Shown one piece after another: positions 1 through 64,000 of a stretch of DNA of 64,000 bases (position 1 is its first letter; each line of letters opens with the position of its first letter). Location of the stretch: positions 1 to 64,000 of the forward strand of contig JAJUHC010000013.1 in the NCBI GenBank assembly GCA_029268065.1, written 5' to 3'. The position numbers and the translations under genes are program-made. The notes under the pieces are model-generated. The model worked only from the letters and a program-made list of their open reading frames with translations, was not told where the DNA came from and did no database searches. Source of the stretch: Clostridiales bacterium. GTDB lineage: Bacteria > Bacillota > Clostridia > Oscillospirales > Oscillospiraceae.

Positions 1-70
1 CCTTAGGCACAAGCGTGTCTATGTCTACCATTATGACGTCACGCCGGCTGTCTTTTTTCCACTCTTCCAT
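1..70 (-). CDS. 5' end of a CDS running off the left edge (MEEWKKDSRRDVIMVDIDTLVPK...), possibly ParB/Srx-like N-terminus
   Basis: ATG (reverse) at 70-68 preceded by strong RBS GGAGGCGGAGAA; open to window edge; family is a guess from 23 aa. Confidence 0.45.
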   Translation of the reverse strand, partial: MEEWKKDSRRDVIMVDIDTLVPK

Positions 71-108
71 TTCTCCGCCTCCTTGCTTCTCCATTATACC
101 AAAAAAAC

Positions 109-345
109 ACGCCCTCGGCGTGCTTTTTTGACAGGCTGAGCACCTCAGGGGTATTTATGATACCCCTGAGGTGCTCAGACTGTCAAAAAACCTGAGAGCA
201 AAAAATGTGCAAACAGTATTTAACCATTTTTCCGGCGGCGTGTACGCCGGAAAAATACGTTATCCCGCGCAATTGTGCGCGACCGGGGGTATCGAGCCGT
301 AAGGCTCGTATCCAGGGGGTATTGGATACCCCTGAGGTGCTTTTA
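109..345. repeat. Array of at least five consecutive intergenic hairpins, including a 31-bp stem at 124-190
   Basis: Inverted repeats read directly: 124-154/160-190 (1 mismatch), 226-237/245-256, 266-271/276-281, 293-298/303-308 (GTAA loop), 316-322/326-332; 17-nt GATACCCCTGAGGTGCT repeated at 159-175 and 325-341. Confidence 0.85.
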
Positions 346-733
346 ACTATGAGCCGAAGCGTGACGTATATTTGACGTTTCGTCTAAACACAAGTGTCTT
401 TTCAACGCACATAACGAATGCCTCAGACTGGTACGAAAACCGTAAACAGGTGGAATGTAAACAAAACAGCCGGAATCACAGGGGCGAGCGCGAAAAATGT
501 CGGACCGCATAATATTATCAAATCTAAACGAAAAAATCACATCGTTCCATATGCCCTATTGCCCTCGATGAGGAAGTTTGGAAAAATATGCTCTGTTTTT
601 GTAGAATTATGCAGATTGCCGGCTTATATCCCCCCGGGGGGCTTGTGCGGGTTTTGGCAGTATGATAGCTTAAAGGAATAGAGAATAGTCTTTTCGGCGA
701 CCGAATACGTTAATTCCTGGTGGATGCTGTGAC

Positions 734-1678
734 ATGATGAAATACATAGCAAAAAAAATACTGATATCCATTCTTGTGATACTCGGCGTATCCGTCCTGA
801 CATTTTCCATGGGGCGGCTGGCGCCGGGGGACCCCGTGGATACCGTTCTGGCCGGAACCAGAAATCCGAGCCACGAGGAAATCGCATCCGCCCGGAAGTA
901 CCTGGGGCTTGACGAGCCTGTCGTTTCCCAATATTTCAGGTGGCTTCGGCGCGCGGCGAGAGGTGATCTCGGGCTGTCCTATCAAACCGGAAAGCCAGTA
1001 TCGAAGGAGCTTGCGGTGCGCCTTCCACAGACGATGCTTTTGACGTTCGGCTCGGTCACGGTAATGCTTATCATCGCCTTTCCATTTGGAATCGCGTCAG
1101 CCCTTGGGCATAACCGCGTTGGTGATTATGCCCTTCGCCTTGTAAATGTGCTTGCGATATCTATACCATCGTTCTGCATCGGCATACTGATGATTCTTTT
1201 TTTCGGTGTGAGGCATAAATGGCTGCCGGTTATGGGGAGCGGCAGTTTTCAGCACCTTTTGATGCCATCGCTTTCGATAGGCATAGGTGCGGGAGCGGCG
1301 CTTGCCCGACTTATCCGGAGTCAGCTTCTGACACACTTGGAATCGGAGCATGTTACCGCGGCTAGGGTTTTCGGAGTAAAGCGCTCGGTCATTCTGAAAA
1401 ATCATGTGCTGAAAAATGCGATCCCGCCGGTGATTACAAATATCGGATTAACCATAGGCACGATGCTGGGCGGTTCGGCAATCATAGAAACTCTTTTTTC
1501 CTGGCCAGGGGCCGGAAGCTATGCGGTTAAGGCTATTTATGCGAGGGATTATCCTGTGATTCAGGCTTATGCGCTTGTAATGGCCGTGATTTATATAGTA
1601 ATCAATGTCCTGATCGAGCTTTCATACTGCCTTGCCATGCCTTCAGTCTATGTGCTGGGAGGCGGCGATGAAAACTAA
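734..1678 (+). CDS. Nickel/peptide-type ABC transporter permease (NikB/DppB-like)
   Basis: Translation typical of BPD_transp_1 permease; first gene of a five-gene Opp/Nik set. Confidence 0.85.
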   Translation: MMKYIAKKILISILVILGVSVLTFSMGRLAPGDPVDTVLAGTRNPSHEEIASARKYLGLDEPVVSQYFRWLRRAARGDLGLSYQTGKPVSKELAVRLPQTMLLTFGSVTVMLIIAFPFGIASALGHNRVGDYALRLVNVLAISIPSFCIGILMILFFGVRHKWLPVMGSGSFQHLLMPSLSIGIGAGAALARLIRSQLLTHLESEHVTAARVFGVKRSVILKNHVLKNAIPPVITNIGLTIGTMLGGSAIIETLFSWPGAGSYAVKAIYARDYPVIQAYALVMAVIYIVINVLIELSYCLAMPSVYVLGGGDEN

Positions 1679-2489
1679 ATGTAAGCTCTCACCCTCCATG
1701 GCGTTCGGGATTGTATTGGCGGCAACTCTCATAATTGCGGCGCTTATCGCGCCGCTTATAGCGCCCAATGATCCTCTGGCTGTGAATATGGCCCGAGCAC
1801 TCGAAGGCTCCAGCGCCAAATATCCTCTGGGCACAGACCAGTTGGGACGCTGCGTGCTTTCCAGACTGCTTTACGGCGCGAGGACTTCCCTCGGCGTTAC
1901 CTGCCTCGTTCTTCTGCTTACAGTGTTTATCGGCTCCGTTATCGGGACTGTCTCCGGCCTTTTTGCGGGGAGGCTGCCCGACAAGCTTTTGACGGCTTTC
2001 TGCGAACTGGTGCTGGCTTTCCCGGGACTTATTCTGGCGCTTGTGATATCAGGTCTTTTAGGTCCGGGAATAGTTAACGTCATGCTTGCCATAGCTTTGG
2101 TATCCTGGGCCAGATACGCGAGGGTTGTAAGGAGCCTCGTAATCGGCGTCCGAGAGGCTCACTACGTAAAAGCGGCGAGGGTTTCGGGCTCCAGCGGCTT
2201 TCAGATCGTTGTAAGACATATTATTCCCAATATCGTCGGAGCTATCGGTACTATAATCGTGACCGATATCGGATCTACGATACTCAAGTTCGCAGGGCTT
2301 TCCTTTATAGGGCTTGGGGCTCAGGCACCCGAGGCCGAGTGGGGAATGATGATAAACGACGCAAGGCTTTATATGACTGAAGCACCTTCCCTGATAGTTT
2401 ATCCTATCCTTGCAATAACTCTTTCGGTCCTGGCGTTCCAGCTGATAGGCGACGGGTTCAGAGACAGGATAGACAGCAGATCGGATTGA
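1668..2489 (+). CDS. Nickel/peptide-type ABC transporter permease (NikC/DppC-like)
   Basis: MKTKCKLSPSMAFG... with RBS GGGAGG; LGTDQLGRCVLSRLLYGARTSL motif of DppC/NikC family; start trimmed from ORF track. Confidence 0.85.
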   Translation: MKTKCKLSPSMAFGIVLAATLIIAALIAPLIAPNDPLAVNMARALEGSSAKYPLGTDQLGRCVLSRLLYGARTSLGVTCLVLLLTVFIGSVIGTVSGLFAGRLPDKLLTAFCELVLAFPGLILALVISGLLGPGIVNVMLAIALVSWARYARVVRSLVIGVREAHYVKAARVSGSSGFQIVVRHIIPNIVGAIGTIIVTDIGSTILKFAGLSFIGLGAQAPEAEWGMMINDARLYMTEAPSLIVYPILAITLSVLAFQLIGDGFRDRIDSRSD

Positions 2490-2500
2490 CGGAGAATGAT

Positions 2501-3259
2501 ATGGGATTTCTTGAAATAAAGGATTTAAGCATCTCCTATTCGCAGACCGCCGTGGTACGAAACATAAGCTTTTCACTTGATGAAGGTGAAACGCTCGGGA
2601 TTGCGGGTGAAAGCGGCTGCGGAAAAAGTACCGTCGCTAAGGCGATACTCGGTATCCTCCCCGAAAGCGCGAAGGTCGAAGGCTCAATAAAATACCGGGG
2701 AAAAGAGCTGGTCGGCATGACCGAAAAGGAATTTGAGAGGCTGCGCGGAAGCGAAATCTCAATGGTCTTTCAAGACCCCTCGACGGCGCTCAATCCCGTC
2801 AGGAAAATAAAGCATCAGTTCTATGATATTTTCGGCACTAATCGGAGAGGGAGAAAGGCCGCGGACGGCGAGATCATCCACTTTCTGACCCATGCCCATA
2901 TTACAGACCCCAAAAGCATGCTTGACAGTTACCCCTCGCAGCTGAGCGGAGGCATGAAGCAGCGTGTGGTCATAGCGATGGCGATTTCAAAAGAGCCGAG
3001 GCTTATAATTGCTGACGAGCCGACGTCCGCTCTTGACGCGGAGATCCGCCTCCAAATAATCGACGAGCTCGTGTCGCTGAAGGAAAGGCTTGGCTTCGGA
3101 ATGATTTATATTTCCCACAATCTCGCCGAACTCTCAAAAACCGCGGATTCAATAATTATCATGAAAAGCGGAATGGTGGTCGAGCAGGGGAAAACCGCGG
3201 AGCTGTTTTCAAATCCCCGGGCGCCTTATACGCGGGAGCTCATTGCCGCTGCAAAATAG
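2501..3259 (+). CDS. ABC transporter ATPase (NikD/DppD-like)
   Basis: Walker A GESGCGKST, signature LSGGMKQR, Walker B LIIADEPT; RBS GGAG before ATG 2501. Confidence 0.88.
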   Translation: MGFLEIKDLSISYSQTAVVRNISFSLDEGETLGIAGESGCGKSTVAKAILGILPESAKVEGSIKYRGKELVGMTEKEFERLRGSEISMVFQDPSTALNPVRKIKHQFYDIFGTNRRGRKAADGEIIHFLTHAHITDPKSMLDSYPSQLSGGMKQRVVIAMAISKEPRLIIADEPTSALDAEIRLQIIDELVSLKERLGFGMIYISHNLAELSKTADSIIIMKSGMVVEQGKTAELFSNPRAPYTRELIAAAK

Positions 3260-3276
3260 ATGGAAAGGTTATACAT

Positions 3277-4059
3277 ATGTGCTCGCTTTTGGAAGTAAAA
3301 AACATAACAAAATGCTTTTCAAAACGGTTGAGCGGCTTTTTCTACAAGAAAAAGGAGACATTCGCCGCGCTGCAGGACGTTTCCTTTTCTTTGGACAGCG
3401 GAGAATCCATGGGGCTCATCGGGGAGAGCGGGAGCGGCAAGACCACCGTCGCCAATATTCTGCTCAGACTGATCGAAGCGGATCAGGGCCAGGTTTTGTT
3501 CAACGGCGAAGACATTACGCGGCTTCACGGCTATAAACAGTTATATCCGATAAGGCGGAATATACAGGCAGTGTTTCAAAACAGCGGCACATCCCTTGAT
3601 TCTCACATGACCTTGGAAGATATCATTACAGAGCCGCTGAGGAACTATAATTTACCAACAAAACGACGGGCGGAGGAGAGTCTCGAGCTGGTAGGACTTC
3701 CTTCGGACTGGGCGAAAAGGAAGCCTTATCAGCTTTCCGGAGGCCAGCGGCAGCGTGTTTCCATCGCACGGGCGATGGTGCTCAAGCCTTCGCTCCTTAT
3801 CCTCGACGAAGCGACCTCGAATCTTGATGTTATAACCTCTTCGCAAATACTTGCGCTGATGCGCAGGCTTCACGAGGAAAACCAAACCGCTATTCTCTTT
3901 ATCTCCCATGATATTTCCGCCGTCGACAAGCTGTGCACAAAAAAGGCCGTCATGAAGGACGGCAGGATAGTCGAAACCTTACGCAGCCTTGACTTAAACG
4001 AAGCTTCGCACCCTTATACAAGGAAACTGATCGAATCAAAAATGTCCGTCAGCCTTTAA
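3277..4059 (+). CDS. ABC transporter ATPase (NikE/DppF-like)
   Basis: Walker A GESGSGKTT, signature LSGGQRQR, Walker B LLILDEAT. Confidence 0.88.
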   Translation: MCSLLEVKNITKCFSKRLSGFFYKKKETFAALQDVSFSLDSGESMGLIGESGSGKTTVANILLRLIEADQGQVLFNGEDITRLHGYKQLYPIRRNIQAVFQNSGTSLDSHMTLEDIITEPLRNYNLPTKRRAEESLELVGLPSDWAKRKPYQLSGGQRQRVSIARAMVLKPSLLILDEATSNLDVITSSQILALMRRLHEENQTAILFISHDISAVDKLCTKKAVMKDGRIVETLRSLDLNEASHPYTRKLIESKMSVSL

Positions 4060-4079
4060 TATAGTTAAGGAGAGAACAT

Positions 4080-5654
4080 ATGAAAAAGAAAACCGCACTT
4101 TTACTTTCGGCTGTCATTTTATTCGTTAGCATTATGACGGCCTGTTCGCAGTCACCGCAAAGCAGCCCCCAGCCTACGGCTTCGGGTCCGAAAATAGTGA
4201 CCATAGCCGCAGGACGCAGCTTTTATCAGGGGCCCACAAGCAATATTTACGTTCACGGAAGCACAAATGTCTGGCAGGCGCTCGTCATGCTTAACGACAA
4301 GATGGAGCCCGAAATGCGGCTCGCGGAATCTGTCAAGGCATCTCAGGACGGTCTGACGTGGACAATAAAACTCAGAAACGGAGTAACGTTCCACGACGGA
4401 ACCAAGCTTACGAGCGATGTAGCTATTATGAACTTGGACCGGCTCTATCACTGGAACGGCGGCTCAAAGTCCTATGACCCCGCGTTTGAAAATACCGGCG
4501 AATTCGGGAAAATCACAAAAATGGCCAAGGTGGACGATCTGAGCTTTACGGTAACCCACGAAAAGCCTATCCCCGATTTTGACCTGCGCCTCGGCTATGA
4601 AAACAGCGCAATGTTCGCAGCCGCTTCCTTTGATTCGAAGAAAGCGATTACCAAGCCTTACGGAACTGGCCCTTACAAGTATGAATCCTATGACGAAAAG
4701 ACAGAAACGCTGACCCTTTCTAAATTTGAAAAATATTGGGAGGGTGAGCCGAAGCTCGATAAGGTGATATTCAAGAATATTGCCGACGCGACGACCAGGC
4801 TCTCGGCTCTTCAGAGCGGCGAGGTGGACGTAATCTCCGATGTCGGGGGAATTCTTCCTCAGCAGGCCGCCACTGTTTTAGGCGACAATAAGCTTGTGAT
4901 GAAGCAGCGGCTCGTAAGCACGGTTCACTACTATTTTATGAACACGAACAGCGGAAAGCTTTTCAGCGATGTCAGTATGCGTAAGGCGCTGAGCCTCTGC
5001 ATTGACCGGGATACCATCGTGAAGAAGCTTCTCAAGGGATACGGCGAACCGGCAAAAAGCGTTTTGACCTCCGCTGGGCCGACGTGGCTTGCGGACTGCG
5101 GCAACGTCTTTGACCCAAAGCAGGCAAAAGAGCTTAAGTTAAAGGCTGTCGGCACCGGCGAAGTGAGCTGTACCATACTTCTCAACTCATCCCTGCTCGG
5201 GCGCTGGCCCTACCAGGACACGGCCGCTATGATTCAGGCGCAGCTAAAGGAGATCGGAGTAAACGCTCAGATTGAAACGGTCGATTCGGCGACCTGGACA
5301 AAGAGGCTTAAAGAGGGCACGTATGATATAGCCCCTCAGCCCTTCACCGTTTCAGCGGGGGAGCCGAACTACTTCTTCGTGCGCAACCTGAGAAGCGGCG
5401 GTACAAATAACTCCTCGCGCAGCTACGGCATCAAGGATGCGGCTTTGGACAGCCTCATCGATAAGGTCGCGGTCGAGCCGAGCAAAACAGAGCGTCAAAA
5501 GTACTATGCAGAGATGCAGAAGCTCGTCAAGGAAAAGGAATATGTTATACCGCTCTGGTACGACGTTACCATATACGCAATGAACAAGCGCGTCCAGAAC
5601 TTTAATCTGGATGTGACGTTCTGCCCCGATCTCTATAAAGTAAGCGTGGGTTAA
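4080..5654 (+). CDS. Extracellular solute-binding lipoprotein (SBP_bac_5; nickel/metallophore or peptide binding, NikA-like)
   Basis: Lipobox signal MKKKTALLLSAVILFVSIMTACSQ; DGLTWTIKLRNGVTFHDGTKLTSDV motif of family 5 SBPs. Confidence 0.85.
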   Translation: MKKKTALLLSAVILFVSIMTACSQSPQSSPQPTASGPKIVTIAAGRSFYQGPTSNIYVHGSTNVWQALVMLNDKMEPEMRLAESVKASQDGLTWTIKLRNGVTFHDGTKLTSDVAIMNLDRLYHWNGGSKSYDPAFENTGEFGKITKMAKVDDLSFTVTHEKPIPDFDLRLGYENSAMFAAASFDSKKAITKPYGTGPYKYESYDEKTETLTLSKFEKYWEGEPKLDKVIFKNIADATTRLSALQSGEVDVISDVGGILPQQAATVLGDNKLVMKQRLVSTVHYYFMNTNSGKLFSDVSMRKALSLCIDRDTIVKKLLKGYGEPAKSVLTSAGPTWLADCGNVFDPKQAKELKLKAVGTGEVSCTILLNSSLLGRWPYQDTAAMIQAQLKEIGVNAQIETVDSATWTKRLKEGTYDIAPQPFTVSAGEPNYFFVRNLRSGGTNNSSRSYGIKDAALDSLIDKVAVEPSKTERQKYYAEMQKLVKEKEYVIPLWYDVTIYAMNKRVQNFNLDVTFCPDLYKVSVG

Positions 5655-5658
5655 TAAC

Positions 5659-6531
5659 GTGAAATTTGAACAGTATACCAACTTCGCAAGCGAGCAGTGG
5701 CGTCTCACAATGGGCAAAAGCGAGCATTTCAGCCTTGAAAAATGCACAGACGGGGAAAAGACCGTGGTTTGGGACAAAATGGCCGCGACTTATGACCTTG
5801 CGATGGGCTCTGATACGAGGCGTATCGAAACGGCAATCGAACGGCTTGAAAGGCTTGGGGCTTTCGGTCCCGATACTGTCGCGCTGGACATCGGCAGCGG
5901 CACGGGCGCTTATACTTTGGCGCTGGCCGAAAAATGCAAAGTCGTCTACGCCCTGGACAGCTCCCGCGGCATGCAGAAGGTGATGGCGGAAAAGGCTGAA
6001 AAACTGGGGATAAGAAATATAATACCAATATGCGCCGATTGGAAAAGCATTCAGGAAAGCGAGCTGCCGTGCAGGTTCGATATAGTCCTATCCTCTCTGA
6101 ACACCGGGATAAACGACGCTGATTCGCTGCTGAAAATGAACCAGGCCTCAAAAGGCTTCTGCTGCTACGTGACAGCTCACGGGACGGCTCGCAGCTCCTC
6201 GCGTGGGGATTTCCAAAGAATTGTCTTCGGGCGCGAGCTGATGACCGCCGGCGGCAACGACATCATACATCCCTTCAATATCATTTACGGCCTGGGCTAC
6301 CGCCCGGAGCTGACATATGCTCCGTGCGAATGGACAAAGGAAGAGGAGCCTGAGGAGGCCGTTGAAGCCGTGTGCCGTGAATTCGGGCGTTACGGGCCGA
6401 TTGACGAGAGCCTCAAATCAAAGCTGAGGGAATACATACTGTCCCGCCTTAATGAAAAGGGTATGTTTTCTCAGTCGCAGAAAAGCGTCGTCGGAATTAT
6501 GATATGGGATACGAGAGATTTGGGCGGATAA
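5659..6531 (+). CDS. Class I SAM-dependent methyltransferase linked to the Nik/Opp transporter
   Basis: GTG start 5 nt after the SBP stop; motif I VALDIGSGTGAYTLALA. Confidence 0.8.
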   Translation: MKFEQYTNFASEQWRLTMGKSEHFSLEKCTDGEKTVVWDKMAATYDLAMGSDTRRIETAIERLERLGAFGPDTVALDIGSGTGAYTLALAEKCKVVYALDSSRGMQKVMAEKAEKLGIRNIIPICADWKSIQESELPCRFDIVLSSLNTGINDADSLLKMNQASKGFCCYVTAHGTARSSSRGDFQRIVFGRELMTAGGNDIIHPFNIIYGLGYRPELTYAPCEWTKEEEPEEAVEAVCREFGRYGPIDESLKSKLREYILSRLNEKGMFSQSQKSVVGIMIWDTRDLGG

Positions 6532-6768
6532 CGATATATTCCTTATATTCCGTAATATTTTACAACATATTTATCCCCCATGGGAGCTTGCAGGCGCGGG
6601 TTGGCCCGAGGTATAATGGAACCGAAGTAAGATGCTATATTAACTCCTCGCGAAAAAGTCGCCCGCAGGTCGAACACTGCGGGCGATACCAATTTGTGAC
6701 GATTCAGATAAGGGGTTTTAGCTTGAAACATTTAATTCACACTTCCGAAAACGCCAGCGCATGCATCG

Positions 6769-7554
6769 GTGACAGCCATGGGCGTGTATTTTGACGATGT
6801 CCATGCGAGCTGGCACAGTCAGCTCGCCGGAGCACCGCACGAGACACCGGATTCCGCGGAAGTCGAGGCCAGGAGAGCCGCCTTAAAGGATGGAGAGGAT
6901 TATCTCGCGTTGGGTGAAGCGCTGAGCAGGCAGCTCAGATACCGCGAAGCGATTGAGGCGTACGATAAGGCGGAAAGCTTGATGCCGGGCGAGCTGCGGG
7001 TATACCGCGGCAGGGCCGGAAGGTATCTCTCTACGCTTCAGCCGGAAAACGCCAAGGCCGATTTTATCCGCTGCCTTGAGCTCGGCGGCGAAAGGCTTGA
7101 CTGTATCTATCGTATAGGACTCTGTGACTATTACATCGGTAATTATTCGGATTCTATTGCGAGCTTTGAAGAAGCCATGCCGCTTTGCGACGACGAAATG
7201 GGCGTAGCCGTTATCTACTGGCATACCCTGTGCAGCCTGCGCAGCAACACAAGCCCCGGTCTTTTGGAAAAATACCGTGCCGGTATGGAGGTAGGGCATC
7301 ATACTGCCTACGATAAAGCGGTCATGCTATTTACGGGAGCGATCACTGCCGACGAGCTTTTGGTTCAGCTTGAAGCTGAGCCGGACGATATGGAATATGC
7401 CATTATCCTGTACGGCATCTGCGTCCATTTGCATAGCGTCGGACTGTGGCGGAAGGCTGACGCCCTTATGGAGGCGCTTCTTTCGCGCGACGCCTTCTGG
7501 TTTTGCTATTCATACCTTGCCGCGTGGAACGACAGGCATAATAAAGGCCGCTGA
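6769..7554 (+). CDS. TPR-repeat protein of unknown function
   Basis: Tandem TPR-like helices (YREAIEAYDKAESLMPGELRVYRGRAGRYL; GNYSDSIASFEEAMPL); start GTG 6769 or ATG 6778. Confidence 0.6.
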   Translation: MTAMGVYFDDVHASWHSQLAGAPHETPDSAEVEARRAALKDGEDYLALGEALSRQLRYREAIEAYDKAESLMPGELRVYRGRAGRYLSTLQPENAKADFIRCLELGGERLDCIYRIGLCDYYIGNYSDSIASFEEAMPLCDDEMGVAVIYWHTLCSLRSNTSPGLLEKYRAGMEVGHHTAYDKAVMLFTGAITADELLVQLEAEPDDMEYAIILYGICVHLHSVGLWRKADALMEALLSRDAFWFCYSYLAAWNDRHNKGR

Positions 7555-7737
7555 CGCGGGGGAACCCGCAGATTTACTGCTTTTTAGCTTTGTGCGTCGT
7601 CGAAGCAAAGACTAAAACCTGTTAAGGCCAGGTCAAGTGCTGTAAAAACGTCATATTTCTAATGCATACTCCCGGCATAAAAGCGGGGCAGGGAGCCGCT
7701 TCGGTGGCCGCCTGTCCCTGTTTTCATTTTGAAAATT

Positions 7738-7813
7738 AAGCCCGATAATACAAAAACACCCGCCGTATAAGCGGATGCTTCTGATATTGGTGTGAGCAAG
7801 CCTGTAAGCCGGG
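7738..7813 (-). repeat. Orphan 76-bp copy of the rnpB 3' end plus terminator (att-like direct repeat)
   Basis: Base-for-base identical to 14643-14718, the 3' end of rnpB. Confidence 0.95.
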
Positions 7814-7838
7814 ACGTTTTTTGACTGGCACAAAACAA

Positions 7839-8375
7839 TTACACCAGTATTATGTCATCTTCGTGCATCATGTACTCAATCAGCACGTAGATTCCCGCCC
7901 AAAAAGTAATTTCGTGCTTTTCCGAGATTTCAAGGCAAATTGGCTTAAATTTGAAAAAAGGTGAAACATTAGCCAGCGTAGTACCCTCGTGGGTAATAGT
8001 TAGGCCATTGTTTTTTTGGCGCTGGATAAGCCATTTTCCATATGGCGTTTCTACCGCCATCTTAACAACCTGCGGTGGGCGTATGGCAAATGCCCGCGTA
8101 GCGCCATCCTCTGTATTTGATTCAAGAAACAGATTCGCGCTTGCGACCGGATTATTATTCTTATAGATGATGTACTTTCGGGAATCAGCATAGCTCATAT
8201 CTTTCTCTTGTCTTGGCAGGTTTACAATGTCTGTGGTAAAAACAATATTACCTTTATTATCGCTGACTTTTTTGGCTGCTCCAATAATCTTCTGGTTGCT
8301 GATTTTTGCAACAGTTTCACCTTTTTCGTTAACCAGACGCCAAGTAAAAAATCCCTTTTGTATTTTTAACTTCAT
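7839..8375 (-). CDS. LURP-one/tubby-like fold protein (tentative)
   Basis: 178-aa ORF with ...KGFFTWRLVNEKGETVAKISNQK...; pattern reminiscent of LURP-one-related proteins. Confidence 0.45.
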   Translation of the reverse strand: MKLKIQKGFFTWRLVNEKGETVAKISNQKIIGAAKKVSDNKGNIVFTTDIVNLPRQEKDMSYADSRKYIIYKNNNPVASANLFLESNTEDGATRAFAIRPPQVVKMAVETPYGKWLIQRQKNNGLTITHEGTTLANVSPFFKFKPICLEISEKHEITFWAGIYVLIEYMMHEDDIILV

Positions 8376-8387
8376 AAGTTAGCACTC

Positions 8388-8945
8388 CTATACCAATAAG
8401 TAAATTGCACCGCCGATAATCCCTGAACCAAGCATTACTATTATCGGGTTCGGCTTCCATTTTCTCAAAACAAAAAGTGCTGAGGCAAAAAGTAAAACAG
8501 CAATGTAATTGAGAGATTGTGTTGAAAATCCCGATTCACCAAATACTGTAAGTCTGAGGATCGACACGCCAGCTGATGCGATCAGAGCAACGACGGCAGG
8601 ACGGAGACCTGAAAGTACGCCTTGAATTACCGTCATTTCCTTGTATTTAAAATAAATGAATGCCAGCACTGAGACGATTATACAGGAGGGGAGAATACAC
8701 CCAAAAGTTGCAATCAATGCCCCCGGAATTCCAAAAATCCGAATGCCTACGAAGGTGGCGGAATTGATTGCAATTGGTCCCGGTGTCATTTCGGCAATGG
8801 TGATCAGATCAGTAAATTCAGTTAATGACAGCCAATGATGTAAATCGACCACTTGATTTTGTATTAGGGGCATGGCGGCCATACCGCCTCCTATACTAAA
8901 CAAGCCAATCTGGAAGAAGCTCCAAAAAAGTTTTATCGCTATCAT
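8388..8945 (-). CDS. Short-chain chromate transporter (CHR) subunit
   Basis: FFQIGLFSIGGGMAAMPLIQNQVVD and EMTPGPIAINSATFVG motifs. Confidence 0.85.
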   Translation of the reverse strand: MIAIKLFWSFFQIGLFSIGGGMAAMPLIQNQVVDLHHWLSLTEFTDLITIAEMTPGPIAINSATFVGIRIFGIPGALIATFGCILPSCIIVSVLAFIYFKYKEMTVIQGVLSGLRPAVVALIASAGVSILRLTVFGESGFSTQSLNYIAVLLFASALFVLRKWKPNPIIVMLGSGIIGGAIYLLV

Positions 8946-9523
8946 TTGGACAAAACCTCCCTCTTGACGCGCTTAGCTTGAAGCCACACCTTAACAGCTC
9001 CAATAATGCCGCAAACTAAAATGATGTACATGGCATTGATTTTGAAAAAGAACGTTGCTATAAAAGCAGAAACCATAACCAGTATATATGAAAGGTCCTT
9101 TTCCTTACAAATGTTGCCGCCAAGATTCAGTACAACATCCGCAATGACTGCAGCAACCCCCGCCTGCATTCCATTTAAGATGGCGTTTACGACATTATTG
9201 TCACGAAATGCCTTATAGAAAAAGGATATAGCGGAAATTATTATCAGAGGCGGCAGCACCGTTCCCACAATTGTAATTAAAGCGCCTGGAATACCCGCCA
9301 CGCGATACCCAAGTAGAATTGACGCGTTTACAGCTACCGCACCGGGTGAGGATTGTGCGATGGCCGTCAAATTGAGCATTTCATCTTCACCAATCCATGA
9401 CAAGTTGTCCACAAATTTTTTCTTCATAAGTGCAATGATAACATAACCGCCACCAAATGTGAACGCGCTCAAATAGAATGTAGATGTGAATAGCTTCAAT
9501 AATAAATTATTTTTAATTTTCAA
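8942..9523 (-). CDS. Short-chain chromate transporter (CHR) subunit
   Basis: STFYLSAFTFGGGYVIIALMKKKFVD and AQSSPGAVAVNASILLG motifs; 4-nt overlap with the neighbouring CHR gene. Confidence 0.85.
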   Translation of the reverse strand: MKIKNNLLLKLFTSTFYLSAFTFGGGYVIIALMKKKFVDNLSWIGEDEMLNLTAIAQSSPGAVAVNASILLGYRVAGIPGALITIVGTVLPPLIIISAISFFYKAFRDNNVVNAILNGMQAGVAAVIADVVLNLGGNICKEKDLSYILVMVSAFIATFFFKINAMYIILVCGIIGAVKVWLQAKRVKREVLSK

Positions 9524-9629
9524 CTTAAAAACCCTCCTTTATTTTTATTATAGGGCTTGATAGTATATATGTAAAATAGTATTATTATATATAATTCATA
9601 ATAATTATTTTATATTAGCTGGGGGTACT

Positions 9630-10496
9630 ATGACATTAAGACACCTAAGAATATTCGTTACGGTGTGTGAAACCGGAAGCGCAACCGCGGCCGGAGAAAA
9701 GCTTTATATTGCCCAGCCCTCAATCAGTCTTGCTATTTCTGAGCTGGAAGAATATTACGGAATAAAGCTTTTTGACCGCATTGCAAAAAGGCTCTATATT
9801 ACTGAAGCGGGCAAGCATTTTTTGCAGTATGCAACTCATATTGTCAGCCTTTTTGAGGACATGGAAAAGGAAGTAAAAAACATAGATGCGATTGGGGTAA
9901 TCCGAATAGGTGCCAGTATTACTATCGGTAATTACTTGCTCCCGGACTATGTTTTAAGCTTCAAAGAAGTTCACCCAAAAATGGAGGTAAAGGTAACAAT
10001 TGAAAACTCGGATAAGATTCAGCAGCTTGTTTTAACTAATCAAATTGATTTAGGTTTGATAGAAGGTATAGTTCATAGCACCTATATTGAATCAAAGCGG
10101 TTTCGTGAGGACGAGCTAGTATTAATCTGTGCAAACAATCACCCTTTTGCAGGAGCAGAGAGTATTAATTTATCGCAATTAAATCAAGAGAGCTTTTTGA
10201 TGAGGGAGGCCGGAAGTGCCGGACGAGAGATTTTTGAAGGCATGATGACAGCTAAAGGAATTGCAATTTCACCGTCATGGGAAAGCAGCAGTACCCAGGC
10301 TATCATACGGGCCGTACAGGCAAATTTGGGCGTATCCGTGCTTCCATACCTTTTGGTCAAGGATGCCCTTGATCGAAGGGAAATTAGTCAGTTCAAAATA
10401 GAGGGAATACAGTTTAAAAGGAACTTTTGCGTAATATACCATCGTAATAAATTCTTAACAGAGAGTGCAAAGAATTTTATCGCGCTGTGCAATTAA
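9630..10496 (+). CDS. LysR-family transcriptional regulator
   Basis: MTLRHLRIFVTVCETGSATAAGEKLYIAQPSISLAISELEEYYGIKLFDR, canonical LysR HTH; divergent from the CHR pair. Confidence 0.92.
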   Translation: MTLRHLRIFVTVCETGSATAAGEKLYIAQPSISLAISELEEYYGIKLFDRIAKRLYITEAGKHFLQYATHIVSLFEDMEKEVKNIDAIGVIRIGASITIGNYLLPDYVLSFKEVHPKMEVKVTIENSDKIQQLVLTNQIDLGLIEGIVHSTYIESKRFREDELVLICANNHPFAGAESINLSQLNQESFLMREAGSAGREIFEGMMTAKGIAISPSWESSSTQAIIRAVQANLGVSVLPYLLVKDALDRREISQFKIEGIQFKRNFCVIYHRNKFLTESAKNFIALCN

Positions 10497-10620
10497 CGAG
10501 TCACTGGCATTTGCAAGTGAGATTCGATGACAAGCGTGTTCACCCGCCGGTTAATTTTTAATAATTATCCTTCAGTATCTGCTGGAATGCTTCTATAAAT
10601 AAAGCTAAGGGGGCAACATA

Positions 10621-10790
10621 ATGGACATACTTGTTATCGACGATCATGGCGGAGGCAAATGAAAGAAAATTGCCTCGGCAACAACAGCTTTTCGGGCGTG
10701 GATGTTACGGGTGTGGGTACCGATAGAGAGGCGACCTCAGCCATGCCGAAGGCAGGTGCTGATAACGGCGCTAAGGCAAAAACGCTATGA
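10621..10790 (+). pseudogene. Decayed DUF3842-like gene
   Basis: Start MDILVIDDHGGGK then stop; another frame reads GVDVTGVGTDREATSAMPKAGADNGAKA, resembling DUF3842. Confidence 0.45.
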
Positions 10791-10936
10791 TACGTCGCAG
10801 AGCGTTAGAAGTATTGATACTGAGACCTTGCCAGAATCGCAGGGGACGTGTCTTGCGGATGTGGTAAGATGCTTAAAGAACAGAAAGAATAAGGTATCGC
10901 CTATAAAATAATCATAACCATCGGCACGGCCGGTGG

Positions 10937-11030
10937 TTCAGACTGTAGACAAAGCCGCTTTCGGGAAGCTCCCGATTGCGGCTTTGTCTACAGTCTGAAA
11001 GAAGATTGCTTTATCGCAATCTTCTTTTCG
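10937..11030. terminator. Tandem hairpins: 22-bp perfect inverted repeat (10937-10958/10978-10999) followed by GAAGATTGC-TTTATC-GCAATCTTC-TTTTCG
   Basis: Inverted repeats read directly; nested inner stem TCGGGA-AGC-TCCCGA. Confidence 0.85.
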
Positions 11031-11031
11031 T

Positions 11032-12153
11032 TTACAGGTTGTTTTGCAGCTTTCGCAGGACTTCAATAAGCCTCGGGTAAGCATACTCAAAAAAATTTTT
11101 ATATGAGCTGCAGAAGTAGTTTTTACCGATTATATTCTCCGTGAAGGGCTCTCTGTCTCTTCGGCATCCGCCACGGCAAAGGCGTATCCATTTACAATTA
11201 ATACAGTCGGGATGAACATTTCTGCTTATTTCAATAAAGCGCAGCTCGTTTCGCTTATTTTCTATCTCTTCAAAGGTATCGCTAACGAGATTGCCAAGCT
11301 TCCACTTATCGAGGGCATAAAAGTCACAAGGGTACACACTGCCGTCAGCCTCGACTACATACTGTCTTCCGCATATCCCGCTCATTCCGCACGCCTCGGG
11401 AGCCTGACCGTTTAGCATCATCAAAAGATTATCAAAGTATCTGTTAAATCCCTTTCTGCCGGACATTGCGTTTCGGTACCAAAAATCAAAAAGATCCTTC
11501 AGAAATTTCTCATAAAGCTCTGGCGTAAGCGAATGCTGATGCTGTCCGCGCTCTTCGCCGATAGGATCAAGGCAGGGGATATACTGCTGAAAATTAAGGT
11601 CGTTTCTCTCGAAAAAGCCCAGAATCTTCTGCACCCTTTTGCACGTCCAAGCGGTAACTACAGTCAGGATGTTGAATTCAACCTTGTGCTTTTTAAACAG
11701 CTGTATCGCATGCATGACCTTCGAAAATGTACCATTGCCTCCTGCATCGACCCTCAAAAGGTCATGTATCTCCTTGGGCCCGTCAAGAGAGATGCCGACG
11801 AGAAAGCTATTCTTCGCAAAAAACTCCGCCCATTCCTCGTCAATAAGATATCCGTTTGTTTGAATAGCATTCTCAATACGAACCCTATTGACATTCCACG
11901 TTTGTTCCAGCTCTACAGCGCGCCTGTAAAAGTCCAAGCCCGCGAGAGTCGGCTCCCCGCCCTGAAAAGCAAAGGTACAGCTGCCCTCAGCGAAGGAAAG
12001 AGAGCGCTTAATTACGGCCTCAAGCACGCCGGGCTTCATCATTCCGTAAGACGGCACCTCGCGGTTTGCCGCCTCGTCCTTATAAAAGCAGTACTTGCAT
12101 CGCATATTGCAGTTTCCGCTTGCTGGCTTGATCATAATGTTGATAGGAGGCAT
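11032..12153 (-). CDS. Radical SAM/SPASM protein, anaerobic sulfatase-maturating enzyme (anSME) type
   Basis: CNMRCKYCFYKDE radical SAM motif, FAFQGGEPTLAGLDFYR, C-terminal Cys-rich SPASM region CINCKWIRLCRGGCRRDRE. Confidence 0.82.
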   Translation of the reverse strand: MPPINIMIKPASGNCNMRCKYCFYKDEAANREVPSYGMMKPGVLEAVIKRSLSFAEGSCTFAFQGGEPTLAGLDFYRRAVELEQTWNVNRVRIENAIQTNGYLIDEEWAEFFAKNSFLVGISLDGPKEIHDLLRVDAGGNGTFSKVMHAIQLFKKHKVEFNILTVVTAWTCKRVQKILGFFERNDLNFQQYIPCLDPIGEERGQHQHSLTPELYEKFLKDLFDFWYRNAMSGRKGFNRYFDNLLMMLNGQAPEACGMSGICGRQYVVEADGSVYPCDFYALDKWKLGNLVSDTFEEIENKRNELRFIEISRNVHPDCINCKWIRLCRGGCRRDREPFTENIIGKNYFCSSYKNFFEYAYPRLIEVLRKLQNNL

Positions 12154-12177
12154 TTCTTGAATCCTTTCTCGTCACTT

Positions 12178-13202
12178 TCAGCAGACCCTAATTATAAGGC
12201 TATCCTGCCTGTCCTTAATATCAATAAACGTCTCAAACATGAGAGGACTTCCGTCCTGAATATATTGTCCAAGAGAATGCAGCTCCTCGCTGAATTCGCC
12301 TGTGACAGGGAAGAGGCCGAGACCTTCTTTGCCTTCGCTTTCAGCGAAGAGCTGCTCCCACCATTTGTAAAACCAGCGCAGTTGAGGTTCAAATGCCGAT
12401 AAAAGCTCCAGTTTATAGCCCTTTGAAAAGTAAATATTTCGCAGCGAAGCATACTGCATCGCAGTGTTTTCTTCGCAGGAGAGTGACGGAGACTGCTTTC
12501 CATGTCTTTACCTCCCTTAACAAGGGAGCGAATGTCGATTCCGGCTACTGCCATCGGCAACAGGCCTACATAGCTTAGCGCTGTATATCGCCCGCCAATA
12601 TTGGTCGGAAACGGTACAAAGGCGTATCCATTATCCCTGCAAAGCTTGTCAAGGCTGCTTCCGTTTGTGCCGGTACAGATTATACGCTTAGCGGCCTCCT
12701 CTTTACCATATCTGTTGACTAAATACTGACGAAGGATTCTGAAGGAAACACCGGGCTCGAGCGTCTCAAAGTTCTTTGCGATGCAGTTTATATATACCTC
12801 TTTACCTTCGAGCATCTTTATTACTCTGTTTAATGCATTGGGAGAAATGGTGTTTCCGGCATAAATGATTTCTGTGCCGCCATCGGGTGAAATGGCCTCG
12901 ATAACTGAACGAGCGGCATTGTTTGAGCCTCCGACACCGATAAGAACAAAGACATCCGTAATTATTCTGATTCCGGCGGCAATGCTTTCAATTTTATCGA
13001 TAATTTCATCTCCGGCCCAGACGCTTGTATCATACCAGCCAAGGCTGTCCTTGTAGCAGTCTTCGCCTGCCTGCACCGCTTTAAGTATTTGCACATGCTC
13101 TTTCACATAAGACGGCAGTTCTTTTTTGGCGGCATCAAATATTTCATCGTTTACTTTTAGCTTAAGCGTAATGTTCTCCTTTAATTTAAAAGCTGTCTGC
13201 AA
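12178..13202 (-). pseudogene. pgi: Glucose-6-phosphate isomerase, frameshifted and 3'-truncated
   Basis: N-part through VKGGKDMESSLRHSP in one frame, continuation EENTAMQYASLRNIYFSKGYKLELL...HSLGQYIQDG in another; ends SLIIRVC* before the expected GPI C-terminus. Confidence 0.82.
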
Positions 13203-14386
13203 ATAACGAAGGCGGCGGCTCCCTTTGCGCCTGAGTATTGGTCATAGCTTAAAAAATCTATTTTCGCCTCGCTATTCCTTAAGCCATATAGATTCTTGTT
13301 TACGGTCTCCTGCAGAATAATACGGTTCTGTTTGTTTTTAAAAATGTAACCGTCAACCGCTACAATATCGGGGCTAATAAAATTAAAGATATTGGCTACG
13401 GAAAGTCCGAGGAACTTAACTGCTTTTTCCATTATCGCGCCGATCTTTATATCTCCATTTTCCTGTGCGTTTAAGATATGATCGATAGTAAGGCTCTCTC
13501 CGTGGGTAATAAGTTCGGTTAGCATTTTAACTTCTCCTCTTTCGATGGCCGCCAACACGCTATTTATAATTGCGCCTTCGCCTGACACCGATTCAAGACA
13601 GCCGTGCCTTCCGCAAACGGGGCAGACAGGGCCATCGGGGAGGATGGTTGTATGACCGATTTCCCCGGCACCCGATACGTTGCCTCCCAACAAGTTGTTT
13701 TTGATTATGAGTTGGCACGCAATACCTCTGGATACATACAAATAAGCAAAAATACCGACAGCTTCATTCCTTGAAAACATTTCACGGCCAAGAGCACGAA
13801 GCCTGACGTTATTTTCTATAAATACCGGCAGGCATATCCTCTTACTTATATCCTTAGCCAGTGGCTTACCGTTCCATGAAGAATAAAGACTGCTGTGAAC
13901 GATACCGGTGCTGCTATCAATAATACCCGGTAGCCCAATACCTATACCCGTGGCTTTGTCTTGCTCAAAACTTGCTTCTCTCTCAAAAGCTATAATTCTC
14001 TCAGAAATAAAACCAAGCATACTCTCGTAATCCCGGGACACCGGACCGAAAGCTTCGCTGTAAATAGTTTTGCCCCTCAGGTCAGTTAAACAAAAAAGTG
14101 TATTATATGGCCCTAGCTCTATCCCAAGAATACTTTTAGGTCGGAAATCTATGAGCGCAGAGGGGCGGCCCCCCAAAGGTGAAGCGGCTCTATCCTGAGC
14201 TTCAAATTCGGTAAGTAATCCTTCCTCCAGCATAGCAGCTACATTAGTAGTAATTGTAGGAAGCGTTAATCCGAGCTCTTTGGCAATTTTCTGCCGTGTC
14301 ACGGGGGCGTGGAAGTATATCATGCGCTTGATTTCCATACGGTTATGTGCCTTCACACCAGTCAGACTGGTTCCCTTAGCGCCCAT
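13181..14386 (-). CDS. ROK-family transcriptional regulator/sugar kinase-like
   Basis: N-terminal wHTH (TRQKIAKELGLTLPTITTNVAAMLEEGLL), ROK signature GIGLPGIID...; Cys cluster CPVCGRHGCLE. Confidence 0.85.
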   Translation of the reverse strand: MGAKGTSLTGVKAHNRMEIKRMIYFHAPVTRQKIAKELGLTLPTITTNVAAMLEEGLLTEFEAQDRAASPLGGRPSALIDFRPKSILGIELGPYNTLFCLTDLRGKTIYSEAFGPVSRDYESMLGFISERIIAFEREASFEQDKATGIGIGLPGIIDSSTGIVHSSLYSSWNGKPLAKDISKRICLPVFIENNVRLRALGREMFSRNEAVGIFAYLYVSRGIACQLIIKNNLLGGNVSGAGEIGHTTILPDGPVCPVCGRHGCLESVSGEGAIINSVLAAIERGEVKMLTELITHGESLTIDHILNAQENGDIKIGAIMEKAVKFLGLSVANIFNFISPDIVAVDGYIFKNKQNRIILQETVNKNLYGLRNSEAKIDFLSYDQYSGAKGAAAFVICRQLLN

Positions 14387-14689
14387 ATAAAACCGCCTTA
14401 CGAAGTTAATTAAAAGTTTTAATAAATATAGCACAATAATATAACAAGCAGTAGAAAATATCAATATGTCATGCAATAAAAATTTAAATATTCAAACAAT
14501 CGTCATTAAATTACACTCAATATTTAATCTGCTGGAATAAGTGGATGACTCAAGCCGGGCACAGAGGTTTTAAATTGATTAAAGATGGTATTGCCATACC
14601 GACGATTTTGTTAAGCTATGACCCGGCGTGCAGATTGCTTACAAGCCCGATAATACAAAAACACCCGCCGTATAAGCGGATGCTTCTGA

Positions 14690-15037
14690 TATTGGTGTGA
14701 GCAAGCCTGTAAGCCGGGTTCTGTCTTGACAGCCATCTGTCTAGGCGCCGCGTTGCCGCTGCGCTCAAGCCACCTCCTCGGGAACGGCCGGGCAGGCCTT
14801 GTCCCCTCCACGGTGTTGCTCCGGATAGAGTTTACAGGGTCGAGTTGTCTCCAATCGACCGGTGAGCTCTTACCTCGCCTTTCCACCCTTACCCGATAAA
14901 CGGGCGGTATATCTCTGTTGCACTTTTCCTGAAGTCGCCTTCGGCGGGCGTTACCCGCTATCCTTGCCCTATGGAGCCCGGACTTTCCTCATGAACGGAC
15001 TTTCGCCCTGCTCACGCGGCTGTCTGGCTTACTCGCG
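14690..15037 (-). ncRNA. rnpB: RNase P RNA, bacterial class A
   Basis: Minus strand reads GTAAGCCAGACAGCCGCG...GGCGAAAGTCCGTTCATGAGGAAAGTCCGGGCTCCATAGGGCAAGG...ACAGAACCCGGCTTACAGGC; 5'/3' GTAAGCC/GGCTTAC pairing; promoter TTGACA-17-TAGAAT at 15071-15043. Confidence 0.95.
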
Positions 15038-15190
15038 TTGATATTCTAAGCTTTTTAAGGCGTTTTGTCAACAAACAAGCGGGAAGTATAATCTGGTTTC
15101 GGCTCCAAAGCAATATAATTGTGGTTATAATTGAAACCTGAGTGAAAAAATGCTATAATGAGCCGTCAATTGAATTGTGAGGTGGAGCCT

Positions 15191-16588
15191 TTGAACAGAA
15201 AAATGGCGGAGTATCTGAGCGGCCTCAGGGGCAGGAGGATAGCCGTGATAGGGATAGGAGTCAGCAATACGCCCCTGATAAGACTATTGCTCAAAAACGG
15301 CTGCAAAGTTACGGCCTGCGACAAAACGGTCCGAGAAAAATTCGGGGCGCTTGCGGATGAGCTTGAAAGCCTCGGGGCCGAGCTGCGCCTCGGGGACGAC
15401 TATCTGGAGGGACTCGATCACGAAGTCATATTCAGAACTCCGGGCTTGCGTCCTGATGTTCCGCAGCTTCGGAGAGCCAGGGAAAGAGGGGCCGTTATCA
15501 CTTCCGAAATGGAGGCATTTTTCGAGGTCTGTCCATGCGGTATTATTGCGGTTACAGGCAGCGACGGCAAAACGACGACCACGACTATAATATCGGAGCT
15601 TCTGAGAGCCGCAGGGAAGCGGGTGTATGTAGGCGGAAATATCGGAAGCCCGCTGTTTCCTGTTGCCGGCGAAATATCTGAAGAAGACTGGGCTGTGCTT
15701 GAGCTTTCCTCCTTCCAGCTCATGACTATGGAAAAGAGCCCTCAAATAGCGGTGATAACGAACATATCGCCAAACCATCTCGACTACCATACGTCCATGG
15801 AGGAATATACAGAGTCGAAAAAGAATATTTTCCTTCACCAGAACAAAGACGATACGCTGGTTCTCAACGCCGATAATGATACTGCAAACTCGTTGAGACC
15901 GTTTGCGAAGGGAAAAGTGCTGACGTTTTCGAGGCGGATGAGGCCGGAAAACGGCTTTTATTTTGACGGGAAGACGGTGCTGTATTTTGAAAACGGAAAG
16001 GTTACCGAGGTTGTAAAAAGCGGTGATATCAAATTGCCCGGGCTTCATAACGTTGAAAATTACATGGCGGCATTTGCCGCAGTCGGAAGTATAGTCGGAT
16101 TTCAGATATGCCGCAAAGTGGCGATGGACTTCGGCGGCGTAGAGCACCGCATCGAGCTGGTTCGCGAGCTTAGAGGCGTAAAATATTACAATGACTCGAT
16201 CGCGTCAAGCCCTTCGAGGACGATTGCGGGACTTAGGGCCTTCAAGGATAAGGTGATCCTGATCGCCGGAGGCAAGGACAAGAATATATCTTATGACGCG
16301 TTGGGACCGGAAATAGTCCGGCATGTAAAAACGCTTGTCCTTACCGGCAATGAAAAGAGCACAGTCGGAAAGATTGAGGCGGCTGTTAAAGGCTCGCCTG
16401 ACTACTCAGAGGGCAGGCCGCTGATATTGATTCGCGAGGATTTTGAAAATGCGGTCAGGGCGGCGTCGGCCGCGGCTGAGAGCGGAGATATAGTCATACT
16501 TTCGCCCGCAAGTACATCATTTGACAGATTTAAGAACTTTGCTGAACGCGGCGAGGTTTTCAAAAAAATAGTTTACAGTCTGGAGTAA
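15191..16588 (+). CDS. murD: UDP-N-acetylmuramoyl-L-alanine--D-glutamate ligase
   Basis: AVTGSDGKTTTTTIISELL P-loop, MurD-type N-domain; TTG start after RBS GAGGTGGA; promoter TTGAAA-17-TATAAT at 15131-15159 excludes the ORF-track start. Confidence 0.9.
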   Translation: MNRKMAEYLSGLRGRRIAVIGIGVSNTPLIRLLLKNGCKVTACDKTVREKFGALADELESLGAELRLGDDYLEGLDHEVIFRTPGLRPDVPQLRRARERGAVITSEMEAFFEVCPCGIIAVTGSDGKTTTTTIISELLRAAGKRVYVGGNIGSPLFPVAGEISEEDWAVLELSSFQLMTMEKSPQIAVITNISPNHLDYHTSMEEYTESKKNIFLHQNKDDTLVLNADNDTANSLRPFAKGKVLTFSRRMRPENGFYFDGKTVLYFENGKVTEVVKSGDIKLPGLHNVENYMAAFAAVGSIVGFQICRKVAMDFGGVEHRIELVRELRGVKYYNDSIASSPSRTIAGLRAFKDKVILIAGGKDKNISYDALGPEIVRHVKTLVLTGNEKSTVGKIEAAVKGSPDYSEGRPLILIREDFENAVRAASAAAESGDIVILSPASTSFDRFKNFAERGEVFKKIVYSLE

Positions 16589-16592
16589 AAGA

Positions 16593-17624
16593 ATGGAGCT
16601 TAAGGATATCATTAAGGAGCTGTCTATGCTTGACGCGCCATCCGGCAGCGAGTCGGCGGCGGCAAAGCGTTTTTCCGAGCTTCTCGCACCCTATATGGAC
16701 GAAGTAAGGATCGATACATTGGGCAATGTGATAGGATTCAAAAGCTGCGGGAAGAGGGGAGTCAGGCGGCTTCTGCTCGAAGCGCATATAGATGAAGTAG
16801 GTTTTATTGTCACAGGAATAGATGAAGGCTTTTTGAAGCTTTCGGAAATAGGCGGACCGGACGTTAGGACCATGCCGGCGGCGCAGCTTAAAATACTTAC
16901 AGACCCTCCCATATTCGGTGTCGTCGCCTGCATGCCGGTGCATGCCCTCGGCAAGGAGGAAATGAACAAGGCCGCAAAGCTTAAGGATTTATGCGTAGAC
17001 ATCGGCATGAGCGAGGAAAGCGCGCTAAAGACGGTTCCGCTCGGGACTCCGGTGGTGTTTCACTCCGATTTTGAAGAGCTTGAAAACGGCTCCGTCTGCG
17101 GCAAGGCTCTCGACGACAGAGCCGGCATGGCTGTGATCCTGCACACTCTTTCGCTGCTCAAGAATGAGGAGCTGGATGTCGATCTTATAATTATGGGCAG
17201 CGTACAGGAAGAGATAGGGCTCAGGGGCGCAACGGTCGGAGCCTTTGGCGTTTGCCCGGACATCGCGGTAGCGGTGGACGTCACTTACGCTAAAACGCAC
17301 GACTATAAAAAGGACTACGCAATGGATTTCGGCGGAGGTCCGGCAATAGGCGTAGGGCCGAACATGGCGCGGCCGCTTTCGGATAAGCTGATTGCTCTCG
17401 CAAAGGAAAAAGGAATCAATTATCAGTTGGAGGTTATGGGCGGAGATACGGGAACCGACGCCTGGGCGGTGCAGACCAGCAGGGAGGGCGTCGCGACAGC
17501 GCTTGTATCGCTGCCTCTCAGGTATATGCACACTCCGAACGAAACTCTTAAGCTAAGCGACGCGTATGCGCTTTCCGAACTCCTCGCGGCCTTCGTGTCG
17601 TCTCTGAAGGGCGGTGAGCTCTGA
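16593..17624 (+). CDS. M42 family metallopeptidase (glutamyl aminopeptidase/endoglucanase-type)
   Basis: LLLEAHIDEVGFIVTGID, GKALDDRAGMAVILHTL, SVQEEIGLRGA motifs. Confidence 0.9.
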   Translation: MELKDIIKELSMLDAPSGSESAAAKRFSELLAPYMDEVRIDTLGNVIGFKSCGKRGVRRLLLEAHIDEVGFIVTGIDEGFLKLSEIGGPDVRTMPAAQLKILTDPPIFGVVACMPVHALGKEEMNKAAKLKDLCVDIGMSEESALKTVPLGTPVVFHSDFEELENGSVCGKALDDRAGMAVILHTLSLLKNEELDVDLIIMGSVQEEIGLRGATVGAFGVCPDIAVAVDVTYAKTHDYKKDYAMDFGGGPAIGVGPNMARPLSDKLIALAKEKGINYQLEVMGGDTGTDAWAVQTSREGVATALVSLPLRYMHTPNETLKLSDAYALSELLAAFVSSLKGGEL

Positions 17625-18640
17625 TGCTGCTTGATACTCTGAAGAAGCTATGCGGCCTAAGCGGTGTTTCCGGAGCGGAAAACGAGGTACGCGATTATAT
17701 AAAATCCGAAGCGGCGCCGTTTGCGGACAAAATCATTATCGACAATATAGGAAACCTGCTTGTTTTCAAAAAAGGCAGGGAAGCCCCCGGCAAAAAGCTC
17801 ATGCTTGCGGCTCATATGGACGAAGTGGGCGTAATCGTAACTTCTATTGCAGACGACGGATGCCTTTGCTTTGATTTTGTCGGAGGCGTCGACAGGCGGG
17901 TGGCCATCGGGCATCGCGTGAAGATAAACGGTGTTACGGGCGTCATCGCCTGCAAAGCCGCGCACCATTCAAGGCAGAGCGGCGAGGAGAATGTTCCGAA
18001 GGTCAGGGAACTGTATATCGACATCGGCGCGTCTGATAAGGAAGAAGCCTCTCGGAATATCTCGCCCGGCGATGTGGGAGCCTTTGATTCGGAAGTCCTG
18101 GAATTTGGCGAGGGCTATTTCAAGGCAAAGGCAATCGACGACCGTGTCGGATGCGCCGTCTTGCTTGAACTCATAAAGGAGGAGCTGCCCGTTGACACCT
18201 GGTTTGCCTTTACCGTGCAGGAGGAGGTGGGCACACGCGGCGCTGCCGTCGCGTCCTTCAGGCTGGAGCCGGAAATAGCTCTTATAGTCGAGGGTACGAC
18301 CGCAGCGGACCTGCCGGGAGTTTCGGGAGCGGAGAGGATATGCTCTCCGGGCAAGGGCGTGGTCATACCGTTTATGGACAAGGGGGCAATCTATGACAGG
18401 GAGCTTTACGCCCTTGCGGCAAAGCTTGCGGACGATAACCGCATAAGGTGGCAGACAAAGCAGATGGTGGCCGGAGGAACTGACGCATCGGCAATACAGC
18501 GCTCGCGCGGAGGAGTAAGGGTACTGGGTATAGCCGCAGCGATACGCAATATACACTCGCCGTCCTGCGTCGGAAAAATCGGGGATTTTGAAGCTCTGCT
18601 TAGTCTGGCAAGGCTGTTTATAAAATCACAGGGAGAATGA
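17624..18640 (+). CDS. M42 family metallopeptidase, second paralog
   Basis: LMLAAHMDEVGVIVTSI, KAIDDRVGCAVLLEL, TVQEEVGTRGAAVASF. Confidence 0.9.
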   Translation: MLLDTLKKLCGLSGVSGAENEVRDYIKSEAAPFADKIIIDNIGNLLVFKKGREAPGKKLMLAAHMDEVGVIVTSIADDGCLCFDFVGGVDRRVAIGHRVKINGVTGVIACKAAHHSRQSGEENVPKVRELYIDIGASDKEEASRNISPGDVGAFDSEVLEFGEGYFKAKAIDDRVGCAVLLELIKEELPVDTWFAFTVQEEVGTRGAAVASFRLEPEIALIVEGTTAADLPGVSGAERICSPGKGVVIPFMDKGAIYDRELYALAAKLADDNRIRWQTKQMVAGGTDASAIQRSRGGVRVLGIAAAIRNIHSPSCVGKIGDFEALLSLARLFIKSQGE

Positions 18641-18643
18641 GAT

Positions 18644-19891
18644 ATGCTCGAAATAAGCCCCGAAATCACAGAGCTTTCCAGAAAAGCCGTTCTTGACGCC
18701 GAGCCGGTATTCAAGGAAATAGACAGGATTTCGGAGATTAATACGGCGAAGGTATTAAATGCCTTCCACAAATACCGCGTATCGGAAACGTTTTTTGCGG
18801 GAACAACCGGGTACGGTTATAATGATAAAGGCCGCGATACGCTGGACCAGATTTACGCGGAGATATTCAAAACGGAAGCGGCGCTGGTGCGCATAGGCTT
18901 TGTCAACGGCACGCACGCGATTACGGCGGCGATTTTTTCCGCGCTGCGCCCTGGCGACAAGCTGCTTTCCGCAACAGGGCTTCCCTACGATACCCTCCAG
19001 GCCGCGATTGGAATTTCAGGGGATTATCCCGGCTCGCTGAGCTACTACGGCATTGAATACGGACAGGTCGACTTCACGGCGGAGGGCAGGCCGGATTACG
19101 GGGCCATAGAAGCCGCCGCATCGGATAAAAAGGTTAAGGCGGTAACGGTGCAGCGTTCTCGAGGCTATTCGGAGCGTGACGCGCTGTCAGTTTCTGAAAT
19201 CGGCAGGATATGCGAGGCCGTTCACCGGGTAAACCCCGGGGCAGCCGTGATAGTGGATAACTGTTACGGCGAATTCGTGGAGGAAACGGAGCCGACGGAG
19301 GTCGGAGCCGACCTTGTGGCCGGCTCCCTGATCAAAAATCCCGGCGGCGGGCTGGCTCCGACAGGCGGATACATCGCTGGAAAAGCTAAGCTTGTCGAGG
19401 CGGCCGCCATGCGCCTCACAACTCCGGGAATTGGAGGCGAGTGCGGCTCAACGCTGGGCTGCGGCAGGGCCCTTTACCAGGGACTTTTTATGGCGCCGCA
19501 TACTGTGGCACAGGCTCTCAAAACCGCGGTGTTTTGCGCGCGCCTCATGAACCTGATGGGCTTTGAAAGTCATCCGGACTATCGGTCAAAGCGCTCGGAT
19601 ATCATTCAGACGGTAAAGCTTAACGATCCGGAGCTCGTAAAGCTTTTCTGCAAAGGGATACAGCGGGGCGCCCCGATTGATTCGTTCGTCACCCCGGAGC
19701 CCTGGGACATGCCCGGCTATGACTGCGAGGTAATAATGGCGGCCGGGGCGTTCATACAGGGTGCTTCGATCGAGCTCTCGGCAGACGCGCCGATGCGCCC
19801 GCCGTACTCCGTGTTTCTCCAGGGCGGGCTGACCTTTGAGTCGGGCAAGCTGGGTGTAATGAGAGCCGCGGAGCTTCTTAAAAACGGATAA
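18644..19891 (+). CDS. Methionine gamma-lyase family / aluminium resistance-type PLP enzyme
   Basis: FAGTTGYGYNDKGRDTLDQIYAEIF, PLP-Lys region GSLIKNPGGGLAPTGGYIAG. Confidence 0.85.
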   Translation: MLEISPEITELSRKAVLDAEPVFKEIDRISEINTAKVLNAFHKYRVSETFFAGTTGYGYNDKGRDTLDQIYAEIFKTEAALVRIGFVNGTHAITAAIFSALRPGDKLLSATGLPYDTLQAAIGISGDYPGSLSYYGIEYGQVDFTAEGRPDYGAIEAAASDKKVKAVTVQRSRGYSERDALSVSEIGRICEAVHRVNPGAAVIVDNCYGEFVEETEPTEVGADLVAGSLIKNPGGGLAPTGGYIAGKAKLVEAAAMRLTTPGIGGECGSTLGCGRALYQGLFMAPHTVAQALKTAVFCARLMNLMGFESHPDYRSKRSDIIQTVKLNDPELVKLFCKGIQRGAPIDSFVTPEPWDMPGYDCEVIMAAGAFIQGASIELSADAPMRPPYSVFLQGGLTFESGKLGVMRAAELLKNG

Positions 19892-19918
19892 AACCGACTC
19901 GCCCCGAATACACATTGT

Positions 19919-22655
<2,737 letters not shown>

Positions 22656-22727
22656 GGCGCTGAAATAATAAAAATAGTCTTGCCAAAAGGGTGCTGGTAT
22701 GCTATACTAACCTTCGCGGCAATTCTC

Positions 22728-22802
22728 GGCGCCATAGCCAAGTGGTAAGGCATGGGTCTGCAAAACCCTGATTCCCCAGTTCAAATCTGGGTGGCGCCTC
22801 CA
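22728..22802 (+). tRNA. tRNA-Cys (GCA), CCA encoded
   Basis: GGCGCCA...TGGCGCC acceptor stem, anticodon loop CTGCAAA (GCA), TTCAAAT arm, CCA end; promoter TTGCCA-17-TATACT at 22680-22708. Confidence 0.97.
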
Positions 22803-22906
22803 AAAAAACGACTTCATCTTAAAAAAGACGGAGTCGTTTTGTATTTGCGGGATCCGAAAAGATTTCCGCAGGTCTGTCTGACCCTGCGGAAGTTTCTTTG
22901 TAAAGT

Positions 22907-23809
22907 CTATATCAAAGCGGTGCTGAAATATCTTTCAACCCTGTCCGGCAAGATCGTAATTATATTTTTGTCTTTGCCGTATTTTTTCGCAATCTCGACG
23001 GAGGCCCAGACGTTTGCGCCGGAAGAGGTCCCAGCCAGTATGCCCATGCAGCGGGCAAGCGATCGCGCCGTTTTAATTGCGTCATCGTCCGTTACCTCGA
23101 CCACCTCGTCTATCATCCCCGTGTCGAGTATCTGGGGAACAAAGCCGTCGCCGATCCCCTGAATCTTGTGCAGCCCCGGCTCATGCCCCAGAAGAGCGGA
23201 TACGTTCTTCGGCTCCACCGCAATTACCTTAACGCTCGGGTTTTTGTCCTTCAGGAATCTGCCTATGCCTTGAAGCGTACCACCGCTGCCCAGGCCCGAA
23301 ACAAATATATCCGCTCTGCCGTCAGTTTGCTCCCATATTTCCTTCGCGGTGGATAAATAATGGATTTGCGGATTGTCCGGGTTTTCAAATTGCTGGGGCA
23401 CAAAAATATCTGGGTTCATGGCTTTTTGCCGCTCAACCTCGGAAACAGAACCGCCTATGCTTTTTTCGGCTTCCGTCAGTATCAGCTCTGCGCCCAGGGC
23501 GGAGATAATCTTTTTTCTTTCCTCACTCATATTTTCCGGCATTACTATCACGACGCGGTATCCCTTTTGCACGCCGGCGAGGGCGAGACCGATGCCGGTG
23601 TTGCCGGAGGTCGGCTCCATAATCGTCATGCCCGGTTTGAGGAGCCCTTTCGCCTCGGCCTGCTCTATCATGTACTTTGCGATGCGGTCCTTGATGCTGC
23701 CGCCCGGGTTCAGATATTCTGCCTTTGCGAAGATATTCATGCCCGTCATTTTTTTCAGACTGAGCATGGGTGTGTTGCCGATAATGTCAAGAATGCTCTC
23801 TGTAATCAT
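22907..23809 (-). CDS. cysK: Cysteine synthase A
   Basis: IIGNTPMLSL, GGSIKDRIAKYMIE PLP Lys, EPTSGNTGIGLA. Confidence 0.93.
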   Translation of the reverse strand: MITESILDIIGNTPMLSLKKMTGMNIFAKAEYLNPGGSIKDRIAKYMIEQAEAKGLLKPGMTIMEPTSGNTGIGLALAGVQKGYRVVIVMPENMSEERKKIISALGAELILTEAEKSIGGSVSEVERQKAMNPDIFVPQQFENPDNPQIHYLSTAKEIWEQTDGRADIFVSGLGSGGTLQGIGRFLKDKNPSVKVIAVEPKNVSALLGHEPGLHKIQGIGDGFVPQILDTGMIDEVVEVTDDDAIKTARSLARCMGILAGTSSGANVWASVEIAKKYGKDKNIITILPDRVERYFSTALI

Positions 23810-24092
23810 TTTATCAATCCCAACCTGCTGATTTGTTTCATCAGCTTAAGTTTAAATATTTTTCCGCGATAAGTCAAGTTTTAATACTGCCTTCCAAGTC
23901 CGCAATACATGATATTCATAAGTTTTTTTCCTGCCATAAGGGAAAACCGTATATGAAAATATGTTTTAAAAAATGAAGTGGCGATTCAACAATTCTTGTA
24001 TTGAAAATTTGTAGAAAAAGCTTGGTTTACTTTATCGCAATAAAGTGTTAACATTAAATGAAAGTCTATTTTTTTGGAAGGAGAATTATTAA

Positions 24093-24968
24093 ATGAAAAA
24101 AGCGTTTGCATTAAGCCTGGCACTGATAATGTGTCTGGCAATTTTTACGGGCTGCGGCTCTCAGTCGGCGACAACTACTCCTACGCCGGCCGCAAAGCCT
24201 TCGGCTGCTCCGACGGCGTCGGCGGGCGCCTCTGATTGGAACTACATAAAGTCAAAAGGCACCATGACGGTCGGTATGACCATTTTTGCGCCGATGAACT
24301 ATAAGGATGCGTCTGGAAAGCTTATCGGATTTGAAACCGAGTTTGCGGAGGCATTGACCGCCGAGCTTGGAGTGAAGGTAAAATTCCAGGAGATACAGTG
24401 GGCTTCAAAAGAAACTGAGCTCAACTCCAAAAATATCGACTGCATATGGAACGCCATGACGATAACTCCCGAACGCAAGGCAAATATGGACATATCCACA
24501 CCGTATATGAAGAACAAACAGGTAATCGTCGTCAAGTCGTCGAATGCCGCAAAGTATTCGGATCTTGCAAGCCTTAAGGGCGCGAAGGTCGTGGCTGAAA
24601 AGGAATCCGCTGGAGAAGAAGTCGTAAAAAAGGAAGCGGCATTTAAAGAGTCCAAATATACGCCGGTCGCGTCACAGGCAAAGGTGCTTCTTGAAGTCGC
24701 GTCCGGAACTGCCGACGTCGGGGTCATCGACTATGTAATGTCCATCGGTTCGATAGGAAAGGGAACCGACTACGAGGGACTCGCCGTAGTTCCCAAGGCG
24801 GAATTTGCGGAGGAAGAATACGGAATAGCTTTCAGGAAGGGAAGCCCCGAAACGATCAAAAATGTCAACGCCGCAATACAGAAGCTTGCGGATAACGGCA
24901 CGCTTGCGAAAATAGCTCTAAAGTATAAGCTTCAGGATCTCATTCTTGTAAAGCCTAATAAAGCGTAA
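24093..24968 (+). CDS. Amino-acid (cystine-like) ABC transporter substrate-binding lipoprotein
   Basis: Lipobox LAIFTGCGS; SBP_bac_3 pattern KGTMTVGMTIFAPMNYKDASGKLIGFETEFAEAL. Confidence 0.88.
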   Translation: MKKAFALSLALIMCLAIFTGCGSQSATTTPTPAAKPSAAPTASAGASDWNYIKSKGTMTVGMTIFAPMNYKDASGKLIGFETEFAEALTAELGVKVKFQEIQWASKETELNSKNIDCIWNAMTITPERKANMDISTPYMKNKQVIVVKSSNAAKYSDLASLKGAKVVAEKESAGEEVVKKEAAFKESKYTPVASQAKVLLEVASGTADVGVIDYVMSIGSIGKGTDYEGLAVVPKAEFAEEEYGIAFRKGSPETIKNVNAAIQKLADNGTLAKIALKYKLQDLILVKPNKA

Positions 24969-24983
24969 AGGGCGGTTAGTTCA

Positions 24984-25655
24984 ATGTCTTTTCAAACAGT
25001 GACCCGGATGCTCCTGGGCGGCTTTGCGGAGAACGGATTCATTTTTATAATGACGCTCCTGATGGCCCTGCCCTTGGGGCTCGTCATCACCTTCGGAACG
25101 ATGTCCTCGATAAGGCCGGTAAAATGGCTCACAAGGACGTTCGTCTGGATAATCAGGGGCACGCCGCTTATGCTGCAGCTCTTTGTGGTTATGTACGTTC
25201 CGGGTCTTCTGTTTGATATTCAAATGCCTGACCATATGCTCGGGGTTCAGGTAAATCCCCGAATGTATTCCGCTCTGATTGCTTTTGTTATTAATTACGC
25301 CGCGTACATATCTGAAATCTACCGAGGCGGCATTGAAAGCATACCGAAGGGGCAATACGAGGCAGGTCAGGTGCTTGGAATGACCAAAGGGCAGATTTTC
25401 TTTAAAGTCGTGCTCATGCAGGTAGTGAAGCGCATTATCCCGCCTCTGGGCAATGAGATAATCACCCTTGTAAAGGATACATCGCTGGCGCGCGTTATTG
25501 CGGTTCAGGAAATATTGTGGATAGCCGAGGAATTTTCCGCAAGAGGGGTTATCTGGCCCCTGTTCTATACGGGCGTGTATTTTTTGGTATTTTGCGGGGT
25601 TCTGACACTTTTGTTCGGATATATCGAAAAGAAACTGAATTATTACAGAGGTTAA
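24984..25655 (+). CDS. Amino-acid ABC transporter permease (His/Glu/Gln/Arg/opine family)
   Basis: IIRGTPLMLQLFVV, YISEIYRGGIESIPKGQYEAGQVLGMT. Confidence 0.9.
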   Translation: MSFQTVTRMLLGGFAENGFIFIMTLLMALPLGLVITFGTMSSIRPVKWLTRTFVWIIRGTPLMLQLFVVMYVPGLLFDIQMPDHMLGVQVNPRMYSALIAFVINYAAYISEIYRGGIESIPKGQYEAGQVLGMTKGQIFFKVVLMQVVKRIIPPLGNEIITLVKDTSLARVIAVQEILWIAEEFSARGVIWPLFYTGVYFLVFCGVLTLLFGYIEKKLNYYRG

Positions 25656-25656
25656 A

Positions 25657-26442
25657 ATGGCTATTCTTGAGGTGCGAGATCTAAAGAAGAGTTTCGGAGA
25701 CACGCAGGTGTTGAAGGGTGTGGGCTTTGCCATGGAAAAAGGCGAGGTGCTTGCCATCATAGGTTCCTCGGGAAGCGGAAAGACGACGCTGCTGCGCTGC
25801 CTGAATTTCCTCGAGACTCCGGACTGCGGCATAATAACGGTAAACGGTGAGACGCTGTTTGATTCCGATAACCGCTCGCCGCACAGCGAAGGCGAGATAC
25901 GCAAAAAGCGCCTGCATTTCGGGCTTGTGTTTCAGTCGTTCAATCTGTTTCCGCAATACACGGTGCTAAAAAACGTTTCTCTGGCGGTAGAGCTGCTTGC
26001 AAGGGAACGCAGCGACTATAAGCAGAACAAATCGGAGATATTAAGGGAAATCGACTCCTCCGCTCGGGAAATAATCGGGCGGGTGGGACTGTCCGAGAAA
26101 ATGGACGCCTATCCTTTCCAACTGTCGGGAGGACAGCAGCAGCGCGTTGCGATTGCAAGGGCGCTCGCCCTTAAGCCGGAGATACTGTGCTTTGACGAGC
26201 CCACCAGCGCGCTCGACCCGGAGCTTACCGGAGAGGTCCTCAAGGTAATAAGAAGCCTCAAATCCTCAGACAGAACGATGATTGTCGTCACTCACGAGAT
26301 GGAGTTTGCCCGCAATGTCGCCGATAAGGTGATTTTTATGGCCGACGGCCAGGTTGAAGAGGAAGGAACGGCGGAGGAAGTGTTTGAAAGGCCGAGGAGC
26401 CAGAGAACAAAAGCGTTTTTTACGAATTATAAGAAATCCTGA
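25657..26442 (+). CDS. Amino-acid ABC transporter ATPase (polar amino acid family)
   Basis: IGSSGSGKTTLLRCLNFLE, QLSGGQQQRVAIARALALKPEILCFDEPTSALDPEL. Confidence 0.92.
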   Translation: MAILEVRDLKKSFGDTQVLKGVGFAMEKGEVLAIIGSSGSGKTTLLRCLNFLETPDCGIITVNGETLFDSDNRSPHSEGEIRKKRLHFGLVFQSFNLFPQYTVLKNVSLAVELLARERSDYKQNKSEILREIDSSAREIIGRVGLSEKMDAYPFQLSGGQQQRVAIARALALKPEILCFDEPTSALDPELTGEVLKVIRSLKSSDRTMIVVTHEMEFARNVADKVIFMADGQVEEEGTAEEVFERPRSQRTKAFFTNYKKS

Positions 26443-26464
26443 AAATTGTTACTCGACATTAATA

Positions 26465-26504
26465 GCTGACAGCAGTCCGTTGAAGCCTGCTGTCAGCTTT
26501 TTTT
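26465..26504 (+). terminator. Rho-independent terminator after the amino-acid ABC operon
   Basis: GCTGACAGCAG/CTGCTGTCAGC stem followed by T7. Confidence 0.88.
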
Positions 26505-26868
26505 ATCAAGAAAAGGACATAAAATTCAAATGCGTCATTATTTTTGATGTTTTTGATATGATTTGGGTCAAATTTAGATTTGAATTATTTGCAATACAAT
26601 ATATTTTGAACCAAAAGCCTCTGTAATTGAAAAAATGGCCTAAAATTATACCTATAAATCAATATTTACCGCAGAATATTTTGGCGAAAAAAGGAGAAAT
26701 ATAGCTAAGCAATTATCACTGATTAATAATGGCAAACATTAAGGTTGAGGAGAATTTTTAGGCGTAAATTATTGTCATTAAGCAATATCATTTTATACAG
26801 AGAATTATCATAAAAATGTAAGCGTAGTATGTCGATATAGCAAATAAATGCAATAACCGGGGGGCGCC

Positions 26869-28578
26869 ATGAGAGAAACTATTATAAAGACTGATACCGA
26901 AAAATGCGAGGGCTGCAACCGCTGCGTGAGGGTTTGTCCCGTCGATGAAGCGAATATAGCCTATATGGACGGCGAAAAGGTCAGGGTTCGTGTCGACCCG
27001 GAAAAATGCATACTCTGCGGTGCGTGCCTGAAGGTATGTCAGCACGAGGCGAGGAGCTACATAGATGATACTGAACGTTTTTTCAGAGATCTTGAAAAGG
27101 GAACAAAGATAGTTCTTATCGCGGCTCCGGCCCTGAGAACCAATTATCAAAATTGGGAGTCACTGCTAGCATGGCTGAAAAACAGGGGGGTCTTAAAGAT
27201 TTTTGACGTTTCGCTCGGGGCGGATATATGCACATGGGCGCATATAAGGTACATTAAGGAGAAAGACCCTCCGCCCATAATAACGCAGCCATGTCCCGCG
27301 ATTGTAGGATACATTGAAAAATACCGTCCGGAGCTTGTAAGAAACCTTTCACCGGTGCACAGTCCCATGCTTTGCACCGCAATTTTTGCCCGTGAGCACC
27401 TGGAGAGCGACTGCAGAATCGCTGCGCTTTCACCGTGCGTTGCAAAAAAAGCGGAATTTGACGATACAAATGTAATCGAGTATAATGTCACGTTTAAAAA
27501 GCTTTCGGAATACATAGGCAAAAAGGGCATCAGGATACCTGATTCGGAATTTCAGTTTGACCATATTTCATCGTCGCTTGGCAGAATATACCCGATGCCG
27601 GGGGGGCTGAAGGAGAATATAGAGTTCTATTTGGGAAAAGCAATCCGCGTCGATAAATCCGAAGGACAGTCCAGGGTTTACCGTGACATAGATAAGTTTG
27701 CGTTTGAAGATGAGGAAAATCTGCCGGCGGTGTTTGACGTGCTCAACTGTGAGGAAGGCTGCAACAACGGTACCGGCTGCTCGAACGAATGCTCTGTTTT
27801 TTCGATAAACGCCGGTATGGACGAGCAGCGGCATATCGGGATGGAAAAGTACGAAAAAAGAAGCGCAGACGAATATACTATACTTTTTTCACTTTTTGAC
27901 AAGGAGCTTTCGATTGACTCCTTCATCCGAAGATATAAAGGAAGCCCTCAGAGGGCGATAAGCTATACCGATGAGGGCCTTGAGAGAGCGTTTCTGTCCC
28001 TGGGCAAGACCTCTCTCGAGCAAAGGAACCATAACTGTTTTTCCTGCGGTAATGAAACCTGCCGGGAAATGGCGGTAAAGATAGCGAAGGGTATAAATGT
28101 GCCGGAAAACTGCGTTGAGAAAGCGCGTTGTGAGATTCTGGCGGCGCAAGAGGCGTTCCTAAACGAAAAGAGCAAAAGCAGGGACAATATTCAGAATATC
28201 TCGGGTGAAATAGAGGAAATCAGGCGGCTGTTTAATAACGTCCTTACAAAAATAAAAAACATAGAGGACGCAATAGAGAAATACAACGCCATGGCGAAGC
28301 TTGTAAACGATATTGCGATGCAAACACGGATACTATCGATAAACGCTTCGATTGAGGCGTCAAGGTCGGGAGCGGCGGGAAAGGGATTTGGCGTAATTGC
28401 CCAGGCGATTCGCGACCTTGCCAGCAGGTCTCAGAATTCCGTCGGGGAGGTTGAGGAAACCAGCGGCTACGCAAAGGCCACAATCAATGTGATAAAAAAC
28501 TCCGGCGGGGATGTGGATCAGTCTATTGAGAAGGTTTCGAGCTACTTGTCCCAAATTGCGTATTCAAACGACGGCTGA
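26869..28578 (+). CDS. Soluble sensor: 2x[4Fe-4S] + [FeFe]-hydrogenase large-subunit-like + Fe-S (PF04060-like) + MCP-type signalling hairpin
   Basis: CEGCNRCVRVCP and CILCGACLKVCQ; TQPCPAIVGYIEK, SPCVAKKAEF, NCEEGCNNGTGC (H-cluster-like motifs); CFSCGNETCREMAVKIAKGINVPENC; SINASIEASRSGAAGKGFGVIAQAIRDLASRS. Confidence 0.82.
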   Translation: MRETIIKTDTEKCEGCNRCVRVCPVDEANIAYMDGEKVRVRVDPEKCILCGACLKVCQHEARSYIDDTERFFRDLEKGTKIVLIAAPALRTNYQNWESLLAWLKNRGVLKIFDVSLGADICTWAHIRYIKEKDPPPIITQPCPAIVGYIEKYRPELVRNLSPVHSPMLCTAIFAREHLESDCRIAALSPCVAKKAEFDDTNVIEYNVTFKKLSEYIGKKGIRIPDSEFQFDHISSSLGRIYPMPGGLKENIEFYLGKAIRVDKSEGQSRVYRDIDKFAFEDEENLPAVFDVLNCEEGCNNGTGCSNECSVFSINAGMDEQRHIGMEKYEKRSADEYTILFSLFDKELSIDSFIRRYKGSPQRAISYTDEGLERAFLSLGKTSLEQRNHNCFSCGNETCREMAVKIAKGINVPENCVEKARCEILAAQEAFLNEKSKSRDNIQNISGEIEEIRRLFNNVLTKIKNIEDAIEKYNAMAKLVNDIAMQTRILSINASIEASRSGAAGKGFGVIAQAIRDLASRSQNSVGEVEETSGYAKATINVIKNSGGDVDQSIEKVSSYLSQIAYSNDG

Positions 28579-28760
28579 ATTCTGCTCATAGCTTCAATTC
28601 CGCCAATAAAACGTCTCGGCTTCGTCTCGGACAAAAAAATATATATATATGTATACATGAATATATTAAAAAAGAAGGCAATCGGCCTTCTTTTTTAATA
28701 TCGATGTTATGAAAGCATACTCGCGCCTTCAAACATATCTTATATACGGAGGCGAAGAAA

Positions 28761-28934
28761 ATGAATAACTGCGACTATGCAGCATCCTTGACAGCGCTTG
28801 CGATAGCGATAGCCAAAGGCAAGACGGATCCCGAGATAATATTCCTCTCAAGGCTATTTGCCCAGCTCTCCGCAAGTTTGTCATTGCTCGGTACTCAGAA
28901 TCCCTGCCGGATAAAGGAAGAGGAAGAGAAATGA
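28761..28934 (+). CDS. 57-aa conserved-looking small protein (possibly DUF6774-type)
   Basis: MNNCDYAASLTALAIAIAKGKTDPEIIFLSRLFAQLSASLSLLGTQNPCRIKEEEEK; RBS GGAGGCG upstream; below the size cut-off of the ORF track. Confidence 0.6.
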   Translation: MNNCDYAASLTALAIAIAKGKTDPEIIFLSRLFAQLSASLSLLGTQNPCRIKEEEEK

Positions 28935-28981
28935 AAATGATTTAATCATATAGGATTTTAAGGAAAGCTGTACTTTCGCCC

Positions 28982-29527
28982 CTAGTTTTTCAAAAGTTTG
29001 GGAATGGCTCTGCGTATGGCAAGCGACAGAAAATAAGCGGCCGCTATGGAAACGAGGTCTTTAATAAGATAGGGGAGAGAAACCAGCAGCATGGAGCGAT
29101 AAATGCCGGACGAGGTAACAAGGGAGAATTGAAGGACTCCAAGAATATGGCATATTATAAGCCCCAGGACACCGAACAACAGCTTTACCGCGGTATGCCT
29201 GCGCTTTTCACCGACGCCGCAAAGCAGCACGAGCGGAATAAAGCCGAAAATAAAGCCGCCGGTCAGACCGAAAAGCATGGTGATCCCGCCTCTGAAATTT
29301 GAAAAGACCGGGACTCCCGCCGCTCCCATGAGTATGTAGGTAATAACTGAGGCGAAACCCATCCTGGCTCCAAGCAGGTAACCGCAAAGCGCGATCGCAA
29401 AGGTCTGAAGCGTAAAAGGCACGCCCCAGGGAGTCATGACCGATATCTGAGCCAGCACGATAGTAACCGCTGTCAGGAGGGCAGACGCGCTGAGCGCCCT
29501 AATTGAAACCTTATTCGTTCTCTGCAT
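28982..29527 (-). CDS. bioY: Biotin ECF transporter S component
   Basis: VPFTLQTFAIALCGYLLGARMGFASVITYILMGAAGVPVFSNFRGG. Confidence 0.92.
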   Translation of the reverse strand: MQRTNKVSIRALSASALLTAVTIVLAQISVMTPWGVPFTLQTFAIALCGYLLGARMGFASVITYILMGAAGVPVFSNFRGGITMLFGLTGGFIFGFIPLVLLCGVGEKRRHTAVKLLFGVLGLIICHILGVLQFSLVTSSGIYRSMLLVSLPYLIKDLVSIAAAYFLSLAIRRAIPKLLKN

Positions 29528-30506
29528 GTTTTTTCACCCTTATGCTAATTTCTCCGGAGCTGAGCCGCCTCGTTTCGCCGCTTTCCGTTTTTACCACGAG
29601 AGCGCCCTCGTCGTCTATATCAACGGCTAGCGCGTTCTCGGCCCCGCCGGCCGAAATAATAACTATCTCTCTTCCTATCACGTATGAGCGGCTGCGGTAT
29701 TCCTCCATAAAACTCTTTTCAGGAAGCGACCTGTAATACTCAAAAAACCTATCGAGTATTGCCGCTATAAGCCGGGGCTTTGCTTCCGGCGGGCACGGAC
29801 TTCCGCCGAGAACCGAGCCGGCGATATCCGAAAGCTCTCCCGGAAAGCCGGTTTCCGGGTCGGATAGGTTTATGCCTATTCCGAGCACCGCATAGGAAAT
29901 TCCACCGCTCTCAAAGTCTATCGAAGCCTCTGTAAGAATTCCGCAGACCTTTTTTTCACGGCAGTAAATATCGTTTACCCATTTTATCAAAGCCTTTTCA
30001 CCGGTTTGCTCCTCTATGGCGGATGCGACGGCGACGGCGGCGGCCGTCGTAATAAACAGAGCCTCGGCGGCCGGAAGACGTGGTCTTAACAGTACGCTCA
30101 TGTAAATACCGCCGCCTGAGGGGGAGTAGAAGCCTCGCCCCAGCCTGCCTTTCCCGGCCGACTGCTCGTTAGCGGCAATAACGAGCCCCTCCGTTTCGCC
30201 GCGCTCGGCGGCCTGCCTGAGCAGAGTGTTTGTCGACGTGACGCAGTCATAAACGTTTATTCTGTAAAAATCCTGACTTTTCAGGTGCTTTGAAATGCTC
30301 TGAGCCGAAAGTATTTTATTCTCGTTCAGCAAACAATAACCCTTCTTTGGGGATGCGTCCAGCAGGTATCCGTCGTCGCGCAAGGCGTTTATCGCCTTCC
30401 AGACGGCGTTTCTGCTCAGGTTCAGGGCTTCAGCCAGCTTTTCCCCGGAAACACGCTCGCCCTTATGAAGCTCGAGATATTCAAGCACCTTTTCCCTTGT
30501 CGCCAT
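29511..30506 (-). CDS. birA: Bifunctional biotin--[acetyl-CoA-carboxylase] ligase/biotin operon repressor
   Basis: N-terminal HTH (SGEKLAEALNLSRNAVWKAINALR), GKGRLGRGFYSPSGGGIYMSVLLRP, KWVNDIY. Confidence 0.93.
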   Translation of the reverse strand: MATREKVLEYLELHKGERVSGEKLAEALNLSRNAVWKAINALRDDGYLLDASPKKGYCLLNENKILSAQSISKHLKSQDFYRINVYDCVTSTNTLLRQAAERGETEGLVIAANEQSAGKGRLGRGFYSPSGGGIYMSVLLRPRLPAAEALFITTAAAVAVASAIEEQTGEKALIKWVNDIYCREKKVCGILTEASIDFESGGISYAVLGIGINLSDPETGFPGELSDIAGSVLGGSPCPPEAKPRLIAAILDRFFEYYRSLPEKSFMEEYRSRSYVIGREIVIISAGGAENALAVDIDDEGALVVKTESGETRRLSSGEISIRVKKHAENE

Positions 30507-30522
30507 TTTTTCACCCCTTCAT

Positions 30523-30576
30523 AAAGTATCAAAGAATGGGCGGATTGTCAACTAAAAAAATATATTGGGTGACAAT
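30523..30576 (-). promoter_or_regulatory. birA promoter (TTGACA-17-TACTTT, 30551-30523) overlapping a BirA operator-like inverted repeat ATTGTCAAC-N15-GGTGACAAT (30544-30576)
   Basis: Read directly; spacing and half-sites resemble the known BirA operator form. Confidence 0.65.
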
Positions 30577-30687
30577 TACGACATAATATTCATCATTTAT
30601 GCGAATACAGTGAATATTATGTTGTAAAAAGCCTTATGCTTTGGTAAAATAACTGCATTATCAGTGAATAATCAAGGTAGTGTGACT

Positions 30688-32544
30688 GTGAGCATATTAG
30701 AAAACATCAATACGCCGGATGACCTCAAAGGGCTGACAAGGGAGCAGCTTTCACAGCTCTGCGGCGAGATACGCGAATATATCGTGGAAAGCGTATCGGC
30801 TTCAGGGGGGCATCTTGCTTCCAATCTCGGGATAGTTGAGCTTACGATAGCCATTCACAGAGTTTATGATACATCTAAGGACAGACTGGTCTTTGACGTA
30901 GGACATCAGTGCTACGTACATAAGATTTTTACCGACAGGCGGGAGGCGTTTAAAAACCTCCGGAAGCTTGGCGGTATTTCGGGTTATCCGAAGCCGAGTG
31001 AGAGTGAACACGACGCCTTCATTGCCGGGCATGCGTCCAACTCCATATCTGTCGCGCTTGGCATGGCAAGGGCAAGGACGCTTCTGGGAGGAGACTACGA
31101 CGTGGTGGCGCTTATAGGTGACGGCGCGCTGACGGGGGGGCTTTGTTACGAGGCGCTGAGCAATGCGGGCGCGAGCGGAGAGCCGCTGGTGATAATACTC
31201 AACGACAACGGAATGTCGATAAGGAAAAACGTAGGCGGGATAGCAAGATACCTGTCGCACCAGAGGATCAAGCCCGCCTATTATTCCTTCAAGCTCTGGT
31301 ACCGAAGGGCAATGAACAAAATACCCGGCGGAAAGAGAATTTACGGCTTTACCCACAGATTGAAAACAATGATAAAAGAGGCGATTTTCCACTGCACGGT
31401 TTTTGAAGAAATGGGCCTTCAATATTTGGGGCCGGTGGACGGCCATGATATAGAAAAGCTTATAAACTACATCAGATGGGCGAAGAATCTGAGAGCGCCG
31501 ACAGTCATCCATGTAACGACGGTCAAGGGCAAGGGCTATGCCTTCTCGGAGGAAGCTCCGTACGAGTATCACGGCGTAGGCAAATTTGATCCAGAAACCG
31601 GCGTGGAGAAGTCGAACGGCGGTTTTTCTGGAAAATTCGGGAAGATCATGTGCGCCCTCGCCGAAAAGGATAAGCGGATCTGCGCGATAACTGCGGCTAT
31701 GGAGGACGGCACTGGACTCGACGAGTATGCAAGGCGGTTTCCGGCAAGATTTTTCGACGTCGGGATAGCGGAGGGGCATGCGGCGTCGATGGCGGCTGGG
31801 ATGGCGAAGCAGGGGCTTGTTCCGGTATTCGCGGTTTATTCTTCCTTTCTCCAGCGTTCTTACGACATGCTGATACATGACGTTGCGATACAGAATCTGC
31901 ATGTGGTGCTGGCGGTGGACAGAGCCGGACTCGTCGGTGAGGACGGTGAAACACATCATGGAGTTTTCGATGTCAATTACCTTTCAAGCATACCCGGTAT
32001 GACCATTTTCTGCCCCTCAAGCTATAAAGAGCTTGAAACCATGCTTGAGTACGCGGTGCTTGAAGCGGAAGGGCCCGTCGCGGTACGTTATCCAAGAGGC
32101 AAGGAAGGTTACTATAAAGAAAATGCGGGCCTGGAAAACGTCATATTGCGCGAGGGAACAGATATCTCCCTCGTCGTGTACGGCACCATGGTCAACTCCG
32201 CGCTGCATGCCGCGGAAATACTTGAGAAACAGGGGATTTCGGCCGAAATTGTAAAGTATGGCAGAATCCTTCCGCTTGACGTGGATCCGGTACTAAGGTC
32301 CATCTCCAAGACCAATCGCCTTTTGGTTGCGGAGGAGTGCGTTGGCGAGGGTTCCGTTGGACAGCGCATTGCGGCCGCGCTTGCCGAGCGCAAATGCGTG
32401 CCGGATATTCTCAGGCTCCGAAATCTCGGTGAACGATTCATTCCTCAGGGCACGATGTCCGAACTCTACCGATACTGCGGGATAGACGGGGAAAGCCTTG
32501 CGGAGGAGGCAAGAGAGCTTTTGAAAGGAAAAAGCCATGAGTAA
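30688..32544 (+). CDS. dxs: 1-deoxy-D-xylulose-5-phosphate synthase
   Basis: DVGHQCYVHKIFTDR, GDGALTGGLCYEALSNAG, HVTTVKGKGYAFSE, DRAGLVGEDGETHHGVFD. Confidence 0.95.
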   Translation: MSILENINTPDDLKGLTREQLSQLCGEIREYIVESVSASGGHLASNLGIVELTIAIHRVYDTSKDRLVFDVGHQCYVHKIFTDRREAFKNLRKLGGISGYPKPSESEHDAFIAGHASNSISVALGMARARTLLGGDYDVVALIGDGALTGGLCYEALSNAGASGEPLVIILNDNGMSIRKNVGGIARYLSHQRIKPAYYSFKLWYRRAMNKIPGGKRIYGFTHRLKTMIKEAIFHCTVFEEMGLQYLGPVDGHDIEKLINYIRWAKNLRAPTVIHVTTVKGKGYAFSEEAPYEYHGVGKFDPETGVEKSNGGFSGKFGKIMCALAEKDKRICAITAAMEDGTGLDEYARRFPARFFDVGIAEGHAASMAAGMAKQGLVPVFAVYSSFLQRSYDMLIHDVAIQNLHVVLAVDRAGLVGEDGETHHGVFDVNYLSSIPGMTIFCPSSYKELETMLEYAVLEAEGPVAVRYPRGKEGYYKENAGLENVILREGTDISLVVYGTMVNSALHAAEILEKQGISAEIVKYGRILPLDVDPVLRSISKTNRLLVAEECVGEGSVGQRIAAALAERKCVPDILRLRNLGERFIPQGTMSELYRYCGIDGESLAEEARELLKGKSHE

Positions 32545-33343
32545 AGTGAGACTGGACCTTCTGGTTTTTCGGAAGGGCCTCGCAGACAGCCGCGAAAGAG
32601 CCCGTACCGAAATTATGAGCGGGAATGTTTTTGTGAACGGTCAGAGATCGGACAAGCCAGGAACCTCGGTCGATGAAAACTGCTCTCTTGAGCTTCGCGG
32701 GGTACAGGCCGAATTTGTTAGCCGCGGAGGATTGAAGCTGCGAAAGGCGCTGGACTTTTTCGGAGTCAGTCCCGAGGGGAAGATATGCCTGGACTGCGGG
32801 GCCTCCACTGGAGGCTTTACGGACTGCCTCTTAAAGAGAGGCGCCGCCAGGGTATACGCGGTCGATGTGGGCTACGGACAGCTCGCGTGGACGATAAGGA
32901 ACGACCCGAGGGTGGTTACTCTTGAGCGCACCAATATAAGGTACGTTACAAAAGAACAGATTCCGGATGACATTGATCTCGCCGTAATAGACGTGTCCTT
33001 TATATCTCTCAGGCTGGTTTTGCCGGCCGTCAAGGCTCTCCTGAAGGAAAGCGGAGAAATTGTTTGCCTGATAAAGCCGCAATTTGAGGCGGGCAGGGGC
33101 AAGGTGGGGAAGAAAGGGGTCGTGCGGGACAACTCGACGCGGCTGGAGGTTCTTTCTGATTTTATCTCTTATTCGTCGGCGAACGGCTTCGCAGTCAGGG
33201 GACTGACTTACTCGCCCATAAAGGGGCCTGAAGGGAATATCGAATTTCTGGGACATCTCGGTTACGGAAACGGCCGTATTGTCGACGCCGCAGAAGTTCT
33301 GAAAGACGCGCTTGAGGATCTTGAAAACGGCAGGGGGGAATGA
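32537..33343 (+). CDS. tlyA: TlyA family rRNA (cytidine-2'-O)-methyltransferase/hemolysin
   Basis: S4 domain RLDLLVFRKGLADSRERARTEIMSGNVFVNG; CLDCGASTGGFTDCLLKRGA. Confidence 0.93.
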   Translation: MSKVRLDLLVFRKGLADSRERARTEIMSGNVFVNGQRSDKPGTSVDENCSLELRGVQAEFVSRGGLKLRKALDFFGVSPEGKICLDCGASTGGFTDCLLKRGAARVYAVDVGYGQLAWTIRNDPRVVTLERTNIRYVTKEQIPDDIDLAVIDVSFISLRLVLPAVKALLKESGEIVCLIKPQFEAGRGKVGKKGVVRDNSTRLEVLSDFISYSSANGFAVRGLTYSPIKGPEGNIEFLGHLGYGNGRIVDAAEVLKDALEDLENGRGE

Positions 33344-33344
33344 T

Positions 33345-34208
33345 TTGAACAATATAGTGCTTTGTACGAATCCCAGAAGGGACGCTGATTTTAGATTTAC
33401 CCTCTCTATTCGCAGGCTGATACAGAAATGCGGAATAAATCCTCTGAATACGGTCTTGTTTCCGCCGAAGGATGCGGAGCTTCCGAAGGACATGGAATTT
33501 GTTCCGATCGAGGACGCGCTGAAAGGAGCCGAGCTGCTCATATGCCTCGGAGGAGACGGAACCATACTGCACGCCGCGAAGGCTGCCGCGCAAAATAAGG
33601 TGCCGGTTCTCGGGATAAATATAGGGCGCAAAGGCTTCATCGCCGACCTTGAGGCCGCCGACTACGAGAAGATAACGGAAGCCGTCTCGGGCAGGTTTGC
33701 TGTGGACGAGAGAATGATGCTTAATGCGCATATCGAGCGCGGGGGTGAAACAATTTACTCCGACTTCGCTCTTAACGACGCCGTCGTGGCGAGGGGCAGC
33801 GTAAACAGGACGATAGACTTTGCGGTTTACGGCGATGAAAAGAAGATATTCAATCTTTCGGGAGATGGAATAATAGTAGCCACGCCCACGGGCTCGACGG
33901 CATATTCCATGTCCGCCGGCGGGCCGATACTCGAACCCTCCGCGAGCGCTCTTGTGGTTACTCCGATATGCGCCCACGACCTTAGAGCGAAAGCGTTTGT
34001 GCTTTCAAGCGAAGCCGAGGTGACCATAGAGATAGGCGATTTGAGCGAAAAAAGCGCGTTCCTATCGCTTGACGGACCGGAAACCGCCGAGCTTATAAGC
34101 GGAGACAGGGTCAAAATTACGAAATCGGAATATAAAACCCGGCTTGTACGAGTGCTGAACAGGAGCTTTTACGAGATAGTCAACCAAAAGCTTGGCGCGG
34201 GTCTATGA
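33345..34208 (+). CDS. NAD(+)/NADH kinase
   Basis: LLICLGGDGTILHAAK, LNDAVVARGSVNR, DGIIVATPTGSTAYSMSAGGPI; TTG start right after tlyA. Confidence 0.93.
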   Translation: MNNIVLCTNPRRDADFRFTLSIRRLIQKCGINPLNTVLFPPKDAELPKDMEFVPIEDALKGAELLICLGGDGTILHAAKAAAQNKVPVLGINIGRKGFIADLEAADYEKITEAVSGRFAVDERMMLNAHIERGGETIYSDFALNDAVVARGSVNRTIDFAVYGDEKKIFNLSGDGIIVATPTGSTAYSMSAGGPILEPSASALVVTPICAHDLRAKAFVLSSEAEVTIEIGDLSEKSAFLSLDGPETAELISGDRVKITKSEYKTRLVRVLNRSFYEIVNQKLGAGL

Positions 34209-34227
34209 GCCGGAAGGGAGTATATGG

Positions 34228-34677
34228 ATGAAAGGTTCAAGACAGGAAGCAATACTGAAAATAATTGAAGAAACAGACATCGAAAATCAGAATCAGCTTA
34301 TCGAGCAGCTCAAGAAATACGGATACAGCAGCACGCAGGCCACCGTATCAAGAGACATAAGGGAGCTGCGGCTTGTCAAGGAGCTCACCTCGGGAGGCGG
34401 CTACCGCTACGCAGCGCCGTCTAAGAACGAGGTGACAAACAACAGTCTGCGCCTCAAAAATATACTTAAGGAGTGCGTGACGTCAGTGGACTACGCCCAG
34501 AATATCGTCGTTATCAAAACCTTGCCGGGGCTTGCCTCGGCGGCATGCTCAGCCATAGACGGTATGGAAATACGGGATCTTGTAGGCACTCTGGCCGGGG
34601 ACGACACCGCTTTTCTCGCGATGCGCGACGTTGAATGCGCAAAGGTATTCTGCAGGGAAATATACGAGATATTATAA
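34228..34677 (+). CDS. argR: Arginine repressor
   Basis: MKGSRQEAILKIIEETDIENQNQLIEQLKKYGYSSTQATVSRDIRELRLVK. Confidence 0.93.
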   Translation: MKGSRQEAILKIIEETDIENQNQLIEQLKKYGYSSTQATVSRDIRELRLVKELTSGGGYRYAAPSKNEVTNNSLRLKNILKECVTSVDYAQNIVVIKTLPGLASAACSAIDGMEIRDLVGTLAGDDTAFLAMRDVECAKVFCREIYEIL

Positions 34678-34701
34678 AACCAAATAAGGGGTAAGTGCGG
34701 A

Positions 34702-36372
34702 ATGCTTACGGTTTTGCATATAGAAAATATCGCGGTAATTGAAAAGGCCGATATAGAGTTCGGAAGCGGTTTCAACGTGATGACCGGCGAGACGGGCGCG
34801 GGCAAATCCATCGTCATAGACGCCATCGGCGCTGTTTTGGGCGAGCGAACCTCAAGGGAGCTGATCCGCACCGGTGCGCAGAGCGCTCTCGTCACCGCGG
34901 TTTTCAACGAGCTTCCTCCGGAGCTTAGATGGTTTGAGGAGAATGGGATACTGCCCGACGAAGATGGAAACCTTCTCCTTATGAGGAAAATCACCCCGGA
35001 CGGAAAGAACAGCTGCAGGGTCAACGGATGCCCCGTGACGGTGGCTCAGCTGAAGGCTCTCGGGCGTGAGCTGCTTAATATACATGGCCAGCACGACAGC
35101 CTCCAGATGTTTGACGAGAGCTATCAGCTTGAATTTGTGGACGGCTTCGGACAGATAAGCTCCGAAGCGTACAGAAAAGCATACGGCGAGTACCGCGCTA
35201 TACTCAAGGAAATAGAAGCGCTGACCATGGACGAGTCTGAAAAGGAACGCAAAAAGGATATGCTTAGCTTCCAGATTTCCGAACTTGAGAACGCGAGGCT
35301 CAGAGAGGGCGAGGATGAGGAGCTTGAAGCCCGGAGGCTTTTCCTGAAAAGCGCCGCGAAGAGGATGGAAAGCATAGAGAAGGTCTTTGCCATCTTCGAC
35401 GGAGACGATGAAACCGACGGCGTTTACGCACTGGCTGCAAATGCGGAGCGCCTCCTTGCTTCGGCGCTGATGCGCGGTGATGACGGATTTGGAAAAAACC
35501 TGCTTGACGACGTTTCGGAGCTCTGCCGCTCGGCCTCGGACATACTCGAGCAGCTGCGCGACCTCAGGGACGAGCTGGAGTTTTCCCCCGAGGAGTACGA
35601 TCGCATTGAAACGAGGCTTTCGGCCTTAAACAGGCTTTCAAGGAAATACGGGGGGAATGTAAGGTTTCTCATTGAGTATCTTGAAAAGTGCCGGCTGGAG
35701 CTTGACAATATCGAATACGCCGACGACAGGCTGAGTAAGCTGAGTAAACAGCTCGAGGCAAAAAGAAAAGAGTGTGAGGACCTTGCGGAAAGGCTTTCAG
35801 ACGACAGAAGGAAGGCGGCGAAGCGCCTTCGGGAAAGGGTTCTGGACGAGCTTTTGCAGCTTGACATGCCCAAGGTTCGGCTTGAAATAGCTTTCAGTGA
35901 AAAATCCATGGATATGAGCGGCAAGGATGTCATTTCCTTTGAAATGTCGACGAACCCCGGCGAGAGCTTAAGACCAATTAGCAAAATTGCGTCCGGAGGC
36001 GAGCTTTCGCGCATAATGCTTGCGCTGAAGACCGTCATAGCGGAAAACGACAGGATAGGCACACTGATATTTGACGAGGTTGACAGCGGCGTCAGCGGCA
36101 AAGCCGCGCAGAAGGTGGGGGCCAAGCTGAAGGAAGCGGCGTCGCACCGTCAGGTGATATCAGTCACGCATTTGCCTCAGGTCGCGGCTTATGCCGATGT
36201 ACACCTTAAGGTAACAAAAAATACTGAGGGCGCGCGTACTGATATTAGCGTAAAGCAATTGGACAAGCGGGAACGCGTATCGGAAATAGCCCGCATCATT
36301 TCCGGAGAAAAGGTCACGGATCTGAGCTTAAGGCATGCCGAAGAGATGATATCAATGGCCGGAGGGTATTGA
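34702..36372 (+). CDS. recN: DNA repair protein RecN
   Basis: VMTGETGAGKSIVIDAIGAVLGER, ASGGELSRIMLALK, TLIFDEVDSGVSG. Confidence 0.95.
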   Translation: MLTVLHIENIAVIEKADIEFGSGFNVMTGETGAGKSIVIDAIGAVLGERTSRELIRTGAQSALVTAVFNELPPELRWFEENGILPDEDGNLLLMRKITPDGKNSCRVNGCPVTVAQLKALGRELLNIHGQHDSLQMFDESYQLEFVDGFGQISSEAYRKAYGEYRAILKEIEALTMDESEKERKKDMLSFQISELENARLREGEDEELEARRLFLKSAAKRMESIEKVFAIFDGDDETDGVYALAANAERLLASALMRGDDGFGKNLLDDVSELCRSASDILEQLRDLRDELEFSPEEYDRIETRLSALNRLSRKYGGNVRFLIEYLEKCRLELDNIEYADDRLSKLSKQLEAKRKECEDLAERLSDDRRKAAKRLRERVLDELLQLDMPKVRLEIAFSEKSMDMSGKDVISFEMSTNPGESLRPISKIASGGELSRIMLALKTVIAENDRIGTLIFDEVDSGVSGKAAQKVGAKLKEAASHRQVISVTHLPQVAAYADVHLKVTKNTEGARTDISVKQLDKRERVSEIARIISGEKVTDLSLRHAEEMISMAGGY

Positions 36373-36397
36373 CAAATACAACGGCCCTGTATATAAT
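36369..36397 (+). promoter_or_regulatory. Promoter for the tyrS T-box leader, -35 overlapping the recN stop codon
   Basis: TTGACA-17-TATAAT. Confidence 0.8.
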
Positions 36398-36403
36398 GAG
36401 CCA

Positions 36404-36695
36404 AAAGCTGAAGAAAGTACTTATTAAATGCAAGGAAGAGAAGAAGTAACACGCCATTTGCCCGCAAAGAGAGCCTCCGTTTGGTGAGAGGGGGAGGGGT
36501 CACGCGTGCGAATACATCTCGGAGCAGCCGCCCGAAAGCGTAAGCGAGTAGGCGCGCGCCGGGTTCGCCCGTTAAAGCGACGGAGTCAAGAACTCCACGA
36601 TGCCGTTATCGCGAGGTAAGGGCAAACCAGAGGTGGTACAGCGTTTATCAACGCCCTCTGCTCGTTTGAGCGGGGGGCTATTATTATTTGGAGTG
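36404..36695 (+). ncRNA. T-box leader (tyrosine)
   Basis: T-box core AGAGGTGGTACAGCG (36629-36643) with CGCCCTCT; terminator GCCCTCTGCTC-GTTT-GAGCGGGGGGC + TATTATTATTT; specifier candidate GAA-TAC-ATCT; directly upstream of tyrS. Confidence 0.9.
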
Positions 36696-36701
36696 AAAAT
36701 T

Positions 36702-37928
36702 ATGACAGTATATGACGAACTGGTGGCGAGAGGACTAATCGCGCAGGTCACGGACGAGCCTGAGATAAGGGAGCTTATCAATAACGGAAAGGCCACGTTC
36801 TATATTGGCTTTGATCCGACTGCCGACAGCCTCCATGTCGGGCATTTCATGGCGCTTTGCCTCATGAAGCGCCTCCAGATGGCGGGCAACCGCCCGATAG
36901 CTCTCATCGGCGGCGGCACCGCAATGATCGGCGACCCCTCGGGACGCACAGATATGCGCCAGATGATGACTCCGGAAATCATCGATCACAACTGCGAGTG
37001 CTTCAAAAAGCAGATGAGCAAATTCATCGACTTTTCGGGCGGAAAGGCAATAATGGCAAATAACGCGGACTGGCTCATGGCCCTTAACTACGTCGAGCTG
37101 CTCCGCGAAGTGGGTTCGCATTTTTCCGTTAACCGTATGCTTACGGCGGAATGCTACAAGCAGCGCATGGAGAAGGGGCTGACCTTTCTCGAATTCAACT
37201 ATATGATAATGCAGAGCTATGACTTCTACGAGCTTTTCAGAAGGTACGGCTGCAGATTGCAGTGCGGCGGCGACGACCAGTGGTCGAACATACTCGGCGG
37301 AACCGAGCTTATACGCCGCAAGCTGGGCGAGGACGCCTACGGGCTTACAATCACCCTGCTTCTGACCAGCGAGGGCAAAAAAATGGGCAAAACCCAGTCC
37401 GGCGCCGTCTGGCTGGGCCCTGAAAAAACCACGCCCTATGACTTCTTCCAGTACTGGCGCAATGTTGAGGACGCGGACGTTTTGAAGTGCCTGCGCATGC
37501 TGACCTTCCTTCCGCTCGATGAAATAGAGAAGATGGAGAAGTGGGAGGGCAGCGAGCTTAATACCGCAAAGGAAATCCTGGCGTTTGAGCTCACCAAGCT
37601 CGTGCACGGCGAGGAAGAGGCAAAAAAGGCAAAAGACGCCGCAAAGGCCCTGTTCTCATCAGGCGGGGACTTATCAAACATGCCTTCAACGGAGCTCGGC
37701 GATTCGGATTTTGCCGACGGGGAAATAGGTATAATAGACATCCTTGTAAGGACCGGGCTTGTATCCTCCAAGTCGGAGGGGAGGCGGGCCGTCGAGCAGG
37801 GCGGGGTTGAGGCGGACGGCAAAAAGGTTTCGGACTTCAACCAGAAATTTGATAGGGACCGTTTTTCAGGCGAAGGAATCATAATCAGAAAGGGCAAAAA
37901 ATCCTATAACCGGGTCTACTCAAAATAA
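36702..37928 (+). CDS. tyrS: Tyrosyl-tRNA synthetase
   Basis: [17 protein letters not shown] (HIGH), KMGKTQSG (KMSKS), C-terminal S4; start trimmed to MTVYDEL. Confidence 0.95.
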
Positions 37929-37977
37929 CACAAGCGCCCGGCGCATTAAAACGCGCCGGGCGCTTGTGTTATTTTAC
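37929..37977 (+). terminator. Bidirectional terminator between convergent tyrS and glnS
   Basis: AACACAAGCGCCCGGCGC...GCGCCGGGCGCTTGTGTT inverted repeat followed by ATTTT. Confidence 0.85.
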
Positions 37978-39635
37978 GGCTTGAAGCTGTCCTTCAGCGA
38001 TACGCTGCGGTTGAAAACCGGAGAGCCGGGCTTTGAGTCCCTGTTATCCACGCAGAAGTAGCCGAGCCTCAGGAACTGGAAGTTATCGGGGAACGCGGCG
38101 TTCCCAAGGCAGCGCTCCAGCTTGCAGTTTTTGAGGATTTCAAGCGAATTCGGGTTGATAAAATCGAGGAAATTCCTGTCGGCGGCGTCGGGATCCGGGT
38201 CGGTGAACAGATTGTCGTAAATCCTCACCTCGGCATCAAGGGCCGTTCCGGAATCGACCCAGTGTATGGTGCCGCGGACCTTCCGGCCGTCGGGGGTATT
38301 GCCGCCGCGCGTTTCGGGGTCGTATTCGGCGAGAACCTCGGTCACGTTACCGTTTTCGTCCTTTATGCAGCCGGTGCATTTCACAACGTAAGCGGACTTG
38401 AGGCGCACCTCGTTGCCCGGATAGAGGCGGTTATACTTCTTCGCAGGCTCCTCCATGAAGTCGTCGGCCTCAATCCAGAGATTCTTTGAGAAGGTGACAG
38501 TTCTGGTGCCGTCCTCGGGGTTCTCTGGGTTGTTTTCAACCTCAAACAGCTCGGTCTTGCCGTCCGGGTAATTTGTAACGGTCAGCCTTACTGGCCGCAG
38601 AACCGCCATGACGCGTTTTGCCCTCAGATTGAGGTCGTCCCGCAGACAGTGCTCGAGAAACGCAAAATCGACGGTGCTCGGAACCTTGGATACTCCAATC
38701 CGCTCTATAAAATTCTTAATTGACGAGGGCGTGTAGCCGCGACGGCGAAGACCGCAAAGGGTCGGCATGCGCGGGTCGTCCCAGCCGCTGACGAGCCCTT
38801 CCTCAACGAGCTTTCTGAGCTTGCGCTTGCTCATCACCGTATAATTTATGCTGAGACGCGCGAATTCTATCTGGCGCGGCTTGCAGCTTACGTCGGTGTT
38901 GTTAATCACCCAGTCGTAAAGCGGACGGTGATCCTCGTATTCGAGCGAACAGAGCGAGTGTGTGATGCCCTCAATAGCGTCCTGAATCGGGTGCGCGAAA
39001 TCGTACATGGGATAGATGCACCACTTGTCACCGGTGCGGTGATGATTGACGTACCGAATGCGGTAAAGCACGGGGTCGCGCATATTGAAATTGCCGGAAG
39101 CAAGATCGATTTTAGCGCGCAGGGTCATCGCACCCTCGGGAAACTCACCGTTTTTCATACGCTGAAAAAGCTCAAGGCTTTCTGCGATCGGTCGGTCGCG
39201 GTATGGGCTTGTGGCGGGAGTTGTCAGATCACCGCGCTTGGCCTTGAAATCCTCCGGAGAAAGCTCGCACACGTAGGCAAGTCCCTTTTTTATCAGCCCC
39301 ACGGCAAGCTCATAGGTTTTTTCGAAGTAGTCGGAGCCGTAATAGAATCTGTCGTCCCAGGTGAACCCCAACCATTTGATGTCTTCCTGAATGGCGTCCA
39401 CATACTCGGTGTCCTCCTTGGCCGGGTTTGTGTCGTCCATCCGGAGATTGCAGAGTCCACCGTATTTCTCAGCCGATCCGAAGTTGATGCAGATAGCCTT
39501 GCAATGACCTATATGCAGGTAACCGTTAGGCTCCGGCGGAAAACGCGTATGGACCTTTTTTCCCTCAAACCGACCGCCTTCGCCGATATCCTCCTCTATA
39601 AAAGCATGGATAAAATTTTTAGAAATTTCTTCCAT
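37974..39635 (-). CDS. glnS: Glutaminyl-tRNA synthetase
   Basis: TRFPPEPNGYLHIGHCKAICINFG, YTVMSKRKLRKLVEEG, HRPLYDWVINN. Confidence 0.95.
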   Translation of the reverse strand: MEEISKNFIHAFIEEDIGEGGRFEGKKVHTRFPPEPNGYLHIGHCKAICINFGSAEKYGGLCNLRMDDTNPAKEDTEYVDAIQEDIKWLGFTWDDRFYYGSDYFEKTYELAVGLIKKGLAYVCELSPEDFKAKRGDLTTPATSPYRDRPIAESLELFQRMKNGEFPEGAMTLRAKIDLASGNFNMRDPVLYRIRYVNHHRTGDKWCIYPMYDFAHPIQDAIEGITHSLCSLEYEDHRPLYDWVINNTDVSCKPRQIEFARLSINYTVMSKRKLRKLVEEGLVSGWDDPRMPTLCGLRRRGYTPSSIKNFIERIGVSKVPSTVDFAFLEHCLRDDLNLRAKRVMAVLRPVRLTVTNYPDGKTELFEVENNPENPEDGTRTVTFSKNLWIEADDFMEEPAKKYNRLYPGNEVRLKSAYVVKCTGCIKDENGNVTEVLAEYDPETRGGNTPDGRKVRGTIHWVDSGTALDAEVRIYDNLFTDPDPDAADRNFLDFINPNSLEILKNCKLERCLGNAAFPDNFQFLRLGYFCVDNRDSKPGSPVFNRSVSLKDSFKP

Positions 39636-39704
39636 CGTTTCACTCCTGATTCAACTGATTATTTCCATATTATATACTAAAGAATGAAAAAAGAAAATAT
39701 AATA

Positions 39705-39733
39705 TTTACAAAAACTTTGCGGTTTAGTATAAT
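39705..39733 (+). promoter_or_regulatory. Promoter for the SLH/deacetylase gene
   Basis: TTTACA-17-TATAAT. Confidence 0.75.
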
Positions 39734-39770
39734 ATCAGAGTTATCTACACAGCTTACGGGGGTGCAGGGA

Positions 39771-41339
39771 TTGAAGGGAAGCGTTTTCAAATTAAGACCG
39801 GCGGAAAACGAAGCCCAGGAACCCGCCCCAGATTCCCGTGCTAAGAATTTGAAAAAGCTTTGTCAAAAGGCCATTCACGGGGTTTCCACTTTCATTAAAA
39901 GGACCGCGCAAGCCGTAACCGCGTTTCCGAAACGTTTTTTAAAGGGTACGGCTCGATATATATGGGCGAAAAAAAAGGCAATTCTCAAAACATTCGCCCT
40001 GCTTATCTGCATAATGCTTGTGTTTTCCCTATTGCCTTATCAGGACGCCTCTCCGCGCTACGACGACGTACCCGAAAAGCACTGGGCGTATCAATATATT
40101 ACATATCTGAGCGAAAAAGGCTTTCTTAAGGGTTATATTGGCGGCAAGTTTTCGCCAGACAGCAGCGTGACAGTTGCGGAATTCATCGCGGCAGCCTGCC
40201 GAATGACCGGAATGGATGATACCAAGCTTGAGAAGAGCGGCTATTCTTTTGAGGCAGCGATAAAATACGCCAACTATATGAATTGGGTAAGCGATAAGGA
40301 AGTGCCTTCGGCAGACTATTCACGTCCGATAACAAGGGAGCTTGCGGTAAAGATAGCAATGTCGGCCTTTTTTCCGGATATCGCCAAAGAGGGTTCGGTT
40401 TATTATGCCGCCAATACGGACGGTAAAAATGAGATAGATGCGGTCAATTTGAACAGCATAAGGCTTGCGTATTCGATGGGCATTTTGACGGGCTATGCAG
40501 ACGGAGCCTTCAAAGCCAAGGATAACCTCAGCAGAGCGGAAGCCGCAGCAATGCTTTACAGGGTGTGGTCAAAGTACAATAGGGAGCCGGGCGGGCTGGA
40601 ATCCGTTACCGTACCGATACTGCTGTACCACCATATTTCCAATTCTAAGGGGTACACTACGCCGGAAAAGTTCCGGCAGGATATGGAAAGCCTGAAAAAA
40701 GCGGGTTATAATACAATTTTTTACAGCGACCTTTACGAATATGCGGCTAAAGGCAGGGCTCTCCCGGAAAAACCGGTCATCGTAACGTTTGACGACGGCT
40801 ATTACAGCAACTACGAGTATGCGTATCCTGTGCTCAAGGAGCTTGGCATGAAGGCGGAGATATCTGTGATAGGCTGCTGGGTGGGCATAAAGGAGCTTTC
40901 GGGAGTCATACCGCATTTCAGTTGGAGCGAGGCTCAGGAGATGTACAAATCCGAAACCGTACATATTGAAGCCCATTCTTACAGGATGCATGACTACGAC
41001 CCAAGCGGAAAGGTAACGCGGCACGGGATTTTAAAGCGTCAGGACGAGGACTATGAGCGCTATATAAAAGTCTTGGTAAGTGATACGAAGACGGTGACGT
41101 CGATGATAGAGCAAAATATGGGCTACAAGCCGCTTGCCTATACATATCCCAACGGCTACAACACCCCGCTGAGTGAGAAGATAATGGAATCGCTTGGATA
41201 TAAAATTACGGTGACTATAAAAGAAGGAATAAATACAGTAATAAAGGGCGATACTTCATCACTCATGCATCTGAAGCGTATTGCTGTCGATGACTATAAA
41301 GGCGATGTCGTAAGCCTGATAAACAGAAGATATTTATAA
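39771..41339 (+). CDS. Membrane-anchored SLH-domain polysaccharide deacetylase
   Basis: SLH repeats ([46 protein letters not shown]), deacetylase motif [26 protein letters not shown] start downstream of the promoter at 39705-39733. Confidence 0.85.
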
Positions 41340-41389
41340 ATTACAAATTACAATTGCAGAATACCCAGCAGTCGAAAGGATATGACACA

Positions 41390-44011
41390 ATGAAGGAACT
41401 ACCAAAGATATATGATCCTAAAGCCGTAGAGTCAAAAATATATGATATGTGGGTAAAAGGCGGCTACTTTAAGGGCAGGATAGACCCCGAAAAGGAGCCT
41501 TTCACGATAGTGATACCGCCCCCCAACGTGACCGGTCAGCTTCACCTCGGACACGCCTTTGACGAAACGCTTCAGGACGTTTTGATACGCGTTAAGCGCA
41601 TGCAGGGTTACAGTGCTCTTTGGGTTCCGGGAACCGACCACGCCGGAATCGCGACTCAGATAAAGGTGGAGGAAAACCTGCGCAATCAGGGGGCTTCGCG
41701 CTATGACCTCGGACGCGAGAAGTTCCTTGAAAAGGTCTGGGAGTGGAAGAACCAGTACGGCGACAGGATAGTGCAGCAGCTGAAAATGCTGGGCTCCTCC
41801 TGCGATTGGGACAGGCTCAGATTTACTATGGACGAGGGCTGCTCCAAGGCTGTTCGCGAGGTTTTTGTTTCGCTTTATGAAAAAGGACTTATATACAAGG
41901 GAAACCGTATCATCAACTGGTGCCCCGACTGCCGCACAGCACTGTCTGACGCCGAGGTGGAGCACGAAGAAAAGGCGAGCAGCTTCTGGCACATAAAATA
42001 CTTTGTGAAGGACAGTGACGAGTATGTCGTCGTAGCCACGACGCGCCCCGAGACCATGCTCGGCGACACGGCCGTCGCGGTTCACCCCGAGGATAAGCGC
42101 TACAAGCACCTTGTAGGAAAGACTGTCATCCTGCCGCTGATGAACAGGGAAATACCTGTTATTGCGGACGAGTATGTGGACATGGAATTCGGGACCGGCT
42201 GCGTCAAAATGACTCCCTGTCACGACCCAAACGACTTCGAGGTTGCGCAGCGCCACAATCTTGAGCAGATACTGGTGCTGGATGAGGATGCAAGGATCAA
42301 CAAAAACGGGGGCAAATACGAAGGGCTGGACAGGTACGAGGCCAGAAAACGAGTTGTGAGCGACCTTGAGGCTTTGGGACAGCTTGTAAAGGTCGAGCCT
42401 CACAGCCACAGCGTCGGCGCATGCTACCGCTGCGGCACGACGGTTGAGCCTCTCACGAGCCCCCAGTGGTTCGTGAAGATGGAGCCGCTCGCCAAAGAGG
42501 CGCTGGAAGTCGTAAAGGACGGCAGGATAAGCTTTGTACCCGATCGCTTCGTCAAAAACTATAACAATTGGATGGAAAACGCCCACGACTGGTGCATATC
42601 CAGGCAGCTTTGGTGGGGACATCAGATACCCGCCTGGTACTGCCAGGACTGCGGGCACGTCACGGTCAGCAGGCAGGACCCCGATTGCTGCGAAAAGTGC
42701 AAAAGCAGAAATATCAAGCGCGACGAGGACGTGCTCGACACCTGGTTTTCAAGCGCGCTCTGGCCCTTCTCCACGCTGGGGTGGCCGGACAAGACTCCCG
42801 ACCTCGACTATTTTTACCCGACGAGCGTTCTCGTTACAGGCTATGACATTATCTTCTTCTGGGTCGCACGTATGATTTTTTCGGGCATGGAGCATATGAA
42901 GGAAGTGCCATTTAAGACGGTGCTGTTCCACGGGCTCATCCGCGACGACAAGGGCAGGAAGATGTCGAAATCCCTCGGCAACGGCGTTGACCCGATTGAA
43001 GTCATTGAGAAATTCGGCGCCGACGCGCTGCGCTTCAATATTGTTACGGGCAATAGTCCCGGAAACGACATGCGCTACTACAACGAGCGCTGCGAAGCGA
43101 TGCGGAATTTCGCAAACAAGATATGGAACGCCTCGCGTTTTGTCATGATGAACCTTACGATTGACAAAAACGAGCTGCCTGAAAGGCTTGAGCTTGAGGA
43201 CAAATGGATACTCTCAAAGCTGAACGGTCTGGTCAGGGAAGTAAACGATAACCTCGAAAAATTCGAGCTCGGAATCGCTGCGAACAAGATTTACGACTTT
43301 ATCTGGGACAGCTACTGCGACTGGTATATAGAGCTCACGAAGCCCCGCCTCAACGGTGAGGACGAGACGGCGAGAATCGGAGCTCAAAAGGTCCTGCTCT
43401 ATGTGCTTACGGAAACGCTTAAGCTCCTGCACCCGTTTATGCCGTTTATAACGGAGGAAATATGGCAGGCGCTGCCGCACGATGGCGAGGCGCTGATGGT
43501 AGAAAGGTATCCGGAGTATTCGGAAAAAATAAGCTTCCCGGAGGACGAGGCAAAGTTTGAGATAATAATGAACGCCGTAAAGGCGGTTCGGGCACGCCGC
43601 GCGGAGATGAACGTTCCGCCATCAAAGAAGCCGCACCTTACGATAGTGACCGACAGGCGCGAAGTATTCGAAGCGGGGCGCGTCTATCTTTCAAAGCTTG
43701 CCTTCGCCGGAGAGCTTTCGATTATGGATACCGTTCCCGCGGAAGCCGAAAACATGGTCGGAGTCGTGACCAACGACGCCAAGCTCTATATGCCGATGGC
43801 TGAGCTTGTTGACCTTCAGAAGGAGCGGGAGCGCATCGAAAAGGAGATAAAAGCCTCACAGGAAAACCTTGAGCGCACCGAGGCGAAGCTGAATAATCAG
43901 GGCTTTGTCTCCAAGGCTCCGGAGGCTGTCGTAAAGGCTGAAAAGGAGCGCGCGGAGAAGCTCCGTTCGCTCATAGATAATTTGAAAGAGAGTTTGCGGG
44001 CTCTCAAATAA
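41390..44011 (+). CDS. valS: Valyl-tRNA synthetase
   Basis: [45 protein letters not shown]. Confidence 0.97.
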
Positions 44012-44046
44012 TGTGACAAAATTCTTTAACTGAATAACGTATAATT

Positions 44047-44090
44047 CATCGTGTATCGGGAAGACTAAACCGGATACACGATGTTTTTTT
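44047..44090 (+). terminator. Terminator after valS
   Basis: CATCGTGTATC/GATACACGATG stem followed by T7. Confidence 0.85.
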
Positions 44091-44211
44091 ACATATGGCG
44101 CACAATGCGGAAGCATTGCGGCAAAAAATGAAACCAAAAGAATAATCGTGGCGCGGGACGGAACGCCCGTTAAAGTCGTGCGGATATTTCCGCCGTTTCA
44201 GGGGGATGCGT

Positions 44212-44529
44212 ATGAAAATTGCGACAGAATTCGTTAAGGGAAAGCTCGTTATAAGGCTGCACGGGGAGATCGATCATCATGCCGCAAGGGGACTTATAGA
44301 AAACATCTGCAGCGACATAGACAAATGCCTGCCGAAGGTATGCGTACTGGACATGAAGGACGTGGGTTTTATGGACAGCTCGGGAATCGCCGTATTGGTG
44401 AAAGCATACAAGAGAATGAAGGAGCTCGGAGGTGAACTAAGGGTGCTCAACGTTTGCAATCAGTGCAGGAGGGTGCTTGAAATGTCGGGCCTGGAAAAAA
44501 TCATATGCATGGAGGATATAAAAAGATGA
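44212..44529 (+). CDS. spoIIAA: Anti-sigma F factor antagonist
   Basis: STAS domain VCVLDMKDVGFMDSSGIAVLVKAYKRMKELGGEL; first of the spoIIA trio. Confidence 0.9.
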   Translation: MKIATEFVKGKLVIRLHGEIDHHAARGLIENICSDIDKCLPKVCVLDMKDVGFMDSSGIAVLVKAYKRMKELGGELRVLNVCNQCRRVLEMSGLEKIICMEDIKR

Positions 44530-44969
44530 ATACGGTCAATTACATAAAAATAGAGTTTCCAAGCAAGTCAAGCAACGAAAGTCTGGCGCGTTCGGTGGCG
44601 GCCTGCTTTGCGGCTCAGCTTGACCCGACGCTGGACGAGCTCGGCGACATAAAAACCGCCGTCAGCGAGGCCGTAACAAACTCTATCGTCCATGCCTATC
44701 CCGATGTGATAGGAAAAATAAGCCTCAGAGGAAGGATTTTTGACGACAATACGCTTGAAATAGTGGTACAGGACTGGGGCCGCGGCATCGAGGACGTTGC
44801 AAAGGCGATGGAGCCGATGTTTACTACGGGCGGGTTCGAACGCTCCGGGATGGGCTTTACAATAATGGAAAGCTTTATGGACAAGCTCAAAGTCAAATCG
44901 TCGTTAGGAAAGGGCACGACTGTAACCATGCGCCGGAGGCTTTCTTACAGATCGGGAAGTTTAAAATGA
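44526..44969 (+). CDS. spoIIAB: Anti-sigma F factor, serine kinase
   Basis: FAAQLDPTLDELGDIKTAVSEAVTNSIVHAYP; VQDWGRGIEDV; GMGFTIMESFMD. Confidence 0.93.
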   Translation: MNTVNYIKIEFPSKSSNESLARSVAACFAAQLDPTLDELGDIKTAVSEAVTNSIVHAYPDVIGKISLRGRIFDDNTLEIVVQDWGRGIEDVAKAMEPMFTTGGFERSGMGFTIMESFMDKLKVKSSLGKGTTVTMRRRLSYRSGSLK

Positions 44970-45673
44970 GCGGATTTGATACCGAGCTTCTCAAGGCTGC
45001 AAAAAACGGGGATAAAGCGGCGGCGGAGCAGATGCTTTTGGAAAACTCGGCGCTGATCTGGAGCATCGTCCGAAGGTTTTTCGGGCGGGGCGTGGACAGC
45101 GACGACCTGTATCAGCTCGGCTGCATGGGGTTTATCAAAGCGATACAGGGCTTTGACAGCTCCTACGGCACCCAGTTTTCAACTTATGCCGTACCGAAGA
45201 TCACGGGCGAAATACGCAGGTTTCTGCGCGATGACGGAACGGTCAAGGTCAGCCGCAGCGTAAAGGAGCGAGCGCAGACAATCAAAAATGCAAGGGTATC
45301 GCTCGAGCAGAAGCTGGGGCGCGATCCCTTTTTGTCCGAAATATCCGAATTGACCGGTTTTAGCGTGGAGGACATTGCGACGGCCGAAACGGCAACCGCT
45401 TCCGCGGATTCGCTTCAGCGGGAAATGGGGGAGGAAGGGCTGACTCTTGAGGGAGTATTGGGCGATTTCCTTCAGGAGGAAAAGATGCTTGAGAGCCTGT
45501 CGCTAAGGGAAGCACTCGAGCTGCTCCCGGAACGCGAGAAGCTTGTAATAGTACTGAGATATTACAAGGGCATGACTCAGGACTCGGCGGCAAAAATATT
45601 GAAAGTCTCGCAGGTGCAGGTTTCAAGAATAGAGAAGCGGGCGATAGAGCTTCTGCGCAAGCAATTGTCATAA
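44966..45673 (+). CDS. sigF: RNA polymerase sporulation sigma-F
   Basis: Regions 2-4 of a sigma-70 family protein; DDLYQLGCMGFIKAIQGFD; position after spoIIAA-AB. Confidence 0.93.
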   Translation: MSGFDTELLKAAKNGDKAAAEQMLLENSALIWSIVRRFFGRGVDSDDLYQLGCMGFIKAIQGFDSSYGTQFSTYAVPKITGEIRRFLRDDGTVKVSRSVKERAQTIKNARVSLEQKLGRDPFLSEISELTGFSVEDIATAETATASADSLQREMGEEGLTLEGVLGDFLQEEKMLESLSLREALELLPEREKLVIVLRYYKGMTQDSAAKILKVSQVQVSRIEKRAIELLRKQLS

Positions 45674-45731
45674 TATAAAATTATTGACACAAATGACTAA
45701 TTGTGAGAGTATATAGCATAATAATATTGCG

Positions 45732-46772
45732 GTGAGGGAGCTCAACATGCTGAAAAGAGATATCCATTACCTTGGCTATTTATTCGACTGTATACTTCAT
45801 ATGAATATCAGGGGCTTGTTCAATACGGTCGAAATAGTCCACAAAATTTCAACAAAGAACAGGATTTACCTCTTTTTTGATATCTTGTATTGCGGATTCA
45901 AGTACGGGGCCGCCTACAATGATTATCTGCTTTTCGAGTTCTATCTGCTTACAAAAAACCAGCGCCGCACGTATGTGACCAGAGTCATAAACAATAAGAT
46001 AACAAGACTGATGAATGACAGGGCATTTTACCACCTGTTTGACAACAAGGACGAGTTTTATGCGCTTTATTCCGAATTTATCGGTCGGCGGTGGATGGCG
46101 GCAAATTCGACGTCAAAGGAAGAATTCGTCAGGTTTTTGAATGGGGACGACGAGATAATAATAAAGCCGGTAAACGGAGGCTGCGGAATCGGGGTGGAAA
46201 AGCTGAAACGCTCGGATTTCAAGGATTTGGATTCGATGTTTGCATATATTTCCGGCAAACCGAATGCGATTGTCGAAGAGGTGATACCACAGCACGAAAA
46301 GCTCGACGAGCTCTATCCCGGCTCCGTAAATACCTTGCGGATTGTGACCGTATACAGCGAGGGCTCGGTTAATATCGTATATGCTTACATAAGGATTGGA
46401 AACAGCGAGAGACCCGTAGACAACATAAATTCCGGAGGAATGTGCGCGCCGATCGACCTTGAAAGCGGCGTCGTTACCCAGCCCGGATATGATAAAAACA
46501 GGGTTACATATGAAAAGCACCCCAAAACCGGCTGCAAAATCAAAGGCTTTTCCGTACCGATGTGGCAGGAAGCGCTGGAGCTCTGCAGGAAGGCGGCCGA
46601 AAGGGTCCCGCAGATGGGGTATGTAGGCTGGGATGTCGGCATAACGCCCCGCGGGCCCGTGCTCGTCGAGGGCAACAACCTTCCGGGCCACGATATTCTC
46701 CAGCTGCCTCCGCATGTACCGGACAGAGTGGGAATGCTGCCGAGATTTAAAATGTACGTTAAAAACCTTTAA
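45732..46772 (+). CDS. Sugar-transfer-associated ATP-grasp protein
   Basis: DDEIIIKPVNGGCGIGVEKL, LRIVTVYSEGSVNIVYAYIRIG, VGWDVGITPRGPVLVEGNNLPGHD. Confidence 0.75.
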   Translation: MRELNMLKRDIHYLGYLFDCILHMNIRGLFNTVEIVHKISTKNRIYLFFDILYCGFKYGAAYNDYLLFEFYLLTKNQRRTYVTRVINNKITRLMNDRAFYHLFDNKDEFYALYSEFIGRRWMAANSTSKEEFVRFLNGDDEIIIKPVNGGCGIGVEKLKRSDFKDLDSMFAYISGKPNAIVEEVIPQHEKLDELYPGSVNTLRIVTVYSEGSVNIVYAYIRIGNSERPVDNINSGGMCAPIDLESGVVTQPGYDKNRVTYEKHPKTGCKIKGFSVPMWQEALELCRKAAERVPQMGYVGWDVGITPRGPVLVEGNNLPGHDILQLPPHVPDRVGMLPRFKMYVKNL

Positions 46773-46823
46773 ATATGGACTCGTCCGTGCTATAATGTAC
46801 CAATCAAACTAGGTTGGTGTACT

Positions 46824-49205
46824 ATGACGTTTCAGGAAAGATTTATAAAAGCCAGAAAAGCGGTAATAGAAAAGGAATTTTCACATCTTAACGATATGCA
46901 GAGAAAAGCGGTCCTTACCACGGAAGGACCGCTGCTTTTGCTTGCGGGGGCGGGCAGCGGAAAGACCACCGTACTTATAAACCGCATAGCGAACCTGATA
47001 AAATACGGACGAGGCTCTGACAGCTCGGATATACCGTCCTTTGCGACGCAGGACGACCTTGCGTTTCTCGAGGAATACGCAAAAAACCCGTCCGCGGAAG
47101 GAGCGGACAGGGCGTCGCGCCTTGCGGCGCTCGAGCCCGTGGAGCCATGGAGGCTCATCGCCATCACTTTTACGAACAAGGCGGCGGACGAGCTAAAATC
47201 AAGGCTTGAGAAAATGCTCGGAAGCTCGGCGCTCGACATATGGGCGTCAACCTTCCACTCGGCCTGCGTCCGCATACTGCGCCGTGACATCGGGCGTCTG
47301 GGTTTTTCGGGAGGCTTCACGATATACGATACGACAGACAGCGTGACTGTTATGAAGCGCATAATAAAGGATTTTGACCTTGACGATAAGACCTTCGCTC
47401 CGCGTATGGTGCTTTCGCAGATAAGCTCGGCGAAGGATATGATGCTCAGTCCGGCGGAATATCTGAAGGAAGCTGAAAAGAGGAACGATTTCCGAAAGCT
47501 TAAAATCGGCGAGCTTTATATGGAGTACGCGAAACGCCTGAAGAACGCGAATGCGCTTGATTTCGACGACCTTATCCTGTATACGGTCAGGCTTCTGCTC
47601 ACAGACGCCGAGGCGCGGGAATACTATCAGAATAAATTCAAATACGTCCTGATCGACGAATATCAGGATACGAACAATCTCCAGTATCTGCTCGCAAGTA
47701 CTCTGGCGGGAAAATGGAAAAATATATGTGTCGTCGGGGACGACGACCAGAGCATATATAAGTTCCGGGGCGCCACCATAAAGAACATACTCGACTTCGA
47801 AAACCAGTACCCGGAGGCCCGCACCATCAGGCTGGAGCAGAATTACCGTTCGACGCGCAACATACTCGATGCTGCGAACTCGGTAATATCCAACAATCGA
47901 GGACGGAAGGGCAAGGAGCTCTGGACCGAAAACGAAAGGGGAGAGGCGCTCACCCTTTACACGGCCCCGAACGAAAGCGACGAGGCGCAGTATGTGGCGG
48001 CGAGGATACTGGAGGGCTACGCCAGAGGGGAAAGCTGGCGCGACTTCGCGGTTTTGTACCGCATGAACGCGCAGTCCAACCAGCTCGAATACGCTTTTAA
48101 AAGAAACGGCATTCCGTACAGGGTGATAGGCGGGGTCCGCTTCTTTGACCGCGCCGAGGTAAAGGATGTGCTTGCGTATCTCTGCGTTATAAACAATCCT
48201 GAGGACGATCTCCGCCTGATGCGCATTATCAACGTTCCGGCAAGGTCGATAGGAAGCAAAACCCTCGAAGACGTCGAGAGGATATCAAGGTTTGAGAATA
48301 TATCTATGTTCGAGGCTGTCAAGGCGGCAGGACGCTACCCGGACCTGCAGAAATCCGCGGCTAAGCTCACTGCGTTTGCGGAGCTGATTGAAGGATTAAG
48401 GGCGCAGGCCGAGGTCATGCCGCTCGACGAGTTCTACGATATGGTGCTCGAGAAAAGCGGCTATGTAAGGATGCTGGAGGAAAAAGAGAGCACGGAAAAC
48501 GCCTCAAGGCTCGAGAACATCAGGGAGCTGAAAACAAACATCATTAGCTTCCTCAAGGAACGCGAGAGGGGGACGCTTTCCGAGTTTCTTGACGAGATAG
48601 CCCTTTATACCGACATGGACCAGTACGACGAAAACGGCGATTCCGTTGTCATGATGACCATGCACAGCGCGAAGGGGCTAGAGTTTCCGACTGTCTTCAT
48701 AGTCGGCGCGGAAGAGGGGATTTTTCCGGGGATGGCGGCCATCGACCCGGAGGAGCTCGAAGAGGAGAGGCGGCTCTGCTACGTTGCTATAACAAGGGCT
48801 AAGAAAAGGCTCTTTTTGACGAACGCCCATCACAGGATGCTTTTCGGAAGAACCTCATCAAACAGGCTTTCACGTTTTGTTGACGAGATACCCGAGAGCT
48901 TCATCGACAGGCCAAAACAGGCCAGGACCGTTTACAGTTTCGGCGGATTTGACAATCTTCCCAGACGGCCTCAGGCGATAACGCCAAAGGTTACGGCTGC
49001 GTTCTCGCATCCTCAGGCTCGGCAGACGGTATCTATTGATTTCAAAAAGGGTGACACCATAGAACACAAGGCTTTCGGCAGGGGTGTAGTCGTATCTGTC
49101 CAGCCGATGGGAGGGGACGCTCTGATGGAGGTCGCCTTTGAAACGGTGGGAACAAAGCGCCTCATGAGAAACACCGCAGGAAAGCAAATGAAGGTTATCC
49201 AGTAA
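46824..49205 (+). CDS. pcrA: UvrD/PcrA-type DNA helicase
   Basis: LLLLAGAGSGKTTVLINRI, LIDEYQDTNNLQY, VGDDDQSIYKFRGA, MTMHSAKGLEFPTVFIVG. Confidence 0.93.
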   Translation: MTFQERFIKARKAVIEKEFSHLNDMQRKAVLTTEGPLLLLAGAGSGKTTVLINRIANLIKYGRGSDSSDIPSFATQDDLAFLEEYAKNPSAEGADRASRLAALEPVEPWRLIAITFTNKAADELKSRLEKMLGSSALDIWASTFHSACVRILRRDIGRLGFSGGFTIYDTTDSVTVMKRIIKDFDLDDKTFAPRMVLSQISSAKDMMLSPAEYLKEAEKRNDFRKLKIGELYMEYAKRLKNANALDFDDLILYTVRLLLTDAEAREYYQNKFKYVLIDEYQDTNNLQYLLASTLAGKWKNICVVGDDDQSIYKFRGATIKNILDFENQYPEARTIRLEQNYRSTRNILDAANSVISNNRGRKGKELWTENERGEALTLYTAPNESDEAQYVAARILEGYARGESWRDFAVLYRMNAQSNQLEYAFKRNGIPYRVIGGVRFFDRAEVKDVLAYLCVINNPEDDLRLMRIINVPARSIGSKTLEDVERISRFENISMFEAVKAAGRYPDLQKSAAKLTAFAELIEGLRAQAEVMPLDEFYDMVLEKSGYVRMLEEKESTENASRLENIRELKTNIISFLKERERGTLSEFLDEIALYTDMDQYDENGDSVVMMTMHSAKGLEFPTVFIVGAEEGIFPGMAAIDPEELEEERRLCYVAITRAKKRLFLTNAHHRMLFGRTSSNRLSRFVDEIPESFIDRPKQARTVYSFGGFDNLPRRPQAITPKVTAAFSHPQARQTVSIDFKKGDTIEHKAFGRGVVVSVQPMGGDALMEVAFETVGTKRLMRNTAGKQMKVIQ

Positions 49206-49214
49206 ATGGAAGCA

Positions 49215-49243
49215 TTGATGGCGCGTCACCGACGCGCCATCAA
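49215..49243. terminator. Perfect 13-bp hairpin between convergent pcrA and GNAT gene
   Basis: TTGATGGCGCGTC-ACC-GACGCGCCATCAA; contains the GNAT stop codon. Confidence 0.7.
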
Positions 49244-50070
49244 TCATAAGCAAGCCCAAGAAATGGGCTTTCATATTCGGCTCTCAGGGAAGGATAAACC
49301 ATTCCGGTCGGCACCGCTTGATTTTTATCAAATACAGGCGAGCTGACGATATAATTATCCGAAGGAAACGCCCCCGCTATTGCCGAAACAGCCACATTAA
49401 GCGCACTTTCGGATATGAGAAGCTCCTTCACGTTCACACGGCCGTTATGCGTTTCAATTGCGGCGCAGCCTTTTGCGTCGCCGGACGTAAGAGAGAAAAG
49501 TTTTCCGAGCTTCGCCTGGTATTCCGCCTGCTTCAATGAAAGCGCGACATGCGCCCTGTTTTTCAAAAGCTCTTCCCTGATCTCCATATAAACGGAAGGG
49601 GAAAGCGGATAAAGTGAACGGTCGGAGCATGAGGAGCCAGGAAGTATATTATCAAACCGAAGCTCGTTTGCGTATGAAAACCGTTCAAAACCGAGCTTTC
49701 CGTAAAATTCATACAGGGATTCGCGGGAGGGCTTCAGGACGGCATAATCGTATCCGCGCTCCATGGAAAAGCGTACCGCGGCGTATGTCAGCTCTTTGCC
49801 GAGACCGCTTCCGCGGTGCTCGGGCAGGACTGCCAGGGCGTAGATATATGAACAGCTGAGCCTTGAACCTCCCGGAAAGCAAATTCCGCCGGTAGGTATA
49901 AGATAGGCGGCGGCGGAAACAGCGCCCGAGGTTTCGGCAACGACTCCTATATTGAAGCCGAAGTGGTCGAGAAACCTTTGAACGGAATCCTCGTTGTCGC
50001 CGAAAGAGCGCGCCCAAAGGCGCTTAAGCTGCGGGACGTCCTTTTTCGCGGCATTCCGAAATACAGTCAT
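49240..50070 (-). CDS. GNAT family N-acetyltransferase
   Basis: IYALAVLPEHRGSGLGKELTYAAVRFSMERGYDYAVLKPS. Confidence 0.85.
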   Translation of the reverse strand: MTVFRNAAKKDVPQLKRLWARSFGDNEDSVQRFLDHFGFNIGVVAETSGAVSAAAYLIPTGGICFPGGSRLSCSYIYALAVLPEHRGSGLGKELTYAAVRFSMERGYDYAVLKPSRESLYEFYGKLGFERFSYANELRFDNILPGSSCSDRSLYPLSPSVYMEIREELLKNRAHVALSLKQAEYQAKLGKLFSLTSGDAKGCAAIETHNGRVNVKELLISESALNVAVSAIAGAFPSDNYIVSSPVFDKNQAVPTGMVYPSLRAEYESPFLGLAYD

Positions 50071-50082
50071 TTAAGGCTCCTA

Positions 50083-50988
50083 TTAAAGCGGGACCGCGGT
50101 ATATTTTTCAACAAGGAATTCGGGATAATAGGATTTTTTGGCCTTGCGGAGGTTTTCAGAGCCCATGTCGTCCTCCCGGTTGATATAGACGATTTCGGGA
50201 TGCGTTTTAAGGACGTATCTGACGAATTCGCGGTTGACCATAGGGTGGGCGCCGTTTATATCGGAATAGGCCTTCTCAAAATGCACAATGTAGGTATCTG
50301 CGCAGAGCTTCTCTCCGATGGTAAACGCCACGGGCTGCCCGTCCGCGAAAAGTATTCCGCCCTCCAGCTTAAGAGCCTTATAATTTTTAAAAACCTTGTC
50401 GAGAGCTTCGATCTCATACCGGTAATCCTCAAGGTTTTCGGGCGTAACGTGGCGGCGAACCCATTCGGCGTTGAGAAGTACGCATAGGGAAATGTTGGTC
50501 TCGTCTATCGGTTCAAAGGACCATTTGTATGTCTGCTCAAATTTATTAATATGGTTTCTCTTTGAGTGAAGCTGCTTTCCCGAAAGAGTCGCAAGCTTTT
50601 CGGCCAGGTACACATAGTCGAAATACTCCCTGTGCCTTATGAATTTGAAATGGCAGGGGAAGAGTATGTCAATTTTTTCGGTGTTTTCGGCGGTTATGCT
50701 CCTCATAATAAAAGGGCGCTTCCGCTCCTCGGCGTCCTTTGTTATAGCCAGAATCGCCGCGCGGAGATTTCCCTTCCCGATGGGAAAGGAATAGTACTCT
50801 TTGCCGCCGATTTTACTGTTGAAAACAAGCATTCCCTCGACCTCGGCTACGGTGAGGTTAAAGAAGCTGCCCCATGTAAACACGTTGGTAAAGCAAAATT
50901 CGCTGCTCCTTGAGCTTTCGGCGAGAAAATGCCTGTCCATCCATTCTTTATCCGCTATTTCAACCTTTTTAAATTCAATCACGCGCAA
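50083..50988 (-). CDS. DUF2156 (phosphatidylglycerol lysyltransferase C-domain-like) protein
   Basis: SSEFCFTNVFTWGSFF, KQLHSKRNHINKFEQTY, INREDDMGSENLRKAKKSYYPEFLVEKYTA. Confidence 0.8.
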   Translation of the reverse strand: MRVIEFKKVEIADKEWMDRHFLAESSRSSEFCFTNVFTWGSFFNLTVAEVEGMLVFNSKIGGKEYYSFPIGKGNLRAAILAITKDAEERKRPFIMRSITAENTEKIDILFPCHFKFIRHREYFDYVYLAEKLATLSGKQLHSKRNHINKFEQTYKWSFEPIDETNISLCVLLNAEWVRRHVTPENLEDYRYEIEALDKVFKNYKALKLEGGILFADGQPVAFTIGEKLCADTYIVHFEKAYSDINGAHPMVNREFVRYVLKTHPEIVYINREDDMGSENLRKAKKSYYPEFLVEKYTAVPL

Positions 50989-51004
50989 GCTCCTTATATT
51001 TGTC

Positions 51005-51574
51005 TTATGTATATGTCTTTGTACATATCTTTTTTATCATGCTTTCAAGCTCCTTGAGATCAAGGAAGGTCTCGGGGCGTCTCCTCGGATCGCGCAGGAG
51101 AGCGGCGGGATGATAAATAGCCATCATCTTAACGCCGTTAGACTCATACCAGGAGCCGTGGTCTGAGCTGATCTTGAAATCCGGGGTAATGATGCGCATG
51201 GCGGCAATCCTGCCGAGACAGACTATGATTTTCGGTCTGATCAGAGCGGTTTGCTTCCGCAGCCAGCCTATGCAGGCGTCCTGCTCGGTGTTGAGCGGAT
51301 CTCTGTTCTTCGGGGGGCGGCACTTGACGATATTTGCAATGTATACATTCGTCCTGTCAAGATCGATAATCGACAGCATATCGTCCAGGAGCTTCCCCGC
51401 ACGTCCTACGAAGGGCTCGCCCGTCAGGTCCTCCTGCTCTCCGGGGCCCTCGCCGATAAGCATGACCTCGGCTTCGGGATTCCCGACACCGAAGACCACG
51501 TTGTTGCGCGTTTCATGCAGGGCGCATCGGTTGCAATTAAGGCAGGATTCTCGCAGCTTCTCCCAGCTTTCCAT
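51005..51574 (-). CDS. Type-4/5 uracil-DNA glycosylase
   Basis: [70 protein letters not shown]. Confidence 0.93.
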
Positions 51575-51835
51575 AAATTCTCCTTGATACCATATAAGTA
51601 TTCCTGATGATTATATCATGTTATGCAAATAAAAGCAATTTTCTGTTTGAACGGAAAAGTGCATTGCGGCACGTTTCCGATGCCCTTGAGTCATTTTTTT
51701 AGGCGGCGTTTTTTTGCTGATTTGACAAAAGCGGAACGCAATATTAAAATTAGGACGCGGTTCAAAACTAGGCTTTAAAGTAATCATGCCGGTAGCAAGG
51801 GTAATATTTAGTATAATATAAAGGGAGTGCGCAAT

Positions 51836-53257
51836 ATGGACAGGAACGAAGCGAAACTTTATGTACAGGAGCTTTACGCGAAGGCAAAAAAAGCGCAGGC
51901 GATAGCCGAGGGATATGACCAGGCCAGAGTCAACGAGCTTTGCGCGGCGGTTGCATGGGCGGCGCTGGACGAGGATTTCCGGATGACTGCGGCCAAGATG
52001 CTTGTCGAGGAATCCCGCATGGGCGTTGTTCAGGACAAGTTCAACAAGATTTACAACAAGGCAAAAGGCGTCTGGAACGACATGAAGGACGAAATATCGG
52101 TCGGAATTGTCGAAAAGAACACGGAAAAGCAGCTTGTAAAGTATATCAAGCCGGTAGGCGTCATCGCGGCCCTTATCCCGGTAACGAACGGCGAAGCGAC
52201 GCCTGTCGTCAAAGCTCTCTGGGCGCTCAAGGGCAGGAACGCCATCATCATGTCGCCGCACCCGAGGGGAAAAAAGACGCTTGAGTACGTTGTGAATTAC
52301 ATCAGGGGAGTGCTTAAGAAGTACGACGCACCAGAGGATCTTATAATCGCGGTCGATCCCGCCAAGTTCTCGATAGAGGTCACGCAGGAAATGATGACTC
52401 AGTGCGATTATATCGCGGCTACCGGCGGTACACCTATGGTTCGCGTCGCTTACAGCTCGGGAACACCGGCTATCGGCGTCGGAACCGGAAACGTCGCAAC
52501 CTATATCGACCCCTCCGCCAACCTTGCCGACGCGGCCCACAAGATCATGCTTTCAAAAACCTTTGACAATTCCACGTCCTGCTCCTCCGAAAACGAGACA
52601 ATAATCCACGAGTCGATTTACGAAGAGTTCGTAGAGGCTCTTCAGGCCGAGGGCGGATACCTCATCAGGGAGGGCAGCGAGGAGAAGGAAATGCTGAGAA
52701 AGGCGCTGTGGCCTGAATGGCCGGCGAACCATGAGCTTTCGAGAACCCTCGTGGCAATGAAGGCATATGATATGGCGAAGGCTATCGGCCTTAACGCTCC
52801 CGAAACCACCAAGTTTATAATGGTCGAGGAAAACGGCGGCTTCGGTCAGGACTATCCCTTCACGGGCGAAAAGCTGAGTCCTGTAACGACGCTCATTAAG
52901 GCCAAGAGCTTTGAGGACGCAATGGACAAGATTTCGGGCTGCCTCGCCTACATGGGCAACGGGCACAGCTGCGGAATCCATACGAACAACGACGAGCAGG
53001 TGGATGCGCTTGCGCGGCGGATGACGGTATCCAGAATCATGGTAAACCAGCCTCAGGCGCTCGCAAACAGCGGCTCATGGGGTAACGGAATGCCTGTAAC
53101 AATGACCCTCGGCTGCTCGACCTGGGGCTATAACAGCACCAGCGAAAATGTTACCTGGAAGCAGTTCGTGAACTACACCGTGGTTTCCAAACCTATACCG
53201 GCAATAATTCCGTCGGATGAGGAGCTCTTCCCGGAATATATTCGCAACAGAAAATAG
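51836..53257 (+). CDS. CoA-acylating aldehyde dehydrogenase (sulfoacetaldehyde/acetaldehyde dehydrogenase-like)
   Basis: KYIKPVGVIAALIPVTNGEATPV, IATGGTPMVRVAYSSGTPAIGVGTGN, catalytic-Cys region FDNSTSCSSENETII; C-terminal pattern recalls SauS-type enzymes. Confidence 0.72.
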   Translation: MDRNEAKLYVQELYAKAKKAQAIAEGYDQARVNELCAAVAWAALDEDFRMTAAKMLVEESRMGVVQDKFNKIYNKAKGVWNDMKDEISVGIVEKNTEKQLVKYIKPVGVIAALIPVTNGEATPVVKALWALKGRNAIIMSPHPRGKKTLEYVVNYIRGVLKKYDAPEDLIIAVDPAKFSIEVTQEMMTQCDYIAATGGTPMVRVAYSSGTPAIGVGTGNVATYIDPSANLADAAHKIMLSKTFDNSTSCSSENETIIHESIYEEFVEALQAEGGYLIREGSEEKEMLRKALWPEWPANHELSRTLVAMKAYDMAKAIGLNAPETTKFIMVEENGGFGQDYPFTGEKLSPVTTLIKAKSFEDAMDKISGCLAYMGNGHSCGIHTNNDEQVDALARRMTVSRIMVNQPQALANSGSWGNGMPVTMTLGCSTWGYNSTSENVTWKQFVNYTVVSKPIPAIIPSDEELFPEYIRNRK

Positions 53258-53278
53258 AACTGAAGCAACTAAACACAA

Positions 53279-53311
53279 CAGACGCTGTCAGAATCGGCAG
53301 CGTCTGTTTTT
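53279..53311 (+). terminator. Terminator after the aldehyde dehydrogenase gene
   Basis: CAGACGCTG/CAGCGTCTG stem followed by T5. Confidence 0.88.
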
Positions 53312-53534
53312 GCTTTTCAGTATTTTATGCCGTGGCTACATTTTTTGTGACAATAATTCAGATGCTAGCTCCAAATATATTACTAATATTACTATTATAG
53401 TACAAAATCAATAAAAACTAGGCATTTATAATAGTAAAACTGTACAAACTCTTAAAATATTTTGATATAAAAATATCGATTAATAGAAGATAATGGAATC
53501 AAAATAACTCAGATAAAACAAGGGGGCTTGCACT

Positions 53535-54563
53535 ATGAATATGTACAAATGGGTGGAAAAAATGATCAACGACGAAGAGACGAAGGCACTGCCGATCCTG
53601 TCGTTTCCGTCGGTTCAGCTTCTGTTCGTAACTGTGAGAGAATTGGTTTCGGACAGCAATCTGCAGGCACTCGGCATGAAGATGCTGGCGGACAAATACG
53701 ATATGCCGGCTTCTGTAAGCTTTATGGACCTTTCCGTTGAGGCTGAAGCCTTCGGTTCAAAGACCGTGTACGCCGCTGACGAGGTGCCCACCGTTCTGGG
53801 AAGCGTTGTGTCTACCCCGGCGGAGGCGGAGGCGCTGCGTGTTCCGGAGGTTGGGGAAGGGCGTACGGGAGTGTGCATCGAAGGCGTAAGAAAAGCCATG
53901 AAGCTCATAACCGACAGGCCTGTTTTTGCGGGCTGCATAGGCCCTTACTCACTGGCTGGAAGGCTGATGAACGTAAACGAAGTCATGATGTACTGCTATG
54001 ATGAGCCGAAGATGGTGCATGCCGTTCTGAGGAAGACAACCGACTTTCTTATAAAATATATACTGGAGTATAAGAAGATCGGGGCGCAGGGCGTAGTGCT
54101 TGCTGAGCCCCTCGCGGGGATGCTTTCGCCCGCCCTGATGCAGACATTTTCATCCGATTATGTAAAGGAAATTGTCGAAAAGACACAGGACAAGAACTTT
54201 ATAGTTATTTATCATAACTGCGGTTCAGATACAAACAGGCTGACGGAGGAGATAAAAAGCACGGGATGCATCGTTTACCACTTTGGCGATGCGGTGGATA
54301 TGAAGGAAATGCTGATGAAAATGCCGGCAGACTGCCTTATAATGGGAAATGTAAGTCCCTCAAAGGTTTTCCGTAACGGTACTCCGAGAATGGCGAGGAT
54401 TGCCACCATAAAGGTGCTGGAGAGCTGCCGCGGGCATAGAAACTTCGTGATATCCTCGGGCTGCGACATTCCTCCCCTTACAGAGTTTGAGAATATAGAC
54501 GCATTCTTTGAAACCGTAAAGTCATTCAACTACAAGAACATCTTGATGGATATGATCACCTGA
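53535..54563 (+). CDS. Uroporphyrinogen decarboxylase-fold protein, MtaA/CmuA-like methyltransferase
   Basis: FAGCIGPYSLAGRLMNVNEVM, VIYHNCGSDTNRLTEEI (H-x-C zinc-like motif), GNVSPSKVFRNGTP, FVISSGCDIPPLTEFENIDAFFETVK. Confidence 0.78.
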   Translation: MNMYKWVEKMINDEETKALPILSFPSVQLLFVTVRELVSDSNLQALGMKMLADKYDMPASVSFMDLSVEAEAFGSKTVYAADEVPTVLGSVVSTPAEAEALRVPEVGEGRTGVCIEGVRKAMKLITDRPVFAGCIGPYSLAGRLMNVNEVMMYCYDEPKMVHAVLRKTTDFLIKYILEYKKIGAQGVVLAEPLAGMLSPALMQTFSSDYVKEIVEKTQDKNFIVIYHNCGSDTNRLTEEIKSTGCIVYHFGDAVDMKEMLMKMPADCLIMGNVSPSKVFRNGTPRMARIATIKVLESCRGHRNFVISSGCDIPPLTEFENIDAFFETVKSFNYKNILMDMIT

Positions 54564-54597
54564 GCATTGGGGCCTCCGAAACCGGAGGCCCCAATGC
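54564..54597. terminator. 15-bp perfect hairpin between convergent genes
   Basis: GCATTGGGGCCTCCG-AAAC-CGGAGGCCCCAATGC. Confidence 0.8.
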
Positions 54598-54619
54598 TTC
54601 TTGCGGCAAGATTGCAGTA

Positions 54620-56797
54620 TCAGAAGTTGATTTTCGAAATGGGAGAGTAATCCTTTATGCTGTAAGAGGATATTCCGTCCGCTGAAACAATATAGAAGCA
54701 GTCTCCTATATAAAGGCCGCGCATATTGTAACCGTACATCGCGCTCGAATCCGCGGAAACCGAAGCCTCCTGTTTAAATCCCTTCTCACGCGAGTAAGAG
54801 TAGACGAGGTATTTGCCGTCGGCGGGGAAGGCGATGATGTTTTTGGCCGCATCCACAAGTATAGCCTTGTGATTATAGCTTGCCTCGGAGTAATAGGTTC
54901 CCTCGATGACGAGCTTGCCTGTTTCCGCCACGTTCTTCGGATCGGAAATATCGAACATGGAAAGCTTCAGGTATCCGGCCTTTCCGCTTTCGGCGTCGGC
55001 GTCGCGTCCCAGCCCGAAAAGCAGACCGTCAGAATAAGGATGCAGATACTGTGAAAAGCCGGGAATTTTCAGTGCGCTGAGGATCCTGGGGTTTGCGGGA
55101 TCGGTAAGGTCTGCGGCAAAGAGAGGGTCAACCTGCCTGAAGGTCACAAAATACGCGATGTCGCCGCTGAACCTTGCCGAATAAACGCGTTCTCCGGGAG
55201 CAAGGTCCTCGATTTTGCCTGTAATTTTCAAGCTTGAATCCAAGGTATAGAGACTGTTGTACTGTTTGCTCTGGGAAACAGAGGACCATGCGGACTTGTC
55301 GGTCCCTCCGACGGTCACGGTATAGGAGTACACGGTTGTGACCATTCTGAAGCTGTTCCCGTGCTCATCCATGGAGAATTGATTCAATACCGAGCCCGGA
55401 ACTGTGCCTTCGGCCTCGAGCGATATGCTTCCGGCCTTCAGGGAAAAACGGTAAAGCTTTGTGGCGCCGGTGTAGGTGCTGCCATCCGTTATGCCTGAAT
55501 ATGCGGTTACATAGAGGTTTGACCTGCTTGCGTAAACCTGGCTGCCGTAGCCGAGCACCGCCTTGTTGGAAACGAGACTTCCGGAGCCTGCAGTATCAAT
55601 ACCTGTAACAATAAGATACTGAGCGGAGCCGCTGCTTTTTTCAGGGTCTATGCCTACCGAAATGTCGCCTTTGGCGATGAGCGAGCCCTCTGTGCCGCAG
55701 TACACCTGAGGGACGAAGGTCTCGGGGCGCTCCCTGACTATTTCTCCGTAAACGCTTTTGTTGGAGATGAGGTACAAAACGCCGTCCACCATTCTTGTTG
55801 ATACAAAAGACCCGTCCTGAGAAAAGGAATTGAGGAGTCTGGGGGAACTCTTGTCGCTGATATCGTAAATATCGGCGGATACAAAGGGCTTTGAATAAGG
55901 CGGACGGATTGAAGGGGCGATAGTTTTGGAATCCGCAGAAGCTTCGGGCGCGGCAGTCATGATATGGTAATCATAGCTGTTTCTGAGAACGATGAGGCGG
56001 TCGCCGGAAACATACATCTCGAAAGCGCTGCTCGACCGTCCGCCGTCTCCGTCCTTTACGCTCCGTGGGAATTGGGAGACGACGGTAAGGGCTCCGTTCT
56101 CAGCTTTGACAATGCTGAGCTTTTCGGACGAAAGCGTGTATATATATTCTCCATCGGTTTTTACTATGTCCGATTCCTGAACGCCTTCTACCTGGATGTT
56201 TGTGTCCGAATAGCCCTGGGAGGAAGCGGCGTCGGCCGCCGGAGCAGCCGCTTTGTTTGACGATTCTGCGCCGCTGGAGGCATATGCCCGCACAGTACTC
56301 TTTTTTTGAAGCTTGGATATTATATTGTACAGTTCGGAATAGTCGCCGCCGCTTGATGAGGCCGGTGCAGGCGATGGGGCCGGCGCCGGCGATGAAGACG
56401 CCTCGGGCGGCGAAGACAGCTCGGACGATGAATGCGAAAGGCTGGAGCTCTGCTCCGGGGAGGGGGCTGCGGAGGGCGCCGTGACATCCGACATCGGAGT
56501 TTCGGCGGAGGGCAGCGTTCCGGTGAAGTTACCGGGGGAAGGCGCGCCCTGCGCCGGCGCGGCGGCAAGGGAACTGTTCCTGCCGCTCTGAATTTGCTTT
56601 GACAGCGGTATGGAGATCGCCGCAATAAGCAAAAAGCAGGCGGCGAAGGGGATGAGCTTCCTGAAATTAAACGGGGATGAACTCCGTTGAGCGGGTTTCG
56701 AGGTCATGACGTTCAGCAAATTAACGACAGAGTTCCGGGATGGACTTACCCTGTCCATTCCGGCTTTGTATTCATTTTTCCAGTCTTCATTTAACAT
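54620..56797 (-). CDS. Membrane-anchored secreted beta-propeller protein (PF09826-like)
   Basis: N-terminal cytosolic stretch + one TM (FRKLIPFAACFLLIAAISIPLS), Pro/Ser-rich linker, then VQESDIVKTDGEYIYTLSSEKLSIVKAENG... beta-propeller. Confidence 0.8.
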   Translation of the reverse strand: MLNEDWKNEYKAGMDRVSPSRNSVVNLLNVMTSKPAQRSSSPFNFRKLIPFAACFLLIAAISIPLSKQIQSGRNSSLAAAPAQGAPSPGNFTGTLPSAETPMSDVTAPSAAPSPEQSSSLSHSSSELSSPPEASSSPAPAPSPAPASSSGGDYSELYNIISKLQKKSTVRAYASSGAESSNKAAAPAADAASSQGYSDTNIQVEGVQESDIVKTDGEYIYTLSSEKLSIVKAENGALTVVSQFPRSVKDGDGGRSSSAFEMYVSGDRLIVLRNSYDYHIMTAAPEASADSKTIAPSIRPPYSKPFVSADIYDISDKSSPRLLNSFSQDGSFVSTRMVDGVLYLISNKSVYGEIVRERPETFVPQVYCGTEGSLIAKGDISVGIDPEKSSGSAQYLIVTGIDTAGSGSLVSNKAVLGYGSQVYASRSNLYVTAYSGITDGSTYTGATKLYRFSLKAGSISLEAEGTVPGSVLNQFSMDEHGNSFRMVTTVYSYTVTVGGTDKSAWSSVSQSKQYNSLYTLDSSLKITGKIEDLAPGERVYSARFSGDIAYFVTFRQVDPLFAADLTDPANPRILSALKIPGFSQYLHPYSDGLLFGLGRDADAESGKAGYLKLSMFDISDPKNVAETGKLVIEGTYYSEASYNHKAILVDAAKNIIAFPADGKYLVYSYSREKGFKQEASVSADSSAMYGYNMRGLYIGDCFYIVSADGISSYSIKDYSPISKINF

Positions 56798-57350
56798 GGT
56801 AATCTCCTTTCAGCTTCTGCTCAAGCGCAGCCCTTGCCCTGAAAAGATGGGACTTGACCGTTGATTCAGGCATTCCGCTTGTTTCGGAAATTTCCTTGAT
56901 AGAAAGGTCCTCGTAATAATACAGGTGAACGCAGAGGCGCTGCTTGGGAGGAAGAGACATAACCGCTTCAAACACGGGCAGTTGGGAACCGTTCGGTTCA
57001 TCGTCGCCCGCGAGATCTCCGCAGTCTTCGATAGGGATGATTTTACGACGCCATGCGGAGCTGTGAAACGACTTGCTGCAATTCACCGCGACACGCAGGA
57101 ACCAGGCTTTTTCATGCTCGGGAGAGGAAAATGAGCGCAGCTTCTTAAGGTACCGGAGAAATACTTCCTGCATAATATCCTCGGCGTCATGTCTGTTGCC
57201 CGTATAGGAATATGCGACGCGGTACACGGCGGATGAGTATTTTTGGATTAGCGTTCCCGGGTCGGCCGACTCGGCTAATTTTATTTCCTCGTTCATAAAA
57301 TCATCCTCACATCTAATACCTTCCGTATATGTAAAAGGTTGCAGCGGCAT
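56787..57350 (-). CDS. ECF RNA polymerase sigma factor
   Basis: YRVAYSYTGNRHDAEDIMQEVFLRYLKKL region 2, LYYYEDLSIKEISETSGMPESTVKSHLFRARAALEQKLK region 4; ends inside the start of the beta-propeller gene. Confidence 0.92.
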   Translation of the reverse strand: MPLQPFTYTEGIRCEDDFMNEEIKLAESADPGTLIQKYSSAVYRVAYSYTGNRHDAEDIMQEVFLRYLKKLRSFSSPEHEKAWFLRVAVNCSKSFHSSAWRRKIIPIEDCGDLAGDDEPNGSQLPVFEAVMSLPPKQRLCVHLYYYEDLSIKEISETSGMPESTVKSHLFRARAALEQKLKGDYHVK

Positions 57351-57415
57351 GGAATACTATAAAAAAATGCTGATGTAAAATATTGTAACATCTATGTCAA
57401 TATTAGAATTAATTA

Positions 57416-57444
57416 TTGATTTTTGAAGATTATTACTATACAAT
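57416..57444 (+). promoter_or_regulatory. Candidate vegetative promoter for the NRPS gene
   Basis: TTGATT-17-TACAAT in the AT-rich divergent intergenic region. Confidence 0.55.
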
Positions 57445-57497
57445 TAGGCTTGTCTGAGTATTATTTTCCTTTAAAATGCTTTGGGGATGTGGGCATC

Positions 57498-60400
57498 TTG
57501 ATTGATATGGCAGGGGCGCCCGGAGAGCTGTTTCCGCTTTCTTCAAACCAGAAAAACATCTGGGATCTGGAAAGGACCTTTTCCGGGAAATCTATCAATT
57601 CTATAAGTTCAACCATACGCTTTAAAGGCAAAATCGACTTTCTGCTTATGGAAAAAGCACTCAACCAGGTGCTTTTAAACGATATTTCGCTTCGCACTCA
57701 GCTTACAATCAAAGAAGGCGGACCTTGTCAGTACCATGTTCCCTATAAGGAGTCTCGTTTTCCTTTGATCGACCTCTCAATGGCCGATGAAGACGGGATA
57801 AAAAGTTGGGAAGAAGCCGTCACAAGGGAAGCCCTTAATTTTTATGATTCTCCGCTTTACAGGTTCATTCTTATGAAGATCAGGGATGACACGGCGGGGA
57901 TTCTTGTAATTACGCACCATATAATCTCCGACGGCTGGACCCAGGTTTCGCTCTGCAACCGGATAGGACGGGCATATATAGATCTCGCCGCGGGGAGGAA
58001 AAGCGAAGCTGAAACGCTGCCCAGCTATGCTCTTTTCGTAGAGGAAGAGCGCAGATATCTTATGTCGGCGGCCTGTGAGAGGGACGAGGAATACTGGAAA
58101 GGTATAACCGGAAAGGAAAGCGAGCCGGTCTCGCTGAAAAGCGCCAGAGGCTCCTTCATATCTCCCGTAGGAAAGCAAAGGAGTTTCGAGCTGCCTGAGT
58201 GGCTCAACGACGCCGTGTACTCCTATTGCTCTCAAAACAGGATAGCGCCGTTTCTTGTTTTTTATATGGCGCTCGCAGCGTATCTGAAGCGGCGGGGGGC
58301 CGGCGACAGGTTTACGGTAGGCGTTCCTGTTTTTAACCGCTCCAACCATATTTTCAGAAAAACCACGGGGATGTTTGTGAGCACCGTTCCGTTTTGCACT
58401 GAAATATCTGAGGAATGGAGCTTTGACGAATTCAGGGAGCGTCTTGCGGAAAGCTGGCTTGAGCTTCTCCGCCACCAGCGCTTTCCTCTTGAGAGGATAA
58501 GGGCGCTTTCAAATTCGGAAACTCCTCTTTTCAATATAATGCTTTCCTATCAGGATAGCAAGGTTTTAAAAAGCGATTGCGAGCGGATAGATTTTTCAGG
58601 TGTGTGGCACTACGGCGGCTACCAGGCGGAGCAGCTTTGCATACATATAATGAATCTTGAGGATAACCGCCGATATTCGGTTAACTATGAATATCTCGTG
58701 CAGTTTTTTCACGACAGTGAAATAGAAAGGCTGCATTCCTCCATCTGTCATATTTTAGGCGCGGCGCTGAGATCGCCAATGAAACCCCTGGCCGAGCTTC
58801 CGATAACTGCGCCGGAGGAACACAGGCGCGTAGTTTACGATTTCAACGGTACGAACAAACCCTTTTCGTATGTTAATCCGTATGAAATGCTTGTCTCAAA
58901 CTCGTTGGAGCACCCGGACCGCCCGGCGCTGATTTATAAGGGCGATACTATCTCTTACGCCGAGCTCATAAGGCGGGCGGGCAGGGTCGCCGCTGCTCTG
59001 GGAGCTGACGGCGGGCTTTTCGCGACTCTTCTCCCAAGGAGCCCGGAGCTGTATTCGGCTATCGCCGGCATCATGCAGGCCGGGGCGGCATGGTTAATAA
59101 TTTCACCCGATACGCCATACGGAAGAATATTGGAGATTCTGAATCAGAGCGGCGCGAATGCCCTGATTTCGGAGCGTGACGTCATTGAATGCATAGACGG
59201 GCTTAGCGGACTGAGCCTGCCCCTGATCGATATGGGCGCCCTGCCTCCGGCGACGGACACCGTAATTCCCTCTGAACCCGAAGGACTTGCCTACGTCGTG
59301 TATACCTCCGGCAGCACCGGAAGACCGAAGGGCGTCGAGATCACCAGAAAAAACCTGTTGAACTTTTCGCTCGGAGCGGCTCCGCTTTTTCCGGACTCCC
59401 CGATACTCTCCCTGTGCAGCATAGGTTTTGACGCCTTCATACTTGAAAGCGCGGCCGCGATGCTGTGCGGAAAAACGGTTGTGCTGCCCGATGATTCCGA
59501 TCAGGAGGACCCCGCGAGACTCGCCGCACTTATAAAAAGGTACTCGGTAGGTTTTATGGCGATAACCCCGTCCAGACTGGCGGCATACTTAAGGAACCGC
59601 GCGTTTGCAGACAGCCTTTTGGGGGTTAGATCCATAATATGCGGAGGCGAGGCCTTCCCGCAGGAGCTGCTGCGGAACATCCTTCAATTCACAAAAGCAG
59701 ATATTTACAACCAATACGGACCCTCAGAAACAACCGTTGGCGTCAGTTATGCAAGGCTGAACGACGCGCGGGCGATAACCGTGGGAAGGCCCATGGACAA
59801 TTGCCGCCTTTATGTGCTTGACGAAAAGCTGAATCCGCTGCCAGTGGGCGTATACGGCGAACTGTACGTCGGCGGAATGTGCGTCGGCAGGGGATACAGA
59901 GGGGAGCCTTCGCTTACCGCGCAGTCGTTCCTGAACAGTCCGTTCGAACCCGGGGAGAGGTTATACAAAACCGGCGACATAGCGGCATGGACGGAGGACG
60001 GCGAAATCGTGATCTCCGGCAGGCGGGATAGGCAGCTGAAGCTCCGCGGGCTCAGAATAGAACCGCAGGAGATATCCGAGTGCCTGTCAAAGCACCCGTT
60101 TGTGACTGACGCTGCCGTAAGGGTGGTTTCAAAAAACGATCAGCAGCTGCTTATCGCGTACTGCGTAACGTCGCGGCCCGTAGCAGAAACCGAGCTTCTC
60201 GCGTATGCCGCTTCCTATCTGCCCAGGTACATGATACCTGCGCGCGTCATGCTTATCGACGCAATCCCGCTGACTCCTAATGGAAAGACGGATGAGGCGG
60301 CTCTTCCGGAGCCTTCCGACGAAGAAGCCGTGAGCTGCGCCTCCACTCCCTTGCAGGAACAGCTTCTTTTAACATTCAGGAGCGTTTTGGAGAATCCGGG

Positions 60401-63400
60401 CATACACGCCGGCAGCGACTATTTCCTCTGTGGAGGCAACTCACTCAACGCCTTGGAGGCAATCGGCGAAATAGAGGAAAAAACGGGCATACGCCTTCGC
60501 GTTTCGGATCTTTATGCCTGCCGTACTGTCAGGAGGCTCGGAGAATATCTTTCGGGACTATGCCCGGAGTCGCCGTCAGGCCCGAAGCCCAGATACGCGC
60601 TCCCCGAGCTAAAAAAATACGAGCCTACGGATATGCAGAAGAACGTGTATGTCCAATCCTTTATGGACCCGACAAAAATCGCTTACAATATGCCGGGAGC
60701 TTTCAGGCTTGGCTTCAAGCCCGACATCGAGCGTCTTGAAAGCGCGTTTTCCGCGCTTATTGAGGGCGACGACAACTTCCGTACCTCGTTTGTGCGTGAG
60801 GGCGCGAGTATCGCCGCCGTTATCAGCGACAGCGCAGAGTTCAGGCTTGAGCTTCTGGGCGGGAGCAGGGAAGAGGTCTTTTCAGAATTTGTGCGGCCGT
60901 TCGAGCTTTCCAAGGCTCCGCTCATAAGGGCGGCGCTGTGGGAGGATGAATACGGCGGCTGGTTCATGCTTATAGATTGCCATCATATAATCTGCGACGG
61001 CGTAAGCACGCCGCTGATACTTGAGCGCCTTAACAGAATCTACATGGGGGAAGCCTGTTCCGTACCTCTTACCTATAAGCACTACGCCTTTTATCAAAGG
61101 AACGACGGCGAAAGCAATAAAACGGCGGAAGAGTACTGGCTTGGCGTGCTTCAGCCGCTGCCGGAGCCTTTGGATATTCCCTTGGATTCCGCGCGCCCGG
61201 CGGTTTTCGACTACAACGGCTCGCATCTGAGCTTTTCCGTCAATCAGGGAATCGCGGCGCGGATTGACGCCTTCTGTGAAAAACACGGGCTCACGCCCTA
61301 TATGTTCATGCTGGGAGCCTTCGGGATACTCGTTTCCAAAGCTTCCCGGCAAAGGGACCTTGTTGTCGGCATACCTGTCTCGGCCAGAAACCGTCCCGAG
61401 CTGCTGAAGGTATGTGGGATATTTATAAATACCCTTCCCGTAAGGCTGCGGCCGGAAGGGGACATTCTGGCTTACCTCGAGGGCGTCAGGGAAGCCGTCG
61501 TCGGAGCGCTGGACCACCCCGTTCTTCCGCTCGATTCAATCATATCCAGGCTTAACATCCAGCGGAGCCTGTCCAGAAATCCGCTGTATCAGATATTGTT
61601 CTCGATGCGTCCATTGGACGCGGGCTCCTTCACCTTCGGCGGGGAGAGGCTCGAATACATACCTGTTCCGACACGGACTTCAAAGCTCGACCTGTCCTTC
61701 GAAGCCGCAAGAGAAGGGGAAGGATACACGATTTTCGCGGAGTACTGCGCTTCCTTGTTCAGCGAAGAAACGATAAGGCTGTACGGGCGCACCTTTATAA
61801 GCATAATTGAGGAAATGCTGGTTGGAGAGGCATTGTCAGTCGAGGATATCAGCGCGCTCTCGGCCGAAGATAAAAAGAGATTTATCTACGGACCCGGCAG
61901 CGTCTCCGTGGCTTTCGACGATATGCCGATCAACCGGATAATCAAAAGTACCGCCCTCGAAAATCCGGATAAAACCGCCGTCATATGGCACGATGAGAAA
62001 ACGACGTACAGGGAGCTCGATGAAAGGTCGGACGCCGTCGCCGCCCTGCTGATAAGTAAGGGCGTCGTCCGCGGCGACCGTGTGGGGCTTTCATGCATGC
62101 GCACGCCGGATCTTCTGGCCTCCATGCTGGGAATACTGAAGGCGGGAGCGGCCTACGTGCCGTTTTTGACCGATTATCCGGCAGAACGCATAAAGTATAT
62201 GCTTGCAACCGCGGGAGCGCGTCTGCTGCTTTCGGACGAAAGCTGCCGAAACGCACTGCCGTCGGAGCTGTCCTGTCCTGTGGCAACGCTTTCGCAGTGC
62301 GAAGGGGCGGAAGCTCCTGAGTGTTATCAGGAAACGGCGGACCCTATGTACGTCCTGTTCACCTCGGGCTCGACAGGGCAGCCAAAGGGCGTTCAGGTTC
62401 CGCACAGGGCGATAGCCAATCTGCTGGGTTCCGTAAGGGAGCTGATGAGACCGCATAAGGGTCCGGTATTGTGTACGACGAACGTGACCTTTGACATTTT
62501 TGTTACGGAGAGCCTCCTTGCGCTTGCGCAGGGACTTTGCGTAGTGCTCGCGGACGAAGAGGAAATGATGCTTCCGTGGAAGACCGCGGAGCTTATAAGA
62601 AAACATCACACAACCATAGCGCAGTTCACGCCCTCGAGGCTCCAGATGTGTTTGAGCAACGACGCCTTTGCCGCCGCGGCGGATAATATAGAGTTCGTGA
62701 TACTCGTGGGCGAGGCCGTGACGCCACAGCTCGTTGAAAAGTTCAAAAAGCACAGCAGAGGAAGATTTGTGAATATGTACGGCCCTACCGAGGCGGCCGT
62801 CTACGTTACGCAGGGGGAGCTGAGCGCGGGAGAAGCCGTGAATATCGGCGTTCCGCTTAACAACTGCCGCATTTATGTTCTGGACGAGAGAAGGAAACCG
62901 GTAATGCCGACCGCGAGGGGGGAGCTCTACCTTGCCGGAACCTGTCTGGCCGACGGATATGTTTCAAGACCGGACCTCACCGACGCGGTTTTCGTGCCTG
63001 ACCCGTTTTTCGAGGGTCAGAAGATGTACAAAAGCGGCGACAGCGGCAGGCTGCGTTCGGACGGCGTACTGGAATGCTTCGGCAGGCTGGATTCTCAGAT
63101 AAAAATAAACGGAAACAGGGTGGAGCTTGACGAGATAAACCTCGCTATGCTGAACGCGGGGGCAAAGCAGGCGGCCACGGTGGCAATAAGGAATTCCGAC
63201 CAGTCTACGAGCCTTTACGGCTTCGTTTCGCCCGAAAGCATAGACATTCACGAGCTGAAAAGGAGAATAGGCAAAACCCTGCTCCCGTACATGATTCCTG
63301 TTCAAATCATAAAGATGGAGCGACTGCCCTATAATCCGAGCGGCAAAATAGATTTTCCCGCGCTGAAAAACATGATCTCGTCGCAGAAAGAGCCGCAGAT

Positions 63401-64000
63401 GCATACGGCGCCCGCGGATTCAAATCCGGAGGCTGCGGGGGGCGATATCACGCCGGAGCTGCTTATTGATTTGTGGCGGGAAACGCTGGGAATCGAGGGC
63501 TTAAGGCCCGACGTATCGTTTTTTGAGCAGGGAGGCAGCTCTCTCGGCGCGCTCAGCGTCCTGAGCCAGTATTACAACCGAAACCTCATAATGACCATGG
63601 CACAGTTTTATGATAACCCAACCGCGGCCGCTCAGGCCGAATTTTTCGGGTGCCAGCAAAAAGGGGAGCGCCCCGGCAAAAAGGAAACGCGCCTGCGCCC
63701 GAAGTTCCCCTCAAGGGTTCCGGATCCGGTAAAATCGGCGGACATATCTCAAATGAGGAATATACTTCTGACCGGGGCATCCGGGTACCTCGGAGCGCAT
63801 ATTCTCTATTTTCTGCTTGAGGGCCCGGCCGAAAAGGTTATTTGCCCGATGCGGGACGGAAGCAGGGACCGGCTGCTTCAAACTCTCGCATGGTATTTCG
63901 GGGATGAGTGGACAAAAAAAAGCTCTGAGGCCATAGAGGTAATTTGCGGAGATATAACAAAGCCCATGCTTGGGCTCGACGAAGTATCCCGCAGCAGGCT
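57498..64000 (+). CDS. Non-ribosomal peptide synthetase, C-A-T-C-A-T-R (3' end beyond the window)
   Basis: Frame followed line by line from a stop at 57417 through all of module 1, A2 and T2-R, with spot checks in C2: HHIISDGW and GVPVFNRSN (C1), VVYTSGSTGRPKGVE/NQYGPSETTVGVS/YKTGD/NGKTD (A1), DYFLCGGNSLNALE (T1), HHIICDG and GIPVSARNRPELL (C2), LFTSGSTGQPKGVQV/NMYGPTEAAVYVT (A2), FFEQGGSSLGAL (T2), ILLTGASGYLGAHILYFLL (R). Start codon uncertain (TTG 57498 or ATG 57507). Confidence 0.95.
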   Translation, partial: MIDMAGAPGELFPLSSNQKNIWDLERTFSGKSINSISSTIRFKGKIDFLLMEKALNQVLLNDISLRTQLTIKEGGPCQYHVPYKESRFPLIDLSMADEDGIKSWEEAVTREALNFYDSPLYRFILMKIRDDTAGILVITHHIISDGWTQVSLCNRIGRAYIDLAAGRKSEAETLPSYALFVEEERRYLMSAACERDEEYWKGITGKESEPVSLKSARGSFISPVGKQRSFELPEWLNDAVYSYCSQNRIAPFLVFYMALAAYLKRRGAGDRFTVGVPVFNRSNHIFRKTTGMFVSTVPFCTEISEEWSFDEFRERLAESWLELLRHQRFPLERIRALSNSETPLFNIMLSYQDSKVLKSDCERIDFSGVWHYGGYQAEQLCIHIMNLEDNRRYSVNYEYLVQFFHDSEIERLHSSICHILGAALRSPMKPLAELPITAPEEHRRVVYDFNGTNKPFSYVNPYEMLVSNSLEHPDRPALIYKGDTISYAELIRRAGRVAAALGADGGLFATLLPRSPELYSAIAGIMQAGAAWLIISPDTPYGRILEILNQSGANALISERDVIECIDGLSGLSLPLIDMGALPPATDTVIPSEPEGLAYVVYTSGSTGRPKGVEITRKNLLNFSLGAAPLFPDSPILSLCSIGFDAFILESAAAMLCGKTVVLPDDSDQEDPARLAALIKRYSVGFMAITPSRLAAYLRNRAFADSLLGVRSIICGGEAFPQELLRNILQFTKADIYNQYGPSETTVGVSYARLNDARAITVGRPMDNCRLYVLDEKLNPLPVGVYGELYVGGMCVGRGYRGEPSLTAQSFLNSPFEPGERLYKTGDIAAWTEDGEIVISGRRDRQLKLRGLRIEPQEISECLSKHPFVTDAAVRVVSKNDQQLLIAYCVTSRPVAETELLAYAASYLPRYMIPARVMLIDAIPLTPNGKTDEAALPEPSDEEAVSCASTPLQEQLLLTFRSVLENPGIHAGSDYFLCGGNSLNALEAIGEIEEKTGIRLRVSDLYACRTVRRLGEYLSGLCPESPSGPKPRYALPELKKYEPTDMQKNVYVQSFMDPTKIAYNMPGAFRLGFKPDIERLESAFSALIEGDDNFRTSFVREGASIAAVISDSAEFRLELLGGSREEVFSEFVRPFELSKAPLIRAALWEDEYGGWFMLIDCHHIICDGVSTPLILERLNRIYMGEACSVPLTYKHYAFYQRNDGESNKTAEEYWLGVLQPLPEPLDIPLDSARPAVFDYNGSHLSFSVNQGIAARIDAFCEKHGLTPYMFMLGAFGILVSKASRQRDLVVGIPVSARNRPELLKVCGIFINTLPVRLRPEGDILAYLEGVREAVVGALDHPVLPLDSIISRLNIQRSLSRNPLYQILFSMRPLDAGSFTFGGERLEYIPVPTRTSKLDLSFEAAREGEGYTIFAEYCASLFSEETIRLYGRTFISIIEEMLVGEALSVEDISALSAEDKKRFIYGPGSVSVAFDDMPINRIIKSTALENPDKTAVIWHDEKTTYRELDERSDAVAALLISKGVVRGDRVGLSCMRTPDLLASMLGILKAGAAYVPFLTDYPAERIKYMLATAGARLLLSDESCRNALPSELSCPVATLSQCEGAEAPECYQETADPMYVLFTSGSTGQPKGVQVPHRAIANLLGSVRELMRPHKGPVLCTTNVTFDIFVTESLLALAQGLCVVLADEEEMMLPWKTAELIRKHHTTIAQFTPSRLQMCLSNDAFAAAADNIEFVILVGEAVTPQLVEKFKKHSRGRFVNMYGPTEAAVYVTQGELSAGEAVNIGVPLNNCRIYVLDERRKPVMPTARGELYLAGTCLADGYVSRPDLTDAVFVPDPFFEGQKMYKSGDSGRLRSDGVLECFGRLDSQIKINGNRVELDEINLAMLNAGAKQAATVAIRNSDQSTSLYGFVSPESIDIHELKRRIGKTLLPYMIPVQIIKMERLPYNPSGKIDFPALKNMISSQKEPQMHTAPADSNPEAAGGDITPELLIDLWRETLGIEGLRPDVSFFEQGGSSLGALSVLSQYYNRNLIMTMAQFYDNPTAAAQAEFFGCQQKGERPGKKETRLRPKFPSRVPDPVKSADISQMRNILLTGASGYLGAHILYFLLEGPAEKVICPMRDGSRDRLLQTLAWYFGDEWTKKSSEAIEVICGDITKPMLGLDEVSRSR

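Follow-up and report, generated by a model that had tools for sequence, protein, structure and literature searches.

Dipeptide aldehydes from the gut have attracted study for their inhibition of proteases of the host and of microbes, and the ruminopeptin (rup) enzyme has the domain order C-A-T-C-A-T-R. Nonribosomal peptide synthetases (NRPSs) of gut bacteria that make N-acylated dipeptide aldehydes, ruminopeptin and related compounds, have already been published (PMC12327764, PMC8518294). In Xanthomonas, the rpf gene cluster encodes the acyl-CoA ligase RpfB, the synthase RpfF, the kinase RpfC and the HD-GYP phosphodiesterase RpfG (PMC3749722), and the fatty-acid signal DSF has been reported to bind the kinase (PMC5391125). 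The locus described here begins within a 64,000-base window at the start of a 72,090 bp contig (G000:C13), from a gut-type draft Clostridiales genome (2.44 Mb, 89% complete), and continues beyond the window edge. Judging from its sequence, we regard it as moderately probable that this operon directs the synthesis of an N-acyl dipeptide aldehyde and probably also senses it.

The earlier note on this DNA had followed an open NRPS reading frame up to the edge of the window, and when the frame was traced on the source contig it was found to run from 57423 to a stop at contig position 64823, thus closing 823 bases beyond the edge, with 2466 codons counted from the TTG at 57423, zero internal stops and no frameshift. 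The full-length protein is 80% identical to that of a genus-mate and 38–52% identical to those of species of other genera, which places the frame far beyond chance. A promoter-like site upstream of the operon overlaps the TTG at 57423 and has both of its hexamers kept in a genus-mate (G004), which makes this TTG an unlikely start; translation probably begins at the TTG at 57498, as chosen in the earlier note, or at the ATG at 57507. No riboswitch was found 5′ of the NRPS operon.

Pfam detected two Condensation, two AMP-binding and two PP-binding domains and one NAD_binding_4 domain in a single protein, in the order C-A-T-C-A-T-R that had been read from the window, and the domain limits were set with local profiles alongside Pfam (Table 1). 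All core NRPS motifs are present, including both condensation motifs (HHIISDG and HHIICDG), two copies of TSGSTG, the carrier motifs GGNSL and GGSSL, and TGASGYLG at the start of the terminal reductase (R). The catalytic Tyr and Lys of the R domain, which the earlier note could not have seen, are encoded just beyond the window at contig positions 64251 and 64263, within a VYIRTK motif preceded by STAS, and the equivalents of the Ser, Thr, Tyr and Lys residues are invariant in 11 homologues. The solved structures closest to this domain are NRPS R domains, the AusA reductase among them. The adenylation codes were extracted by motif only and no amino acid was assigned to them; the A1 code is nearly constant among relatives (DA[LI]x[ILV]CQ[VI][AG]K) and the A2 code varies from lineage to lineage, so that the variable position of the predicted product seems to be the aldehyde residue, set by A2.

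Table 1. Predicted features of the NRPS operon; positions 1 to 64,000 are those of the window, and contig positions refer to G000:C13.
Feature	Position	Strand	Basis
Putative sigma-70 promoter of the operon, TTGATT-17-TACAAT	57416..57444	+	consensus scan; consensus match only
NRPS gene, C-A-T-C-A-T-R, in-window part	57498..64000	+	Pfam and open frame
C1, first condensation domain, HHIISDG at 57915-57935	57522..58871	+	profiles; off LCL side of C-domain tree
A1, adenylation domain, 10-residue code DALAICQVGK	58875..60317	+	profiles; code read by motif
T1, carrier domain, GGNSL, Ser at 60441-60443	60363..60551	+	Pfam and motif
C2, LCL-type condensation domain, HHIICDG	60606..61922	+	profiles and C-domain tree
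A2, adenylation domain, code about DITQ(I)(V)MVYK	61926..63377	+	profiles; code read by motif
T2, carrier domain (approximate limits), GGSSL, Ser at 63540-63542	63460..63660	+	Pfam and motif
R, terminal reductase, TGASGYLG at 63771-63794	63699..64000, on to contig 64802	+	Pfam, motifs
7TM-PAS histidine kinase, 625 aa	contig 64845-66722 (outside window)	+	Pfam
REC-DUF3369-HD-GYP regulator	contig 66713-68158 (outside window)	+	Pfam
Acyl-AMP ligase	ends contig 69812 (outside window)	+	Pfam
ACP, stand-alone, 76 aa	contig 69835-70065 (outside window)	+	
PPTase	contig 70062-70604 (outside window)	+	

The two condensation domains differ in their relationship to the reference domains. The C2 profile scored 396 bits against TycC6 (LCL) and 111 bits against the RzmA starter domain, and the C1 profile gave lower scores to all references, nearly level between LCL and starter (178 vs 151). 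C1 scored well, if not best, against the RzmA and CDA starters, and starter and LCL structures obtained similar scores in a fold comparison, which did not decide between the two types. A tree built from 86 C domains grouped every C2 domain of the family with TycC6, LgrA and Txo2, and all C1 domains were separated from this C2/LCL side by a 99/96 branch and lay with EntF, which is a long branch and the sole reference on the acyl-starter side of the tree. No NRPS module was found upstream of the NRPS gene among the window ORFs and neighbouring genes, and the alternative that C1 is an ordinary LCL domain fed by such a module was thus not borne out. C1 is a putative starter (acyl) condensation domain, an assignment made by exclusion from the LCL domains and not by nesting among acyl-starter references.

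The NRPS gene is the first of a six-gene operon, in which it is followed by genes for a 7TM histidine kinase, a REC/HD-GYP regulator, an acyl-AMP ligase, an acyl carrier protein (ACP) and a phosphopantetheinyl transferase (PPTase), all on one strand with short gaps or overlaps. The window available to the earlier note ended before the kinase and HD-GYP genes. The operon is limited at its 3′ side by a HAD hydrolase gene on the opposite strand, and its 5′ neighbours, encoding an ECF sigma factor and a beta-propeller protein, likewise lie on the opposite strand. The N-terminus of the kinase gives a full 7TM match to PF16927 (HisKA_7TM, 122 bits), and the predicted structure comprises a membrane part of seven helices together with a PAS fold, an extended helical hairpin and the ATPase, corresponding to a predicted 7TM-PAS-HisKA-HATPase layout; a fold search with the whole protein matched only its PAS-kinase part and yielded nothing on the ligand of the 7TM domain. 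The regulator has both signature motifs (HDVGKI and HHERIDGLGYP) and is by these motifs an HD-GYP c-di-GMP phosphodiesterase, in which Pfam detected no DNA-binding output domain. The host genome encodes 14 GGDEF and 3 HD-GYP proteins, and c-di-GMP signalling thus exists in the host. For the acyl ligase, the closest solved structures are acyl-CoA ligases, with the FAAL 3pbk far lower in the list, and the label FAAL was dropped since the protein appears closer to acyl-CoA ligases and its sequence does not clearly mark it as a FAAL. Loading of the acyl group onto an ACP is suggested by the pairing of the ligase with a dedicated ACP.

Together, an R domain with the Ser/Thr-Tyr-Lys residues, a C1 domain outside the LCL group, the lack of an upstream module and the presence of acyl ligase, ACP and PPTase genes make an N-acyl dipeptide aldehyde the likely product of the NRPS operon. 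Pyrazinone formation is not expected from an acylated N-terminus, and would hence not be expected here if the N-terminus is acylated. The earlier note had proposed a capped dipeptide aldehyde as likely product of a possibly novel small-molecule locus. Its chemistry is supported by the sequence, including release by an R domain with an intact triad, but the novelty was overstated for the NRPS, as N-acylated dipeptide aldehydes from gut NRPSs have been published (PMC12327764, PMC8518294), and the NRPS on its own therefore brings no new chemistry.

The association of the NRPS with the kinase and regulator was followed in other genomes. With an alignment of the acyl ligase as query, 80 loci were obtained from 84,980 species genomes, and the order NRPS-kinase-HD-GYP-ligase-ACP was found in all 15 loci with an acyl ligase of at least 39% identity, one of which is on a contig starting within the kinase gene. 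This order was kept down to 39–50% identity in several genera, with Faecalicatena contorta, F. orotica, F. faecalis and Cuneatibacter as cultured carriers of the operon, and a sixteenth locus, from Christensenellaceae, had the order ligase-ACP-PPTase-NRPS-kinase. Distribution of the operon is patchy, as it was found in one of four genus-mates. Among the nearest relatives the operon genes co-diverge, with distance correlations of 0.78–0.96; these were considered as proof of coevolution of sensor and product but are not decisive, since every operon gene correlates.

Two samples, chosen without reference to the kinase, were used for counting the linkage, and loci L228-L246 were excluded because they had been found via the kinase. 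Most of the genomes in the analysis are drafts. The first sample was based on R-domain matches in 391 genomes of the class, from which 20 regions were fetched; the C-domain tree placed the first C domain inside the C1 clade in 12 and outside it in eight. The kinase gene was located directly 3′ of the NRPS gene in 12/12 clade loci versus 0/8 of the others, and an HD-GYP gene was present in nine of the 12. The second sample was based on C1-profile matches in 399 genomes of the phylum, and here kinase and HD-GYP genes were found downstream in 12 of 13 matches at ≥416 bits and the pair in none of seven examined matches at ≤353 bits, with the score cut placed post hoc at a visible gap. When both samples were pooled, the kinase directly followed the NRPS in 24/25 C1-clade loci versus 0/15 other loci (Fisher p = 4e-10, ignoring relatedness of the loci), with the HD-GYP regulator next in 21 of the 25. 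The exceptions within the clade were three loci where the kinase gene has no HD-GYP gene beside it, and one locus (L291) lacking both.

The C1 clade contains both one-module C-A-T-R and two-module enzymes, and release occurs through R domains, thioesterases or an unrelated domain that is reductase-like and weakly similar to PigE, with some members having no release domain, indicating that an aldehyde is not universal among the linked synthases. Enzymes of C-A-C-A-R order outside the clade lack the kinase/HD-GYP pair, and domain order alone is thus no predictor of the pair. In several one-module clusters, the input of the kinase is of the HAMP type instead of 7TM. The phospho-accepting His is invariant across 36 kinases, the receiver Asp is retained throughout the linked regulators, and HDxGK was found in 43/43 regulators, all of which have HHExxDGxGYP or a near form. 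A literature search, with incomplete coverage of the primary literature, found no published report of an NRPS with a linked kinase/HD-GYP pair, which is weak evidence that none exists.

Based on these data a pathway can be proposed, in which the PPTase would activate the carrier domains and the acyl-AMP ligase would activate a fatty acid and most likely load it onto the dedicated ACP. C1 would couple the acyl group to the amino acid selected by A1, C2 would add the residue selected by A2, and the R domain would draw on NAD(P)H to release the chain in aldehyde form; these biosynthetic steps have support from the sequence, with the acyl cap itself inferred. The lipophilic product may then leave the cell by export or diffusion and bind the linked kinase at its 7TM sensor, after which phosphotransfer from the kinase would switch the HD-GYP phosphodiesterase and change the level of c-di-GMP. 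That the kinase would sense the product is suggested by gene linkage, which is not equivalent to binding. We propose more tentatively, and as a possibility held with some reserve, that this is a signalling system widespread among Clostridia, in which C1-clade NRPSs of one or two modules would make lipo-amino-acid or lipo-dipeptide aldehydes (or acids) as ligands of the adjacent kinase, with the HD-GYP protein lowering c-di-GMP.

The HAMP-type kinases, the clade loci lacking the HD-GYP gene or both genes, and the non-aldehyde forms of release count against an operon that makes and senses its own product, as do an acyl ligase that is not clearly a FAAL and a starter assignment made by exclusion. 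In the main rival explanation, the product would be a conventional excreted protease inhibitor of the ruminopeptin kind, and the kinase and HD-GYP regulator would respond not to it but to a different cue (surface, envelope state or nutrients, for example) and so co-ordinate production with lifestyle. Acylated dipeptide aldehydes inhibit cathepsins and proteasomes, ruminopeptin-type gut products are known (PMC8518294, PMC12327764), and the inconstant sensor type between clusters also fits this explanation, which we take seriously but consider rather doubtful, since direct control of the operon by the regulator would require a DNA-binding output that it lacks, and the pair tracks the C1 clade regardless of module number or release domain, beyond the needs of a general cue.

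Production of a free dipeptide aldehyde that cyclises to a pyrazinone, as for AusA, with C1 being vestigial, is improbable: among curated NRPS models AusA is indeed the nearest across module 2 and R, but C1 retains HHIISDG, shows higher conservation within the family than C2 (mean column identity 61% vs 54%) and is accompanied by an acyl ligase and ACP. Even less credible is a kinase/HD-GYP pair that is a chance neighbour or hitchhiker, functionally unlinked to the NRPS, since the abundance of other c-di-GMP proteins in the host genome, which would allow for this, has to be set against a linkage of 24/25 versus 0/15 over many families of a phylum, the short gaps and overlaps in the operon and the codivergence of its genes.

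If the operon does make and sense an N-acyl dipeptide aldehyde, and if this extends to the other clade members, the gut 'protease inhibitors' of C1-clade NRPSs would be autoinducers first and foremost, and a ligand class would be suggested for some 7TM histidine kinases. The near-universal linkage of the synthase clade to the kinase and c-di-GMP genes offers a testable role for the product in the producer, that of a self-made signal.

Among the described systems, the rup cluster of Ruminococcus bromii and BGC0001686-type clusters are likewise NRPS pathways of gut Clostridia leading to N-acylated dipeptide aldehydes (PMC12327764, PMC8518294). The AusA/AusB system of Staphylococcus shares two modules and a terminal R domain, and the PPTase described here resembles AusB; the best NCBIfam match of the module 2-R half is the AusA model, with 1057 bits, below its cut-off of 2500. 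However, AusA begins with an A domain and makes pyrazinones, whereas the NRPS described here begins with C1 and is accompanied by an acyl ligase and ACP. With the HisKA_7TM kinases (PF16927) the operon kinase shares the complete 7TM region, and is here linked to one class of NRPS. In the DSF/Rpf system, too, neighbouring genes encode an acyl ligase and a synthase whose product is lipophilic, together with a membrane-bound histidine kinase and a REC-HD-GYP phosphodiesterase, but RpfF is a crotonase-type enzyme where the synthase here is an NRPS, and the kinase here has a 7TM-PAS input. The resemblance to DSF signalling is thus an analogy of logic and not one of membership, in which the operon, if it functions as proposed, would have an NRPS where DSF signalling has RpfF; the wider system proposed for the C1 clade would be a nonribosomal equivalent of DSF quorum sensing.

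The kinases of the one-module C-A-T-R clusters at L181, L183, L184 and L281 carry a HAMP domain instead of the 7TM sensor, with no Pfam match to their N-terminal part, and the sensor type of the kinase may follow the product type. A kinase/HD-GYP pair of the type linked to the NRPSs was also found at L235, L237 and L238, where it comes after a 555-aa protein in place of the NRPS. This protein had no Pfam match, and may bind c-di-GMP, because a PilZ-like motif (FKRRYSR ... DINTAG) was recognised in its sequence by eye. The clade synthase at L291, the second in a genome (G1111) that also has L289, lacks the pair and is preceded by a hybrid histidine kinase. The ECF sigma factor/beta-propeller gene pair next to the operon was also present at this position in the genus-mate G004.

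Features identified in the window and at related loci
Feature	Location	Strand	Context
555-aa protein	L237:3111-4775		precedes kinase/HD-GYP pair
555-aa protein	L238:3818-5482		precedes kinase/HD-GYP pair
555-aa protein	L235:4179-5828		precedes kinase/HD-GYP pair
ECF sigma factor and large beta-propeller protein	window 54620-57350	minus	divergent from operon
T-box leader	window 36424-36661		directly upstream of tyrosyl-tRNA synthetase-like gene
RNase P RNA	window 14694-15035	minus	

In Faecalicatena (L129, L130 and L131), the active-site motif of the first condensation domain reads HHIIADA or HHIAADA, with Ala replacing the Gly of HHxxxDG. The C-terminal domain of the clade NRPSs at L230, L231, L234, L284 and L285 (approximately 380 aa) had no good Pfam match and showed weak NCBIfam similarity to PigE, and perhaps represents a second, unrelated aldehyde-forming reductase.
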